Below are positions 1-64,000 of a stretch of 64,000 nt of DNA, in pieces (position 1 is the first letter of the stretch; each line of letters begins with the position of its first letter). The stretch is from Punctularia strigosozonata HHB-11173 SS5. Its lineage: Eukaryota; Basidiomycota; Agaricomycetes; Corticiales; Punctulariaceae. The stretch spans positions 603,989 to 667,988 of the forward strand of contig NW_006767438.1 in the NCBI RefSeq assembly GCF_000264995.1. The letters run 5' to 3'. The position numbers were made by a program, and so were the translations under genes. The notes beneath the pieces are model-generated. The model made no database searches and was not told where the DNA came from. It worked only from the letters and a program-made list of their open reading frames with translations.

Positions 1-752
1 TGCAATCTGCTGGCTCAACTGCAGATTCAGCCGGAGATCTGAATCGCCTCTCGCGAGAGGCCCTAGAAGCCGACGATCGAAGGCGTGCGTTGCGCGAATT
101 CGACCGCTATTGCGAAGAACCAGTGGTGCAAAACGGAATCGAGAACGGATTGGATCTCCTACGGTATTGGCAGGTGCGCGAATCTCCCTTTTGTGAGCCG
201 AATAGCTACTAATGCTGCAGAACAGATCAACAAGCATTCCTTCCCCTTGCTTTATCGTGTAGCTCTTGACATTTTACCTGCACAAGCGTCCTCTGTAGCT
301 TGCGAGCGTCTGTTCTCGTCAGCCAAGGAGACCGACACTCTTCGCCGCAACCGGTTGTCTCCAGCAGTCATGGAGGCCCTACAATTCCTCAAGAGTTACT
401 ACCGCCGCGAGGCCCTCAGCTTCACTGATGATTTAGTTGCGGACCCCAAGGATTATGCCATTGATGGCCTTGTCACGAATCAGGCTATGGATGAGCTTTT
501 GCATGCCAACAACATCGACGAACTACGTGACCTGCTGGGGAACAGATCGGAGATTTGAAGGTCGCGCCTCAAGACCTATAATATATTCTTGCCAGCTGTA
601 ATGTATGGACTCGTAACAATACATCCAAGCATTAGCTCAAGTAGCTAGACAACTCGCGAGTCAACTCGACCTCGACTCGGAAGAACTCGAAAAGGCGAGT
701 TCGACGAGTGACGCAACTCGAACTCGACTCGACTCGACTCGCGGCAACACTA
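1..752 (+). mobile_element. hAT DNA transposon, 3' part (5' part outside window)
   Basis: The element enters from the left edge, carries the C-terminal part of a hAT transposase (see the CDS entry) and then about 190 bp of non-coding DNA rich in ACTCG/CGAGT motifs on both strands (about 650-745). Such short subterminal motifs are usual transposase-binding sites in hAT elements. The sequence ends in GCGGCAACACTA at about 741-752. Read on the other strand this is TAGTGTTGCCGC, which fits hAT terminal inverted repeats. The likely right end is 751 or 752, followed by an 8-bp target duplication beginning GCCAGG or so. The left end is not in the window, so the inverted repeat and the duplication cannot be matched here. 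Confidence 0.75.
3..558 (+). CDS. hAT-family transposase, C-terminal dimerisation domain (partial)
   Basis: Two exons: 3-173 and 226-558, with a 52-bp GT-AG intron (174-225) that has a consensus branch site (TACTAAT at 208-214) and ends AACAG. Joining them in phase 0 gives the run DLLRYWQ-INKHSFPLLYRVA, followed by QASSVACERLFSS and RRNRLSP, the conserved C-terminal hAT dimerisation block (SS..CER.FS.....R.RL). A plain reading of the frame starting at 85 hides this by running through the intron. The upstream exon is open to the window edge. Downstream the frame ends in an acidic tail at TGA 556-558. No internal defect is visible in the part present; the catalytic N-terminal part lies outside. 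Confidence 0.85.
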
Positions 753-964
753 GCCAGGGCTTGCCGCGTCAAGACGTGCAACTTGCAAGACGGAGCCGAG
801 ATCAAACAAGTGCTCTTTCTATGCTATAGCTATAGCTAAGTATCCATCACAATACATTCTCTTTGTCAGGGTCAACCCGTCGCGAAAGTCAACGGGACCT
901 GGTGAGTGGTCCACGAAGTTGTGTTCTGAAGCTGCAGCGTACGGCCTTCTCGGAGTGGTCACAG

Positions 965-1725
965 CTTCCGCTACAATGTCCTCGTCCGACACGCATTATT
1001 GGCTGTCCACGTCAAAAATGCGGTACAAAACCTCGACTACCTGATGGTCGACGATACCCAGCGCAACACTCTCTCCATGGATAGGTTCATCCGCGGCTAT
1101 ATCGCGACCTACTCCCCGGGCACGCTCTTCACCAACGTGTTCCCTTTCGCCCTCGCGCGCAGAGCCGACGTGAACCCGGCTCAATATGCGCTTGTGACCA
1201 CCACAGGGCCCGACTTGCCCGCGGTGCGCTACATCGCCACGCTCAACGACTCGTCGTCAGTCGGGGCAGCGTCCTACTCGGAAGAGGACAGACCGCTCTT
1301 GTGGATTGAGCCAGACGTGGAGGCCACACGTTCGCAGGTGCCCGGGAGCACGCTCGACGTGTTGCTGAACGAAGAAAACCCGCCGTTCCGGTTGACGGGC
1401 AGGACGAGGCGGAATGGGCGAGACGACGTGATCAGAGAGGTGGAGCTGATCCTAAACGAGGATATGCTCCTGAGGGTGTGCTGCTATTGCGGTAGTCTCG
1501 AGAACGGGTACTGGCCGCTCTCGGATCGAATGGAGAAATATCGAGGGGATGGGTACCTTTCGCGGTACTGGTGTTACGAGGTACGCATGCCTTTGCGTTC
1601 GTGTCCTGGTATCTGAGTACTGATCGTTTGCGAGCAGTGCGCGAGGAAGACGGTTGTAGGCCGCGCACTGGCTACACTTGCACGCAAACATTCCGTGTTC
1701 AATCGTCGCGAAGAAAACGATTAAC
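965..1725 (+). CDS. Unrecognised protein with a C-terminal CxxC...CxxC motif
   Basis: An exon of about 615 nt ends near 1581 and is joined by a GT-AG intron (about 1580-1637, ends GCGAGCAG) to a short last exon ending EEND and a stop at about 1723-1725. The body is hydrophilic with no signal peptide. Near the C-terminus VCCYCGS is followed about 30 residues later by YWCYEC, so the spliced protein has two CxxC pairs that could bind zinc; the second pair forms only after splicing. A strong donor GTGAGT at 902 and an acceptor at 964 suggest an upstream exon, but I could not find its start codon, so the 5' end is open. I do not recognise the family. Confidence 0.5.
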
Positions 1726-1770
1726 GCGTTGCTAGCTGCTGTACATTTATATTATTACAGGCACAATCAA

Positions 1771-2095
1771 TCATTGATAGTTTTTATCCTGCACCGGCAC
1801 ATCCTTGCCTGCGAGCAATAACGATGAGCGTAGTTTGCAGTTGTTAACAAGGTTGCTTACCAGCCATCTTCTTGAACCCTGTACGAATACCGTCGGAGAT
1901 CTTCTCCGTTGTGCTATGACTCTACGGTGTCGCTTGAGATCAATACAGGAACAGGGACGTGGAGGAGGTGCGGCGTACCTGCTCGTGCCCGGCCTTCTTC
2001 TCGAGGAAGTCGACGCCCTTATCGAGCGCGTCACCTCCCGACGCGGTGGTGTTGGTGGGCTGCTGCGCGGTGTTGGTCTGAGTCGTAGAGTCCAT
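1771..2095 (-). CDS. Small ~71-residue protein, tandem copy 1
   Basis: Three exons: 2095-1979, 1921-1861 and 1808-1771 (117+61+38 nt, 71 residues). The protein is a Thr/Gln-rich N-terminus, then DALDKGVDFLEKKAGHEQ, TTEKISDGIRTGFKK and GKDVPVQDKNY. It has no signal peptide or membrane segment and is charged and probably helical. It matches the neighbour at 2516-2860 in exon number, intron phases and the exact lengths of exons 2 and 3. Short proteins with this DKGVD...KKAGH...EKISD...GKDVP pattern recur in mushroom genomes as unnamed proteins. Function unknown; a stress role is a guess from the CsbD-like neighbour only. Confidence 0.8.
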
Positions 2096-2515
2096 GTTAG
2101 TCGTACGTGGAATTTGGATGATCGTGAAGGATTCGGGTAGTGGTGGTGTGCGGGGTTGTTGTCGTGCAGATGAGCATGGCATGCCCACTCGAGGCTTTAT
2201 GTGTGCGATGTCAGACAGGGGCTCCATCTTCTGTCGGAGGTGGTGTACAGTCGAATGACGTCATGCGATATGACGTGCAGCGCGAATGCAGGGGCGCGCT
2301 GGTGCGCTTGGCGGCTGGAGCAGATAGCCTGGATTTGAAAGTACACTGTAGCCTGATTAGGGACCTATGCTCGTAATCCACCACCACCACCACCTGCGTT
2401 CACAGGTTCTTCACCTTGCCATGACCGGTCCAAAAACCTCTCGGACGACTTCATTTAATTTCGCGACGTTCGCTACTAGTATACATTGACAACGTTGATC
2501 GTGGTGCGACGATCA

Positions 2516-2860
2516 TTATGAGTACTGCTTGTCCTGGATGGGAACGTCCTTGCCTGTGATTCCGATGAGTCGTCAATGTCAACGACGGAAGATCGGCCGC
2601 CACCCACCCGTCGTATCTTTGTATCCGGTGCGAGCAGCGTCACTGATCTTCTCGGTCGTGGCATGGCTCTGTTCAGTCACGAATATGTATGAGCGTGAAA
2701 CACATCGCAGGTACCAGTCAAAAAAAATACGAACCTGTTCATGTCCCGCCTCGCGCTCGGCGAAGTCGACGCCTTTGTCAAGCATGTCGCCGTTGCCCCC
2801 CGCGCCCTGGTTCATGGGCTGAGTGGTTGGCTGCTGGGGTTGGCTGTCTGAGTTCATCAT
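2516..2860 (-). CDS. Small ~73-residue protein, tandem copy 2
   Basis: Three exons: 2860/2857-2735, 2668-2608 and 2553-2516. Two adjacent ATG codons could start it (73 or 74 residues). The sequence includes DMLDKGVDFAEREAGHEQ, TTEKISDAARTGYKD and GKDVPIQDKQYS. Exons 2 and 3 are 61 and 38 nt, as in the copy at 1771-2095, and the intron positions are the same, so the two arose by tandem duplication. The N-terminal Gln/Pro/Gly-rich stretch differs between the copies while the helical core is conserved. Function unknown. Confidence 0.8.
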
Positions 2861-3522
2861 CTTGAAGTGCCTTGGTTGAACGTTCAAGGCATCGTCCTTC
2901 GCCTTATGTACGTATTTTTCTTGGAGCGAGGTGTGGGAGTGGAAGTCGGGGAACTTGATACTGATGTCAGTGCAGCTCGAGGAACTTGACGATAATAGTT
3001 CTCAAGGTTCGACAACCGTTTGAACGTTTGTGTGAGGAGGCATGATCATAATCCGAGAGTCCGTAGTAAGTCAGCGCTGGATTTTCGGGTACACTGGGCA
3101 GGGGGATAGCAAAAACAAGGAAAATCGGATTATGAGGTAGACATAAGGAGGTCCACAGGTCGGGTCTGTGCTAAGTTACTCTGTGGGGGGCAAGTGCGGG
3201 GCCGTCCGTACGCGGTTGACGAGTCCCACGCACAGCCGCTGCTTGGCCCTGCCTGCACTGTGCAGCCCTACGTCACTGTGAGCTACTCCTCCGGAACCAT
3301 TACCTGGCCGGCGGCGGGTGGTCATCGTACTGCGTATCGCCTTGTTCACCACCGTTTGCGGTCATGAGATTGTCCGAACCGCTCTCATGCGGGCCAAGGT
3401 GGAGTACACAAACGCTATATAACCGTCATGCGAGTTGCGGCGACCCAATCCAAACTGAATTCTTCGACCCATACCAAGCTTGTACCCAATAATCACTTTT
3501 ACCACCGCAACGAACGATCAAC
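2861..3522. promoter_or_regulatory. Intergenic region with TATA box for the CsbD-like gene
   Basis: No gene is recognised here. A TATA-like CTATATAA lies at about 3415-3422, roughly 100 bp before the ATG at 3523, and fits as the core promoter of the downstream CsbD-like gene. Confidence 0.45.
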
Positions 3523-4347
3523 ATGGTACTTGGAAGACATCACGCTGCTGAGGTTCGCTTTGACCTCGTGTCCGTCTTCAAAGTCGTGCTGATGGTCAAC
3601 GGGTTACTTAGTACGATGCTGCCAACACTGGCAACACAGGCATGACCGGAACCGGCACTGGCATGACCGGCGGACGCCACCACGCCATGGGCCCCACCGA
3701 CGCCGGGACGGGCGCGAGCACCATGACCGGCACGCGCGACGGCGCCGTCGGGACCGGTGGCGGCCTCACGGGCCGCACCAACAACCCGATGACTGGCGGC
3801 AACGAGTTCCGCAGCGACGGCGGCATGAGCGGGCGCCACCACGGCGCGACCGGGACCGACGTCAACACGGGCAACTTCCCGCCCGCCGGTGCGATGAACA
3901 ACACGAACCCGACCGGGCACACCGGCGGCGGGGGGATGAAGAACCTCGAGGGCAAGGTCGAGAAGGCGCTCGGGACGATCACGGGCTCAGCGACGCTCAA
4001 GGCCAAGGGTATCGAAAAGCAGCAGTACGTGTCCTCTTCTTATCGTATCTGTCGCTCGGAACGTAGCTAACTGATTTTGTCGCTACGATAGGGAGGCTGC
4101 CGCGGTGAAGATGCAGAACACTCACCTCACGGAGGCGGAGCGCCTCGAACAGCAAGCCGCTGCGCATCGCGAGCGCGCCGTGGTCGGTAGCGCCCATCCC
4201 GAGCAGCGCCATGTCGGAGGCGTACGCCCCTCGGGTATGAACAGCGCCGCGCCTGGTACCCAGATGGTCAACCAGCCCGGCACCGGCGGTATTGGTGGCA
4301 ACCCCATCTTACCCGGAGGAGACGCCGCCCAGGGTAGCGCGTACTGA
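3523..4347 (+). CDS. CsbD-like stress protein with Gly/Thr-rich repeats
   Basis: Three exons: 3523-3552, 3612-4024 and 4092-4347 (699 nt, 232 residues). The N-terminus is low-complexity Gly/Thr/Met/His with repeats of the GTGMTGGRHH type. At about residues 110-145 NLEGKVEKALGTITG, followed by LKAKGIEKQQ, matches the core of CsbD-like domains. The rest is Gly/Ala-rich with an HRERAVVG basic patch. CsbD proteins are known as general stress-response proteins in bacteria; fungal members have no fixed role. There is no signal peptide, so it is probably cytosolic. Exon 1 supplies only MVLGRHHAAE; all phases agree. Long frames on the other strand over 3540-4006 are shadows of this GC-rich repeat. 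Confidence 0.8.
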
Positions 4348-5241
4348 GTGCTGAATTGATGGAAATCAAGAAATTGAAGAAGTTTATGTCGCGGATGAAT
4401 AACCTAATGCGCGTTGTATACTATTAAATTGCTGATTGAAGGCATCTTCGAATGCACACTTTGATATCGAGGACATTGGCTGTTTCCCGAAATGATAGAG
4501 CACCGGTTAACTCAGTTACACATGAGACACATTTCACCTCGAGCTCTACATAGATCTCTCGCGAGTTCCAGTCTCGTTAAGACGCAGATTTCATGTTAAA
4601 CAGCTCCACGCGACATTACGGCTTACGCGGAAGCGACAACGTGGGCACCGTACGTTACAACGTGCATATCCCTGGCTCCCTCTAGGCCGACGAGTTCTGG
4701 ATTTCGCGTCCCGGTTATATGGATTGTTTGCTAGCCAAATGACGAAGGGTGCTCACGTTCATGGAGTGCTTGCTTTCTGAAACTACAGATACCTTACTAC
4801 CATCTTGGAACATCACCAGCCGCGGCTGCTGAACCGCCTGGCGGAAGTCGGGACGTTGATTCGCAAGGCTCAGACTGAAACGCCGTCCGGCGTTCAACCT
4901 GCCACGCAGTCATAGCGTGAATGACTCATACTGGGCTGGGAATAGAGAGCAGCTTACGACGCGAAGAGACTATTGGAGAATACTGGAATGAAGTTCGTTA
5001 GCTATTTGTCACAAACTCGGCCGAGTATACTACTACTCACTCTTGGCGTAAAACATGTCCACCGCGATCCATAGCGCTGTACGAGTCAAGGTGAGATCGT
5101 TAGCTGATATCGGAATATATCGTGCGCACCACCTCGCGGCATGGCTGCACACTGGAACGCGATGACATTAGAAGGTCCTTGATTCACGGTGCACCGTATA
5201 GAGACACACCGATATTAACATAACGGAGCACACTACGCTGT
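4348..5241. other. No gene recognised
   Basis: Only short frames without family resemblance are seen, including one of 60 codons on the minus strand at 4715-4897. No repeat or regulatory motif stood out. Confidence 0.5.
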
Positions 5242-6139
5242 TCAGCGACTTGAGCTGGGCAACGTGATGGGTAAAGTCAAGAAATCGAACCTGGTGATCA
5301 AGCTCGTCTCTGTGATAAGGTCAGGTTAATGACTGACGGATGAATTACATATGCATCTCGTACCCAACGTCCACGCGATGATCTTGTCGAGCATAGGAGA
5401 GGGACTGAGAAGCAGGCGTCAGGCGCGGATCACGTCGAGCAAACGCAATACACATTCACCAACCTGTCGAATCCAGACTGCTGAGCGTTCAGATAATAAC
5501 ACAGGCCGATGGTATTGAACACATCCAGCAGCAGGGAGTCCGATATGGCGACCAGAGCGATCCACATATATTTATCCATGAATGCACCGAGATGTGCGCT
5601 GTTCATGGCAGTCACACCGGCGGTGACTATCGCGGCGAAGTGTATCAAAGCCAGCGTCCAACCAATGATTGCGAGATGCACAGAGTGAGACAGTCTCCAT
5701 AGACGATATGTGAAGAAGGCCTGCGCATCAGCATTTAGCAGCGACACACGACAGCACGTAGTGCGGACTCGCCTGAGCTACGGTAGCCACGGCTCCTCCG
5801 ATTACTACTGCAGAAGAAAGCGACCAAGGAATGATGGTAAGGTAGGCAGGCTGCCCATAATGAATGACAGTGATGCTGTACAGGTATATCCAGGATACCA
5901 CGACGTGCAAAGTTTCAAGAAACCTAACGTGAAAGGTCGAGGGTGAGCTCGAGAAAATAGCGGAAGTTGCGCAATGGAACGCACCAAACAAGAGTAGCCA
6001 ACGCCCGAACACGGCGGCAGCCCTGTACATCGGTCGTATAGTACGTGTACGCCTGCATGTTCATGACGCCGTATAGCAGCGTAGATATCAGCGCGCCGAT
6101 CTGCAGAACACCGAGGGAGAGATCATAGTGCGGAGCCAT
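5242..6139 (-). CDS. DUF6534-type multi-pass membrane protein
   Basis: Five exons: 6139-5985, 5923-5773, 5720-5464, 5404-5364 and 5309-5242. It begins MAPHYDLSLGVLQIGA and follows the family pattern: LLYGVMNMQAYTYY, then FLETLHVVV.WIYLYSITVIHYG, then AFFTYRLWRLS, then a run of hydrophobic segments and MLDKIIAWTL. DUF6534 proteins are plasma-membrane-type 6-7 helix proteins of basidiomycetes with unknown ligands. The intron 5721-5772 begins GCGAGT, a GC-AG intron. After MLDKIIAWTL the protein stops about 30 residues on, shorter than usual, so the last helix may be truncated or a further exon was missed. Confidence 0.75.
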
Positions 6140-6857
6140 GCCGGGGCGGGAGCGGATCAACCGTCTCTGAAGGTGAGGAGTATCAGAGGTCGCCTATATG
6201 TACCGGGTGTTGCTGCGGCAGATCATCGACGTTACGCGTCGCGTGGTGTTATTGGATTCGTGACACGGAGAGCATGTATTCCGGGATGTCGTTTATAGCT
6301 ACATTCCGAGGATAATTAGCGGCTGTCAAGCATAGAAAACGATACGTACACATCAGATCTGCTTGAAACAGATGAGTCACGGCGAACCACTCCGAGAGGA
6401 GATTGCGCAGCGCCTCCTCCGAAATCAACGGACTGCAGGTGCCACGTTTCGTTCAAGTTGGTGGAGGATGCCTGGAGAAAGGTCCACATCCAGAAGCGTT
6501 AGATGTACAGAGCCCGTGCGTCCTAGCTCTAGCAGCAACGACTTGCTTTCACATTCGCCGCAGCTTCGCCAAAGATACGCGGACCGTCATTGGTTCACCA
6601 CACTACCCAAGTGCGCGATTGACATGAGAATCGTGCTCCGGGTGGCACTATTCCGGGCTCGACAGCTCATCAAGTTGAAGAAAGGTCGCAACAGCGCCCG
6701 CGCCAGATCGAGCTTCCGCTTCACCGCTTCAGTGTGACGACATTAATGTTGTGATGATATTCCCATTTGCAGAAATGTGATAAGTAAGCGGAAGAGAAAT
6801 GGGATGAAGGTGTAGCGAGGTCTCCGTTGAAAGAAACGGCTGCGTTTGGGAATAAGG
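6140..6857. other. No gene recognised
   Basis: A 124-codon plus-strand frame (6363-6737) has arginine/serine-rich composition, no domain resemblance and no usable splice context. I treat it as chance. Confidence 0.4.
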
Positions 6858-7076
6858 TAAGATAGGGCTCATTCAGTTTCAACAGGTCCCACGGGTCTTG
6901 CTAGTCTAATAAAATAATCTACACTCAAAATTCACAGAAATCGCCGCCACATATCTCAAGATAATGTACATCCAAAGAGAATTGTGGTTTTAGATTTAGA
7001 GAGTGTGCCCCGTAGCGAGTGGAATTCGCTGCGCAGCACGTATCACACCTGTTGAAACTGAATGAGCCCTATCTTA
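6858..7076. mobile_element. MITE-like inverted-repeat element A (219 bp)
   Basis: A 30-bp perfect inverted repeat closes the element: TAAGATAGGGCTCATTCAGT... at 6858-6887 and its reverse complement at 7047-7076. The interior is AT-rich and non-coding. The outermost TA on each side could be a TA target duplication, as in Tc1/mariner-derived MITEs, leaving AGATAGGGC... as the repeat tip. Confidence 0.75.
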
Positions 7077-7269
7077 GGCGCTGTACGGTACAGGGGTGAC
7101 TCAGAAGAATCACCCGTCTTTGCGACTCAGGGTTACCATTATCGGCAACTATGTCTCACGACGTTGCCTTAACCGGAAATTTCTAGAGCCATCTATTGCC
7201 TTTCATGGAAGGTCAAATCGCAAAGACGGGTGATTCTCTCAAATCACCCGTGTACCGTACAGCGCCTTA
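7074..7269. mobile_element. MITE-like inverted-repeat element B (about 190 bp)
   Basis: GGCGCTGTACGGTACA at 7077-7092 is repeated inverted at 7251-7266, and both arms continue with matching blocks (AATCACCCGTCTTTGCGA near 7108 and its complement near 7217). It is flanked by TTA on both sides (7074-7076 and 7267-7269). A TTA duplication with tips starting GGC fits PIF/Harbinger-type MITEs. No coding capacity. Confidence 0.7.
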
Positions 7270-7569
7270 GGGCCAGCGCAAACCCTGGTACATCACGTGT
7301 CGCATTTGTCGAGAAAATGTCAAGAATTGTTGTATTTGGTGCGCTGCACAGAAGCTGCAACATATCTACTACCGTCACATCATAGCTAGACAATGACTCG
7401 ATGATATGACGGTCCTACATATTATGAGAGAGCGCTGGGTGAGCGGCGATATCCTAATCAAGCTGCCCATTCTCTGGGAATCCCGCTCATCCGAGGGCTG
7501 TGATTGGTCGAGAGACCATTGTGGCGCCAACACGTGATGGTGTGATGTACCAGGGTTTGCGCTGGCCCT
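7269..7569. mobile_element. MITE-like inverted-repeat element C (301 bp)
   Basis: AGGGCCAGCGCAAACCCTGG... at 7269-7296 is repeated inverted at 7542-7569 (28 bp, perfect). The right arm continues outward as TGTCTTA, giving a tip (TAAGACAGGGC) close to that of element A (TAAGATAGGGC), so A and C may be relatives. The left tip touches the right TTA of element B. No coding capacity. Confidence 0.65.
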
Positions 7570-7837
7570 GTCTTACTTAATTCTGCATTCTGCAAGAATC
7601 ACACGATTTAGACACGATTTACTTGCTATAAGAGGGAGGACAGTGAAATTAGATAAACATATTAGGACAGGGGCTTGCCGGTTTGGTACAGAAACGTCAA
7701 ATCAGGTCAGAATCGGGTCAGAATCAGGCTAGTCTGGAACGAGAGAGCAACGATTGTCCTTATTTTATGATTATATAATATACTAGGGACAGCTCCCGTT
7801 GCTACAGTCACCAGAGCACTCGCCCTCAGCGCTCAGC

Positions 7838-8032
7838 ATGCAGCACCAAGAGAACAGCCATAGCCAACTCCGATCGGTGGTCTCGCTCGTAGCTCAGGAG
7901 TTGTGGGATCAGATCATCGGACTCATCAACGACGATGCGACTCTACGGGCCTGCTCACTAACATGCAAGAGATGGGACATGTACCGCCGTCGGTGCTCGG
8001 TGACAGGCCGAGGAGTATTGACAAACAAATAG
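7838..8032 (+). pseudogene. F-box remnant (plus strand)
   Basis: The frame MQHQENSH...ELWDQIIGLINDDATL followed by RACSLTCKRW is a good F-box (about 40 residues) of the basidiomycete type. The frame then ends at 8032 with no leucine-rich repeats or other substrate-binding part. F-box proteins link substrates to SCF ubiquitin ligases, but this piece alone would lack a substrate domain. It is probably a truncated copy. An unseen downstream exon is possible, but the sequence beyond 8032 on this strand gave nothing. Confidence 0.5.
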
Positions 8033-8089
8033 GAGTACTGCGTGTGCTCGATCTACAACTGTAGTCGGTCGATATGAAGCATGGTTCGT

Positions 8090-8275
8090 TAAAACCCGAG
8101 ATCGCTTGTGGATCGACGCATTTTTCGAGAGCAATGCTGCGCCATAGCCTTCTCTGCGCATAGACGAGTACTTGTGTACAATCGAGAGCGCAAGATCGAA
8201 GATCGGCAGTATCCTTGACATGACCGATGATCACGCCCAGGATTTCCGACAGAAATGAGATGAGAAATCATTGTC
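8090..8275 (-). pseudogene. F-box remnant (minus strand)
   Basis: Read on the minus strand, LSEILGVIIGHVKDTADL followed by RSCALDC and YAQRRLWRSIAL resembles the F-box plus the first following strand of basidiomycete F-box proteins (LPxEIL..II.....D..LR.CALVC......R.LFRSI.L). Only short frames continue on either side. With the plus-strand F-box piece at 7838-8032 it forms a head-on pair of remnants. Confidence 0.45.
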
Positions 8276-9063
8276 GCACACTTTCTCGAGAGGCTGAGGC
8301 CTTCGCGAATAGAGGCTCTAACGCGCGCGACTCGAACGTTCCTCTTGCAAATATGCGGACGTCGTTAGCAACACGCCGCAGGCGAGCGCTTTCCTGCTAC
8401 GCATCCCTCCCCCGTGCTGCGCTATGCAACGAATTTTGATACAAGCAGAGCTTCAATCATTGAGATCGATGGAGGTTACCACATAGCCTCGTCGGTGACT
8501 ACAATGAGCGTGCGCTCAAGGTGGCAAGTAAAGGCCCACCATTTCTCGATCAATGTCTCCATCCATAATGGTTTGTGTAAAGATTGCGCTGGTTGACCAA
8601 ACAGGGAGATCAATGAGATATGCGTGCGCGTTATCGCTGATCACAGGACTGGGGCTAGTCGTTGTATAGCTGGTTCTATATCAATTTAGGTCGAAGGGTG
8701 AACATGTGTATCGTGATATGCGCATGACAGTCCGGCGTTCCGGGCACTCCATACCTGTTGAGGGTAAAAAAATCCATGTATCAACGGACTGTCCCGAAGA
8801 ACAAAGAAAGATCTATGCTCAGCGCGATGTAGAAACGATCGGTAGCAGAGGTGGGGGATAAAACGCAGCCCATATCTGGTCGTATTATCACACGACGTAC
8901 TGATCTTAATTAATGATTATGACTCGCCGTGATACTTCCTCGGACCCACTGCCTTCGAGTCGCTGCCTGGCGTTCAGGGCGAGGCAGTTGAGCCCTTCGT
9001 ATTTAGAGCCTCGGATCCTGCGAGCAAACGATCCCACGGTTCAACGTTCACAGACCCTAACCC
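8276..9063. other. No gene recognised upstream of the FunK1 kinase
   Basis: Short frames only. The last 100 bp before the ATG at 9064 would hold the kinase promoter, but I see no clear TATA box. Confidence 0.4.
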
Positions 9064-12000
9064 ATGGTCCTCCCAGCTAACGCGCCACTCATCTCGTTCA
9101 CCGACGCCGACTCCCAGGCGCGGGCTGCCGACGCTCGACACGGCGGCGACACTCCCCAAACGTCCACTCACCACTCGAGGACAGGCGCTCCGACCTTGGA
9201 CCACATGAAAACCGTAGTAGCCGCCGAACTTTACCAGCATACCTGCACCGTTTCCACTGAACAGTTCCTAAACCGCATTCTTCGCGTCGACCGGGACGTC
9301 GCTCAGCGTGTCTTGGACCACCTCGTCCTCAAAGAACGCTACCTCAATGAACGCTGGGTAGAGTTCCCGGAACGGATCTCCGCAGAGAGGGAGCTTTACG
9401 AGCCGTTCATCAGTCACGCGAGCGAAATCGGCGCCGTTCTGGAACAACTTGGAGAGACTCCGGAAACGCATGTCGTTTGGACGAATGGCGCGAATCTCGT
9501 TCCGCTTTCCGACAACGAGGCGGCAGCAAGGCTCCGTCCCGATATATTGGTCACACTCAAGGCTCAGCAGGAGCAACAGCAACAGGTTCGTGTCACCGTA
9601 GCATCCTTGGTCTGTTTGATGGGTTTTGCTTACGTGTCATGTGATACCAGCCCCATCCGCATTGGTTACGCGTTCAAGTCCCTGTGGAGGTCAAAAAAGA
9701 CTCGGACGAAGCTACCGTCGCAGACGCCCTTCCTCAACTTTGCAGATATATACGTCTAATCCTCAGCGAGCAGGTCAATCGACGCTTTGTTATCGGACTT
9801 TTATTATGCGGCACAAAACTCACGGTCTGGCTGTGCGATCGGTCTGGCTTAATAGGCACGCAAGCCGTCATCGACATACACAAGGTTGCACCCTTCTCGC
9901 TTCTTTTTCCAATCTTTCCTGACGCAGTCGTGCCCAGGAAGCCCTCTCCTTCGTTCGGATCATCATGTCGATTTCTCACCTGCCACCTGCCCATGTTGGC
10001 TGGGACCCGGATATGAAGCTGCTGCGCAGGGTGAAGGGCTTGGATAACGCGGATGGCGGTGCTGAAGACCAGGAAATAGACGAGGACGATTGGGCGGCGA
10101 TCGAGCCCACGGACCCATCCGTCGTGCCGGCCGACTTCGGAGGCTCGATCTATCGCACACGGTGGCAAATCACCGTACGCAGGCCTGATGGGGCTATTCA
10201 AGTCTTCCGCACTGTGGAACCTCTCAGCCTCTCGCGTTCGGCAGTTATGTGCGGCAGCGGGACTACTGTTTGGGAGGTGCAAGACGTTGACACCAAAGAG
10301 GTAAAGACGCCCGCTCTACCTCTGTTTCTATCCGTATATCTGACTACGGCGACATGGTCAGTTCTTCTCACTCAAGAGGATGTGGCGCATCGCCGGCTCT
10401 CCCTTAGAAGCAGATTTGAGACCCGATCTCCCTGATGATGCCCCTGTGGTCAAAATCTTGTATTCGGTGGATGCTTACGTCGGGGACGCTCTCGACAGCA
10501 CTCTAAGATTGATTCGGCAAGGCGTAGAACCAGACAAGCCCGCGAACATGGGCGATGGCGACAAGTTGAAATCGAAGAAGAGGACGTACGAAGATGTGAA
10601 CGTGAACGATAAAATCGTTCATATCGCCATGGTAGATGATAAGACGCTCGAAATCCTGAACAATCACCGCTCGCCCGACGAGCGCATCCGCACGTACACG
10701 TTGATGGCGACGCGTGGCTTTGCTATCAAGAGATTCAAGACTGTCCCTCAGCTCTTCGATGGAATGCGCGATTCTATCAAAGGTGCGAAGATCTGCCATG
10801 ATACTTACACTTTGGCTGATATGAGTCTCGTCGTTTCGGACGTAGGTCATCGAATGCTGTGGCTCAAGGGTCATCTCCATAGAGATATTAGCCCGGGTAA
10901 CCTCATCATTCCCCAGTCAGATGCCAAGTATGCTGGCTGCGTGATTGACCTTGATCACTCAAGGAAACTGGAGGGGACAGTAGCTACGTATCCGTTTCCA
11001 CAGGCGGATGTTGATGATTGCGCGACCGTCGTTCAACTGGCAAGCATTTACAAGATCAAAGTCTCGCCCACCACTGCGTCAAATCTGATGGCCGGCTTTC
11101 CGAACGCATATGCAGCGGTAGATTTTGTGAGGACCGTACAGGATTTCTTGTCCGACAAGGTACGGGCCCGCTGTCTTACACGTGCTGCAGTCACGACTCA
11201 CGCAATACGAAGCGAAATGTGGAAGGTTTCATACCAACAGTGAGTTTCGGGCGCATGGTCAAATCGAATGTCTTGTTCACAACATACTAGGAATCTTGGC
11301 CCGAGATGGATGACGGTGAAGACTCTTTTGTGCGCACGGTGCGGATCCTACGGCATACCAACAAACCAAGGGCTGACCTCTTTTGTAGGGCACTAAGGCC
11401 TTCATGAGCGCCGAGCTCTTTTCGGGTCAGCGATACTTTCCAAAGATCAAGGACTACAAGTTTCTGATACCGTCGGAGGAGAATGTCAAGCAGACCGTCA
11501 TCCACGATATCGAATCGTTCTTCTGGGTTTTGATCTATCTGTGCCTTACGCGCAAGGGTGACGGCAAGTGGCGCAAGGAACTGTGTGAAGATCCCCCAGA
11601 GGGCGATGTTAAGGCACAACGCCTGCACACCATCGTCTATTGTCTTTTCGACTCCTCCTTAGATCAGGTGCTCCAATACAACAAGAGGCAAGCCTTTGAG
11701 AATCCCTCCAAATTAGTCAAGTTCGTCATTCCTGCCTTTCACCCGGACCTGGCATGCTTTGGAGAGCTCGTACTGGACTGGTGGCGTCTCCTCATTTTCT
11801 CGTATCAGAACTATAACTACTTTACACCCGGAGTCATACACGATCAAGTCCTCAAGCTCTTCGACCGTCACTCGGATGCCATCAAGGCTCAGTTCGCCGC
11901 AAGGATGCCGCCCACCGAGGCCGGTCCGCTTGCTGGCCAAGTGTCATATGCGTCGGGCGAGCACCAGGACGCCGCATTGTCGCAGGAGATCGACGGAAAG

Positions 12001-12147
12001 CTCCATCAAACGAAATTTGAGACTCCTCGGAAACCGCAGACAAAGGCTGCACCGGGTAGTTTTGGTCACCCTATACCGTTCAATCCGACCCCGGACGTCA
12101 AATCCTCGAATCCTGCCTCTAAACGGGCGAAGGTGGGACGGAAATGA
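9064..12147 (+). CDS. FunK1-type protein kinase
   Basis: Seven exons: 9064-9585, 9651-9884, 9938-10300, 10362-11159, 11191-11225, 11291-11315 and 11389-12147 (2736 nt, 911 residues, all phases agree). The N-terminal half has the family block VPVEVKK...LCRYIR, LLLCG and LSHLPPAHVGWDP-type segments. The kinase core has GHLHRDISPGNLII (HRD catalytic loop) and CVIDLDHSRK in place of DFG, then GTKAFMSAEL and HDIESFFWVLIYL, hallmarks of the FunK1 family expanded in mushrooms. The C-terminus ends in a basic SKRAKVGRK that could be a nuclear signal. Exons 5 and 6 are only 35 and 25 nt. Targets of FunK1 kinases are unknown. Confidence 0.9.
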
Positions 12148-13047
12148 CCTTATGGTGCGCATGTCGTCATAACGATTGCCTGTCGATGCTTACTGGAGCT
12201 GTTTCTGCAGCATACTTCATTGCCTTGTCCACGGACCCGCGTCTGCTTTCGTCCCCTCATCGCTATCTTTTCTGCACGTGTCTGCTTTTGTCTCCTCGTC
12301 GCTGTCTTTGAGGCTTCCTCTGTCCACTTCGCCCGTTGTACTGATAGTCTTCCTCGGTTTCCGCTGGCAGCCGACGTGTTGCTCTCCGCCTCAGACGCAC
12401 AACAGACTCTCGGAATTGGACTGAGCTGCATGGCGCGTATTGATGCGCTGCCCCTTGCTGCGCGCGCGACGTTGTGCACCGGCGCGTTCCGAAAGGGTGT
12501 CAAGTGGTGTTTTCAGTCTGATACCGTGGCACGGTGTCCCGCTCGTTGCGTCGCAAGATCATGGATGCAGATCGTAGCCACGTCAATGGCGGAGGAGGTG
12601 GAGAAACATGAGGATGAAAACTCGGAGGCCCTGGGGAACGTCCGTCGACGTGACACCTCTCTGCAATGGAAACAACAAAAAGAAATTTTGCTCGCTTCGT
12701 CGTTGATCTAGGTGCATAATGTACAGTAGTTTCGATGTCACCGTTATGTTTGACCAATCTGCACTTGTTTGGACGACGAACTGCGAGGGAACTGACGCCC
12801 GAGAACGCGTTTGAATCTTTGCGTAGTTGAGGCGTCTTGGCGCAATCATGGGACGACCCTCTACACTCCCGGCTATTCCACGATTATGTCGGATGCAGTC
12901 AGCGGAGGATATACAAGACTTGCGATGTGACCCCCATCACCTCAGGCCTCAGGCTCTAGGTGCGTCAGAGCTTCCTTGCATGCGGCGACAATTTAAGTCG
13001 TACATATACTCTCTGCCGATTTTAAAAATGGCAGCTCCTCGCGCGCG
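12148..13047. other. No gene recognised
   Basis: A 163-codon plus frame (12220-12711) and its antisense frames have no domain resemblance and no splice context. The region separates two genes that end toward each other. Confidence 0.4.
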
Positions 13048-14848
13048 TTATGAGGATCTGCTCCACGTATGGTCCCACTGCACCCTCGGCCTTCGATACG
13101 ACTCGCGTTCGTACGCGCTCCGACTGCGCTCGACCGTCACGTTCCTCTCCACGCGGACGTGCACGTCCAAATCCGCCGCCTCCTTCTCCGGATCGAACTC
13201 CTCGCTCCGATCGTGCGGCGGCACCCGGCCGTCCTCGTCCACCACGGCGAACTCGTCGTCGATGTGCTTCCGCTGGCTCTCGAACTGGGAGCGGAAGGCG
13301 TGGCTGATGGCGGCGACGGTGGTGAGCTTGCGAGTGAAGACGATGCTTTCTGTGAGGCCCGACTCGTCGGAGGCTTCTGTTAAAGGGGTGCAAAGAGGTG
13401 GGGCGGTGAGACACCGCGCAGCCATACAGGACATGTCCGAGACGTACTGCGCAAGCGGAGTATGATACGCTGGCTCATGATCCACGTCATGGCATAGTAA
13501 AGCGATACACTGTAATGCGAGTTAGTTACACTCCGTTGCATTCCGAGGAACACGGTGATGCCTACCCTGCAGACTATACGTAATAATAGATGAGATCGAG
13601 TTGGATTTCAGCAGAACTAGGCGCTAACCTGCAATCCCGAGTTTACCGACTTGTAGAGGATGAGGTTGACCAGGTTGATGGCTGTAGCAGCGTACGCATC
13701 AGCCAGGTACGTTGGTTATATTAAAGAGCTGCCTTACCGGTTAGTAGTACGAAGTACAATAGGCCGTCGTAGAGCATCCTGCAGATCGTATGAGGGCGCT
13801 CCGAGGTGAGGAAGCTGCGAGCGGTATCTTACATCTTGACCAGGTGGGACATACTAGATCGGATATATGAGCACTGCGAGTTAAGGCGCAGAGCGGCATC
13901 TCACGAACCTTCCGGACAAAGACGGCGTCCGATATCGCCACAAGTAGATCGACGAGATCGTCAACGTCACGAAGTCGAACGTCATGCTGAACAGGTTAAA
14001 AACCCATGCCGAAATACCGTGCGTTGCGGATGTCGCGCTGCAGCTATCGTGGGAAGCGAATGAGGAATAGAGCGAGTTGAACGAGATTGCACAACTCACT
14101 TGCGACGACTGGCATCGACCCATGCTACATACGTTGTGTTACAGACATAGCATATGGTCAAGAGCATTGGCTGCTCACGTTTACGGTGGAATGTGTTGGA
14201 GAAGCATTCCATCTAAATTGATATCATGTCACGGAAGGCGACCGGGTCGTGTGGAATAAGACCTACCACTACGCACACTGCAAAGAGTGCCCCGAAGCCA
14301 TAACCTACATATTTATTACGTCTTGAGAGATTGAATGCTCTTATTGCTAGGATAGCTTGCGATATGATTGTTTGGAGGACTGCAGGGAACAACTATCAGC
14401 CGGATATGGCAGGAATAATTATCGGATGTCACACCTTTAAAGATTGGGGCAAGGAGATAATAGCGTCGGCAAGACTCTTGCGTGAAGTTGTTAGCGAAGA
14501 AGCCGTAATTGCTGACGACGAGCACCGCGATGCTGACATAGCGGATCGCGACGAAGCAGCAGCATGCTAAGCTAAAGGTAAGGCGCATGAGTGGTTCGGT
14601 ATCGAATCGCCACGTTGAAATCACGACTCACCTGGGCCGAAGGATCGACTTCTGCGCGCGGTAGAACCGCCACTCAGCCGGCAGAGTCTGAAGGTAGCTG
14701 TATAAACGCGGATGACCCCGGTCAGCTTGCGCTGTGAGACCCTTAGCGGGGGACCGAAAGCTGACTCGTAAAGAGCGATGCTGAGCGACGCTACGCGCAA
14801 GAACTCCTCATTGCGGCTGGTCACTTCCACCAGGTTAACGTCGGCCAT
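13048..14848 (-). CDS. DUF6533-type multi-pass membrane protein
   Basis: Start ATG at 14848-14846; exon 1 is 14848-14766. Further exons were traced through YLQTLPAEWRFYRAQKS (about 14690), then IRYVSIAVLVVSNYGFF, VLQTIISQAILAIRAFNLSR (about 14390), SMTFDFVTLTISSIYL (about 13970), MLYDGLLYFVLL, NLVNLILYKSVNSGLQ and MTWIMSQRIILRLR, then a cytosolic tail from EASDESGLTES to WSRSS and the stop at 13048. The N-terminal SLSIALYD.YLQTLPAEW segment is the DUF6533 signature. The tail is acidic and charged, about 110 residues. Such proteins are 7-helix membrane proteins of unknown ligand; receptor-like function is inference. The intron before the tail starts GTACGT and ends TTTAACAG; skipping it would end the protein early. 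Confidence 0.75.
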
Positions 14849-15277
14849 GAACAGGGCGGGGGAGGCGAAGGGTTCATAGGGGCGTGGTGCACGGTCGCGA
14901 TTTGTTTTTAAATGTCGGAAAGTCGGACCAATATGCGAGGGCACGCAGGCTATGTGAGTCACGGTTGGACACATTTAGGCGTGAAAACCCCATTGACTTG
15001 CGCTCGGCGTGAGAGGCCCACCGACATACGCGCGTGAGCACGCAAGGTTTGGTCGGCTGCAGCCCATTTACGTCGGAGTTTGCCGACTCCAAGTTTGATA
15101 GCGCGGTCATTCATCAATCCTCCGACTGATCGTCTTCCCTCCGTCCTGCGCGAAAAGCGACACCCAGCAGGAGAGCAGGACACTGCGTCTTCTTCGATAT
15201 GTTGCCCTACATCTACATTGCCGTATCCGAAATATGATACATTTTTCGTTCTAGCTTTTAGGGGTTGGCCCCTTTGA
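14849..15277. other. No gene recognised between the DUF6533 and LYS2 genes
   Basis: Both neighbours are on the minus strand. This stretch must hold the promoter of the DUF6533 gene and the 3' end of LYS2. No clear TATA box or terminator signal was seen. Confidence 0.4.
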
Positions 15278-18200
15278 TTACGCCCCACTACGTCCGACCG
15301 CTCTCACTTCGCCCGATCGATCGAGCGCCGGCAGCGGCACCTGAGCGTCCCGCGACGACGGCGCAGGCAGGAACCCCGCCTCGACCAGCCAAGCGACGTA
15401 CTTGCCCATCAATTCGATCGACACCGTCATATTCGGCTCGCTCCCGTGATTTCCCAAGAGCCTGACCATGTTCGCGTCGTTCAGCTCCGGGGCCTTCGTG
15501 CTCGTCGGCAGATCGTCGAGCACAAAATGCAGCAGCGGGAAGAGCGCGTTGTCCTGGACATCCATGACGTGCTGCTCGAGCTTGCGCCGCCAGACCACGT
15601 ATTCACACGGCGCGGTGCCGTAGCCGTACCGCGCCAAAGAGGAGAGGATGTCGTTGAAGGTCGGCGTCGGCCGCGCGGTGACGTGCAGCACGGTCATGCC
15701 CGGATCCTCCAGCGGCGAAACGGCCGCGAGCGCGGTACCGCGCGCGACGTGGTCCACAGGGACCATGTTGACGGTGTTGTTGATGTCGGGGACAAGGCCG
15801 AGCTGCACGCATCCCTTGACCAAACGCCAGATGAAGTCGTCCGTATTCGTCACTATGCCGCGCCACCATCAAGGGCCGTCAGCGCCGTGCGGGGGAAAGT
15901 CTGAAGAAGTGAGCGCTTACCGGCGGTTCGGGAATCTCCCACGACGTAGCCAGGCCGCACGATGTGCCCCTTCAGCCCGCGCCTGCCCGCCTCGAACAGC
16001 AGCTTTTCGGATACCCACTTGCTCTGCCCGTAGCCTGTCTTAAGCGAGGACCGCGCGCCCTCCAAGTCGTCGTCTTCCGGCACACCGCGCTGCCCGTCGG
16101 GGTTGCCAGATAGAGAGTCGGACAAGCGAACGTAGTGCTCGACGTCGATGGCCGAGGTCGACGAGACGAACACGAGAGATTTCGGCTTCCCAGTGGCGGC
16201 GAGGTCCACGGCCGTGAGCGTGCCCAGTACGTTGGGCGAGCGCAGTTTCTCGTAGGGGTAAACCCAGTGCACCTTCCACAGCCATAAGCACCCGCATCCC
16301 GGAATACCACAAGAATATTCTTACCAGAGCCCCGTTATGAAGGACCACATCAGCCTCTGCGGCCGCTCGCTCCCATGCCGCCTGGTCGAGCCCGAGCCTT
16401 TCCTGGCCCAAATCTCCGATAGCGACGCTCAGCCTTCCAGACGTGACCCACGCCTCGTCCCAAACACCGCGATCGGTTGATAGCTCCCTCAACCGCGCCA
16501 GCGCCTTCTCTTCGCTCGACGCGCGAATCAAGCATATCACCTTTTGCACCTGGTCGTGGCGTCTAAGCAAATCCGCGAGGATGAACGCGCCCAGAAAGCC
16601 GGTGGCGCCGGTGAGGAACGCCGTCAGCGGTTTCGTGCCAAAATCAGGCGGAAGCGGCGCATAGGACGCGCGTAGCTTGGACAGGAGCGTGTCGTAGTCC
16701 TTCCCGTACTCCAGCGCAGACGAACTCGCCGGCTTCGCGGGCACAGCACCGGGCACCGCCAACTGAGAGGAAGACGGCTGCTGCTGACGCTGGCCGTTGT
16801 CCCTGTACGCAAAGGCCAGATCCGAGTTCCTCAGCGCGTCGACCTCGGCCGCGAGCCCGCCGATCGTCGGCTGATCGAACACGAGCCCGAGCGGCGCGTT
16901 CACGACGAACGTCTTGCGAATCTCGAAAATGAGCCGGGTCGCGAGGATCGAGTGCCCGCCGAGGTCGAAGAAGTTCTCGTCGAGCGGGATCGGCGACGGC
17001 GCGTTGGGTAGGATGCGCGCCCAGATGGCTTGCATCGCCTGCTCGGTCGGCGTGGCCTCGCGGGTGGGGCCCTTGGGTCGCTCCGCCGTGGCCGCCTGTG
17101 CGGTATCCGGGAACGGAAGGGCGGGTTTGTCGATCTTCCCGTTCGGGTTGAGCGGCATGCGCTTCAACGGGACGAACACTAGCACAGTTGTGATGAGTGT
17201 ATCGTACTCCGATGACAACCGAGCAAAACGTACGGGTAGGCACGCTATAACTCGGCAGCTTCTTCTTCAGATGCTCCCTGATATCCCTGATTAACCGCCT
17301 GTATCGCCTCATCCCTCTCACGAGCCCTCGCTCATCCTCGCTTTCCGGCACGTCGCTCTCGTACTCGCCAAGACCGGCCCCCTCGAGCGGGACAAAGTAG
17401 CTGACCAAGATCTTCTCCTCGTCTTTGTCCCTCCGCACGAGCGTCACGTTCTCCCTCACGAGCGGGTGCTGGCTCAGATGCGTATCTATCTCGCCGAGCT
17501 CGATCCTGAACCCGCGTATCTTGACCTGGTCGTCCGCCCTGCCCGTGCACTCCACGATCCCGTCGGGGAGGTACCGCCCGAGGTCTCCCGAGCGGTACAT
17601 CCTATCCCGCACGCCCTTCCAGTACTTCGCCTCAGGGCCGGGCTCGCCCCCACCCGGCGGATGCGATATCGTGTCCTCCGGCGGCGGCGCGCCGTCCGCG
17701 AACCAGTTCCCCACAAACTTCTCCGCGGTCGCCTGCGGATCGGAGTACCCCTCCGCGAGCCCGCCCGAGCGCACGTATATCTCGCCGACCTCGCCCACCG
17801 CACATAACACGTTCCTGTCCGTCCTGTTCACGACGAGCAGCTGCACGTCGACCATCCCCTCCCCGGCGGGCATCACGTCCTTCTGCGTCGCGAGGAACGT
17901 CGCGTCCTCGGCCACGCTCGGGATGGCGAAATACGACACCGCGCGCTGCGTCTCCGTCGTGCCGTACATGTTCACGATCCGCACGTTCGCGGCCAGCGCC
18001 TGGAGACGCAGGCAGTCCCGCTTCGTGAGCACGTCGCCGACGAAGAAGGCGTTCAGGAGGGACGGGATCTGCCGCGTCGCCTGCGCGGAGAGCAGCTGGC
18101 CCATGGCCGGCGTCAGGTGCGTCACCGTGACGCCGCTGTCGGCCATCCACTCCGCGAGCCGGCCGGGCGTGCCGATGTCGTCCGCCGTCGGGACGTGCAG

Positions 18201-19940
18201 CTCGGCGCCGAAGAACAGCGGGGTGAACACTGGCGGGGGAGCGGAAAAGAAACGAATCAGCGTGACATTCGACGCGGGGGGTTCAACCAAACCGATTGGG
18301 AGTGGGAGACTAACTGTCGCGCTGGATGGGATCGTGCGCGATCCCGCTCAGCATGGTAAACTTCGAGTGCTCGCCGAGCCCGAACCGCTCGCCCATCCAC
18401 GGGAAAAAGTGCGTGAGGCTGTAATGCCGGCCCTTGACGCCCTTGGGAATGCCCGTGCTTCCGCTCGTGAACGAGAGCGTGGCGACACTGTCCAGGCCGA
18501 GCACGATCCCGGGGTCGGTCGTCCCTAGCTCCCGTTGAGGGGCAAGGGCATCGTCGGCGTCGCCCAGGGACCCGCCGAGAACGGTCCCGTCCGCGAGAAG
18601 CTCGAGCGCGGGCACCTCGACGCGGATCTGCAACTCGGTGGAGATGAAGTCGCGCACGGACGGGCTGATGGTGCCGGCGCCTTTGAGCACGACAAGACCG
18701 CGAGGGGCGGCCACACGGAGGTAGATGGTCTGGCGAGAAGGCGGGTAGGCGGGATCTGGAATGGTCACGGTAGGTCGTCAGAACGAATGTATGCGTATAT
18801 ATGCGCCCATACGAGAAACGTACCGATGACCGAGAACGTGGCGCCGACTTTGAGGATGGCCATGACGGCGATGACCATCTCCACGCTCCTGTACGCGTAC
18901 ACCATCACGACCTCCTCGCGCTGCACGCCGCCCTTGATGAGATGGTGCGCGAGCACGTTCGACGCGCGCCAGATCTGGCCGTACGTGTACGACCTCCGCT
19001 CCTGGCGCACGTCGAGGCTCGGCGCGGCGTAGCTCTGGATCACGCAGGGCCGGTCGGGGAAGGCGCGCGCGTTGCGAGAGAAGACGTCGGGGATGGCGCC
19101 TTTGAAGTCGCACCAGTGGAGGTCGCCCGTGGGGTCGGGCAGGCGCGCGCGCTGGGACGAGGTGAGGAGCGGAACGGCGCCGACGGGCGCGAGCGGGTTC
19201 GCGGCGGCCTTGCGGAGGAGGGTGGAGAGCTGCTCGACAACGTAGGCGATGCGGACGGGGGAGAAGAGGAGAGAGTTGTAGAGAATGCGGAGGCTGATTT
19301 TGGGCGCGAGCGAGTGGTGGGTGGAGGCAGGGGGCCGCATGACGAAGATGGTGAGGTCAGAGGTGAGGCTCGTCGAGCGCACAAAGTGGTCCTTCTCGTC
19401 CGTCTCGTCGAAGAAGCGCACGCGGAAGAGCGGGCGCGTGCTGTCATCTCCTGTGCCCGATCCTGAGGCCTTGCCGAGCGCGCGGAGGATGTCGTCGTAC
19501 GGTACAAGATCGGCTTCGGCCTCGGCTTCTGCTTGCTGAACCTTGCGCACGACGGCCCAGAAGGGATCGGTAGGGTCGACGCCTAATCGGAGGAGGAGCG
19601 GGTCGCGTGAGGAGGCGGAGGAGGAGGCAATGACGAGGTCGGTGTCGCCCGTGTAGCGGTGGAGGAGGACGGAGAAGGCGGCCAGGAGGAGATGGAAGGC
19701 GGAGGGCGTGTTGGGAGCGGAGGTGGAGGTGCCCTCGCCGTCGTCCGCATCGTCGTCTTCGTTCTCGGTGAAGACGGTGAGCTTGAGGAGGCTGCGCGAG
19801 GTCTGCTCGGGGAGCTCGGCGGCGTGAACGGCCTCGACGACGCGCTGGCCGTCGGATGGCCGTGGATAGTCCGTCGGGAGCGCGATCGCGGGCAGATTTT
19901 GGAGGCGGGCGACGACCCGGGCGAGTTTTTCGCTCGTCAT
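15278..19940 (-). CDS. LYS2: L-2-aminoadipate reductase (large subunit), lysine biosynthesis
   Basis: Six exons: 19940-18824, 18755-18315, 18229-17234, 17178-16325, 16272-15921 and 15852-15278 (4335 nt, 1444 residues, frame kept throughout). Domain order is adenylation, carrier, reductase. Adenylation motifs include [47 protein letters not shown] and [11 protein letters not shown]. The carrier site is [14 protein letters not shown] with the phosphopantetheine serine. The reductase has GATGFLGAF (NADPH binding) and YGQSKW (Tyr/Lys of the SDR fold). [17 protein letters not shown] is typical of aminoadipate reductases and separates this from other NRPS-like enzymes. It reduces alpha-aminoadipate to its semialdehyde and needs a phosphopantetheinyl transferase (LYS5), not seen here. 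It looks intact. Confidence 0.95.
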
Positions 19941-20399
19941 TTTGCTGGTTTTGCGTATCTAGCCTGCAACGCGGCGTGAACGGCCAGAGTGCGAAGGCAA
20001 GCCTGGTTTTTCCCCTGTGCGGGCGAAGAGCCGGCAAGGAAATTTGGACGAGGGGGAGAGCAGGGGCCGGTGCTAATCATCGCGAATCGAGTCGAAGATG
20101 AAAAAGGCCGACGCAAAGCCGATCCGTCGCAGTACCGAGCGCCTTCACTTCGACCTCCACCTTCATCTCGTCTTCAGCTCTTGCATCCTTCATGTTGCCC
20201 CTTGTTGTCGCCGGGACAGATATGCTCTGACTGACGCATCTCTCCGGCTTGATCTATAACGGCGTCGCCACCACATACTCACGTCAGTCCACCAGCGCTC
20301 GCACGGAACGCTACAAACGTCGTCGTTGGGATGAGAGGCTTCAAAAGGCCATAATATGTGTACTCTCAAGGATGCCCAGCAGACCGCCCCACGAACGAG
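19941..20399. promoter_or_regulatory. Divergent intergenic region, LYS2 / peptide 1
   Basis: Holds the 5' regions of LYS2 (minus) and the first cysteine-rich peptide gene (plus). No clear TATA box was seen for either. No Lys14- or Gcn4-like site was recognised with confidence. Confidence 0.35.
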
Positions 20400-20579
20400 A
20401 TGCACCTGAACTTCTCCACCCTTATCATGTTTCTCTTCATCGTGGGCGCGCCCTCTCTCGCCCACCTTATGGTTAGCAAATCCGACGCAGGCGACCTCCC
20501 TATTAGGACAGACTGTTGTCTACCGATCTGCCACCTGCAGGGCCCCGAACACTCTCCAGCGCAGTGCCTGTGCTGCTAA
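20400..20579 (+). CDS. Small secreted cysteine-rich peptide 1 (CC-C-C-CC)
   Basis: A 59-residue intronless frame. The N-terminus (MHLNFSTLIMFLFIVGAPSLA) is a clear signal peptide with likely cleavage after Ala21. The mature part is about 38 residues with exactly six cysteines, all near the C-terminus, in the order CC-x3-C-x11-C-x-CC, and the last residue is Cys. The same arrangement recurs at 22237-22461 and 23079-23249, while the other residues hardly match. I chose ATG 20400 over the longer frame starting upstream because it begins directly at the signal peptide. Function unknown; secreted effector, signal or antimicrobial roles are possible and untested. Confidence 0.75.
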   Translation: MHLNFSTLIMFLFIVGAPSLAHLMVSKSDAGDLPIRTDCCLPICHLQGPEHSPAQCLCC

Positions 20580-22236
20580 CCCGACGAATGCGAGCGCTAA
20601 GGTACGGCCATCTACCTTCTTCATCCTATCAGATGGCTGACGGACCTAAGCAGGGCATCCGGGCGGTGTAGTTCGGTACTCGGTGTGCCTACAAGACCCG
20701 GGCGATACCATTGTGATGAACGTAGATCCCCGCATCATCAACAACGTGCTGCACCTCATTCCATCTCGTACAGTGCCGGCTTGGCTATATCCGCGCCGCA
20801 CTTATGCCTATATACCGTTGTTATCCAAAGAGCTATGATAAATCGCTGTTCCGTCCTATCCCCGACCTTGCCCGTAGGTCGTATGAATACGCGAGTGTTG
20901 CTATCAACATCTCAGGCTGCGCCGCACACGTCAAGCTGCGTCAGCCGTGCTCGATGGCACAGCCCGGCAGCGTCCTCGATATGTTCCACCGTCAAGAGGC
21001 TCATACGCCTGTCGCAGATGCACGATTCATACCGACCGGATCATCGCAACGCCCACTCAACCACGGGCCCTGTCTCCTCTATCGCCGCCCGAAGGCAAAC
21101 CGGCTGCCAAATCCACCTCACTCGAATAGGGTGGCGTGTTGCTAATCCAATCACGGGTCGCATAAAACCAAGCCTCCGTCTCCGCACGACATCGAGAGCG
21201 CTGAATCCCAAACGCAGGAGAATAGACAGGATGGCTGCGGGTCCGTGACAGCGCTATTGGACACGGCGGTGCCCGAACACTTTGGGGGATAGGTTACATT
21301 ATTGCGATACATTTCTCGCAGCCGGGACCGAAGCAATGTCGTCCCGATTCTACAACCTGAATGCGCCACACACTCAGGCGTACACTCCATGACCTTCATC
21401 CCGCAACTCAAAGGACACTGTCATCATGCAGGCTCTCCGAAGTGCCTCGTGCCATCCTGTGGCGCACTTGGGAGTCACCACGCCTACCTTCTGCTTCCAC
21501 GCTTCCCTCTCCAGCGCAGGTCCCATGACCTCGGAAATAGGCCACGCTATCCCTTCGCCAAGGCAACGCCCGTATTCGCTCGCTCATTCTGTCGGGCGGT
21601 ATCACCATGAGCGGATACGCCGCGACTCCAGACCACTCTAGTGTGTGATGTGCGTACGCATCATTTGTCGATGCTCTCATGCACGTAGAGCGCCGAACCG
21701 CGCCTGCCCTCGGCGCGACGGTATAAACGCTGCCGCGCGCGGCCTGCTTACTGCCCACCACAAAGGCTAAGCACGATCCAGCCATGCTGTTATCAGTCTA
21801 CCGCTGGAGACCGCCGCGGAAGATAAGTTTTGTCCTAGATCCATTTCGTGCCCAAGAACCCTCAACGTTATTGCATCGCTCGCTCTTTCGCCGTCCTATC
21901 GAGCAGCCACCGGTGTCGTGTATCGGTCCACTTGCCCAGATACCGGCGCCCACCCGATACGGGAACCGACCCTGAGACGTTTCGCCATATTCACCCATGT
22001 CCGCCTGCCCACAGTCATTATACCCACCGCCCAGGGAACTGACGCACGGATCCGCTTCTTCGTGCCTCCTCCCCGCCCCGCTTCCTCGGACGGACGGATA
22101 CGTAGGAAGGCAACGCTCGGGCTTCGCCTCGCACGGCGTTCTGAATCACGAGCAGAAAATAGCTTTTGGCTTTAAGAGAACGCGCTCGACCCTATCGATA
22201 TCTGCCACTCGCGCTCATCCGTGCACTCCGGTCATC
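20580..22236. other. Intergenic region between peptides 1 and 2
   Basis: Only chance-like frames are seen. One plus frame (20804-21145) ends in CC but lacks a signal peptide and the CxCC ending, so I do not count it as a family member. A TTTAAGA about 65 bp before the ATG of peptide 2 (about 22171) is a weak TATA candidate. Confidence 0.4.
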
Positions 22237-22461
22237 ATGCGGGCTGGCGCCGCCATCAACCTCGCTGCTATCATCGTGCCAATGATAGTCGCCTCTGGTG
22301 CTGCAGCATATCCTAGTCCGAACCTCGGCGCGCTGCTTCCCATACCTCTCGAGGAGGGCCCGGCGGCGCGGATGATGTCCCGTTCCAAGTGCTGTCAGAG
22401 CGTTTGCACACCGCAGCAGGTCATCAGCTTCAATCCGCCGACGAAATGCTCTTGCTGCTGA
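22237..22461 (+). CDS. Small secreted cysteine-rich peptide 2 (CC-C-C-CC)
   Basis: A 74-residue intronless frame. The signal peptide MRAGAAINLAAIIVPMIVAS is likely cut after the Ala triplet at 22-24. The mature part is about 50 residues: a Pro/Leu-rich, cysteine-free stretch, then six cysteines as CC-x3-C-x13-C-x-CC (KCCQSVC ... KCSCC) at the very end. No other cysteine is present. The spacing is the same as in peptides 1 and 3 except for the middle loop. The Pro-rich stretch could be a propeptide, but no dibasic Kex2 site is evident (only SRSK before the first Cys). Confidence 0.75.
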   Translation: MRAGAAINLAAIIVPMIVASGAAAYPSPNLGALLPIPLEEGPAARMMSRSKCCQSVCTPQQVISFNPPTKCSCC

Positions 22462-23078
22462 CGTCGCTTGTGAGATCGGGCTGGTTTCCATATCGTGAGT
22501 GTACGACGCATTTCTGAGGCTTTCGGCTGAGTTGAGGGGTATTAGATCGGCTCCTCGAGCGGGGGTCATACCGGCGACGTTGCGGGCGACTTTGACGGTT
22601 TCTCCAAAATCACACCGCTCTTACACGTCAAACACGATCGTGCTGGGAGCACTCGAGTGCCTGCGTGCGGGGTAATGAGGGAAGGGCGCCGATCTTGTAT
22701 ATCACAGAGAGAATCGTCCCTGGCGAACAGCGCACGGTGGGCAGCTGTCTTCCTCACCGCGCATCAGTCGTGTACGAACGGAGGACTCGCGCTCCCATAC
22801 TATCACCATCGGTTTTTTTTGCTTTCTGTTCTTTGACCAGCTATCTTTCTATCTTCGTACAAGCGTAGAACTATCTCTCATCCGGCAACCTTGCATGTCG
22901 ATGAACATAACCCACTAGTTCGTGCTTATCCAACACGGTCTTGCGCAAGAATACTGTTTGGGTATATATATATACCGCCGTGTGCGCACATACGCAGAAT
23001 GTACAACACACAGCAATAGAAGAACCTGATATATAACCCCATCCCTTACTCCCTGTTAACAGCGTCCCATTTACCTCC
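22462..23078. promoter_or_regulatory. Intergenic region with TATA boxes for peptide 3
   Basis: A long TATATATATATA run lies at about 22963-22974, about 105 bp before the ATG of peptide 3, and a second ATATATAA at about 23029-23036. The first is the better placed core promoter. No gene is recognised in the rest. Confidence 0.5.
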
Positions 23079-23249
23079 ATGCGCGCGCCTACAATGCACT
23101 TCTCACTAAGCCAAGCCGTCACCGTCTTATTCTTTCTATTATCAGCATCCACCGCTGCACACGCGCAAGGGAGACCTCCCGTCGACTGCTGTCAAGAGGA
23201 GTGCGGGGGCGTGTTGGATCCTGGAGAGCGTTCGTGCTCATGCTGTTGA
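23079..23249 (+). CDS. Small secreted cysteine-rich peptide 3 (CC-C-C-CC)
   Basis: A 56-residue intronless frame, too short for a usual length cut-off. Two in-frame ATGs (23079 and 23094) precede a strong signal peptide (HFSLSQAVTVLFFLLSASTA) with likely cleavage after AHA at residue 29. The mature peptide is about 27 residues, QGRPPVDCC onward, with six cysteines as CC-x3-C-x10-C-x-CC, ending in CSCC at the stop (23247-23249). It is the most compact of the three and nearly all framework. Up to three disulfide bonds are possible. The pattern and the strong TATA-containing upstream region argue for a real gene. Confidence 0.75.
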   Translation: MRAPTMHFSLSQAVTVLFFLLSASTAAHAQGRPPVDCCQEECGGVLDPGERSCSCC

Positions 23250-23929
23250 TGAGGTAAGGTGTTCTCCCGATTCTCCCGATCGTCAGATCACAATGAGACT
23301 AGGCTCGTTCACAAGCGGTGAGCAGCGCGTGCATCCAGAGCGGGCAAATCCGTAATGGCCTTGAGCCAGTAGTATTCGCTCCCTGGAACAATTAATCAGC
23401 GCGGATGCACGTCCGATGTACACGATATGGAGTGTAATACTATTTTCCCACCGCATTCCGTTCGATACCAGTGGATCGCGCTTCGCCCACCTACCACGTA
23501 ATGCGAATAGAGTCACGAAGTGTTCCTATACACCAGCGCTATCATTAGTGCTCCGCCTTGTGATACCAACAATGAATTGTTTACATTCAGCGATTGATTA
23601 TAACATGAACCGCCAATTGCCTGGGTCCTTCGGTGTTGAATATCATGTTCATGGAAGGCACGCCCCAGCTATTGAGAGACGTACTCGGGTCTAAACCATG
23701 TTCTCGGAAATCGACTATTGGCGAGGTACCGCCCTCCCAAATCCGTAAGAGGATTGATATCGTCACATCATGGTTCACTATTGGTAGGAAGCATGGCGGT
23801 TCAGCTATAATTTGGAACCCAGCACTAGATTTGTGCGCGAGCTCCTCTGTCGCCTTCCTCTTACGCACGCAACACGTGAATAATGCTCCGTTGGTTCAAG
23901 CCCTATCGAGTACACAATCCGGAAATTGG
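23250..23929. other. No gene recognised
   Basis: A 93-codon minus frame (23587-23868) lies just downstream of the gene at 23930-24442 but shows no similarity to it or to any family I know. Confidence 0.35.
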
Positions 23930-24442
23930 TCACTCCGTCGTCTGGGTGGGTCGGACCTTGCTCGCCCACTGAAGATAGGAGTATACTCCCAGCACCACCG
24001 TGCTCAGCATCGTCTGCAGGCGCTGTGGGGCATCGGGTCCGTCGTGGCTGCACAGGGCAAAGTCATTGGTCGCCTCGCGGCCTATATCAGCGATGATTGT
24101 CGAGAGGGTCCTCTCGTAAGTCCAGGAGAGCCCTTCGGGATTGAGATCGTCGAGTACCTGCCACAACGGAGCTATGTCGCTAACGAGCGCATGCCATACG
24201 TTGAGTTTGCCTATCGCTTCCGGTGACAGATATTCGTCGGGGTGGTCCCGACACCAGGTAGCTTGCCTGACCAGCGCGGAGTAACAGTGTTTCCAAGCGG
24301 GCACCATCTGTTTAGAAACGATGAAACGGTTGAACGCCGTATTGAAGCGGATAGAGCAATCCCGGCCTACCGCCTCGGTCCGAGGTTCATTCTCAATGCT
24401 ATGCACGACGCTCATCATGTACTCTTCAATATTGACCGCCAT
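23930..24442 (-). CDS. Unknown protein, tandem paralogue 2
   Basis: A 170-residue frame starting MAVNIEEYMMS. It is predicted soluble and helical, rich in Trp and Ala. LNVWHALVSDIAPLWQVLDD, TLSTIIADIGREA and VLGVYSYLQW line up with WNALAGRDEPPWRRV, TLLSLVAREAYVLS and THSFLLWHR in the neighbour at 24463-25052, so the two are tandem paralogues lying head to tail 20 bp apart. An additional short 5' exon, as in the neighbour, is possible but not found. I do not recognise the family. Confidence 0.6.
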   Translation of the reverse strand: MAVNIEEYMMSVVHSIENEPRTEAVGRDCSIRFNTAFNRFIVSKQMVPAWKHCYSALVRQATWCRDHPDEYLSPEAIGKLNVWHALVSDIAPLWQVLDDLNPEGLSWTYERTLSTIIADIGREATNDFALCSHDGPDAPQRLQTMLSTVVLGVYSYLQWASKVRPTQTTE

Positions 24443-24462
24443 CCTAAGTCTCTAAATGACAG

Positions 24463-25052
24463 TCAATGCAAGGAGGACCTGCAAAACGTGAGAATTCGGA
24501 CCAACTCGAAACCCTGTCGGCTGCCTGTCATCGGTAACGCATGCCGGGTGATGTCAGGTTTTCGTATGCTCCGGTGCCACAGCAGGAACGAGTGTGTCGA
24601 GGCTGCGGCCACTCTGAGTGACTCTTGGATGGGGTCCTCCTCGTCGCTGTCGCGTCCATGGGTCACGGAGAGCACGTAGGCCTCGCGTGCGACCAGACTC
24701 AGAAGTGTGTCGCGATTCACGGCCACACGTCGCCAAGGGGGTTCATCGCGACCCGCCAAAGCATTCCATGCAGCAGCGAGCCCCACCACCTCCGGGTCAA
24801 ACTGCTGGCCTGCAGAATATGGCGGCATGCACGCTTCGTAGGCAGCAACATGCGCTCGGGCGTAGGCGTCGTCCCAAGGTCGCTGTCGGCATCGGTTCAG
24901 AGCAGGGTTCGACTTGGGGACCATTTAGGGACACAACGCACCGTTTCCTCGCGGCCTAGAGCCAGGTCTTGGAGAAACTCGTAAAAAGCTGCCTCAGACT
25001 CTACGCCGTGACCAGTTTCCGTCACATAGTCTGGAGGGTCGTAATCATCCAT
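24463..25052 (-). CDS. Unknown protein, tandem paralogue 1
   Basis: Two exons: 25052-24942 and 24882-24463 (111+420 nt, 176 residues), joined in phase 0 by a 59-bp GT-AG intron. It starts MDDYDPPDYVTETG, has an acidic N-terminus (FYEFLQDLALGREET) and then a helical region with WNALAGRDEPPWRRV. No signal peptide, membrane segment or known motif is seen. It shares its central 90 residues with the neighbour downstream at 23930-24442. The close spacing suggests a recent tandem duplication followed by strong divergence. Confidence 0.65.
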
Positions 25053-26108
25053 AGCGGTGGAAGATCAGCCTTCCGAGAGAGAGACGATAACTTGAGGCCC
25101 ACAACTTGAATGGCCTGTGGCTCAAGGATCGCACGGAAAACAAAGGAACCCGCGCGTGTTGTGATATTTGTGATTGAAGCTGCTCAAAGCTATGGCATGG
25201 AGGGAAAGAGGGGCTGTCCACCTGATACCAAAGCACGACGACTCGTTCGGGTGAACAATGAGGCTTCGGGTACAGCCGTCCATGCTCCGGGAGTTATTAC
25301 TCGGTATATCGGGAGCCATGGGAAGGCAAAGGGTGCGTGCAAGATCCGATGTCGTTGGGTAAAAAGACGAGTTGCGACGAAATTGGCAGAGGGCATTAGA
25401 CATCGAACGTTATCCCGGTTGAGACGCATCTTGAGTGGGCTCGGACGCGAACAAAACCGGATGTGCATCAACAGGACCAGATCGCACAGCTGCTCGTATA
25501 ACCGCTGGAGAGCTGAAGCCCAGGCGTCAAACGGTCAATTCGAGTCAGGTCTTCGTCGTTTAGCAACACAGAGCTGTCAAAAGACCGTATGGGTAGCTAG
25601 GTAAATGTATGCAGCCAGCGGTCCGGACATATGATAGAGTGCCTTGGCAAAGCACGAACGTACGAAACCGAACACAGTGTAACAGTCGGAAATTGCCGAG
25701 ATAGGACAACGCCGGGGTTCTCCATAGTAACCGCACTGAGTCAAGGGAAATAGCCAGCTGGCGCCCACATGGCAAATTGTAAGTACCGAAAGGAGCGCCC
25801 CGCTTTCTGCTTACCATCCAGGCATCACGCGACGCGACATATGAGAAAAAAATGGCATTGTAGGGAGACCCGCTAGAGATACAGCCTGATAAAGGTCACT
25901 CCATGACCTTGCGTGCTACTAATACATCACAATTCATCGCTCGATGACCCAGAAAAGCCCTTGACTGGATGAAGGAGGAGAGGGCACACCAAAAGCCAGA
26001 CGACGTAGTCGTCGTTGTTCAACAAGGGTATGACAGGGAAGCACGGGGTAACATCCACGTCGCGGTAGATCGAACTGGGGCGAAGTGAAGGACGAACCGA
26101 TACCGGGA
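25053..26108. other. No gene recognised
   Basis: A 164-codon plus frame (25110-25604) and opposing minus frames have no recognisable domain. This is the shared upstream side of two minus-strand genes on the left and the 3' side of the CBM19-like gene on the right. Confidence 0.35.
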
Positions 26109-27469
26109 TCAGGTGGTACCAGTAAGACCCCCCGTTGCACCCGTCGCAGCGATACGCGCCTCGGCATCGCTCTGCGAGTCGCACGTGAGGCTCGTACCGG
26201 CCTTGTTCACGAGCGGGAGCGCGAAGCATGACGTGCCTGCCGCGCACTGCGACACCGTCCACGTGCCGCCGACGCACTGCGCGAACGAGCCGGAGACGCA
26301 AGCTTGCTCGCCGTCTGTTGATAGGCGCTCAGCGTCAGCAAACAAAACTTATTCAAACGCGAAAGCGGGACGTACCGGAGCAGGAATCGCTCGAGGTCAG
26401 CGAGGCGAACTTGGCATTGAGCGCCTGGGCGTCCTTGCCATTCTGGAGGTGGAAGTCGGAAGAGCTAGAGCTCGCACTCGCACTCGCGGAGGTAGTCGCG
26501 GCCGGAGCTGCTAATGATGCTGCCACGTCCGCATCCGCGTTGGTGTCAGCGGAAGTCGCGGTAGCGCTAGATGACGAGGCCGAGCCGGAGCCCGTCAAGC
26601 CGCCCGTTGCGCCGGTGGCTGCGATCCGCGTCTCCGCGTCGGATTGTGTGTCGCAAGTGACGCTCGTGCCGGCCTTGTTCACGAGCGGGAGTGCGACGCA
26701 GGTGAGCCCGCCGGAACACGGGGAGAGGGTCCACTTTCCCGCGACGCACTGCGCGAACGAGCCGGAAACGCATGCCTGGTCACCATCTGTAACGAGAGTG
26801 AAATGAAAATGAGAGGTGAGCGGGTCGGAGCGTTGAGAGCGGACGCACCTGAGCAAGCGTCGGTCGAGGCGAGCGTCGTGAACTTGGCATTGAGGGTTTG
26901 TGCGTCCAGTCCGTTCTGGAGGTGGAAGTCGGAGGAGGTCGAGCTGGCGGAGGCGGAGGATGCGGGGGCGGCTGCCGCCGTGGTGGCCACTGCTGCTGCG
27001 TTGGCGGCCGCGCTGGTTGGCGCCGGAGACGAAGATGCACCGGAGCCGAAGCCGGTCAAGCCGCCCGTCGCCCCTGTGGCCGCAATGCGGGTCTCGGCAT
27101 CGGCTTGCGTGTCGCATGTAATGCTTGTGCCGGCTTTGTTAACGAGGGGCAGAGCGACGCAGGTGGTCCCGCCAGTGCACGGGGTAAGAGCCCATGCGCC
27201 GGTGACACATTGCGCGAAGGAGCCGGAGACGCACGCTTCCTCGCCATCTAGGGCGCAGCAATGCGTGAGACCGGGACGCATACGAACGTGGGTGAACCAA
27301 ACGCACCTGTGCACGAGTCCGTTGATGCAAGCGAGGTGAACTTTGCATTCAGGGCTTGAGCATCTATCCCGTTCTGCAGGTGGAAGTCCGAGGCGCTCGC
27401 AACAGGAACCGGAGCCGCGTTGACAATCGAAGAGGCCCCGATGAGGGCGATCACAAGAGATGAAAACAT
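26109..27469 (-). CDS. Secreted protein with three CBM19-like (chitin-binding) modules
   Basis: Four exons: 27469-27307, 27247-26849, 26786-26376 and 26314-26109 (1179 nt, 392 residues). A signal peptide (MFSSLVIALIGASSIVNA) is followed by three copies of one module: DFHLQNGxDAQALNAKF, then DSCTG-DGExACVSGSFAQCV, a Cys-Trp stretch, ALPLVNKAGTSITC and AETRIAATGATGGLTG. Ser/Ala/Thr-rich linkers separate the modules. The cysteine pattern and the CVSGSFAQCV...CFALPLVN signature match carbohydrate-binding module family 19, which binds chitin. No catalytic domain is present, so it may mask or bind chitin in the wall or outside the cell. Each module is split by a phase-1 intron at the same place (between CxG and DGE). 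Confidence 0.85.
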
Positions 27470-28510
27470 TGCTGTGAGATGGAGTGTCGCTGGTTTAATA
27501 TCGCGGAAGGTGTAGTGGCAGGCCGAAGCGAAGGATCGTCGATGAAATGAGGGCACAGGCTAGCTGAAGCAATGAACGTGTAATCGTCTGCGCGCAGCGC
27601 ACTGGGCAGGCTGGACCGAGAGCGGGGGAGAAAGGATGGAAGGAATGCTCATCTCCGTTCGGCCTTCTGAGACTTATGAGACGGAGGACGGCGCACGTGG
27701 TGGTGGTGGTTCGAATGGAAGCCTGAGCTCCGATTCCGACAAAGACGAGTATTCTTGGTGGCTACTCACGCATGGTCGGTGCACGCTCGGCATTGTTCCA
27801 TATTTTGATGTTACATTGTGTGTAGTTCTACAGCGAGTCTTCATCGGCGTAGTTGCATGCCCAGAACTCCAGGACTCAGCCATTGAACTTGCTCCCACAT
27901 CGGCTGCGCGTTATTAGTAGGACTGGATGCTGGATATCGAGCCAACACGACAACAGGGTCGCCACTACCCTGGCAACGAACGATGCGCTGTGGTGTCAAC
28001 TCACACCCAGGAGGCCGCAAAGTATTCACGGAGGGCTTGAAGGTATCCGGTGCTATGAGCTGATACATAGCCCACACCATGTCCGCGAGGCATTCTGGCG
28101 AGTAGGAGACGTCCGAGTAAGCCATCATATCGAAGGTCAGCGTGCAAGTCAATCGTCGTCAAGTTTGAGAACATCGAACCTTCTCAAGTTAACGCGCATG
28201 TTGCGGACCCTTGCTTCGATAACCGGGACCCCACCCGAACCCATCCTCATGAAGTGGTATACAGGCTTACAGCGCACGGACGTTCTACATAAGCCAGGCC
28301 ATGACGCGGCGCGGTTCGATATGCTATCTCTACGATAATTATGGTATAGATCGAATGTATGTACACCTCTGCCGACAGAGGACGTCCAGGACTTAGAATA
28401 GTGATAAATAAGGTCACTCCGATAGCACACGAGCCTATCGACAACGAAGTGAGTATCTGTTACGCAAGCTATTATATGAGCAGCACGGACTCATCCTGGT
28501 AGTCCATTAT
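27470..28510. other. No confident gene
   Basis: Minus-strand frames at 27841-28152 and 28149-28444 are open but unrecognised. A VVDRLVCY stretch near 28430-28460 is reminiscent of the late part of DUF6534 proteins, so a decayed membrane-protein fragment is possible. Confidence 0.3.
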
Positions 28511-29792
28511 CTATGAAATCAGAATGACTTTCTCTTTCTTGGAACCCGCGTAATTTCCTCCCGTGAGGTCCCAATCCGACTCAGCTGCAGCGAGCTCGAT
28601 GTCCATAATCTTCATGTGTCCGCCGGAGCCCGAGTCGAAGGAGATACCGCTCTCGTTGTGCCTCCGAGCCGGAAGACGAGGGGCAAGGGATTCGCGATCA
28701 GGACAATACGACTCGCGATCCTTGGCACGAGCCGAAGATTCTTCTTCGTGCTCGACAGCAGAGTTTGTCCAAACTCTGATGATGATGAAATTGAATGAGA
28801 CCCCGGCGAGTTGTACGCTCTATTCACAAGGTGAAGTTCTGATACCTCATGAGGTGAGAAAGAGCTTACGGTGTCGGCAAAGATGTACACGGCGTTGCTC
28901 TTGCACGACGCGAGAACCGCGGACATCATGGTGAAGACACTGTATATCCAGGCGGACTCGACCATGGCTCGTAAAGCGGATTGGATGGGGTTGCCCCCGA
29001 CGACCTGGCGCGATAGTCCGAGCCGGCGCTCTCTTCGTTGCGATAGGATGTACAGCCTCCTGATGAGCATTACTACGCATGTATCGTGAGTGAGGATGCG
29101 ATGGGTACAACAACGACGGAAGGAAAGCACATCTCACCGGTTGTGGGGAAGTTGGAGATGAACACAGCCCAAGTGAAGGTGTCGGTCCATGTCGTGACGG
29201 TAGCATTGAGCGTGTTCGGAAATCGGGCCTCAATGACCGTAAATCCGATGGTGCTGGCGGCAGCGAAAGCCCAGAGTAGGCAGGGCACGATAATGAAGCG
29301 CCAATTGCGTTCATAGACGACATAGCATCGATATATCTGGCAGAGGGGAGGAATGTCAATGCGTGCTTGGGAGACGTTGCGACGAGACACGTACGAGCAT
29401 CCCATCCCCCAGGAGCGCTGGTATTCCCATGAATAATATCTATCTCAACACGTCGGTCGCGTTCAAATCCTTTTCGGTAGAATGTCACTCACATGCACAG
29501 GGGCGATGAAGCCGGAATCCTGGAAGAAACCCGCGTCGGGACCTCCCGTACCGGCGTACAGCACTAAGCCATCGACCGCCAGCTTGAAGTGCATCAACAC
29601 GTTCAACGTCCCGCATATAAAGAGCATGAACGCCACGGTGGCGAAAGGCCATCGCACTGGTCCGGGCTTGGGTGTTCGTCTCCTCCGTACCAAAGCTCTG
29701 AACGTGAAGAAGGATGTTGCCAAGAAGACACCATAAACGATAGACTCCACGAATAAAGCGGTGATCTTGGCCTCGGCGAACGTGAATGTCAT
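28511..29792 (-). CDS. Seven-helix-type membrane protein of unknown function
   Basis: Five exons: 29792-29493, 29439-29395, 29336-29138, 29072-28870 and 28819-28511 (1056 nt, 351 residues). It starts MTFTFAEAKITALFVES and has about seven hydrophobic segments, with the family landmarks GLVLYAGTGGPDA, LLGDGMLIYRCYVVYERNW and, near the end, VSFNFIIIRV. The cytosolic C-terminus (about 85 residues) is charged and contains two acidic clusters. This pattern is common to a large mushroom-specific family with no named function. Exon 2 is only 45 nt. I chose the second Met of the open frame (29792) because it starts the conserved N-terminal helix. Confidence 0.75.
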
Positions 29793-30414
29793 TATGGTCG
29801 TGGTCCGCAAGGACTGGAGGGACTGGAATGTGGCAAGCTTAAGATGAAGGACGGGGCCGAACGCGCTAGGGGGGCGTCGCGACCGAATATTTACGCGTTT
29901 GATGGGGAGTGGAGAGATCTAGGGGGCGAGTATGCCGAAGGCAACCTCCTGACTAACGCGTACCTGTTTGGGGACACGCGAAGACGATACCTGGCGCCGT
30001 CGGAGCGCCACGAAGCACGATGAACGAATATTCAAACGACTTTGCCGTGGGTGTGAGAGCGTACCGATATCACGCTGACGACAGTGTACATCCATTCGTT
30101 GCCAAGTTCTCATCCTAGCTCGGGCTAAGCCCGTGTGTCATCGTTGGGCCGACGGTCGGTCGGTGTGAGAATGTGCGTCAATGCGTTGTATGATAAGCAG
30201 CTGCACAGTCTATGCGCGCACCGCCTTGCAGCGAGGCAGCGAGGAGATTCGCAGGATGGAGCATAGTAGATCTAGAACACTTTGCTGTTGAATATTGACA
30301 TCGAACTTGCGGCCGCGGATCAGGAAGGGGTGCTTGTTAGACGGGATGACTCTCGTTGGAAGGGAGACAGTGTGAAATGGCTTACGACGAAGGGATCGCC
30401 GGTACTTATACATG
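29793..30414. other. No gene recognised
   Basis: Presumed promoter of the membrane protein to the left. Only short frames occur. Confidence 0.4.
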
Positions 30415-30882
30415 TCAGTCGTGATAGTATTCCGCGGGCACGTCCTCAACGAAGTCGAAGTCGAGTTCAAAGAAAGGATCAGGCACAACCACCCATGTCA
30501 AGCTAAGCCCTTCCCTCTTTTCGAATTCCTCCTTGAACCGGATATCATCCTCGGTTTCCGGGATAAATCGACACGTGGAGGAAGTCGCGGTTGGGTCGCG
30601 TGCACTCCTTCGCGCAAGTAACAGGATGGAAGTTCCTGTAATTTCTTTCCCTTCGGAGTCGACACATCTATCCTGACCATTGACGCGATGAAACCTAGCC
30701 TTAGGCCAATCGGTGGGATAAAGCTTCGCGACGCGATTCATGCCCCGCTCGACCCAGACCTTCCGAATGCAATCGTATACAGATAAGTACTTGTTCGAGA
30801 TCCAGTTGTTTTTCTTGGCCCAAGCTTCAGCGTCTTCAACGCTGAGCATATAGCCAGCTAGGACTAAAACTCGTCGACCCAT
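30415..30882 (-). CDS. Unrecognised 155-residue protein
   Basis: A single frame starting MGRRVLVLAGYMLSVEDAEAW and ending FDFVEDVPAEYYHD. It is soluble, with an acidic C-terminus and WVVVPDPFFELDFDF as a hydrophobic-acidic block. There is no signal peptide. Proteins beginning MGRRxLVLAGYMLS occur as unnamed proteins in mushroom genomes, which makes a real gene likely. An upstream exon is not excluded. Confidence 0.55.
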   Translation of the reverse strand: MGRRVLVLAGYMLSVEDAEAWAKKNNWISNKYLSVYDCIRKVWVERGMNRVAKLYPTDWPKARFHRVNGQDRCVDSEGKEITGTSILLLARRSARDPTATSSTCRFIPETEDDIRFKEEFEKREGLSLTWVVVPDPFFELDFDFVEDVPAEYYHD

Positions 30883-31580
30883 TGGAGCTGGAACGCCCCC
30901 ATGTCAGTTAGTACACGAACGAACGTGGGACGAGCAAGAGCATACCTGGATGGTTACTAATAGCTGTAATAATGACGCGTCTGATGATGCTCGTTGCCGT
31001 CGTGTCTCTTTCGGCAGATGATCCAGCTGGAGGAATGTTGACGGCGATACGGGAACACCCTGTCGCGCATCTGTACGAACCAGTCACGTGCCGGTGGGGT
31101 TCTCCATATGTAATTTAGTAGCTTACAACATGTCACCGCTGAATGGCGATGTTCTTCCTAAAAAGGTGCTGCAGTAAGAAGTTCTATGCTGGACGAATGC
31201 TGCATCATCAGGAAGGGGGCTTGCAAGCCATCCAAATGGTCCGTATATCGAGGTGCGTGTTCGTCTTTTGAAGGTTGTGATGGTCGACGCTGCGCAGAGA
31301 TGGAGGCAGTTTCACCGGCGCCGGAGCTTAGAGGTAATAAGAATCTCGATGTCCCAATAAAAGTGCAGGCCAGTAGGGGTCGTTGGTCGCGGTCCTTGGG
31401 CCTTGAACCTAGCAGAGCGCGAACCGTCCAGGAGGACCCCTCTCGCTTTGCCGCTGGTTTCCGGACCCCCTGGCCAAGATGTCGCCAATTGACCGACCAG
31501 TGACGCCATCACCCTGAGCAACTCTGCAAAGGATCAATAATCGTTATCACTTTCAAATCAATCTAAGAAGCCCGAAGGCG
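30883..31580. other. No gene recognised
   Basis: Frames at 31186-31503 (plus) and 31312-31521 (minus) overlap each other and show no family resemblance. Confidence 0.35.
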
Positions 31581-31866
31581 TTCTCAGATCATCCAGTACT
31601 CCACTTCGTGATCACTTGGATCACATATGCATGAACTTCATGAGCTTCGCAGTGTTCGCAGCCGGGTTCGGTATACTTTATCAACGCTTCATGAACTATG
31701 ACTTATCATGAAGCCATCTCCCCTTCTCAGATCATCCAGTGCTCCACTTCGTGATCACTTGGATCAAATATGCATGCACTTCATGAGCTTCGCAGTGTTC
31801 GGAGCCGGGTTCAGTATACTTTATCAACACCTCACGAATAAGGACTTATCATGAAGCCATCTCCCC
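31581..31866. repeat. Tandem duplication of a ~143-bp promoter block
   Basis: Two direct copies, about 31581-31723 and 31724-31866, both starting TTCTCAGATCATCCAGT and ending CATGAAGCCATCTCCCC. They differ at only about a dozen positions. The second copy ends 10 bp before the ATG at 31876, so the 5' region of the DUF6533 gene is doubled. Confidence 0.85.
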
Positions 31867-31875
31867 TTCTCCCCA

Positions 31876-33553
31876 ATGGCCGACCCCCTCGCAGAGGCAA
31901 TCGCGCTGAAGAAAGCGGCGAGCATACCACTCTACGTTAGCGGTGAGCATTCTGTTATTCTTGAACCAATATATCCTGATGAAGCTGGGCCAGTCGTCTC
32001 CTTGACGTGGGTCTTACACGATTACAGTGAGCCTTGCCCTTCGCCATCGGCGAGCGTTCACTCACCGCCTAATCCAGTCCTCACAGTACGCGATGAAGCT
32101 CGATACATCTGGGTATGTCACGACTGGCCTTCTTACACGCGCATCCTGACACTCTGTAGCCCGGGAAGTGGAACCTTGGCAAATTCCTATTCTTCTGGGT
32201 ATGTTGTAGCGGATGAGGTGTTTGGACAAAATCGTTGATCACCTTTCTTGCCTGGGATTAGGTCCGCTACTACACGATCGCGCTGGCACTGTTCGATGTC
32301 GCGCAGATACACTCCTTCGCGACGTTCCAGCCAAGCCTTACAACGTCCGTCCGGGCTATCTTGCCTTCGTTCCTATTTCAAGGCCCTCATTATATGATAG
32401 TTGCGTCGTTATGGACGCCATGATCCGCGTGGTCGGTGCGCTCAGCTTATGGGCAATCGAAATAGTGATGCAACTTCGTATCTATGCCATATTTCGCTGC
32501 TCAAAGCCGGTCAGCCGAGCATTGTCTCCACCGACTTCCAATCACGTTGCTCACTTCTTACCGTAACAGGTGGCCATTGTAAACATCGTCCTATTTCTGG
32601 CATCCGTAGGCGGCTTCATGTGGATTCTTGTTCACAACGCCCTCGGACGGGCCGCAGTCATCAAAACTGCTAAGGCACTGCCGATACCGGGATGTCCTGT
32701 GGTGCACACTGGGATAGAGTGGGCGCAATGGGTGCCAGGTGCGTTTAGATGGTTCAAGTTTCGAGTATTCGTCGAGTTTTGTTCGCTCTTACCGACCTTT
32801 CACAGCGACCGCGTACGAGGGTGTCCTGTTCTTGTTTGCGCTGTTTAAAACAGCCAGTCGCTATGTCAAGGATCTTCGCTCTCAGGGCGCCAGGCGGACA
32901 CATACGAAGAAGACGCTGTACAACCTGATGTTGCAGGATAACCTCCTATACTTCTTCGGGTATTCTTGGTTTCTCCTTGGTCTTCAATTGCACGTGCTAA
33001 TACACATGTGGCGATCCAGTATTGCCTGCATACTCGTTTTCAATAACCTGATGGTGGTCGTACGTTCATCTGGTGTTGTTCTTATTTGAGATTGCCCCTG
33101 AATCCATTCTATAGAACGTAACTCACATACCGTGGTTTAGCTACGGGTATTGTCGTTCATCATTTTGGTAAACGAAGGCTCACCGAATGATGCTACAGGC
33201 CTTTCCACGCTGTGACCGGGATCATGACATGCCGAATGCTCATCCACCTTCGCAAAGCGCTTGCGGAGGGGCCTATGGTTTCTGGCGTGTCTGTGGTATC
33301 CGCTAGCCGCGGCATAGCGTTCGCACCGGGTACTTCTCGGGCTACTAGCACGGGTCAATATGGATCCGAGACGGAAGAAGAAGTTCAACTCGGTTTATAC
33401 TCCACTTCGCAGACGCTTCTGTTCGCCAAGGGAAAGACGAGCACCTTTGGATCTTCCGACGCAAGCACCGAGTCGTCGCCATGCGTAGCATACAGCCCAC
33501 CCAAGCCATTTTCAAACCTTGATTCGATCATAACTCGATATCGCGTGTGCTGA
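31876..33553 (+). CDS. DUF6533-type multi-pass membrane protein (promoter duplicated)
   Basis: About ten exons. Splicing gives SLTWVLHDY-ILTVRDEARYIW, the DUF6533 signature, then PGKWNLGKFLFFW, RYYTIALALFDVAQIHSF, LSLWAIEIVMQLRIYAI, VGGFMWILVHNALGRAA, ALPIPGCPVVHTGIEWAQW, TAYEGVLFLFALFKTASRY, LQDNLLYFFG, ILVFNNLMVV and FHAVTGIMTCRMLIHLRKAL. The C-terminal tail is about 90 residues, Ser/Thr-rich, ending ITRYRVC. The fold is a 7-helix membrane protein; the ligand is unknown. The gene at 63149-64000 on the other strand is a close paralogue. The start at 31876 opens with MADPLAEAIALKKAAS. Confidence 0.8.
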
Positions 33554-34029
33554 GCTGTAGTTAGGAGAAAGATGGACGATAAGAAACTCGGATCCTGAAA
33601 CCTGTAAATATGATTTTAACATTCTCAAACGGACATCCTGGGTTCGGTGCAGACACAGATCATCGGAATTAGACAATCCAGGTCAGGTCCCCTCCTCCCC
33701 CCCCCCCCCCGCCGCGCCAAGAGATGATATAATAATAGACCGAAGTAGGTCCCAACACCCAACATCTGCAATAATACGAAAGCAAACAAATACATAAGTT
33801 GAGGTAACGACGGTTACAGGCGTTGCGGACGTAAACTCGTATACATTCAATGGCACATCGACGGTCGCGTGAATTGCATGATGGTGTTTGGTTTGCGGTC
33901 AGTATCCATGCGAGGTAAATTCCAGTGCGGGTATCAGCATATGAAGAAAGGGGATGTAGAGACTATGCAAATAAGACGTGCGTGTCGATAAACGGATATC
34001 GGTTTGGATGCATGAGGCACGCTAAGCCC
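33554..34029. other. Intergenic, with a poly-C tract
   Basis: A run of about 14 C lies near 33697-33711. Otherwise nothing is recognised between the 3' ends of two convergent genes. Confidence 0.5.
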
Positions 34030-35781
34030 TTAATAAGCCGTGGCTGAACGCGAGCGACCGTGCGAGCAGATCTGACCAAGTTGGTAAGACAGCTCCTGTG
34101 CGTTCGGCCGTTCTTGCGGAGATCTGTCCCAGCACATGATCATCAGACTCCATAGACCGTCAGAGATGAGGTTCCCTTGCGGTGACGGCCGGAAGGGGCG
34201 GGTTGGCTTGTCGCCGGCTACTACCCTCGCGATAACCGCGAATCCGCTCGCAATGTCCGCAAAGGGTGCCCTTCCAGTGTAGGCCTGACCGTACGTCAAT
34301 ACGAGGTGGAGACCGTTACTAGAGCAAGCGGACCTCGAGGCATACGCAACCGAAGGAATATATGTCGCTCTCATGCGAGCGAATGACGCGGTCCCCCATA
34401 AGCAGCTCTGGCGCGTTCCACCTAGCAGAGCCTTCGGTGATGGTGATCGTATTCGCCATGCCAGCAGACAGACTGGCTAGCCCGAAGTCCGCCAACACCG
34501 CTTCGTCTCGGTCGTTGACGAGGATGTTTACCTAGGGCAATGTGAGATATTCCGCTGCCGCGGTAGCTGATGACGGGTATTTACGCATCGCATGTCACCG
34601 TGAACGACCCTTTGTGAATGCAGATATTCCAAGCCCCGAGCCGCATGGAACAGCTGTGGAGGCTTCAGAAAAGCACTCAACAGAAGTCAAAGAACGAGGT
34701 TGCTGACCAGCTCGTTGATCTTTCGCGATGAACACCGGTTTGTGCCGATATAGCTGAGAAGGTTGCAGTTTTTCATCCATGGGGAGACCATGCAGAGGCG
34801 ACTCGGGAACGTGTCCTTGTCCACGCCGAGGAAAGGAAGGACGTGCTTATGGCTTAGCGCTTTCCACATGAAGATCTCGCGATGAAAGCGCTGACGAGAG
34901 AAAAAGGACGTAAGTCTTGTATAACATTGCAAGAGTCAAACACCGTGCACGAGCCTTGTCTAGTGCGTTAGAGTCGTGCCCTGGGAGAAACTCTCTGAAG
35001 CGTTTCAGCGCTACCTCTTGTCCTCGATGTGAAGCTTTGAAAATATCTGCAAAACCCCCTGCGTATATTGGGTCCGGGGACACGGACGTCACGTCGTGAA
35101 CGAGAAGGCTTGACGGGATCCAGTTGAACCTGTGTGTCAGTCTCACGAGGAGCTTGATGAGCGTCTTGCGCAGAAGTAAGTCTTTGTCCTTCAGAGCAAC
35201 CAGGGTTATGAGTTCCTAAAACAGAGTCAGGCAAGGTTCCCCATTGACGAAGTGGGAGATGGCACCAACGTCTTGTATGTCGTCGATGAGGGTCACAGCA
35301 TTTCGACGCGAGATGGTCAGAGACATCTTGAATGTGTCCGATTCGGACAAGTTGGTCGTTACGCCTCTGTTCGATAAACTTGTGGTGTGTGCCTCGACAA
35401 CATATTGAATACCTGTTCGGGTCGGGAAGTGTTCCTCTAATGTCCAAGATTCCTCGCTCGTGATCCCTGAATTCGAGGCGTTGAGTGATATCGTGCACGG
35501 GTCCTTGATATCTTCGGCTGCTCACCAATGGTAAGCGTTTCGTCGTCTTCGTCTTCAGAATCCAGCGCGACATCGTATCGATTCCCTTCGCCCACACCAG
35601 TCATAGCCAATGTTTTGAATATGGAATCTCCTCGTGCACTTCTCGGGTTATGAGGTAGGCTATTCGAAGAGAAGCGTTCGATAGGCATACTCCCGCTGCC
35701 ACTGCTGACACCGATTGCCTCGGGATGAGGAGCGCTTCCAGTGAGCCAGGAGACATCACTTCCTCGTCGTCTGGTAGGCAT
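34030..35781 (-). CDS. TKL-like serine/threonine protein kinase
   Basis: Multi-exon gene from ATG at 35781 to the stop at 34030. The first exon is Ser-rich and acidic (ALDSEDEDDETLTI). A helical segment (RKTLIKLLVRLTHRFNWIPSSL) precedes the kinase domain: glycine loop YAGGFADIFKA, VALKRF lysine, HREIFMWKALSHKHVLPFLG, YLHSQRVVHGDMRCVNILV (catalytic loop with HGD in place of HRD), DEAVLADFGLASL with DFG, a GSARWNAPELL activation-segment end, SDIYSFGCVCLE and CWDRSPQERPNAQEL. This is the layout of the large mushroom TKL-type kinases. All key catalytic residues are present. The short introns within the domain (for example in the catalytic loop) were placed by eye. Confidence 0.8.
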
Positions 35782-36790
35782 GATTCGTTATGGAGTCCGG
35801 AGGGCGATCACGGCGCAGCTTTTGGGAGGGGATAACGGGCTTCAAGTGGTGACACTTTGGCAAATATTATCTATGATCGACCCGCGGCACATTGCGGTGC
35901 GTACCCACGTCGAAACACATTTACGGCGCCAAGCTGTTGAGCGGGAACATCGTCAAGTCACACGAATCACTGCCGTCGCGGTTCAGATAACGGTCATCGT
36001 ATCGTTGCATGAGCTCACGATGAGCTCCCAGCTGCTTCAGCAAGAGGACAGTAAGTTGTCAACGAGATTGTTTGCCGTAGAGAATGTCGCTGAGGAAGAG
36101 GTTCCTGCGTAACGGCAGTGCAATGGCTGTGATCAGTGAGCGCCCGGGAAGCTAGTCAGCAAGGGTCAATGCGTTTCGGGCTGTGCGTTCAGTGAAGCCG
36201 GAAATTTGTCGTCCACGCCTTTCTTCACGCCCATCCTTATCACCCCTCAACATGCAGTCTACGGTCGGGGGGCCATGAATCTGTGGCGAAGACCGACGAC
36301 CACGGCTCCGCTTTCGCTAGCAGCTCTACGCTTCGGCCATGATGGTCTTCTAGATAGTGGTGCGAGCTACACCCTTGACTCTTCCAGTAGCACTACGCTT
36401 GTCATCCTGATACTGCCCAATATATGCATGTGTGGATCTCACCTTACACTACATTCAAGGTCTTCAAGGTCTTCCCAGATTGTTTGCGTCTCGCAAGACT
36501 GCCTGCATAGATCGAGCGCCTATCGCCTCTTCCAACATGTCTGGTTTACCTGTTCTCCCTCCCTCCTTGGCGCCTGCAATCGCGCATATCGGCCGATCTA
36601 GCCGTGCTAATCATTAATCGTGACATCCTTTCGCGCACTGCCGTCCGACCGGAACTTACGTCTAAGGGACTGCTGCGGGCTCCCGTAGGCGGACTCGAGT
36701 CACTGCGATTGTGTCGCGAGGGATTGAAACCAGTCTCCCTTCTACAGACGTCCACCACCAGCCATACACCCACCTTTTTACCGAACGAGC
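35782..36790. other. Divergent intergenic region, kinase / D-amino-acid oxidase
   Basis: Plus frames at 35741-36112 and 36206-36601 lack recognisable domains and are treated as chance. The region must contain both promoters; no clear TATA box was found. Confidence 0.35.
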
Positions 36791-38437
36791 ATGTCGTTAC
36801 CGAACGAGATCGAGAAGAAACAGATCGTGGTGTTGGGAGCAGGTGCGCTGGATTGCGCTCCTCGATTGAATCGTATATGCTCACTGCTCATCTCCGTAGG
36901 TGTCGTCGGACTGACCACGGCGCTGAAGATACAGGAGAAGGGCGAATACAATGTGACAATTGTCGCCGAGACGCTCCCATCCGATCCGAAGACGATCCGT
37001 TACACAAGCCACTGGGCGGTGCGCATACACTCGACATTCCTATATACCGCCCCTAACCTACGTTTGTATTACTAGGGCGCTCACCATGTCAGTCTGGCTG
37101 GCGACGACAAACGTCAACAAAGTATGCACGCGTTGACGTGTAGCCAGCGAGTGCATCGCCGCTGACCGGTCCACAGAGATGGACCAGGAAACGTTCCGCA
37201 TCATGTGGGACCTCTCCGCCCCAGGCGGCGCAGCCGAGAACTGCTTCCTACGCCTTCCCCAGACCGAGTTCTACGTCGACGAGGCGCCGCGCCCACACTA
37301 CCTCGAAATCATGCCCGACGTACGTGCGCACTTCGCCACTCTCTCGTGTCATCCGCCTCGCGCCATGGTAAACCTCCCATCACGTACTTACACGACGTGC
37401 GCTCGCAGTTCGAGTACGTCGAGAAAGACGCCATCCCGGCACCGTGCAAGACAGGCATCCAGTTCACGACGCTGACGATCGACACGCCCGTCTACCTCAA
37501 CTGGCTCCTCGCCCGCTTCCTCGCCGCCGGCGGGACGATCGTCAAGGCCGCCGTGCAGCACATCTCGCAAGTCATCAGCGGCGGCGCGCACGTCTTCACC
37601 GGCCCCAGCAAACGCATCAGTGCGTAACCTCTCTTCCTGTCCTTCGTGTTTCTAGGGGCCTTGGTGTTGATGGCAGTGTTCCTACTCTTTAGGTCCGCCA
37701 GAGGCCGTGGTGGTATGTGCGGGTCTCGGCGCTAGGTTCTTGGGCGGCGTGGAGGACCGGGATGTATACCCGATCCGGGGACAGACCGTCCTCCTCCGTG
37801 CGCCCTGGGTCAAGTTTGGGCGCACGATCAGCAGCGTCGACGGCCTTTGGACGTATATAATCCCCCGCAAAGGCGGCGACGTGCGTCACATCCCCTCCTC
37901 TATATGCCACGATTATCCCTGAACTTCTCCTCTCATAGGTTATCGTAGGTGGTATCAAGACCCCGGACGACTGGTACCCGACCCCACGCCCAGACATCAC
38001 GCTCGACATCCTCCAGCGCTCGCTCAAGCTCGCACCCGAGCTGGTTCCGCCCTCCGTCCGCGCGCATAAGCAAGATCCCGAGCTTACGGTCGACGACCTG
38101 CTCCCGCTCGTAATCGAAGAAGGATGCGGCCTGCGGCCCGCGCGCAAGGGCGGAATCAGGCTCGAGACCGAATGGGTCGCGCGCGGGGACGAAAAGGTGC
38201 CGGTCGTGTTCAACTACGGGTGTGCCCAACTTTTTCTCTTCCATCGCGTGGCCTCCAACGGATTTATCTAGACACGGCGGATATGGCTTCCAGTCGTCGT
38301 GGGGCTCAGCATCGATGGCGGTAGAGTTGCTCGAGAACGCGCTGGCGAAGAAGGCCTCGAACTCGGACGTTACCGTCGGACTCAGCGCAGAGAAGGGTTC
38401 TGACACGAAAAGAGAGGAAGCAGTGCGCTCCTGGTGA
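36791..38437 (+). CDS. D-amino-acid oxidase (FAD-dependent)
   Basis: Eight exons: 36791-36842, 36900-37018, 37076-37121, 37177-37319, 37409-37619, 37693-37880, 37939-38219 and 38272-38437 (1206 nt, 401 residues). The N-terminal VVLGAGVVGLTTAL is the GxGxxG FAD-binding fold, formed across intron 1. SHWAGAHHVS, TLTIDTPVYLNWLL, VVVCAGLGARFLGG, PIRGQTVLLRAPW and the C-terminal HGGYGFQSSWGSA (DAO signature, formed across the last intron) all match the family. The enzyme oxidises D-amino acids to keto acids with H2O2 and ammonia. Many fungal enzymes end in a peroxisomal SKL-type signal, but this one ends AVRSW, which is not a PTS1, so its location is unclear. It is convergent with the DUF4336 gene 133 bp downstream. 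Confidence 0.9.
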
Positions 38438-38569
38438 TCGAGCTCCTCCGCGAGGAGAACAGCCATTGAGCGGAGGAATGTCAGCGCATTGAATAATATA
38501 CATATAATGTACCGGAGGTCTCTTGCATATTCATACAGGTCGCGATCAAACTGGTATATCGAAGTGCTA

Positions 38570-39822
38570 TCAATCGAGGAAAGCACTGTATGCTGAGAGC
38601 CACGCTTCCTTGCCCTTATCCTCGATCACATCCTGTTGGGATTATGAGAAGTACGTTTGAGCGACCGTTAAGTAGGCAAACTCACTCCATGGCAGGGTAT
38701 GATCCTAGTGAAACCCCAGCCAGCGACCGTCTTCGCATCCCGTTTCATCGCCCTGCAGGAAATTATGAGCTCTTCATATATCATTCTGAATTAGGATATG
38801 GTCTTACTCAGTGTCGACTGCCTGTGACGAAGCAAACTTCTTATGCGCCCAGGTCCAGGGCGTCAGCATATCGCCGATCAGTGGTACCTTCCCGGAAGAC
38901 CCTGATGAGGAGTACTATGCGCACAGCCGGTCAAATTCAGCAAAGAATATCAAGGCGAGAAATTAGGTGTGGCGAACCTGCTCTGTCGGAGGCAGATTGA
39001 AGAGTAAATCGGCCTCGATGAGCGATTTCGAGGCGGGGTGGAAGAACGCCACGTCCTTGTTTCTGAACCCCGAGAAGTAACTACAACGGCGGGGTTAAGC
39101 TGTGTATACAGCCATTAGGGATGTCGAGCACGAACCAGTGTTGAACCTGCGGAGGATTGGAAACCATGTGAGCGTGGAAGGAAGTCTCTAAGAAGTGGTA
39201 ATCTTACGTCACTTTCGAACCCATATTGCGTCCCCGCAGGATCCTTTCCCCAAGCTATTGCAAGTGTCAACCGGAGCCTAATAAACTGAAAACTAGGGAA
39301 TGCCTCCGTACCTCCATCCCACTGCAGATTCTGACTCTTCAGCTTGTCGATGGCCTCCTGCACCGCGATCAGCTTCGCATCGGGGTACGCTTTCTTGAAT
39401 TCGCCTGCGTTTCATAGAATAGTAGCATTAGACACATGCACTACATATTTAGTGCTGGGGACGTACCAAGGTACAGATGATGAACCGCGTCAGCTCCGAT
39501 GATCCACCTAGTTGTAACAAGTCGGTGTCAGCGGCGCATATGTGCAGAGCCAGTTCCCGGTTCGTACTTGACTGGGCCTATTTCATCGAGCTTGGACTTC
39601 GTCTTCTCGGTCAGGGGCGTCGATGCTAACACCCATACTCCTCCGTCCGAGAGCTTCACGGCGGTCGAGCGACCTCCCACAGGGAACACGCCAAAGCGCG
39701 CGAATGGCCTGCAAGAGCATCATCAAGCTACTTTACTGAGAATATGAAGCTAATGCTCACCGAGAGAAGATCCAGACACCGTTTGCGACCTCCCTGATGA
39801 CAGTGGGATCCTGAGGGCTCAT
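38570..39822 (-). CDS. DUF4336 protein (metallo-beta-lactamase-like fold)
   Basis: Multi-exon gene from ATG 39822 to the stop at 38570-38572. It begins MSPQDPTVIREVANGVWIFS, then PFARFGVFPVGGRSTAVKL, VWVLASTPLTEKTKSKLDE, IGADAVHHLYL, FKKAYPDAKLIAVQEAIDKL, GKDPAGTQYGFESD, YFSGFRNKDVAFFHPASK and LIEADLLFNLPPTEQ, and ends with AKTVAGWGFTRIIPCHGDVIE. The HHLYL and IPCHGD motifs are the histidine positions of the family. DUF4336 proteins are common in mushroom genomes; their substrate is unknown. Exons are short and the introns follow the frames exactly. Confidence 0.85.
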
Positions 39823-40420
39823 AATGTTGCTCGTGAACTCGGTAAGGTTGATGTTAGTGGAAGGTGTCGTCTGTGCGAAGAGACGACGTTCATGCACGCG
39901 TGCGTATGCCGGCTTTTTATGTGCAGCTTCGTGGAGGTGGCGACGTAGGTGTACGTAGTCCCTGGGATTTCAACATCGTGCGGCTTAGTCGACAGGAGGA
40001 ATGCGCAATAGGTCACCGACGTCATCCGGGGCGTCCGGGGATCCTTGTACCCACGTGCTGAACCATGTAGCTGAGGATCAGAACCATGTTGGTCTTAGAC
40101 TTCCGGGTCTACTCTCTACGTGTGTATGCAGATACCCAGCTTCGATGCAGCTCAGCGTTTTCGAGCTTGATTATTAGTTGCTGTGTACGTGAGGCAACGC
40201 TGCATGCGGTGGCAGCTATCTGTCTTCTCGCATCCGCAAGATCATCTGCTGGCGATCTTGTGGACGAGATCAGCATCCAGATATGTATGGTAGGTAGTCT
40301 TCGCAGGCGATATTTTCTTATGGGGTCAGCAGGACATACACACACACTTGGGTGCATATGATAAAGCGCGCGATAGGGTTGGAATAATGTACAGAATATA
40401 TGTCGAGATACGGGACATGG
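39823..40420. other. No gene recognised
   Basis: Short opposing frames only. The right part of this region lies upstream of the DUF4336 gene, the left end of HIR1 follows. Confidence 0.4.
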
Positions 40421-43400
40421 TCATTGAGCCTTCTTGAGAAGATCCTGCCAGTCGATGGCAAGCTTCGTCAGTGTCTTGCTTCGAGCTATGGATGCATTAG
40501 TGCTGATTCCCAACCTCCATGATAAATCGATGCTTACCAAATATATTCAAAACTTCTTTCAGCAAGTCACGCTTTGAGATGCCGAGCACCGTCGGACACC
40601 AGGACTCGTCCTTACCTGGCCGCCTGCCGGATGGCTTAGTGCGAAGCACTGGACAAATCATTGTACAACACCTACCAGTAGACCGGCCCGAAAAGCTCTT
40701 TCACCAATTCCTCGGCTTTGCTCCTAAACCCCTCGTTGGCTATTCGCTGGGCGTACACCAACAGCACCTGCTTGTACTCTGACGGACTGTCCAGGACTTT
40801 GGCTGCAGACATCTTGCTTTCCAAATGCCCCAGCGTCAAGGCAGCATTCCACCACTCAGGTCGAGGCTTCTCGCCTGCCGCGGCCGCACCATTGTACGCG
40901 TCATTGTCGAGCACACCGGCTCCGCGCACGAGCTCGTTTATGCTCTGTTCGACCGCGGCGACGACGCCGTGTCCCCGAGCGCCCGTATTGTTGCCGCGCC
41001 CGCGGCCCTGCCACACGTCGGAGCCTTCCATCCACCATTTGTCGCTGAGCTTGATCCAGGTGGACAGACCAGGGTCGTAGGAATGCGCAACGCCGGTGGA
41101 TAACTGGATGACGGGAGAGCCATTGGCGCGAACGGAGGCGGAGAGGACTTCGCATGCAGATGGCTGGAGGATCGGAAGAATCGATACCGGACTGTATACT
41201 GCGCGTTGTTGCTTCACATTCCTAGATGGTCGTGAGATCAAGCGAAGCGAACGAAACAAACATAACATACCACGCGTACAGCTGCCCTGACGACGTCAAT
41301 GCCATCAGGGAATCCTCACAAGCATCGAGGTAGGAGCACGGCGATCCTAAGCTCAGCGTGGGCATTAACCTGTTGCGAATCACAATCAACATCCGTCTCC
41401 TACTCTATAAGCATGAAACTCCGCCTACCTGCGCCCTGTGTGGGAATAGATATTCACCGACCCATCCACCAAAGCCACCGCGCAGAAATGGCTCGATGCG
41501 GCCAAGATCGAAACAGGGGAAGGCAAGTAGTCCAACCACTGCGTTTGCTTTCCCTGTGCGAACAGCACCTCATTCGCACCTGCAGTCGAAAGATGAGATC
41601 GGACGATACGGGCAACTGGACTCTGGAATGCAGCTCACCACCATTCTCCGGATTCCTCCCTTCAAGCACCGCATCGGTCGACCCGCCTCCGGACACCTTC
41701 ACCGCCACGCTCAGGAACGTCAGTAGCGGTGGTGTGGGTAAGTTGACGCCTAGCCCGGACCCTCCAGCGACCACGACGCTTCCCTGTGCTGGCTGCGCCA
41801 TACCAAGCTGTTTGGGTCTCACAGCCTCCCGAGGCCGGTCTCCTCCCAGCGTCCTCGGCTTCGAGGTCTTTCCTCCCACGCCCAAACCTTCGTCGGGTTC
41901 TATAGCGCGCTTGCCTTTCTCATCCAGCGCGGCTATGCTCGCGTATCCCCTTCCGTCGACGTCCATGTCCGCTCCACCCATGCTCGAATCGAACAAGTCG
42001 CTCGACGTCGTCCGGAACGGGTCGGTGTGTAGAGATTCCTGGCGAGCGCGGCCCGCCCGCGAAAAGGTGCTCGCCAGAGGCGTACTCGTCCCCGACGCCT
42101 CGCCGAATCCAAAGGAATCACTCTCGGAGATGACTGATCCATTGGGGGCTAAGGGTTGTGGAGGCGGAGCCTGAGATACCGGAGCGCTCGAAATCGATGC
42201 GGAGGGCATCCCTGCGGAAGGCACGCTGGAGGGGTTGAACGGCCCGCTCTGCCGCCTCCTGAAGTCCTTGGGTTTCCTCTTCGCCACTAACTTGTTGATC
42301 GTCTCCGGTTGGGGTGTGATTACTCTCGGTGCCGCGGGCTGGCTGGTTTTGGTAGGTGACGGTCCGGTTTTGTTCTTCTCCCCGACGCTGTACCGCGAGG
42401 ATGGATGCGGGACGTGCACGTATCCCTCTGGTAGCGGTGGAGGCACGAACTTGAATTTAGTGAGGTACTGCTCCTGGGCATCGAAGGGTGCGATACCCTC
42501 AAGCTCTTCCGGATCGAAGTCGAATGCAGCCAGTGTGCCGTCCGAGGAGACGGCGTACAGCGTGAGGCCATCCCAAGACCTTCGTGAGATGCAGAATGAG
42601 CGTCGTAGATTTGTCGCTGATTGAAAGAGTTTCACCAAGCAAGGTCCATGATCTGCCTCTCGAAAACCTCCTTTGCAACAATGATCGGTCTTGCTGACTT
42701 GGTCTGCCATACCGACACCGCTCTATCGTCCGCGCCCAGAGCAACAACGGAACATATGTTCGACGTCGATACTTCACCCGCCGGGTTCCGCAAAAAGACG
42801 TGAGGGTTATATGCCTATCATACAGAGGCATCAGTATATGCAATGAATATCCAAACAGCAATGACGAGCGGCGTACAGCAACTTCGACGGTATTTTCGTG
42901 CCCGACGAGACTGATGTCCGAGGTCCACACTGTGCGAGCAATCACAGCCGCGATAAACACGAAGCCTTTTGCGTTCACGGCGTTTGATGCGGTTATATGC
43001 GCGCCGTCTGGTGACCAACTATGACGTCGTCAGCCTCGAGCTACGAGAGATACAACGAGGACGACGAAGCACTGGATTCTGAGCCCCCGTCTAGACCATT
43101 CGGGGATTGGGCTCACCTGAGTCGTCTGAAGAAAGTCGAACCGGGAGAATGCTCGAACGGCTTCCTTATCTCAGCCTCCAGCTGCCAGTCGGTGGTGCGC
43201 CATATCTTGACGGTGCGATCGTCGGATTGGGTCGCGAGAAACTCGCCAACGGGATCCCAGCATACACCTTTGACGAATCCTTGATGCAGGTCGAGCTTAC
43301 GAAGGCGCTCTGGAATTGAAACGAGTGAGCCTTCAGTACGAGGATCCAACAAACCAAGCGGAGAGCAGTTACAACCACTAACCGAGGGTGAAACCGCACC

Positions 43401-44052
43401 ATATCATCACCAAGGAGTCAAGGCCGACAGAAGCCAGGTATCGGTCGCCCGGTGACCAAGCAACGTCCGTAACGTCTATATTTTCCGTTTCAGAATGAGC
43501 CCCAGGATGTATGCATGAAGTTGACTGACCACTCTCATGCCCCGGCAATCGTTTGAGAGGTTTCCAGCCTTCCACATTCACCTCGTTCGAGCCCCACACC
43601 ATCCCTTTCGCACTCCTTAACACTCTTTCAGCCACGCAGCCACTAGAGGCAACCAAATAACAACGTACGGATCAAGGTCCCAAACGACGACCGTCGCATC
43701 GTCGCTCCCGCTCGCCAACCACCTCCCTGAATGTGCCCATCGCACGGTCAACACCGGTCCCACATGCATCGCCAACGTGCTCAACACCTTCGGGATCCTC
43801 CCCTTCTGCTCGCTCGCCTCGTTCAAGATCGGTTTCGTGCTCCATATCCGGACTTTGGAGTCCAACCCGCCTGTGGCGATACGCGAGTTGTCCGGGTGGA
43901 CATGCACCGAGAAGATGGAGAGGCGCTTCGAGCTCTGGTCGTCGCGAGATGAAGTATCTATTCGCGTAACCGGGGTTATGGGGTGGTCGGACGAGTTGCA
44001 CGAGCAAATGCGGACCTCTATGTGCGACCCAGGCTGGTTTCGTGAAACGCAT
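40421..44052 (-). CDS. HIR1: HIR1/HIRA-type histone H3-H4 chaperone
   Basis: Many exons from ATG 44052 to the stop at 40421-40423. Exon 1 (44052-44016) encodes MRFTKPAWVAHR and joins exon 2 (43957-43669) to give the WD40 start with LSIFSVHVHPDNSRIATGGL. WD repeats follow: VRWAHSGRWLASGSDDATVV, NEVNVEGWKPLKRLPGHES, DVTDVAWSPGDRYLASVGLD, CWDPVGEFLATQSDDRTVKI, and WDGLTLYAVSSDGTLAAFDF. A linker rich in Ser/Pro follows, then the C-terminal Hira domain (LLTFLSV, VLEGRNPENG, QWLDYLPSPVSI, DGSVNIYSHTGRR, WWNAALTLGHLESKM, FRSKAEELVKELFGPVYW). HIR1 is part of the HIR complex, which deposits H3-H4 independently of replication and represses histone genes. It looks complete. Confidence 0.9.
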
Positions 44053-44461
44053 AGCACGACAGGTAGCCTCAAGCACTTCGAGTAGACCAAAATATGCGTT
44101 GCCGCCGTCGAAGTAAATCGAAACTCAGGGATCACTAGTCACTAGTCACTGCAGACACTGAGTTGAAGCCAGGGTTCTCTGTGCAGACAGTACCACACTA
44201 ATGCCGTTTCGCTATACAAAGCAGTGACAGCCGCTGAAAGATCAGTCCCAAGGATTTGTTTGATGTGATTGACGACGAAGGTCGCTCAGTGGCCGCGCCG
44301 AGGCTGGCAGGGCTGGTGACGGTCTGTGCGTAAGAACAATTCATTCCCTTGAGAAACCAAAACCGACGCGTTTCCGGGTCACCGCGTTTCACTTGCCCCT
44401 CCCCCCTTGCCCTCTCCCCCCCACCTATTGCCCAATCTTAACCCTTGGTCCCGTCAAAATT
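44053..44461. promoter_or_regulatory. Divergent promoter region, HIR1 / PARP-finger gene
   Basis: About 410 bp separate the two start codons, so both promoters lie here. A duplicated TCACTAG motif occurs at about 44132-44147, and a pyrimidine-rich run (CCCCTCCCCCC) precedes the plus-strand ATG at 44462. Confidence 0.5.
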
Positions 44462-45715
44462 ATGTCTGATAACGAGGCGCCAACTAAAAAATCTGGATAT
44501 CGTTTGGAGTACGCGTCGTCGGCGCGCGCGAAGTGCAAAGGTAAGAACATGCTGTATCGCGTTGATGTCGTTGGCTCATGCTGTCGAACGCGTCTTGCAG
44601 GTCCCAAACCGTGCACCGGTACGTGCTTGTAGTGTAGCATTTGCTCTATAGAAGATACTTATTGATGCGATACGTGTTGCATAGGTACAAGCATTGGCAA
44701 GGGCGAGCTGCGCTGCGGTACGCTTATCGACTTCCAGGGTAACACCACCTTGTACGTCCATCGTCCTTCTGTACCTGAATCATCTAACTGATCTCGCGCA
44801 TCAGCCAATGGCGTCACTGGGGCTGCGTCACGCCTACCATCATTAAAAACATGAAGAAATCCTTCGAGGATCCCGCGGACCTCGACGGGTTCGAAGATTT
44901 GAAGGAGGAGGACCAAGAGAAGGTCAAGCAAGCCTACGAAGACGGGCGCGTCGCTCCCGAGGACGTGCCTGAATCGGCGAGGAAGCCCGAAGCCGACGAC
45001 GATGACGAGGAGAAACCCAAGAAGAAGCGAGCTCCAAGGAAGAAGAAGGATGCTGACGATGATGATGAGGAGCCCAAGCCTAAGAAGGCGAGGGCTCCGA
45101 GGAAGAAGAAGGCGGACGCTGAGGAGGATGGTGAGGAGGAGGAGAAACCCAAGAGGAAGAGGGCACTGCCCAAGAAGAAGGCTAAGGTCCATCTCTTCAG
45201 AGTTCTTACAGATGCACGAAGCTGATGGCTGTGTTAGGCTGATGATGAGGATGATGAGGAAGAGGAAGAAAAGCCGAAGAAGAAACGGGCACCACCAAAG
45301 AAAGCTGCCGAGAAAAAGGCGCCTGCCAAAAAGCGTATCACGAAGAAAAAGGTAGTGCACATATCCCCATGTATCCAATCGTATCGTCGAGTGCTTGCTT
45401 ATGCCATCTCCCACGTAGGCTGAATCCGAAGATGAAGATGTTGAGGACTTCGGTGCAGAGTTGGACGCCGCTGACGATGCTGAGCCCGAGCCCGAGGCGG
45501 AGGAGACACCTGATGAAGAGGCCTCTGGGAGCAAGAAACGCAAGGTTCGTGTCTCTAATTAACACGCATGCAAGCCTTCGGTGGTCATGCGAGGTCAATG
45601 TGGAATGGAGGTTGACTGCTGCGTCCAGCGTCCGACGTCCAAGAAGACCGAGCCGAAGCGTTCGAGGTCGAAGAAGAGCAAGGAGGTTGTCTCAGAAGAC
45701 GACGGCGACGAGTAA
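44462..45715 (+). CDS. PARP-type zinc-finger protein with Lys/Glu-rich tail
   Basis: Seven exons: 44462-44540, 44601-44618, 44685-44751, 44805-45186, 45238-45351, 45419-45544 and 45629-45715 (873 nt, 290 residues). The N-terminal 90 residues hold a PARP-type finger: YRLEYASSARAKCKG, KPCTG, GKGELRCG, QWRHWGCVTP, with the Cys...Cys...His...Cys ligands and W residues. PARP fingers bind nicked or damaged DNA. The remainder is alternating acidic and basic (DDDDEEKPKKKRAPRKKK repeats) and probably disordered and nuclear. No catalytic domain is present. Exon 2 is only 18 nt, yet it supplies PKPCT, including a zinc-ligand cysteine. Confidence 0.9.
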
Positions 45716-46166
45716 GCGACTACGTGTGTCCATCGCTTGCGACCGCGTGCATCGTCTCGGAACCATGCGCTCCGCTATCGACAGGATTCGTGGCAAGAGA
45801 AACACAACGGACCATGGAACATGAGGTCGGCTGCTCTGTGAATAATTTGGACCCTTCATCATGCAGTCCTTGCATTTCGTTTTTGTCGCCTTGTCCTCGG
45901 TCAAAAATGTACACATGGAACGAGTGGGGCATACTTGTCATAATATATGCCATTGTGATGCTATGCGTCCTCGATCGGTTGGCAAGGCCTCAAATTAGGA
46001 TCAGACGACGGTAAACCGGGGCTTCGCAAGATTTTCATGCTTACATCACGATGGCCCTACGTCCACCTCGGAATGGGTTCAGAGGAAGATACGAGATAAG
46101 ACACGAAGTACGTAGTTCCCTTAAGACGATCATAGCTCACTCCAGCATAAGTCAGCTAAAACCACT
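45716..46166. other. 3' region shared by the PARP-finger and SUZ12-like genes
   Basis: No gene is recognised. The stretch 45720-46015 is partly repeated in decayed form at 49740-50015, so it belonged to the duplicated block. Confidence 0.5.
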
Positions 46167-48864
46167 TTACACCGTTGCAGTCGTGCGTGCTGGAGCTGCA
46201 CGGTTGTCCCAAGATATCCCAAGGGAAAGCTTCCCCTCGCGCTTCTTGGAAGGACTCTCCACCCAGTGATCCATACCTATCAATTCCTCATACCGGCGCA
46301 ATACCTGTAATACCTCGTTCACGTTGAGGAATCTGTTGCTGAGGAGTACCTGCGGCCCAAGTTCCGGGTGGCACCGTCAGTGATTACGGCCAATGCAAGG
46401 CAGAGCAATGGTGAGACATACAAATAACCATGCGCGCAAAGCTCGCCACCCAGCGGCCATGTATATCATTTCCCAATATCGTTCCACGAAGGTCTTTGCC
46501 CCCTTAGTGTAGTCCTTCACGAACTCATTCCTAACCTCCAGTCGTCAGCACAAAGTCAGACGCGAGCAGCAGTCCAAATGAGTATCACGCAGGAGCGGAC
46601 CTGTTCAGCATGATCCATCTTCCCCATAGCGCTGAAATGACCTTGTCCTCGTCGCGCCCATCGTCCATTTCGAAGATCTCCTCCTCTCTGTCGACTACCT
46701 GCCATATCAGAGGACCGAACTCGTCGAGCCTCAGGCAGGTGATGAGGTCGTATATCTTTTCTCCACCTGGGCGCGTAGAGAATTCGACCTTGCGATACCG
46801 CGCTTTCAGCTCCGGGTCAGCTTCGTAATGCTCCGTCGGCGGGAACGGCAAGTATGGCCGCTGTGCAGCAGGCCCCAGGGGATCATGCTCGGGAGGATCG
46901 GGTAGGTACACGGGCAGAGATGCCGGTCGCTTGTTTGACGGCGTCTTCCGTTGCGGTGTCGGATCGGGAGCGGCCCGAACGCTTGACATGGCATGTACCA
47001 CGGGTTCCCTTGTCCCCCAGTCGAACTTCCACTTAGGGGCGGCGAGAGGCGACAGAGAGCGAGCTATCTGCGTTGCTGCGGCCTGGATTTGAGTTGTACC
47101 TGTAGCAGCTATGGTGCTATTCTGTGCGTCGATGGATAATTCGAGCCTGATATTGCGGTCAGTGGCGGTCAAAAGCCCCGAATGGAACTCGCCTTCGCTC
47201 TTCATCTTCGCTTGTGGTGGGCGCATCGGAATCATCATCTGATATCTCTATCGCCTTGCTGGGGGCTGAACCGGCGTTGGGGTATACTCGCTCGTTGCCT
47301 GAGTCCGAGATTTCTATGATATCGTGGACTTGCGAACCGCCAGTCTTGACTGGCTCTATATCCGAGATTTCGATGTGTTCGTCTTGGACGCCCTCGATTG
47401 CGCCGTCACTGTCCCTCGTGTCGTCATTTGTCCTCTCACTGCTCTCTCCCGATGGAAGGTAAACATCGATGTGCCACTTGTACGGCTAGAACACCAAGCA
47501 CATAAGCCCATCTTCCGCAGCTGATGCATGAAGGCAATTGGCGTACGGTAGGTTTTGTAGCTTGGATTCTGACGTCCAAGTGAGTTCGCTCCAGGTGCAG
47601 GGAGAGTATATCCCTGGTTGGGAACGATCCGTGCAGGTCGCACAGAGGGCAGCACCATGCGTCTAGTGTCTTGCGCAGAGTAGGCGGCCTTGGGAATGCG
47701 CTTGCGTCCTCGAGCTGGAACGTGACCGTATAATCGATCGTAGGATCTTCTTGCCCACTGCGGCTGGTTTCTTGCGATGAGAGATTGCGGACGCGGCACT
47801 CAGTTAGGAACTCTTTGCGTATATTGCGTACCATGAACAAGGGTGGGCGGCGTGCCCTCACCGTGGCTTGGCGGAGGATGTTTCGCTCAATAGCGGCTTC
47901 CAGCATTTCAAAAGCTTCCGGATCTTTGCGGTCGAGAACATGAGCGTTATTAGACTGCATGGGAGGAGCAGGGGCAGGAGCAGGAGCAGGCGGCCGAGGA
48001 TCGGCGGCGCGTTTGACGGTCTTGACGCCGTAGCCATCCTGCATTTTCCTGGCTGCTTTATTCAACGGGCGGTCCTGATGAGTCGGCTCCCTGCGCAACA
48101 AGCTTTACCATTACCTGAAGCGGAAGAGCCAATACTTAGACTCACGCATCCGAAGAATCAGAAGTCTCATCCGAAGATTCGTCACCTTCGTCCGCCTCCT
48201 CCGAGGCCGATTCTTCTGGGGACGAGCCTCCGCTGCTGGGTAAATCCAAGGATGCGCCGTGCGCAGCTGTTTTAGGCCGCATCGGGACCATCATAGTCGG
48301 TCTGCGCGGCGATTGATCCGTGGCTTTACGGGAAACCGACCTCTTCGATGTCAAAGGTGAGGGAAGCGCGGCCGTTTTCGACGCGGCCTTGGAGATGGAA
48401 CTGGTGTTGGCATGGTGCCGCTTGCGTGCAGACCTGGGGGGAACTGTCTCGTCCTGAATCGCTATCAAGGACCTCAACGGAAGGGATTTCGAGATTTGAG
48501 CGCCGGAAGGACGCCGGATGGCTAGGCTAGATCGGGCGAACGGTTCACGGCTTGATTTCGAAAGGACGGTGTCTAGCGTATGTGTGAGAAAAGCATCGTA
48601 GACTTCATGTCCTTAAGGAACGAGCGTACTTGCACGTTTGGATGGTAGAGATTTCGTTGGCTAGACGAGACTCACCGTCATCACAAAGCCAGACGATCCA
48701 GGAATGTTTGACAGTGTGCTTACGGTACTGTACGCCTGACGATCTCGAGAAAACATGGCAGAGGGCGCTTTATCTGGGAGATCCACATCTTCTAAACCTT
48801 GAGCTTTCTTCCGGGCGGCTTTTCTAGGCCTACTGCTTGATGGTACTATGGACTTGTTGAACAT
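46167..48864 (-). CDS. SUZ12-like protein (C2H2 finger plus VEFS box)
   Basis: Stop at 46167-46169. The C-terminal exons give LDEFGPLIWQVVDREEEIFE, ALWGRWIMLNR-NEFVKDY, FVERYWEMIYMAAGWRALRAWLF and VLQVLRRYEELIGMDHW, which is a VEFS-box pattern. Upstream lies a zinc finger CCPLCDLHGSF...LHLERTH (C2H2), as in SUZ12. Between finger and VEFS box are three copies of IEISD followed by acidic residues (47220-47400). SUZ12 is a core subunit of the PRC2 H3K27 methyltransferase. The 5' exons are less sure: a basic exon beginning MFNKSIVPSSS (48864) has a good donor but does not join the next frame cleanly, so the start and first intron need checking. Confidence 0.7.
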
Positions 48865-49499
48865 CGCCAGAGTACACCGATGCCCAAGTTCGAGTGTTCA
48901 GCGCTCAGGCCGTAAGGAGATGCTACGATATCGATATCGCGACAAGCCACACATGTTCACTCGCACCGAATTTACGTCAACTAAGCGATACGCACGACCG
49001 CACGAAGACAAATGTACGGGTGAGCAGTGCCTGTAAACAGGCAGGACGCAGTGATCATATTAACCTGGGAATCCGTCAAGTACGTTCCAACAATATCAAG
49101 CGCTCCGTGGACCGTAACCAGTGCTCCGAGCAGTATAATACGGCGATGCCGACGAAAGCAGGTCGACGTGCGACGGAAGTCAGTCGGTTGAGGTCACACT
49201 ACATCACTCCCGCCTTGTCACGGACGCGACTTCCCTGCGTACACATTCACCAGTCGTCGAACAGACTTCCAGTGCCAGCTTAACACAACTGCGCTGCTAA
49301 TCACTAATATGAATGTCAAATATTGCCTTGATCTGCAAGAACTACGATGAGCTCGGCCCCAGTCGTCCCCCAAAGTTATCAGGATTCATTCACGAAGGCT
49401 AGCGAAGGCAACGAACTTCCATGGATAAGCTTCGTGTCGACGACACCATACACGAACGGTACGTGCTCTTAAGACCCATGTAACACGCTGATAGCGTGT
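48865..49499. other. No gene recognised
   Basis: Several short plus frames without resemblance. Confidence 0.35.
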
Positions 49500-50025
49500 C
49501 GTTCGCATGCTGAATCTGAAGACGAGGGACCGAGATGGACGCTGCTGGTGTCGCTGAGGACGAGTTGGAGCTTGCAGAAGATGCCCTTGAGGCCTGAGTC
49601 CTTGCTTAGTACACGGGGCGGATTGTGGACAGGTGGGATGATTGCTCTGCACCGCAGCTCCCGGCGCGGTAGCGGTCGAAGGAACACGAGGAGGTCGTCT
49701 TATGGAGCGACGATGACAAGTTAACAAGTGATGGTGTCCCCTGCTCCCGGTCGCGCACGGCGTCTCGGGACTATGATGATATAGCTTCTATCGACGACGT
49801 TCGTCCGAGAAGAACAGACCGTCGACTGCTATGTGGGTACTGTATCCCAGACCCTCGACTGTGCTGTGCTCGCTCTCCGATTCTGGCCCTCTGTCCTTGG
49901 TCGAATGCACAAGCAAGATGGCTGGTACATACCCGCCATGATAAGATATGCCCTGCCTTCACGCTTCTGCGATCGGCTAGCAAGACCTCATGCTTGGATC
50001 AGGCGACGTCAATCCAGGGTATCAC
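49500..50025 (+). pseudogene. Decayed copy of the 3' end of the PARP-finger gene
   Basis: The stretch matches 45410-46015 in order. CATGCTGAATCTGAAGACGA (about 49507) corresponds to the start of exon 6. GCGGTCGAAGGAACACGAGG (about 49675) corresponds to the exon 7 segment encoding the SRSKKSKE tail. GATCGGCTAGCAAGACCTCA (about 49971) corresponds to the sequence 260-300 bp after the stop of the parent. The reading frame is broken by stops and length changes (no open frame spans the copy), and the finger-encoding exons are absent. It is a partial tandem duplicate about 4.1 kb from its parent, with the SUZ12-like gene in between. Confidence 0.7.
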
Positions 50026-51262
50026 GACAGTAAGCGTGTTCGAGTCTGGGTCAATAAAGTACCATCTCTAACCATGTATCGCAGGGAACACACCGATAGG
50101 AGATCCATCCGCCGATACCTAGTCCCGCGTGATGAGCGGTATATGCGAATCACAGATCAACCCATGGTGTCCTCCTTGTGACGAACATGTCATATCACAA
50201 GGTTGTGTTCATCGTCGCCCGCCCGCACCGTGATGGCTCCCATGAGTCTGCAATGCACGTTGACTTCAAGGTCAGCACAGGGAAAGATACGAAATTCAGC
50301 AGTCAAGAACAGGGTTCTGTGAAGGCGTGAGCACAGTTCAGGGTATATCGATGTGGCCGTGCACTTTGTAACAACTTCGGCGTTCTCAGCGGGCGGACAG
50401 TCATCTTCGCAGGAGGCTGGATGAAATCTTGACTCTGCTCGTAGGAAGGTGTCAAGTCAATCCATCGCGCTGACATCCTCTTTTCGTATCCGGTGATATC
50501 GGTTGTTCGAGCCCGAGATATCCATGGCAGTCGACCTGCGGAGTGGCGATCGTGGCGTGCACACTGTGAGTGCGGTGCCCTCACTTGTGATTTCTCCTTA
50601 CATACAGTAATCCTCATCAAGCAGGTCATTTCAGCTCTCCAAATCCATAACTATGTTCATTCGATAGTGATTGTTATGGTGCCTTCCTTGCTCCCGAGTA
50701 TCTCTAAGCTGCGGGTGCGAAATGTCTCAGAATTTCGTCGATAGCAATTCCGACGGTGAATGCTCCTAAATTATCGCCGAAGGTGGTTGTCCTCATGACA
50801 GTCCGAATATGGCCACGCTGACAAGGATCCCTGCTTCTAGCCCTTGACCCTCGTCCGGTCAAACAACGGCCGTGACATGGGTACTTCGCCCCCTTCAGTC
50901 GTAGGCGGCCATCAGTCCCGAAAATAGCACGCGACCCGTAGGGTTGCTCTATCAATAACCCGCCAAAGAAAAACGGCCATGTTCATTGCAAAACCTGATT
51001 GACAGGTGAGAAAGCGGCGGCGTATCTGGTACGGACACGACCTGAATGCGCTCTGACCATTATCTTCGTTGACAGCCTGAGATCTGCAACAAAGGTTCAT
51101 CATCCGTGCGGTATTGCTACAGCGCAACACATCGCCGGAGGGCCGAACGCGGTGGCGAACCTCCAGATGCAAGGTATAAAATGCATGAGAGTACGCTTGG
51201 AGCTTGCAGGGCTGCGACAATATTCCTCCGACTTCACATCTAAATTCCGAAGCTCGGTTGAC
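50026..51262. promoter_or_regulatory. Intergenic; TATA box of the small secreted protein
   Basis: No gene is recognised. TATAAAA at 51175-51181 is 88 bp before the ATG at 51263. Confidence 0.45.
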
Positions 51263-51597
51263 ATGAAGTTCGCATCACCCCAAACCGTCGCCCTCGGGCT
51301 CATCGCGTCAATCATTACGATGACGAGCGCTCTGCCCATGGCCGAGGTCGCTCGCCATGTCGAGCTCGACGACCGCGCGTCGATCTGCCTCATCTGCAAG
51401 ACGAACAATTTCTCTTGCACAATCAGCGTTGGGTTCACGATTTCGATCTGCATCGAAGACGTAAGCCTGCTACTCATTTATTCTCGCGGATCCCATCAGG
51501 GTAATAACACGTATCGTACTTGCAGCGTGCTGCTCCAACCCCGGCTATCCGTGCCGAAGATAATCCCTGGGTAGAGGCATACATTACGGCCGCCTGA
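51263..51597 (+). CDS. Small secreted protein (89 residues)
   Basis: Two exons: 51263-51460 and 51526-51597 (phase 0, 65-bp intron). MKFASPQTVALGLIASIITM is a signal peptide, likely cleaved near TSA-LPMAE or just after. The mature part has a short Arg/His/Glu region and four cysteines (CLIC, NFSC, SICIED) in a hydrophobic stretch, then an acidic C-terminus ending EAYITAA. Its cysteine pattern differs from the peptides at 20.4-23.2 kb. A well-placed TATA box supports expression. The family is not recognised. Confidence 0.7.
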
Positions 51598-52050
51598 GCG
51601 TGCTACATTGGAGGAAACTACGGGAAGAGGGGTGCTTATTCGTGTGAAGCGGGTAGCATGTAATGAACTGCATCATTTCCTGACGACGATTGCGACTGTA
51701 TGGCTGAGTCTTGTTGCCAATGACATTCATAAATCTGCTAAAAAGCTGGCTTTTGCCGTCATGGCCATCATTTGGCAAAAATCGTCGGTCCCATTGAACG
51801 CTCTGTCCATACAGGAATGGTGATCATGATCTGATGTTGGTGGTTTTCCTTACAGTGGATAACTCTGGACGTGACAATTGTCGGACAGCCGGCCCGGGGA
51901 TGCCGAGTCAAAAAGGCATTCGTGGCTCCAGACACATCCCCTGACATAAACGAAGGTGCAGCCGATTATCATGAGCCCGACGCCCACCGAATATCTGGCA
52001 TCATCTTATTCTCCTCGTCTCGTGTCGGTCTCCTGCTCTCTTCCCCCATC
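51598..52050. other. No gene recognised
   Basis: Presumed 5' region of the carrier gene. A 71-codon plus frame (51608-51823) is not supported by any resemblance. Confidence 0.4.
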
Positions 52051-54110
52051 ATGCTCTCCGCCGGTGCTCTCATATGGGTGTCCCTCAGACCCCTCATCCG
52101 ACTGTACGCCAAGAGCTTAGCGTCGAGAGAGTTCCCGCTGAACGTGACGTATTGCAGGGTACTAGCCACGTCCTTCGGGTTCGCGATAACGAAGGCGGAT
52201 ATCTTCCCTGCGGTTGCAGCGAGGGGAGCGGGTCAGATTATGCTTGTAAGCGCCTTGCCAGTAGCCTCGGAGTGACGCTCACACCTCATTAGAACATCGC
52301 TTTGCCATGCCTGATGTTCTCCAAAATCGTCCCGGCTTTCACGACTCAGAATATCTCTGCCCTTGGTACGCTGCGTTCGGTCCTCGCATTATTCAACACA
52401 CCTAACCAAGCATGTGCAGGTCCTCTTGTCCTGGTTGCAATCATTTACCAGGCCTTGGGTGTCGCCTTCGCCTGGGCCATCAAACAGGTCTTCTGGGTCC
52501 CGCATCGCTTCCGATACGGCATTCTCGTTGCGGGCGGCTTCGGTAACACTGGCGATATCCGTGAGCAGACGGTGTCCTGCGCGATTCCACGCGCCCTGCC
52601 CTGGCCCATCCAACTCACGCCCGTGATTTTGTCTGCTCTGATCCGTTGACCTTGTGATGTTCTCCCAAACCTCGAAGCGACGGCCGTCGTCATGAGTATA
52701 GCAGGCAACGCGCCTTTCAACGGCACAGAGGATCAGAATCTCGCAGTCGCATACATCGCTGCATTCATCCTCGTTTTCTTCGTAAGATGTCCCTTCTCTG
52801 TGGAACGATCTTTTATTTCAAATGCGTTATCAGGTGCTTCTCTTTCCCGCGGGAGGCCACCGATTGATAGCATGGGACTACATTGGACCAGACGTCGAGG
52901 ACGAGGAAGTCCGGGAAGCCACTAGGATCAATCGCAGAAATCTTTTCTTGGCCCCGCTCTCCTCCCTACGGAAGCGGGTTCGATCGACGCCGGAGAAAAC
53001 CCCTGAGCCAGCGACAGACGACGATGTGGAGAAAGGCGTCCAACAGCCCCAGTCGACATCGCAGAAACTGGCGTCAGGCGCGGCTCCAGAGTGCCCGCCC
53101 TTTCATCGCTCTGCCACCAGCAAACACGTCTCGTTCTTCGACGACGAACCGGACGTCGAGGGCACCACCGTGTTCGCTCGTTCACCCGCCACGACGCTGC
53201 ACGCAACATCCCGTGTCACCTCCCCCGCACCCACGGTTACCCATATTGACGGAGACGACCAACCGGGCCCCAGCGGGAACTCCACTAAATCGCCTCCAGT
53301 ACCCGCCTTATCGACTCCGGCCCCGCCTCCACCACCCCGACGCCGACACCCCCTCCTAAGGCACTCCCAAACCTTCCTCAAATCCCTCCTCACGCCCTCC
53401 TCCATCTCCATCATCCTCGCCTTCATCATCGCGCTCGTTAACCCGCTCAAAGCGCTCTTCGTCACCGTCGACGGCTGGACGGGCACGCGCATCCCCAATG
53501 CGCCCGACGGCCAGCCGCCGCTCGCCTTCGTCATGGACACGGCCAGCTTCGTCGGCGCCGCCAGCGTGCCCCTCGGCCTCACCTGCCTCGGCTCTGCCCT
53601 GGCGCGACTGAAGATCCCGAGTGGGGAGTGGAAAAACCTGCCGCTGGGGGCCATCAGCAGCCTCGCCGTCGCGCGGATGATCCTCATCCCCGTCATTGGA
53701 GTGATCATGTGTCAAGGGTTGGCCACGGCCGGAGTCATCGATCCAAACGACAAGGTGTTGCGATTCGTGTGCATGTAAGGGTCCAGAAGCTTCGTATATT
53801 CGAATGACGCGGAACTAAGCTGCTCGTCGTCTAGATTCTTGGCCTGCTTGCCGACGGCGACAACTCAAGTATGACTGTGCATTGGTGGTGTCATAACCCG
53901 CTGATACCGGTTTCTCATTCAGGTGTTCCTCACGCAAGTCTACAGCGGAACCGGCGACGCCAGCGTCCTCTCAGGTTCGTCCAAAGTGGAATATCCCGTT
54001 CGTGAAGCTCACCCACCGGCGGTTCATCAGCATTCCTCATACCGCAATACGCGATCATGGTGGTATCGATGACCGCCCTAACGGCGTACACGATCACCTT
54101 GATCTTCTAA
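52051..54110 (+). CDS. PIN-like/auxin efflux carrier family membrane protein
   Basis: Multi-exon gene from ATG 52051 (MLSAGALIWVSLRPLIRLY) to the stop at 54108-54110. Family landmarks: GFAITKADIFPAVAARGAGQIML, NIALPCLMFSKIVPAFTTQNI, LVLVAIIYQALGVAFAW, KQVFWVPHRFRYGILVAGG, GDIPTAVVMSIAGNAPF, AVAYIAAFILVFF. A long hydrophilic central loop (about 150 residues, Pro/Ser-rich and acidic) follows, then SSISIILAFIIALVNPLKALF, FVGAASVPLGLTCLGSALARL, AISSLAVARMILIPVIGV, TQVYSGTGDASVLS and AFLIPQYAIMVVSMTALTAYTITLIF. These are two bundles of about five helices, as in the Mem_trans (PF03547) family; yeast ECM3-type proteins are relatives. The substrate in fungi is unknown. Confidence 0.85.
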
Positions 54111-54415
54111 AACATTGGTCCCGCCTGCACCATTTTTGCAAACCAACGACTTATCCACAGGTCACCACTAGATGCGCCTGTTTACGTATAGACACCGCCC
54201 TGACGATAGACGGCCTCTTCACGATTCCATCAATTCCTTTATTTGACGTCTGACCTTGCTACGTTCCTACATGAGAGCGTACGTTTACTTGCGTCTCCTT
54301 TCTATACAATGCCGATGTTGCTGTTGTACACGCAATGCGAGAGTTCCTGCCTCATCCGCTAGTGATACAAGATGGTCGTAAAGGTGTTCGTAAGGAGATT
54401 TCGTCCACTGGAACC
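54111..54415. other. Convergent 3' region, carrier / RING gene
   Basis: About 305 bp between two 3' ends; no gene seen. Confidence 0.5.
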
Positions 54416-56746
54416 TTAGGCGGCCAGATCGAGCTTGAACAGGCAATACAGCAGCGTCGGAACATTGCACACCGGGCACTTGGACGCGCTGACGATGCTT
54501 TCCGTGATACAGCTGTAGACGACAAGTGGGCGGTCAGAAGCGATGGCGCATAGTATGAGGGGAGGGCGACGGACGAGTTGCAGAATATGTGCCCGCAGAA
54601 TGTTGCGGTAGGTTCCTTGCACGGGTCGACCAGACAGAGCCTGCAGTGCAGTTTGGAGGAGCCGACCTGTGGCTCCGGCTCGCGGGTGGAGGATGGCGGG
54701 GACGGGGCGTCTAGGACTGCAGACTGAGGCCCTGCTACGGATTGCGGTGAGTGGACAGGTCACGGTAGAAACATCTGGTGAACACAGTTACCTGCCAACC
54801 CGTTCTCGCGTACGACGTGCTCTACGAGCGCCTCCACGATGGGCGAGTCCGCGGTGGGTAGGTTCTGGAGTGACTCGGCGGGCGAGCGCAGGAGCTGAGA
54901 GTATTTGCGGCTCGGAACGTCCATCTTCGTGCTCAGTGCGGAGGAGGGCAGGGGCGAGTCCGCGCGCTGCAGCTGCTGTCTTATAGCGAGCAGTGGCTTG
55001 AGTGGCCGCGTCGGTGGCAGGTGTTTGGACGGTGGCGGGGTGGGCACGTGCGGGAACGTCTCCGCTTGGAGCTCGCTGAGCCCCTGGGCGCCGTTCGTGA
55101 ACTTCTCGAGGAGGGCGTTGAACGAAAGGAGGGTGGAGGACTCGATGTCGGTCGCGGTCGCGGCGTAGTCGCGCGGGGGAGGCTCGTGCAGGAGGCTGAG
55201 ATCCTCTTCTTCCTCGTGGTGAAGTGGCGCGGTGGCGTCGTCAGCGAGATCATCGAGCGAGTACGGCGGGCTCGCCGGGAGAGCGATGGTTTGCGGGTCG
55301 CCGCTCCTTGCGTCGTGGATCGCATCCTCGGCCTCTTCGTCCAATGGCGTCGGAAGCGAGGCCGAGAGATTGTGGCGCATCAGCTTGTAGTAGTCCCAAG
55401 GAGGCAGGAAGGACGAGGCCGAATGCGGCGGGCAGGAAGACGTGGGCGAGTCGATTGGCCTGATGCTGGGTAGCCGTTCGAGCTCGGGGCTTTCGATGAC
55501 AGGGCTTCGGCGAGGAGGCAGCAACTCGTATGTGGCGGCAGCTTTGAAAGTCTGCATCACATCTTCCGGAGAAGGCGCACTACATGGGGGAGATGAGCCG
55601 GTATAGAAGGGTGCTGTCGCAGAGAATCTTACCTGATTTGCACAGTAGGGGCGGCGGTAACCTGATCCGTAGCCGAGACAGGGGTGAAGTACGCAGATGA
55701 AGCGGCGGTCTGGTCGGAGGTGTGGACGCTCAGCAGTGGAGGCGACGCGGGAGGTGAAACAGGTAATGCGGTTCGCAATGCAACGTGGGGGATTGCAGAA
55801 GCGACTTCAGGCTGGCAGTTTTGAGCAACCAGTGCAGATGAGCCATTAGGCTGCCTGTTAGGCTTCCGTCGCCTTACTGGAGATCCGTCCGTGGACGAGC
55901 GATCTTCATGAATACGAACTCGTGGAACGTCTGCACGAGCCTCGCGAGCGCCTCTCGCATGTGTAGCCTGAGTAGGGGGCACGCTCTGCACGACCGCGTT
56001 ACCACTCTGTGAAACTGTCAAGGCACTGTGCACAATGATGTCGCGCATATGCTCACAAGTTCGTCGTGATAATACATCGGTTCTGCGGTGATCCACGAAT
56101 GGTAACTATTCCTATGCTTTTTGACGAATATCATCAGCACGAGGGATCCTAGAGTGTTTGGCTATAATCACCTTCTCGTATTCCGCTTCATTCTCGAATC
56201 CTTTAGGGAACGTACAGTATGCACACAAGGGATGTTTCGGGGAGGTACGATAGTGTTCCTCGAGGCTGTCTATCGATACCATCTCTCGACAGCTTGTGCA
56301 TGACCGGCGCGAGTGGCGTTCCCTTAGGTGCTAAAACATGCGGTGTTGATAATCCTGTACTCCACAGAGCAAAGCATCGCAAACGCAAAGCTCACCTTGT
56401 CCCTCACTTGCACCGACTTGAAGCCTTTCTGGCAAATGTCGCAGTTCGGGTGTTGGTCTGACACATAGTAGTGCTGAGCGAGGGCGTTCAACGTCCTGAA
56501 TTTCTTGTCGCAGCAGCGATGGAGGAATGGGTGCTTAGTATCGCAGTGCTACAGCGTCGAAAACCTCAGTTCCACCTTTCCGTTTATCGTTATGGTCGTG
56601 TGACTCACGGAGAGGTATCCCTGGTAGTCCGCGAAGAAGCGATCGCAGTCGCTGCAGTACGGGTGCCCAGGCGAGTCCCGGACATGCTGCTGGAGCGCCT
56701 CCTTGGTGTCAAAACGTCGCTCACGACAGTGCTGGCAAGATAACAT
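54416..56746 (-). CDS. C2H2 zinc-finger protein with C-terminal RING finger
   Basis: ATG 56746, stop 54416-54418. The first exon (56746 to about 56610) encodes CQHCRERRFDTKEALQQHV and CSDCDRFFADYQGYL. Further fingers follow across short introns (HPFLHRCCDKKFRTLNALAQHY and HPNCDICQKGFKSVQV, near 56.5-56.4 kb). The middle is a long Pro/Ser/Thr-rich region with acidic tracts. The C-terminal exons, joined over an intron near 54520-54590, give LHCRLCLVDPCKEPTATFCG followed by HIFCNSCITESIVS and SKCPVC, a C3HC4-type RING (CxxC, CGHxFCxxC, CPxC), ending LLYCLFKLDLAA. The RING makes E3 ubiquitin-ligase activity likely. The combination is a recurrent mushroom architecture. Confidence 0.8.
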
Positions 56747-57632
56747 GGTAGCGGTAGCGGTGGTGGTTCATTCGAGAGTGGATGTTATTGGCCAATCGCG
56801 GGGAGGGGCCCTCTTTCATATAATGCATCCTGCGCCTCGTGTTTTCCGTGTGGACGTGGGTGGAAATGTCGAAGCAGGGCTTTCATTACATTCCAGAACT
56901 CCATACGATGTTGGATGGGATAGGTGATGGAAAGAGCATGGAGGGCTCATATTTCGAGCGGAACAGGTTACAGAGGTCGGTCCATTTACACATCCTTTCT
57001 CCCAAGAGCAGATGCCACCGCTAGGGAGAGCGAGACCCACACGGTGAGTGGGACTTGTAGGGCGTCAGTCACGTGCATCATTGACTCGAGCGGCAGTCTT
57101 GCCCGCTTGCCGCGAAGACGGGGGTTCTTGCCTGCTTTCATGACAGCTACTCTCAGAACGATAGACGAATGCGACTGCGCTCGGTTCGTCCGCCGTTGGA
57201 TGCCGAGCTCCAACAGAAGCGGACACGAGGTCCAAGAAGTGGGGGTCCCGTTCTCTGCGTGGACCCACACCGCTGTTATACCACGACCACCCCTCCGTGT
57301 CGCTCACCATGATATACTCCCCTGACGGCTGATCCTACGACAACATTCACGCCCTCCGTGTAATACTGAGAGTTAGAGGTATGTCTGTCATTGAATTGCA
57401 ATACATAGTGGAGGCTCACCCCGTCGTCAGGGTCCCTCGGCTACGTCTACCTGTGGAGTCAATATATTCGATTTATCGCCTATTCCGATGCCAGCGACGG
57501 CGAACTACTCGTGAAATGCGTGAAAGGGGGCGAAAATGTGTGTAGAGAGACCGAATACGCCCTCGATGACGTTGTCCAAGCACGACACAGTATAAAGGAG
57601 AGAGACGGTGTGTCGAAGTGAGTACATCAAAC
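56747..57632. promoter_or_regulatory. Intergenic with TATA box of the Pro-rich gene; possible small minus gene
   Basis: TATAAAGG at 57591-57598 is about 42 bp before the ATG at 57633. A minus-strand frame (57310-57065) beginning MVSDTEGWSWYN contains EPSAVAFVYRSESS, which is also found (with changes) on the plus strand at about 60390-60434. It is not otherwise recognised. Confidence 0.5.
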
Positions 57633-59005
57633 ATGGATCCTAACAATAATCCCGACTTCCCTGTTCTTAGTATCACTCGCGCTGAGCAACTCTGGCAATA
57701 TTGGGCGATGCGCAGGGCGCACTGGCCTCGGACTGTCCCTAGTGCACCTGTCGGTCTGCCCGGTCTGCCAGGTGTGTACCCTGCGCCTCTCGGACCGCCC
57801 GGCTTCGCTCCCCCAATGCACCCGCCCTATCCCGCTCCTCAGATTGCTCCGACACATCAGGTTGCTCCGGTCCCTCAAGTCACGCCGGTCCCTCAGGCCC
57901 TGCCGGCCCCTCAGGTTGCGCCTGCGCCCCAGATCGCAGTGGCTCCTCGCGTTGCGGCGGCGCCCCAGGTTGCAGCGGCACCCCAGGTTGCGGGCATTCC
58001 CCAGCCGCCGCCAGGTTTGGATGCTCGTGGTAAGTCTGTATTCCGTTTCTTTACTCGAATCCACTGACAACCGAACAAAGATGAACCCTCAACCTTGTTC
58101 GTGTCGGTGCCCCGGAGATCTGGTGCCGGCAGCTCTGCAGTCCGCCATACGATCACAATTCCTGTAGACCTCGATTGGCTGGACTTCTACGACCGAATGT
58201 GCGCACAGATGGATTTGCATCCGTCGACCGCGGAGCTTGGATACAAGTTTCATAATGAGCGTGCACGCGATCCCAAACATCGTCTCCAAGACGAGAATGA
58301 TTATCGCGAGGCTATGGAGACCGGCATCGGCCTTATGCGACGGGCCCGGTCCCGTCGTGTCATCATGGAGGTGTATAACCTGGTACGTGTGTATTCTTAT
58401 TCGGCGTGTACTATGTCTGAGCCTTGTTCCCAGCGCTCCGACACACCACCGCCTTCTGGCAATCCGAAGAAGCGAAAGAGCTCCGGACCGGACGAGAACA
58501 CGGACGAGCTGTGTGCGACCATCAGCTTTGTGGACGAGCTTCGCCAGCTGAAGGAGCATACCTTCTGTGCTCGTCACAACCAGCACTGCTACATTGACCC
58601 TGTCAACGCCAACCACCACCACCTCGATATTGCAAAGCTAACCTTCTGGGGCAAAATGATAGTGCGTTCGTGATACTCTATGTCTGACGCTACGCTCATC
58701 ACCAGCTAATCCAGTGTTTCAGAGAAGCTACCGTTCGCACTCCTCCGAACGGTCTCAACTTCGACCATGTGTCCAAGCGTCCCCGTCGCAGTGGAGCTCA
58801 GTATCTCCATCCGAACATGCCGGAGATCCATGTCCACGTCAATGGCCTACCATCGCAGCCGCTTGGTCAACACGAGGCAAATCTGCCAGCGTCGAGCTCT
58901 CGTGTGCTTGAAGCCCTGGACAGATTATCGCTGGAGGACATGGCCGGGCCGTCAGACACTGACACTGACAACTGGACTGAGATTGAAGACGAAGAGATTG
59001 CTTGA
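57633..59005 (+). CDS. Proline-rich unknown protein with PQVAP-type repeats
   Basis: Four exons: 57633-58029, 58081-58382, 58434-58661 and 58715-59005 (1218 nt, 405 residues). The N-terminal third is a Pro/Ala/Val-rich repeat (about a dozen degenerate units of APQVAP type, residues 65-130). The middle domain has HTITIPVDLDWLDFYDRM, LGYKFHNERARDPKHRL, EAMETGIGLMRRARSRRVIMEVYNL and, after a Lys/Arg-rich patch (KKRKSS), CARHNQHCYIDPVNANHHHLD and KLTFWGKMI. The C-terminus has a polar tail with WTEIEDEEIA. The HNQHCYIDP.....HH.LD segment recurs in unnamed mushroom proteins. The basic patch and the lack of a signal peptide suggest a nuclear protein; the function is unknown. Confidence 0.7.
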
Positions 59006-59104
59006 AGTTCTGTAGTACATTATGATCTGGTTGTACTGTCTTTGCATAGATTGCAATCACAGCGACCTCCACTCCCTCGCTCGTTATAGTTGAAGATGTA
59101 TTAA

Positions 59105-60262
59105 TCATGCTAAGTAACCAGAATGTCTATACCATCCCTCCGCATTTTCGGGAGTACCTACGTCAAACACTGCCTCCCACAGTATCTGGTATGGATTACA
59201 GCGCATGCCACCGTTGAGTTCAGGCCGCACACGATCCGTGTTCCTGCGTAGCCAGGCCTTCATAGCGGAGAACATTTCCTCTATCGGATTGTAGTCTGGA
59301 GAGTAAGGGGGCAAAAACTCAATGCACATACCACTGGTCACTTCGTGTTATACCCTGGCTCTGAAATACTGAGGATACAGCTTACCGAGACTCAACAAGC
59401 TCGACAAGAGCATCAGACTTGTGAATGGATGCATTATCCATCACAAGGACAGATTTCGGATTCGGAAAAGGCTCCATTTCGTCAAGAAGAGCTTCGATAA
59501 ACTCGTTGAAAAGTGCGGCTGTATATGCCCGCTCCTGGATGTCAAGATGGAGAATCCCCCCTAACCACAGCGCCGGCAATATGGAATATCGCTGCCCACG
59601 GATGAAGTGATCATGCCTCCGTGCCCGCGAACCCAATTGTGCCCATGCTGTCTGCCTCTCAGGTGTATGCCGGTTGAATGCTGACTCGTCAACAAATACC
59701 AGCTGCTCGGCATTATAATTTTCTGCCATATGCAGTTGGTACATTGTACGACGGTCTTCATTCCGCTCTAAGGCCATGCGCGAGACCTGTAAAGGTATTC
59801 AGAAGGTTATACCGTATCAAAATGGGAACTTCTCATCCATACATGTTTACGCGTCCATCCTTTATGTTTCAAGGTCCGAGAGATTGTATTAATCGAGACT
59901 GCAACATGACATAGCTCGAGAAGCTCTTGCTGAAGCTCCTCGAGGTAGAGGTCTGGTCTGCGCTCAAGACAGCCCTCGAGAAACTGACGAATTCAATTGG
60001 GCCTGTGAGCACTGGCAATGGGATAATGGGCTCAACTGAGACATACAGCACAGTGAACTCCAGTCAATATACGAGGTCTTCCTGCCTGAAATGGCTTGTT
60101 CTCCACCCTTCCCGTACGGTAGGCTAGCGACCACACTCTATTGACTGTTCTCTGGCTGCATTCCACTATCCGAGCGGTAGTCTTTGAGTCATGCCCTCGG
60201 ACGATCAGGCTGACGATGAGCTCTTTCAGCTCTGCTGGTATGTGCCGACGATTGCCTGGCAT
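59105..60262 (-). CDS. Tc1/mariner transposase (DD34E), intron-bearing, apparently intact
   Basis: Four exons: 60262-60047, 59983-59843, 59786-59386 and 59333-59105 (987 nt, 328 residues; all three introns are 51-63 bp, GT-AG, and keep the frame). The N-terminus (HIPAELKELIVSLIVRGHDS, TARIVECSQRTVNRVWSLAY, GRPRI) is a helix-turn-helix paired-like domain ending in a GRPR AT-hook. EGCLERRPDLYLEELQQELL and VAVSINTISRTLKHKGWTRK follow. The catalytic triad is VFVDESAFNRH, LVMDNASIHK and LPPYSPDYNPIEEMF; the spacing from the second Asp to the Glu is 34 residues, the Tc1 signature. Terminal inverted repeats were not found around it, so it may be an active copy with diverged ends, a solo gene or a domesticated one. 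Confidence 0.85.
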
Positions 60263-60434
60263 GAGTAAGGGTAGATGCGGAAGAGTTGGATGTGCTACAC
60301 GCCCAGCTCTCCGGTGGGGTAGCAAACGGACCCCTCCTTCCACATATGGCAGGAGTGGGGCTCGGCGGACTGCGGCAGACTGCGGCTCACGAACCGAACA
60401 CGATCACATTCGTCTATCGTTCTGAGAGTAGCTG

Positions 60435-60934
60435 GAATCATCTCCCTCAGGACGATCACCGATATCGCTCAATCTCTGCTCTGCGAAGGCATCGGCAGTC
60501 GATGCGTGTGTCGATGCGGAGGCCCAGTGATGCTACGGCAGGGTTGGTACCGATGCTGGGGATTCGAGTTCGTTGATTGGGGAACGAGGATCTTGGTCTA
60601 CTTGAACTCGATGTTGGGGCAATTCGTTTGCGAGCCCGGATACCCAGACCTCCTGCAACTACGGCTCGCGTCGCGCACTCGACGCTCCTTCCGATCACTA
60701 CGTGGACCATCCTCCACCTGTGCTGAGTAAAACAGATACGGCTTGATAAGCTACATCGCAGCAGTCAAGACTTACTCATCCCGGCAGCGATCGTTGCTTG
60801 GATGGCGCCTTCCTCGCTAAACGATTGTGTGAAGTGAAATCCCGTCTAGTTTAAAATGCGTCGAGAAGGAGCGAATGCATGAACTGCCCCCGCATCCTAT
60901 CTTCAGACACCCATTCATACATCTCTACATTCAA
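60435..60934. other. No gene recognised
   Basis: Opposing frames at 60456-60730 show no family resemblance. The left edge holds a 28-bp inverted match to 57144-57171. Confidence 0.4.
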
Positions 60935-62305
60935 ATGCCCACCGAAACGAAGAAGCTCATATTGGCACGTCTTCCTGCAGATCATCACGCGTTACCTCGT
61001 GTACTCCATATTCACATTCGCACTTCTAGGTGACCGGGATCTCCGGTTTCGTTGGTGGACACATAGTGCACCAGCTGGTCCAGCACGGTTATCGCGTGCG
61101 AGGGTAAGTGACCACGTTTTGTGCAGTGGTATGTCTAGAGATTGAAAAGCAACCTTCCTCAGAACCGTGCGAACGCCGAAGTTCGAGTCGTACCGGAAGA
61201 ACCTTGCCTTCTACGGCGACGACGTTGAGGTTATCGCCGTCGACGACCTCGTCCGATACGACTGGACGGACGCCCTCAAAGGTACGCTCGCTCCCCCTTC
61301 TACGAAAATCGGGTCTGAACCATGTCTTCCTCCGCAGGCGTTGATGGCGTTATACACAACGCGGCGCCCCTTCCGGGTGCGATGGCGCCTGAGGCTGCAC
61401 TCGAGGTACGTGGCCAGCATGGCGTCCTTCTGCACGCTGCCCGGTTGACCGACGTGCTCTTCGTAGTTCACGGTCAGCAGCACGACGAACATCCTGCACG
61501 CTGCGGAGAAAGCGGGAATCAAGAAGTTCGTGATCACGAGCAGTATCATCACTGTGGTCAACCCATTCGGTTACGAAGGCGATTACAAACTGAACGCCAA
61601 CAGTGAGCCGTCTTTGCTCTTTATATTCCACTCGTATCTGACAGCAGATGTGATCTAGCCGACTGGAACCCGATCACCAAGGAGCAGACGCTGGACCCTC
61701 AAACGGTCCCGTTGCTCGTGTATCAGGGGTACAAGAAGCTGGCAGAACAGGCCATTTGGGACTTCGAGGAGAAGCATCCCCACGTTAACATCACCGCCAG
61801 TACGTCTCCATCCTCCCCCCGAATACTTCTCCGGCAATTACTCACTCCGTTCTCAGTCCTCCCAGGTTACATCTACGGTCCTTTCGCTCCGGAAGTCAAA
61901 GTCGGCCCGACCGAGCTCGGCACGAACAAGGTGCTGTACGACTCCTTGAAGCCTGATGGCCTCTTCGGGTACGAGATGTACGTCGACGTTCGCGATACCG
62001 CCCGCGCGCTCGTACTCGGTCTCGAAGCCCCGGCATCGATCAAGCGCAAGCGCGTGCTCGTGCTCGCCGAGCCCGAGCTCGACTGGAAGCAGGTCGTGCC
62101 CTACCTGATCGAGCAGCGCCCGGAGCTGAAGGATCGTCTCCCCGACCCTGCAAAGGCGAACCCGACCGCGCCCTTCCGGGTCACGGACAACAACCTGCAG
62201 GATTACCTGCACTTTGGCGAGTATCTCCCGTGGCAGAAGACGATCCTCGATACCGTGGATAACCTGTTGGCGCTCGAGAAAGAGTGGGCCGCTGCTAAGC
62301 AGTGA
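60935..62305 (+). CDS. NAD(P)-dependent epimerase/dihydroflavonol-reductase-like enzyme
   Basis: Multi-exon SDR gene. Exon 1 (60935-60964) encodes MPTETKKLIL. Exon 2 (61030-61103) gives VTGISGFVGGHIVHQLVQHG with the nucleotide-binding glycines. Later blocks: TVRTPKFESYRKNL, VIAVDDLVRYDWTDALK, VDGVIHNAAPLPG, STTNILHAAEKAGIKKFVITSS, KEQTLDPQT, YQGYKKLAEQAIWDF (YxxxK of the SDR catalytic site), and VLPGYIYGPFAPEV. It belongs to the extended SDR group that includes dihydroflavonol 4-reductases and aldehyde reductases such as yeast GRE2. The substrate cannot be read from sequence. The first intron starts GCACGT (GC-AG), with both flanking codons in frame. Confidence 0.85.
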
Positions 62306-62365
62306 TCCGCTTACACATGCATGCACGCACGGACGACGTGGTTCTCTCGATTAAACCATCTCTTC

Positions 62366-63045
62366 TACTGCGCATCCACCCCTAATGCAACGCGTGTTGC
62401 ATTAGGGTTATATCTCCCTCAAATCAGCTCAAAATTGCCCGAAACTTTGGTAGTAGGTAGCTAGGATGCTATAAATATGCCATCCAGCGTCTCAAATCCT
62501 TTGGTTGAGCCTCAACTCTGCCAGCGAGATGCCGGCGAGACGAAGTGAGGACCAGCCAAAGTTGCGAGATCATCACACGCGGTCACGAATTGCCGAGGTG
62601 CCGAACTAGGACAGGCTGCAGTGCAACGCAGGGCTCAAGCGGCTCAGGCCAATCAACGCAGGCGGAGTTTGAACTCATCCGTCACGCCAACACCGTCCTT
62701 TGTGTTGAACATCCTCCTACAGCAGCATTATTACAGCAATCGCAAATCGGGATGGCGTAGCAGATAGGATACAAGGTATTGAGTACTACTCAATATTCCC
62801 ATGAATTTTGCGTTACCGATCCGGCGAAGCGAGGCCGTGGAGTACTCGCGACATGTTGCATCAACTCACTCGAGCAGTCCTAATGTTTTTCTGTAGCCCG
62901 AACCAAGCCTCGTTCCTACTTCATCTCTTACATACAGTATTTATAGATGTTTGAGAGTATATATATTTCTTAGACGAACAGCTGAGCAGGAAAGGAACGG
63001 GAGAGGAATTTGTGTCGATGTTGCATTAGGGGTGGATGCACAGTA
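62366..63045. mobile_element. MITE / non-autonomous TA-insertion element (680 bp)
   Basis: TACTGCGCATCCACCCCTAA... at 62366-62391 is repeated inverted at 63020-63045 with one mismatch in 26 bp. The TA at each tip is a likely target duplication, as in Tc1/mariner-type elements, leaving CTGYGCATCCACCCCTAATG as the repeat. Just inside the left end, CCCTAATGCAAC at 62379-62390 meets its reverse complement at 62395-62406 across GCGT, a near-perfect hairpin. The interior holds no convincing transposase; a short frame near 62529 (MPARRSEDQPK) could be a remnant. Confidence 0.75.
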
Positions 63046-63148
63046 TACAAATCTGTCCGAACAACCTATTTATCGTACAAAAATACTACCATTATCTAGA
63101 CGGCGGCGATAGATCTCCAGCAAATACCAAGAAACGAATTCACCGATG

Positions 63149-64000
63149 CTACGCCCCAAACGACAACGGATCCGCACCAGCGTCGAAATGTCCGAAAGAA
63201 CTGCTCTTACTCTCACTACCACGGGTGGGGGAGAGGGGTATCTGCGGGCTGGGGTACGCGTCAAGCTCGTCCTCTTCGTCCAGGCTCATAGCGGTGATTG
63301 AGCGTGCGCCGGGGCTGAACGCGAGCGACTGGCTGACGGTCATCCGAGAGGCCGGGGGTCCGACTTCCAGCGCTTTCCGTAGGTGGATAAGCATTCGGCC
63401 GGTCACGATGCCCGTCACGGCATGGAACGGTCTAACGTCCGGATCAGCGTCCGACATGAAGCGAATTTGGCGGCGCCACCTACCCGTAGCTGAACCACGG
63501 TATATGGGTGACGTGCTATGGAAAAAGCGAATCTGAGAAGTTCATTTCCTGGAGCGGGAAAGCGAGTGGATACGCACGGTAACCATGAGATTATTGAAGA
63601 CGAGTATACACGCAATTCTGAACCGCAACAGATCAGCAAGGAGGCGAGACATGTGAGAAAGAACTTATTAAGACCGTACCCGAAAAAGTACAACAGATTA
63701 TCTTGTAACATTTGGTGATACAACGTCTTGCTTGTATGTGTGCGCTTCGCTGCTCGTGAGCGGAGAGCCTGCATGAATTTGGCCAACGTCTTGTATATGG
63801 CGAATCCAAACAAGATGCCTTCGTAAAGAGTCGCTGAAGAACGTGTTTGATAAGAAAGGGCCGGGGCTGGCAGCTGGAACGAAATGGCTTACCTGGCACC
63901 CACTGTGCCCACTCAATCCCAGTATGTACGACTGGACAACCGGGAATCGGCAGCGCTTTCGCCGTCTTGATCACGGCCGCTCGTCCAAGGGCGTTATGTA
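63149..64000 (-). CDS. DUF6533-type membrane protein, 3' part (5' end beyond window)
   Basis: The gene runs in from the right edge on the minus strand and stops at 63149. Exons include AVIKTAKALPIPGCPVVHTG (63990-63895), EGILFGFAIYKTLAKFMQAL with SKTLYHQMLQDNLLYFFG, SIISWLP-adjacent sequence and FHAVTGIVTGRMLIHLRKAL followed by a Ser-rich acidic tail ending DPLSFGA. The AVIKTAKALPIPGCPVVHTG block is identical to that in the gene at 31876-33553, and the order of exons is the same, so the two are recent paralogues in inverted orientation about 31 kb apart. The tails differ. Confidence 0.75.

What the first reader, a model, noticed from the sequence alone, without database searches (positions are those of the whole stretch)
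20400..23249. Local family of three tiny secreted peptides sharing one six-cysteine code (CC-x3-C-x10-13-C-x-CC)
Three plus-strand intronless genes within 2.9 kb encode peptides of 59, 74 and 56 residues. Each has a strong signal peptide, no cysteine outside the C-terminal block, six cysteines in the order CC-C-C-CC with identical short spacings (3 and 1), and ends exactly on the last Cys. Apart from the signal and the cysteines they share almost no residues, as expected for fast-evolving secreted peptides. The order of cysteines is the same as that of framework III disulfide-rich peptides of other kingdoms; this is probably convergence. I know no described fungal family with this pattern. One member is under 60 codons, so standard pipelines would miss it.
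Basis: partly seen in the sequence, partly recalled or inferred. Interest (0 to 1): 0.88.

Follow-up and report, generated by a model that had tools for sequence, protein, structure and literature searches.

The report
Three tiny secreted six-cysteine fungal peptides
A short stretch of what looks like a mushroom-type fungal genome holds three neighbouring tiny genes whose predicted secreted peptides share one unusual six-cysteine pattern but little else, which looks like a small, fast-changing peptide family that standard gene-finding could easily miss.

Summary
Three plus-strand ORFs (20400-20579, 22237-22461, 23079 or 23094-23249) each encode a signal-peptide-like leader and a C-terminal CC-x3-C-x(11, 13, 10)-C-x-CC that ends on the stop codon, with no other cysteine. 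The pattern occurs three times in the window's six frames, only here, and zero times in 800 Markov-simulated windows, so chance is very unlikely. Common ancestry is suggested for p1 and p3 (leader P=0.007) but not for p2, which is tied in by framework, place and strand alone. No relative appeared in Pfam, NCBIfam, PDB sequences, viral contigs or (p3 only) prokaryote genomes. No fungal genome collection, transcript or proteome was available, so spread, expression and selection are untested. Cysteine order equals conotoxin framework III with an M1-type third loop, and also the inner six of the hydrophobin order; both are resemblance, not membership. Most likely these are secreted three-disulfide mini-peptides displaying a variable 10-13-residue loop, used outside the cell in defence or antagonism, or in host interaction. 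That function is inferred.

The parts
20400..20579 (+). p1, 59-aa ORF: leader (possible cleavage after residue 21), spacer, six-cysteine block at 20514-20576, stop
22237..22461 (+). p2, 74-aa ORF: leader (possible cleavage after residue 24), 27-aa spacer without dibasic site, six-cysteine block at 22390-22458, stop
23079..23249 (+). p3, 56-aa ORF; likely start at the second ATG (23094, 51 aa); six-cysteine block at 23187-23246, stop
22963..22974 (+). TATA-like run, 131 nt before the second ATG of p3; possible promoter element, weak
20602..20653 (+). possible 3'-UTR intron of p1 (GTACGG, CTGAC, AAGCAG; 52 nt); conjectural

Best explanation
The three genes are a small cluster of (probably paralogous) genes for secreted disulfide-rich mini-peptides. 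Shown here: three uninterrupted ORFs on one strand, each with a hydrophobic leader and one six-cysteine framework at the extreme C-terminus, and the rarity of that framework in simulated sequence. Inferred: the leader is removed in the ER, the six cysteines form three disulfides, and the CC and C-x-CC ends clamp a 10-13-residue loop that differs in sequence and length between copies and binds an extracellular target. The lack of strong positive charge fits selective binding better than membrane lysis. I take chemical defence or antagonism by the fungus as the likeliest use (about 0.4 on its own), ahead of host-directed effector, signalling and metal-binding roles.
For: Tight pattern 3 real against 0 in 800 simulated windows. 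Of all ATG ORFs of 40-130 codons in six frames, three pass a crude leader plus even-cysteine (4 or more) filter and they are these; 60 simulated windows averaged 0.63 such ORFs, 0.1 with exactly six cysteines. p1-p3 leader P=0.007 (one of three pairs). p1 and p3 find each other full length as best non-self match in the window, E 0.054 and 0.039 (see the caveat under evidence against). A Pkinase_fungal gene suggests a fungus; its abundance in Agaricomycetes is recalled. Computed block charges at pH 7 with reduced cysteines: -1.1, +0.7, -3.3.
Against: No transcript or protein evidence. Cysteine blocks are no more alike than permuted ones and p2's leader resembles neither other leader (P 0.70, 0.32). 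The tblastn E-values near 0.05 are not decisive: p2 has an unrelated best match at E=0.049 and finds p3 only at E=3.0. No DNA similarity between the loci beyond chance-size matches. AlphaFold2 gave no confident fold: mean pLDDT 62.5 for the p3 precursor, 54.0 for p2 without its leader (three-sequence alignments). No dibasic site in 3 of 3, so release of a defined core is not evident. No homologue in the collections searched; the contig collections among them are of viruses and prokaryotes.
Confidence: 0.6

Rival explanations
1. Host-directed effectors or symbiosis peptides: they act on receptors or proteases of a plant, animal or fungal partner.
For: Small, predicted secreted, cysteine-rich, clustered and divergent. 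PMC8715435 (passages) proposes cysteine spacing as a way to class fungal effectors, by analogy with conotoxins.
Against: Lifestyle of the organism unknown; no expression data.
Confidence: 0.25
2. Secreted metal-binding or thiol peptides: the CC and C-x-CC motifs bind copper or zinc rather than forming disulfides.
For: Six cysteines in 20-23 residues with adjacent and C-x-C pairs.
Against: A secretory leader implies an oxidising route; that fungal metallothioneins are cytosolic is recalled.
Confidence: 0.1
3. Signalling or developmental peptides of the fungus itself.
For: Cysteine-rich secreted peptides signal in plants (PMC12605736, abstract beginning in a listing); I noticed no fungal example in my search listings.
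Against: Loop 2 differs in length and sequence between neighbouring copies, which is unlike ligands of one receptor.
Confidence: 0.1
4. Not a family: chance ORFs, or unrelated genes that converged on one pattern.
For: Cysteine blocks no more alike than permuted ones, p2 leader unlike the others, no shared DNA.
Against: 0 in 800 simulated windows for the exact pattern against three real cases within 2.9 kb on one strand. Chance is very unlikely; convergence of neighbours is possible but less economical than duplication.
Confidence: 0.08

Closest known systems
Conotoxin M-superfamily, framework III, M1 branch (cone snails)
   Same: Cysteine order CC-C-C-CC; sub-groups are named by the size of the third loop, here one residue as in M1 (PMC4278219, section 21 read); small secreted precursors
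   Different: Fungal-type window; block of 20-23 residues with loop 2 of 10-13, whereas the M1 examples named there, mr3e and tx3a, have 16 and 15 residues in all; no conotoxin among PDB sequence matches up to E=10
Hydrophobins
   Same: Small secreted cysteine-rich fungal proteins; their order C-CC-C-C-CC-C contains CC-C-C-CC as its inner six (PMC8596622 passages)
   Different: Eight cysteines and about 100 aa; the first and last cysteine are absent here; hydrophobin loops are much longer than 3 and 1 (recalled); no Pfam hydrophobin match
Theta-defensins
   Same: Listed with CC-C-C-CC spacing in PMC5522442 (passage)
   Different: Cyclic primate peptides (recalled); not compared by sequence beyond the PDB searches
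KEX2-processed repeat proteins and dikaritins of fungi
   Same: Precursors of short secreted peptides, studied in Agaricomycetes (PMC9769878 passages)
   Different: Those have repeated cores between dibasic sites; here no KR, RR, KK or RK. The words cysteine and disulfide have 0 occurrences in that paper's main text
Beta-ginkgotides
   Same: About 2-kDa six-cysteine peptides with adjacent cysteines (abstract beginning; passages)
   Different: Order C-CC-C-CC; plant origin

Membership tests
Conotoxin M-superfamily (framework III) | Cysteine order CC-C-C-CC | tested here: met
   against PMC4278219 section 21
Conotoxin M-superfamily (framework III) | M-superfamily signal sequence, which defines the superfamily | not tested
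   no such leader was fetched; that the signal sequence defines each superfamily is in a figure legend passage of PMC4278219
Conotoxin M-superfamily (framework III) | Sequence similarity to solved members | tested here: not met
   5 PDB sequence searches, no conotoxin up to E=10; chains under 20 residues are not in that set and short peptides score poorly, so the test is weak
Conotoxin M-superfamily (framework III) | Disulfide connectivity | not testable with these tools
   no confident model
Hydrophobin | Eight cysteines in the order C-CC-C-C-CC-C | tested here: not met
   six cysteines only; the inner order agrees, the outer two are missing
Hydrophobin | Match to the Pfam hydrophobin models | tested here: not met
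   no hydrophobin among matches up to E=10 for the three ORFs
KEX2-processed repeat proteins / dikaritins | Repeated cores between dibasic sites | tested here: not met
   no KR, RR, KK or RK in 3 of 3
Fungal small secreted cysteine-rich proteins (broad class) | Short, N-terminal signal peptide, at least 5% cysteine | tested here: met
   six cysteines in 59, 74 and 51-56 aa; crude leader filter passed; the 5% threshold is quoted in PMC8596622. SignalP not available
Fungal small secreted cysteine-rich proteins (broad class) | Actual expression and secretion | not testable with these tools
   no RNA-seq or proteomics at hand

The most novel reading that the evidence does not exclude
Mushroom-type fungi have their own, so far undescribed superfamily of toxin-like mini-peptides with the framework III order best known from cone snails: a fixed disulfide clamp with a hypervariable 10-13-residue loop, diversified by local duplication and overlooked because the genes are under about 75 codons.
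Probability: 0.3. Interest if true: 0.8.

Novelty: new variant of a known kind. Interest (0 to 1): 0.58.

Why it matters
If real and widespread, it would be a fungal case of convergent evolution on a venom-like cysteine framework and an easily synthesised disulfide scaffold. It would also suggest that mushroom secretomes are under-annotated below 75 codons, which a pattern search of existing fungal genomes could test at once.

Tried and rejected
Searches without relatives: viral contigs with p3, p1 and p2 (72, 5 and 36 pattern matches, none confirmed by tblastn), prokaryote genome contigs with p3 only (592 pattern matches, none confirmed; p1 and p2 not sent there), Pfam and NCBIfam (only DUF3930 for p1 at E=0.2, 11.9 bits against a cut-off of 25, over residues 6-25, the hydrophobic leader), PDB sequences (weak matches only: p2 to insulin at E 0.36 and 0.98, the alignment to a PKD2L1 channel at E 0.62). 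Single-protein contig searches find close relatives only, and the contig collections are of viruses and prokaryotes, so the misses say little about fungal relatives. Phage and plasmid collections were not searched.

Further members: a one-intron spliced search of the window found no additional copy (its one printed 'spliced' row is p3 itself with a spurious intron removed upstream of its start). tblastn of the three peptides against the window gave, besides p1, p2 and p3, only weak hits that I judged by eye to lack the framework. Repeats of 20 nt or more in 19900-24400: two two-copy direct families, no inverted pair. A DNA alignment of the three loci was uninformative. No tRNA and no Rfam family in the window.

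A shared 3'-UTR intron was considered: a GT[AG]NG site begins 23, 9 and 5 nt after the three stops. 14.3% of 25-mers in the window hold such a site (p1's runs two bases past 25), the feature was picked after looking, and only p1's candidate shows a branch-point-like site, so I do not rely on it.

Structure searches were not run, because both models are of too low confidence.

Full report
What is there. The three ORFs exist as described. p1 is 20400-20579 (59 aa), p2 22237-22461 (74 aa), p3 23079-23249 (56 aa, or 51 aa from the second ATG at 23094, which has A at -3 and lines up with p1). Each has a hydrophobic leader, no cysteine before the block, and a block CC-x3-C-x(11, 13, 10)-C-x-CC directly followed by the stop. 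The genes lie on one strand; from stop to next start the gaps are about 1.7 and 0.6 kb. p1 starts 460 nt from the first ATG of a divergent minus-strand ORF with condensation and AMP-binding domains.

Is it chance? The tight pattern is found 3 times in six frames of the window and in 0 of 200 third-order and 0 of 600 fourth-order Markov windows; the reversed, uncomplemented window gives 0. Relaxed patterns find the same three and no others, against a mean of 0.065 per simulated window and 15 in 600 (limits differ slightly). Requiring only a crude leader and an even number (at least four) of cysteines leaves three ATG ORFs of 40-130 codons, again these; 60 simulated windows average 0.63, and 0.1 with exactly six cysteines. 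C-x-CC-stop occurs three times in the window, each time here. Patterns and filter were set after seeing the peptides, and no null from real fungal genomes was available.

Is it a family? p1 and p3 may well be homologous: their leaders are more alike than permuted ones (P=0.007, one of three pairs; p1-p2 0.70, p2-p3 0.32), and each is the other's best non-self match in the window over full length (E 0.054 and 0.039). That E-value alone is not decisive, since p2 has an unrelated match at 0.049 and finds p3 only at 3.0. With the cysteines held fixed no pair is significant over its whole length (P 0.11, 0.11, 0.62) or in the cysteine block (P 0.35, 0.91, 0.48), and blastn between the loci found only chance-size matches. 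p2 is linked by framework, place and strand; it shares the CSCC ending with p3, and MAFFT aligns one loop-2 proline in all three.

Whose genome? No whole genome is held for the window, which fits, among other things, a eukaryote. A Pkinase_fungal match at 10344-11240 (E 4.8e-14) points to a fungus and a Hira domain to a eukaryote; the placing in Agaricomycetes rests on recalled knowledge of the kinase family and was not tested.

How it most likely works. The anatomy (leader, short spacer, compact even-cysteine end) is that of a secreted disulfide-rich peptide. The two clustered ends would clamp loop 2 as the only sizeable variable surface; block masses are 2.1-2.5 kDa and charges at pH 7 are -1.1, +0.7 and -3.3 (reduced form), which speaks against cationic lytic peptides. 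I infer selective binding of an extracellular target, most likely in defence or antagonism. Host-directed effectors are the main rival, then metal binding and signalling. AlphaFold2 gave no usable fold (p3 precursor pLDDT 62.5; p2 without leader 54.0), so connectivity and fold remain open.

What is known. Framework III (CC-C-C-CC) typifies most M-superfamily conotoxins, sub-grouped by the number of residues in the third loop (PMC4278219, passages, section 21); that one residue means M1 is my reading of that sentence. The two M1 peptides whose length is given there have 15 and 16 residues, fewer than the 20-23 here. PMC5522442 (passages) names conotoxins and theta-defensins as carriers of CC-C-C-CC spacing. 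The hydrophobin order C-CC-C-C-CC-C (PMC8596622 passages) contains the same inner order, so the order as such is not foreign to fungi; the outer cysteines are missing here, hydrophobin spacings are far longer (recalled), and Pfam gives no match. PMC8715435 (passages) suggests that fungal effectors might be classed by cysteine spacing as conotoxins are. In ten full-text searches I noticed no title or abstract beginning that describes such a family in fungi; listings were capped at 20 while up to 2,509 papers matched, one search matched none, and subscription journals are mostly not held.

Verdict. A real feature, far from random under the nulls used; a new variant of the broad class of fungal small secreted cysteine-rich peptides. 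The stronger claim, a fungal superfamily of toxin-like peptides, is open and easy to test with existing fungal genomes.

Noticed in passing
window 16647-19940, minus strand: Condensation and AMP-binding domain matches (NRPS-like gene), divergent from p1 with its first ATG 460 nt away; whether it has any link to the peptides is unknown.
   Followed up: partly
window 23933-24442 and 24466-24924, minus strand: Two neighbouring ORFs weakly similar to each other (21% over 103 aa, E=1e-4 in a two-sequence comparison) without Pfam match up to E=0.01; possible duplicated gene or domain.
   Followed up: partly
window 10344-12144, plus strand: Two open stretches matching a fungal-type protein kinase, Pkinase_fungal PF17667 (the second falls just under the curated cut-off).
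   Followed up: partly
window 52786-53775, plus strand; 40675-41295, minus strand: Mem_trans transporter match and Hira/TUP1-like domain match: ordinary conserved genes.
   Followed up: no
window 20602, 22470 and 23254, plus strand: A splice-donor-like GT[AG]NG begins 23, 9 and 5 nt after the three stop codons; may be chance or a shared 3'-UTR intron.
   Followed up: partly
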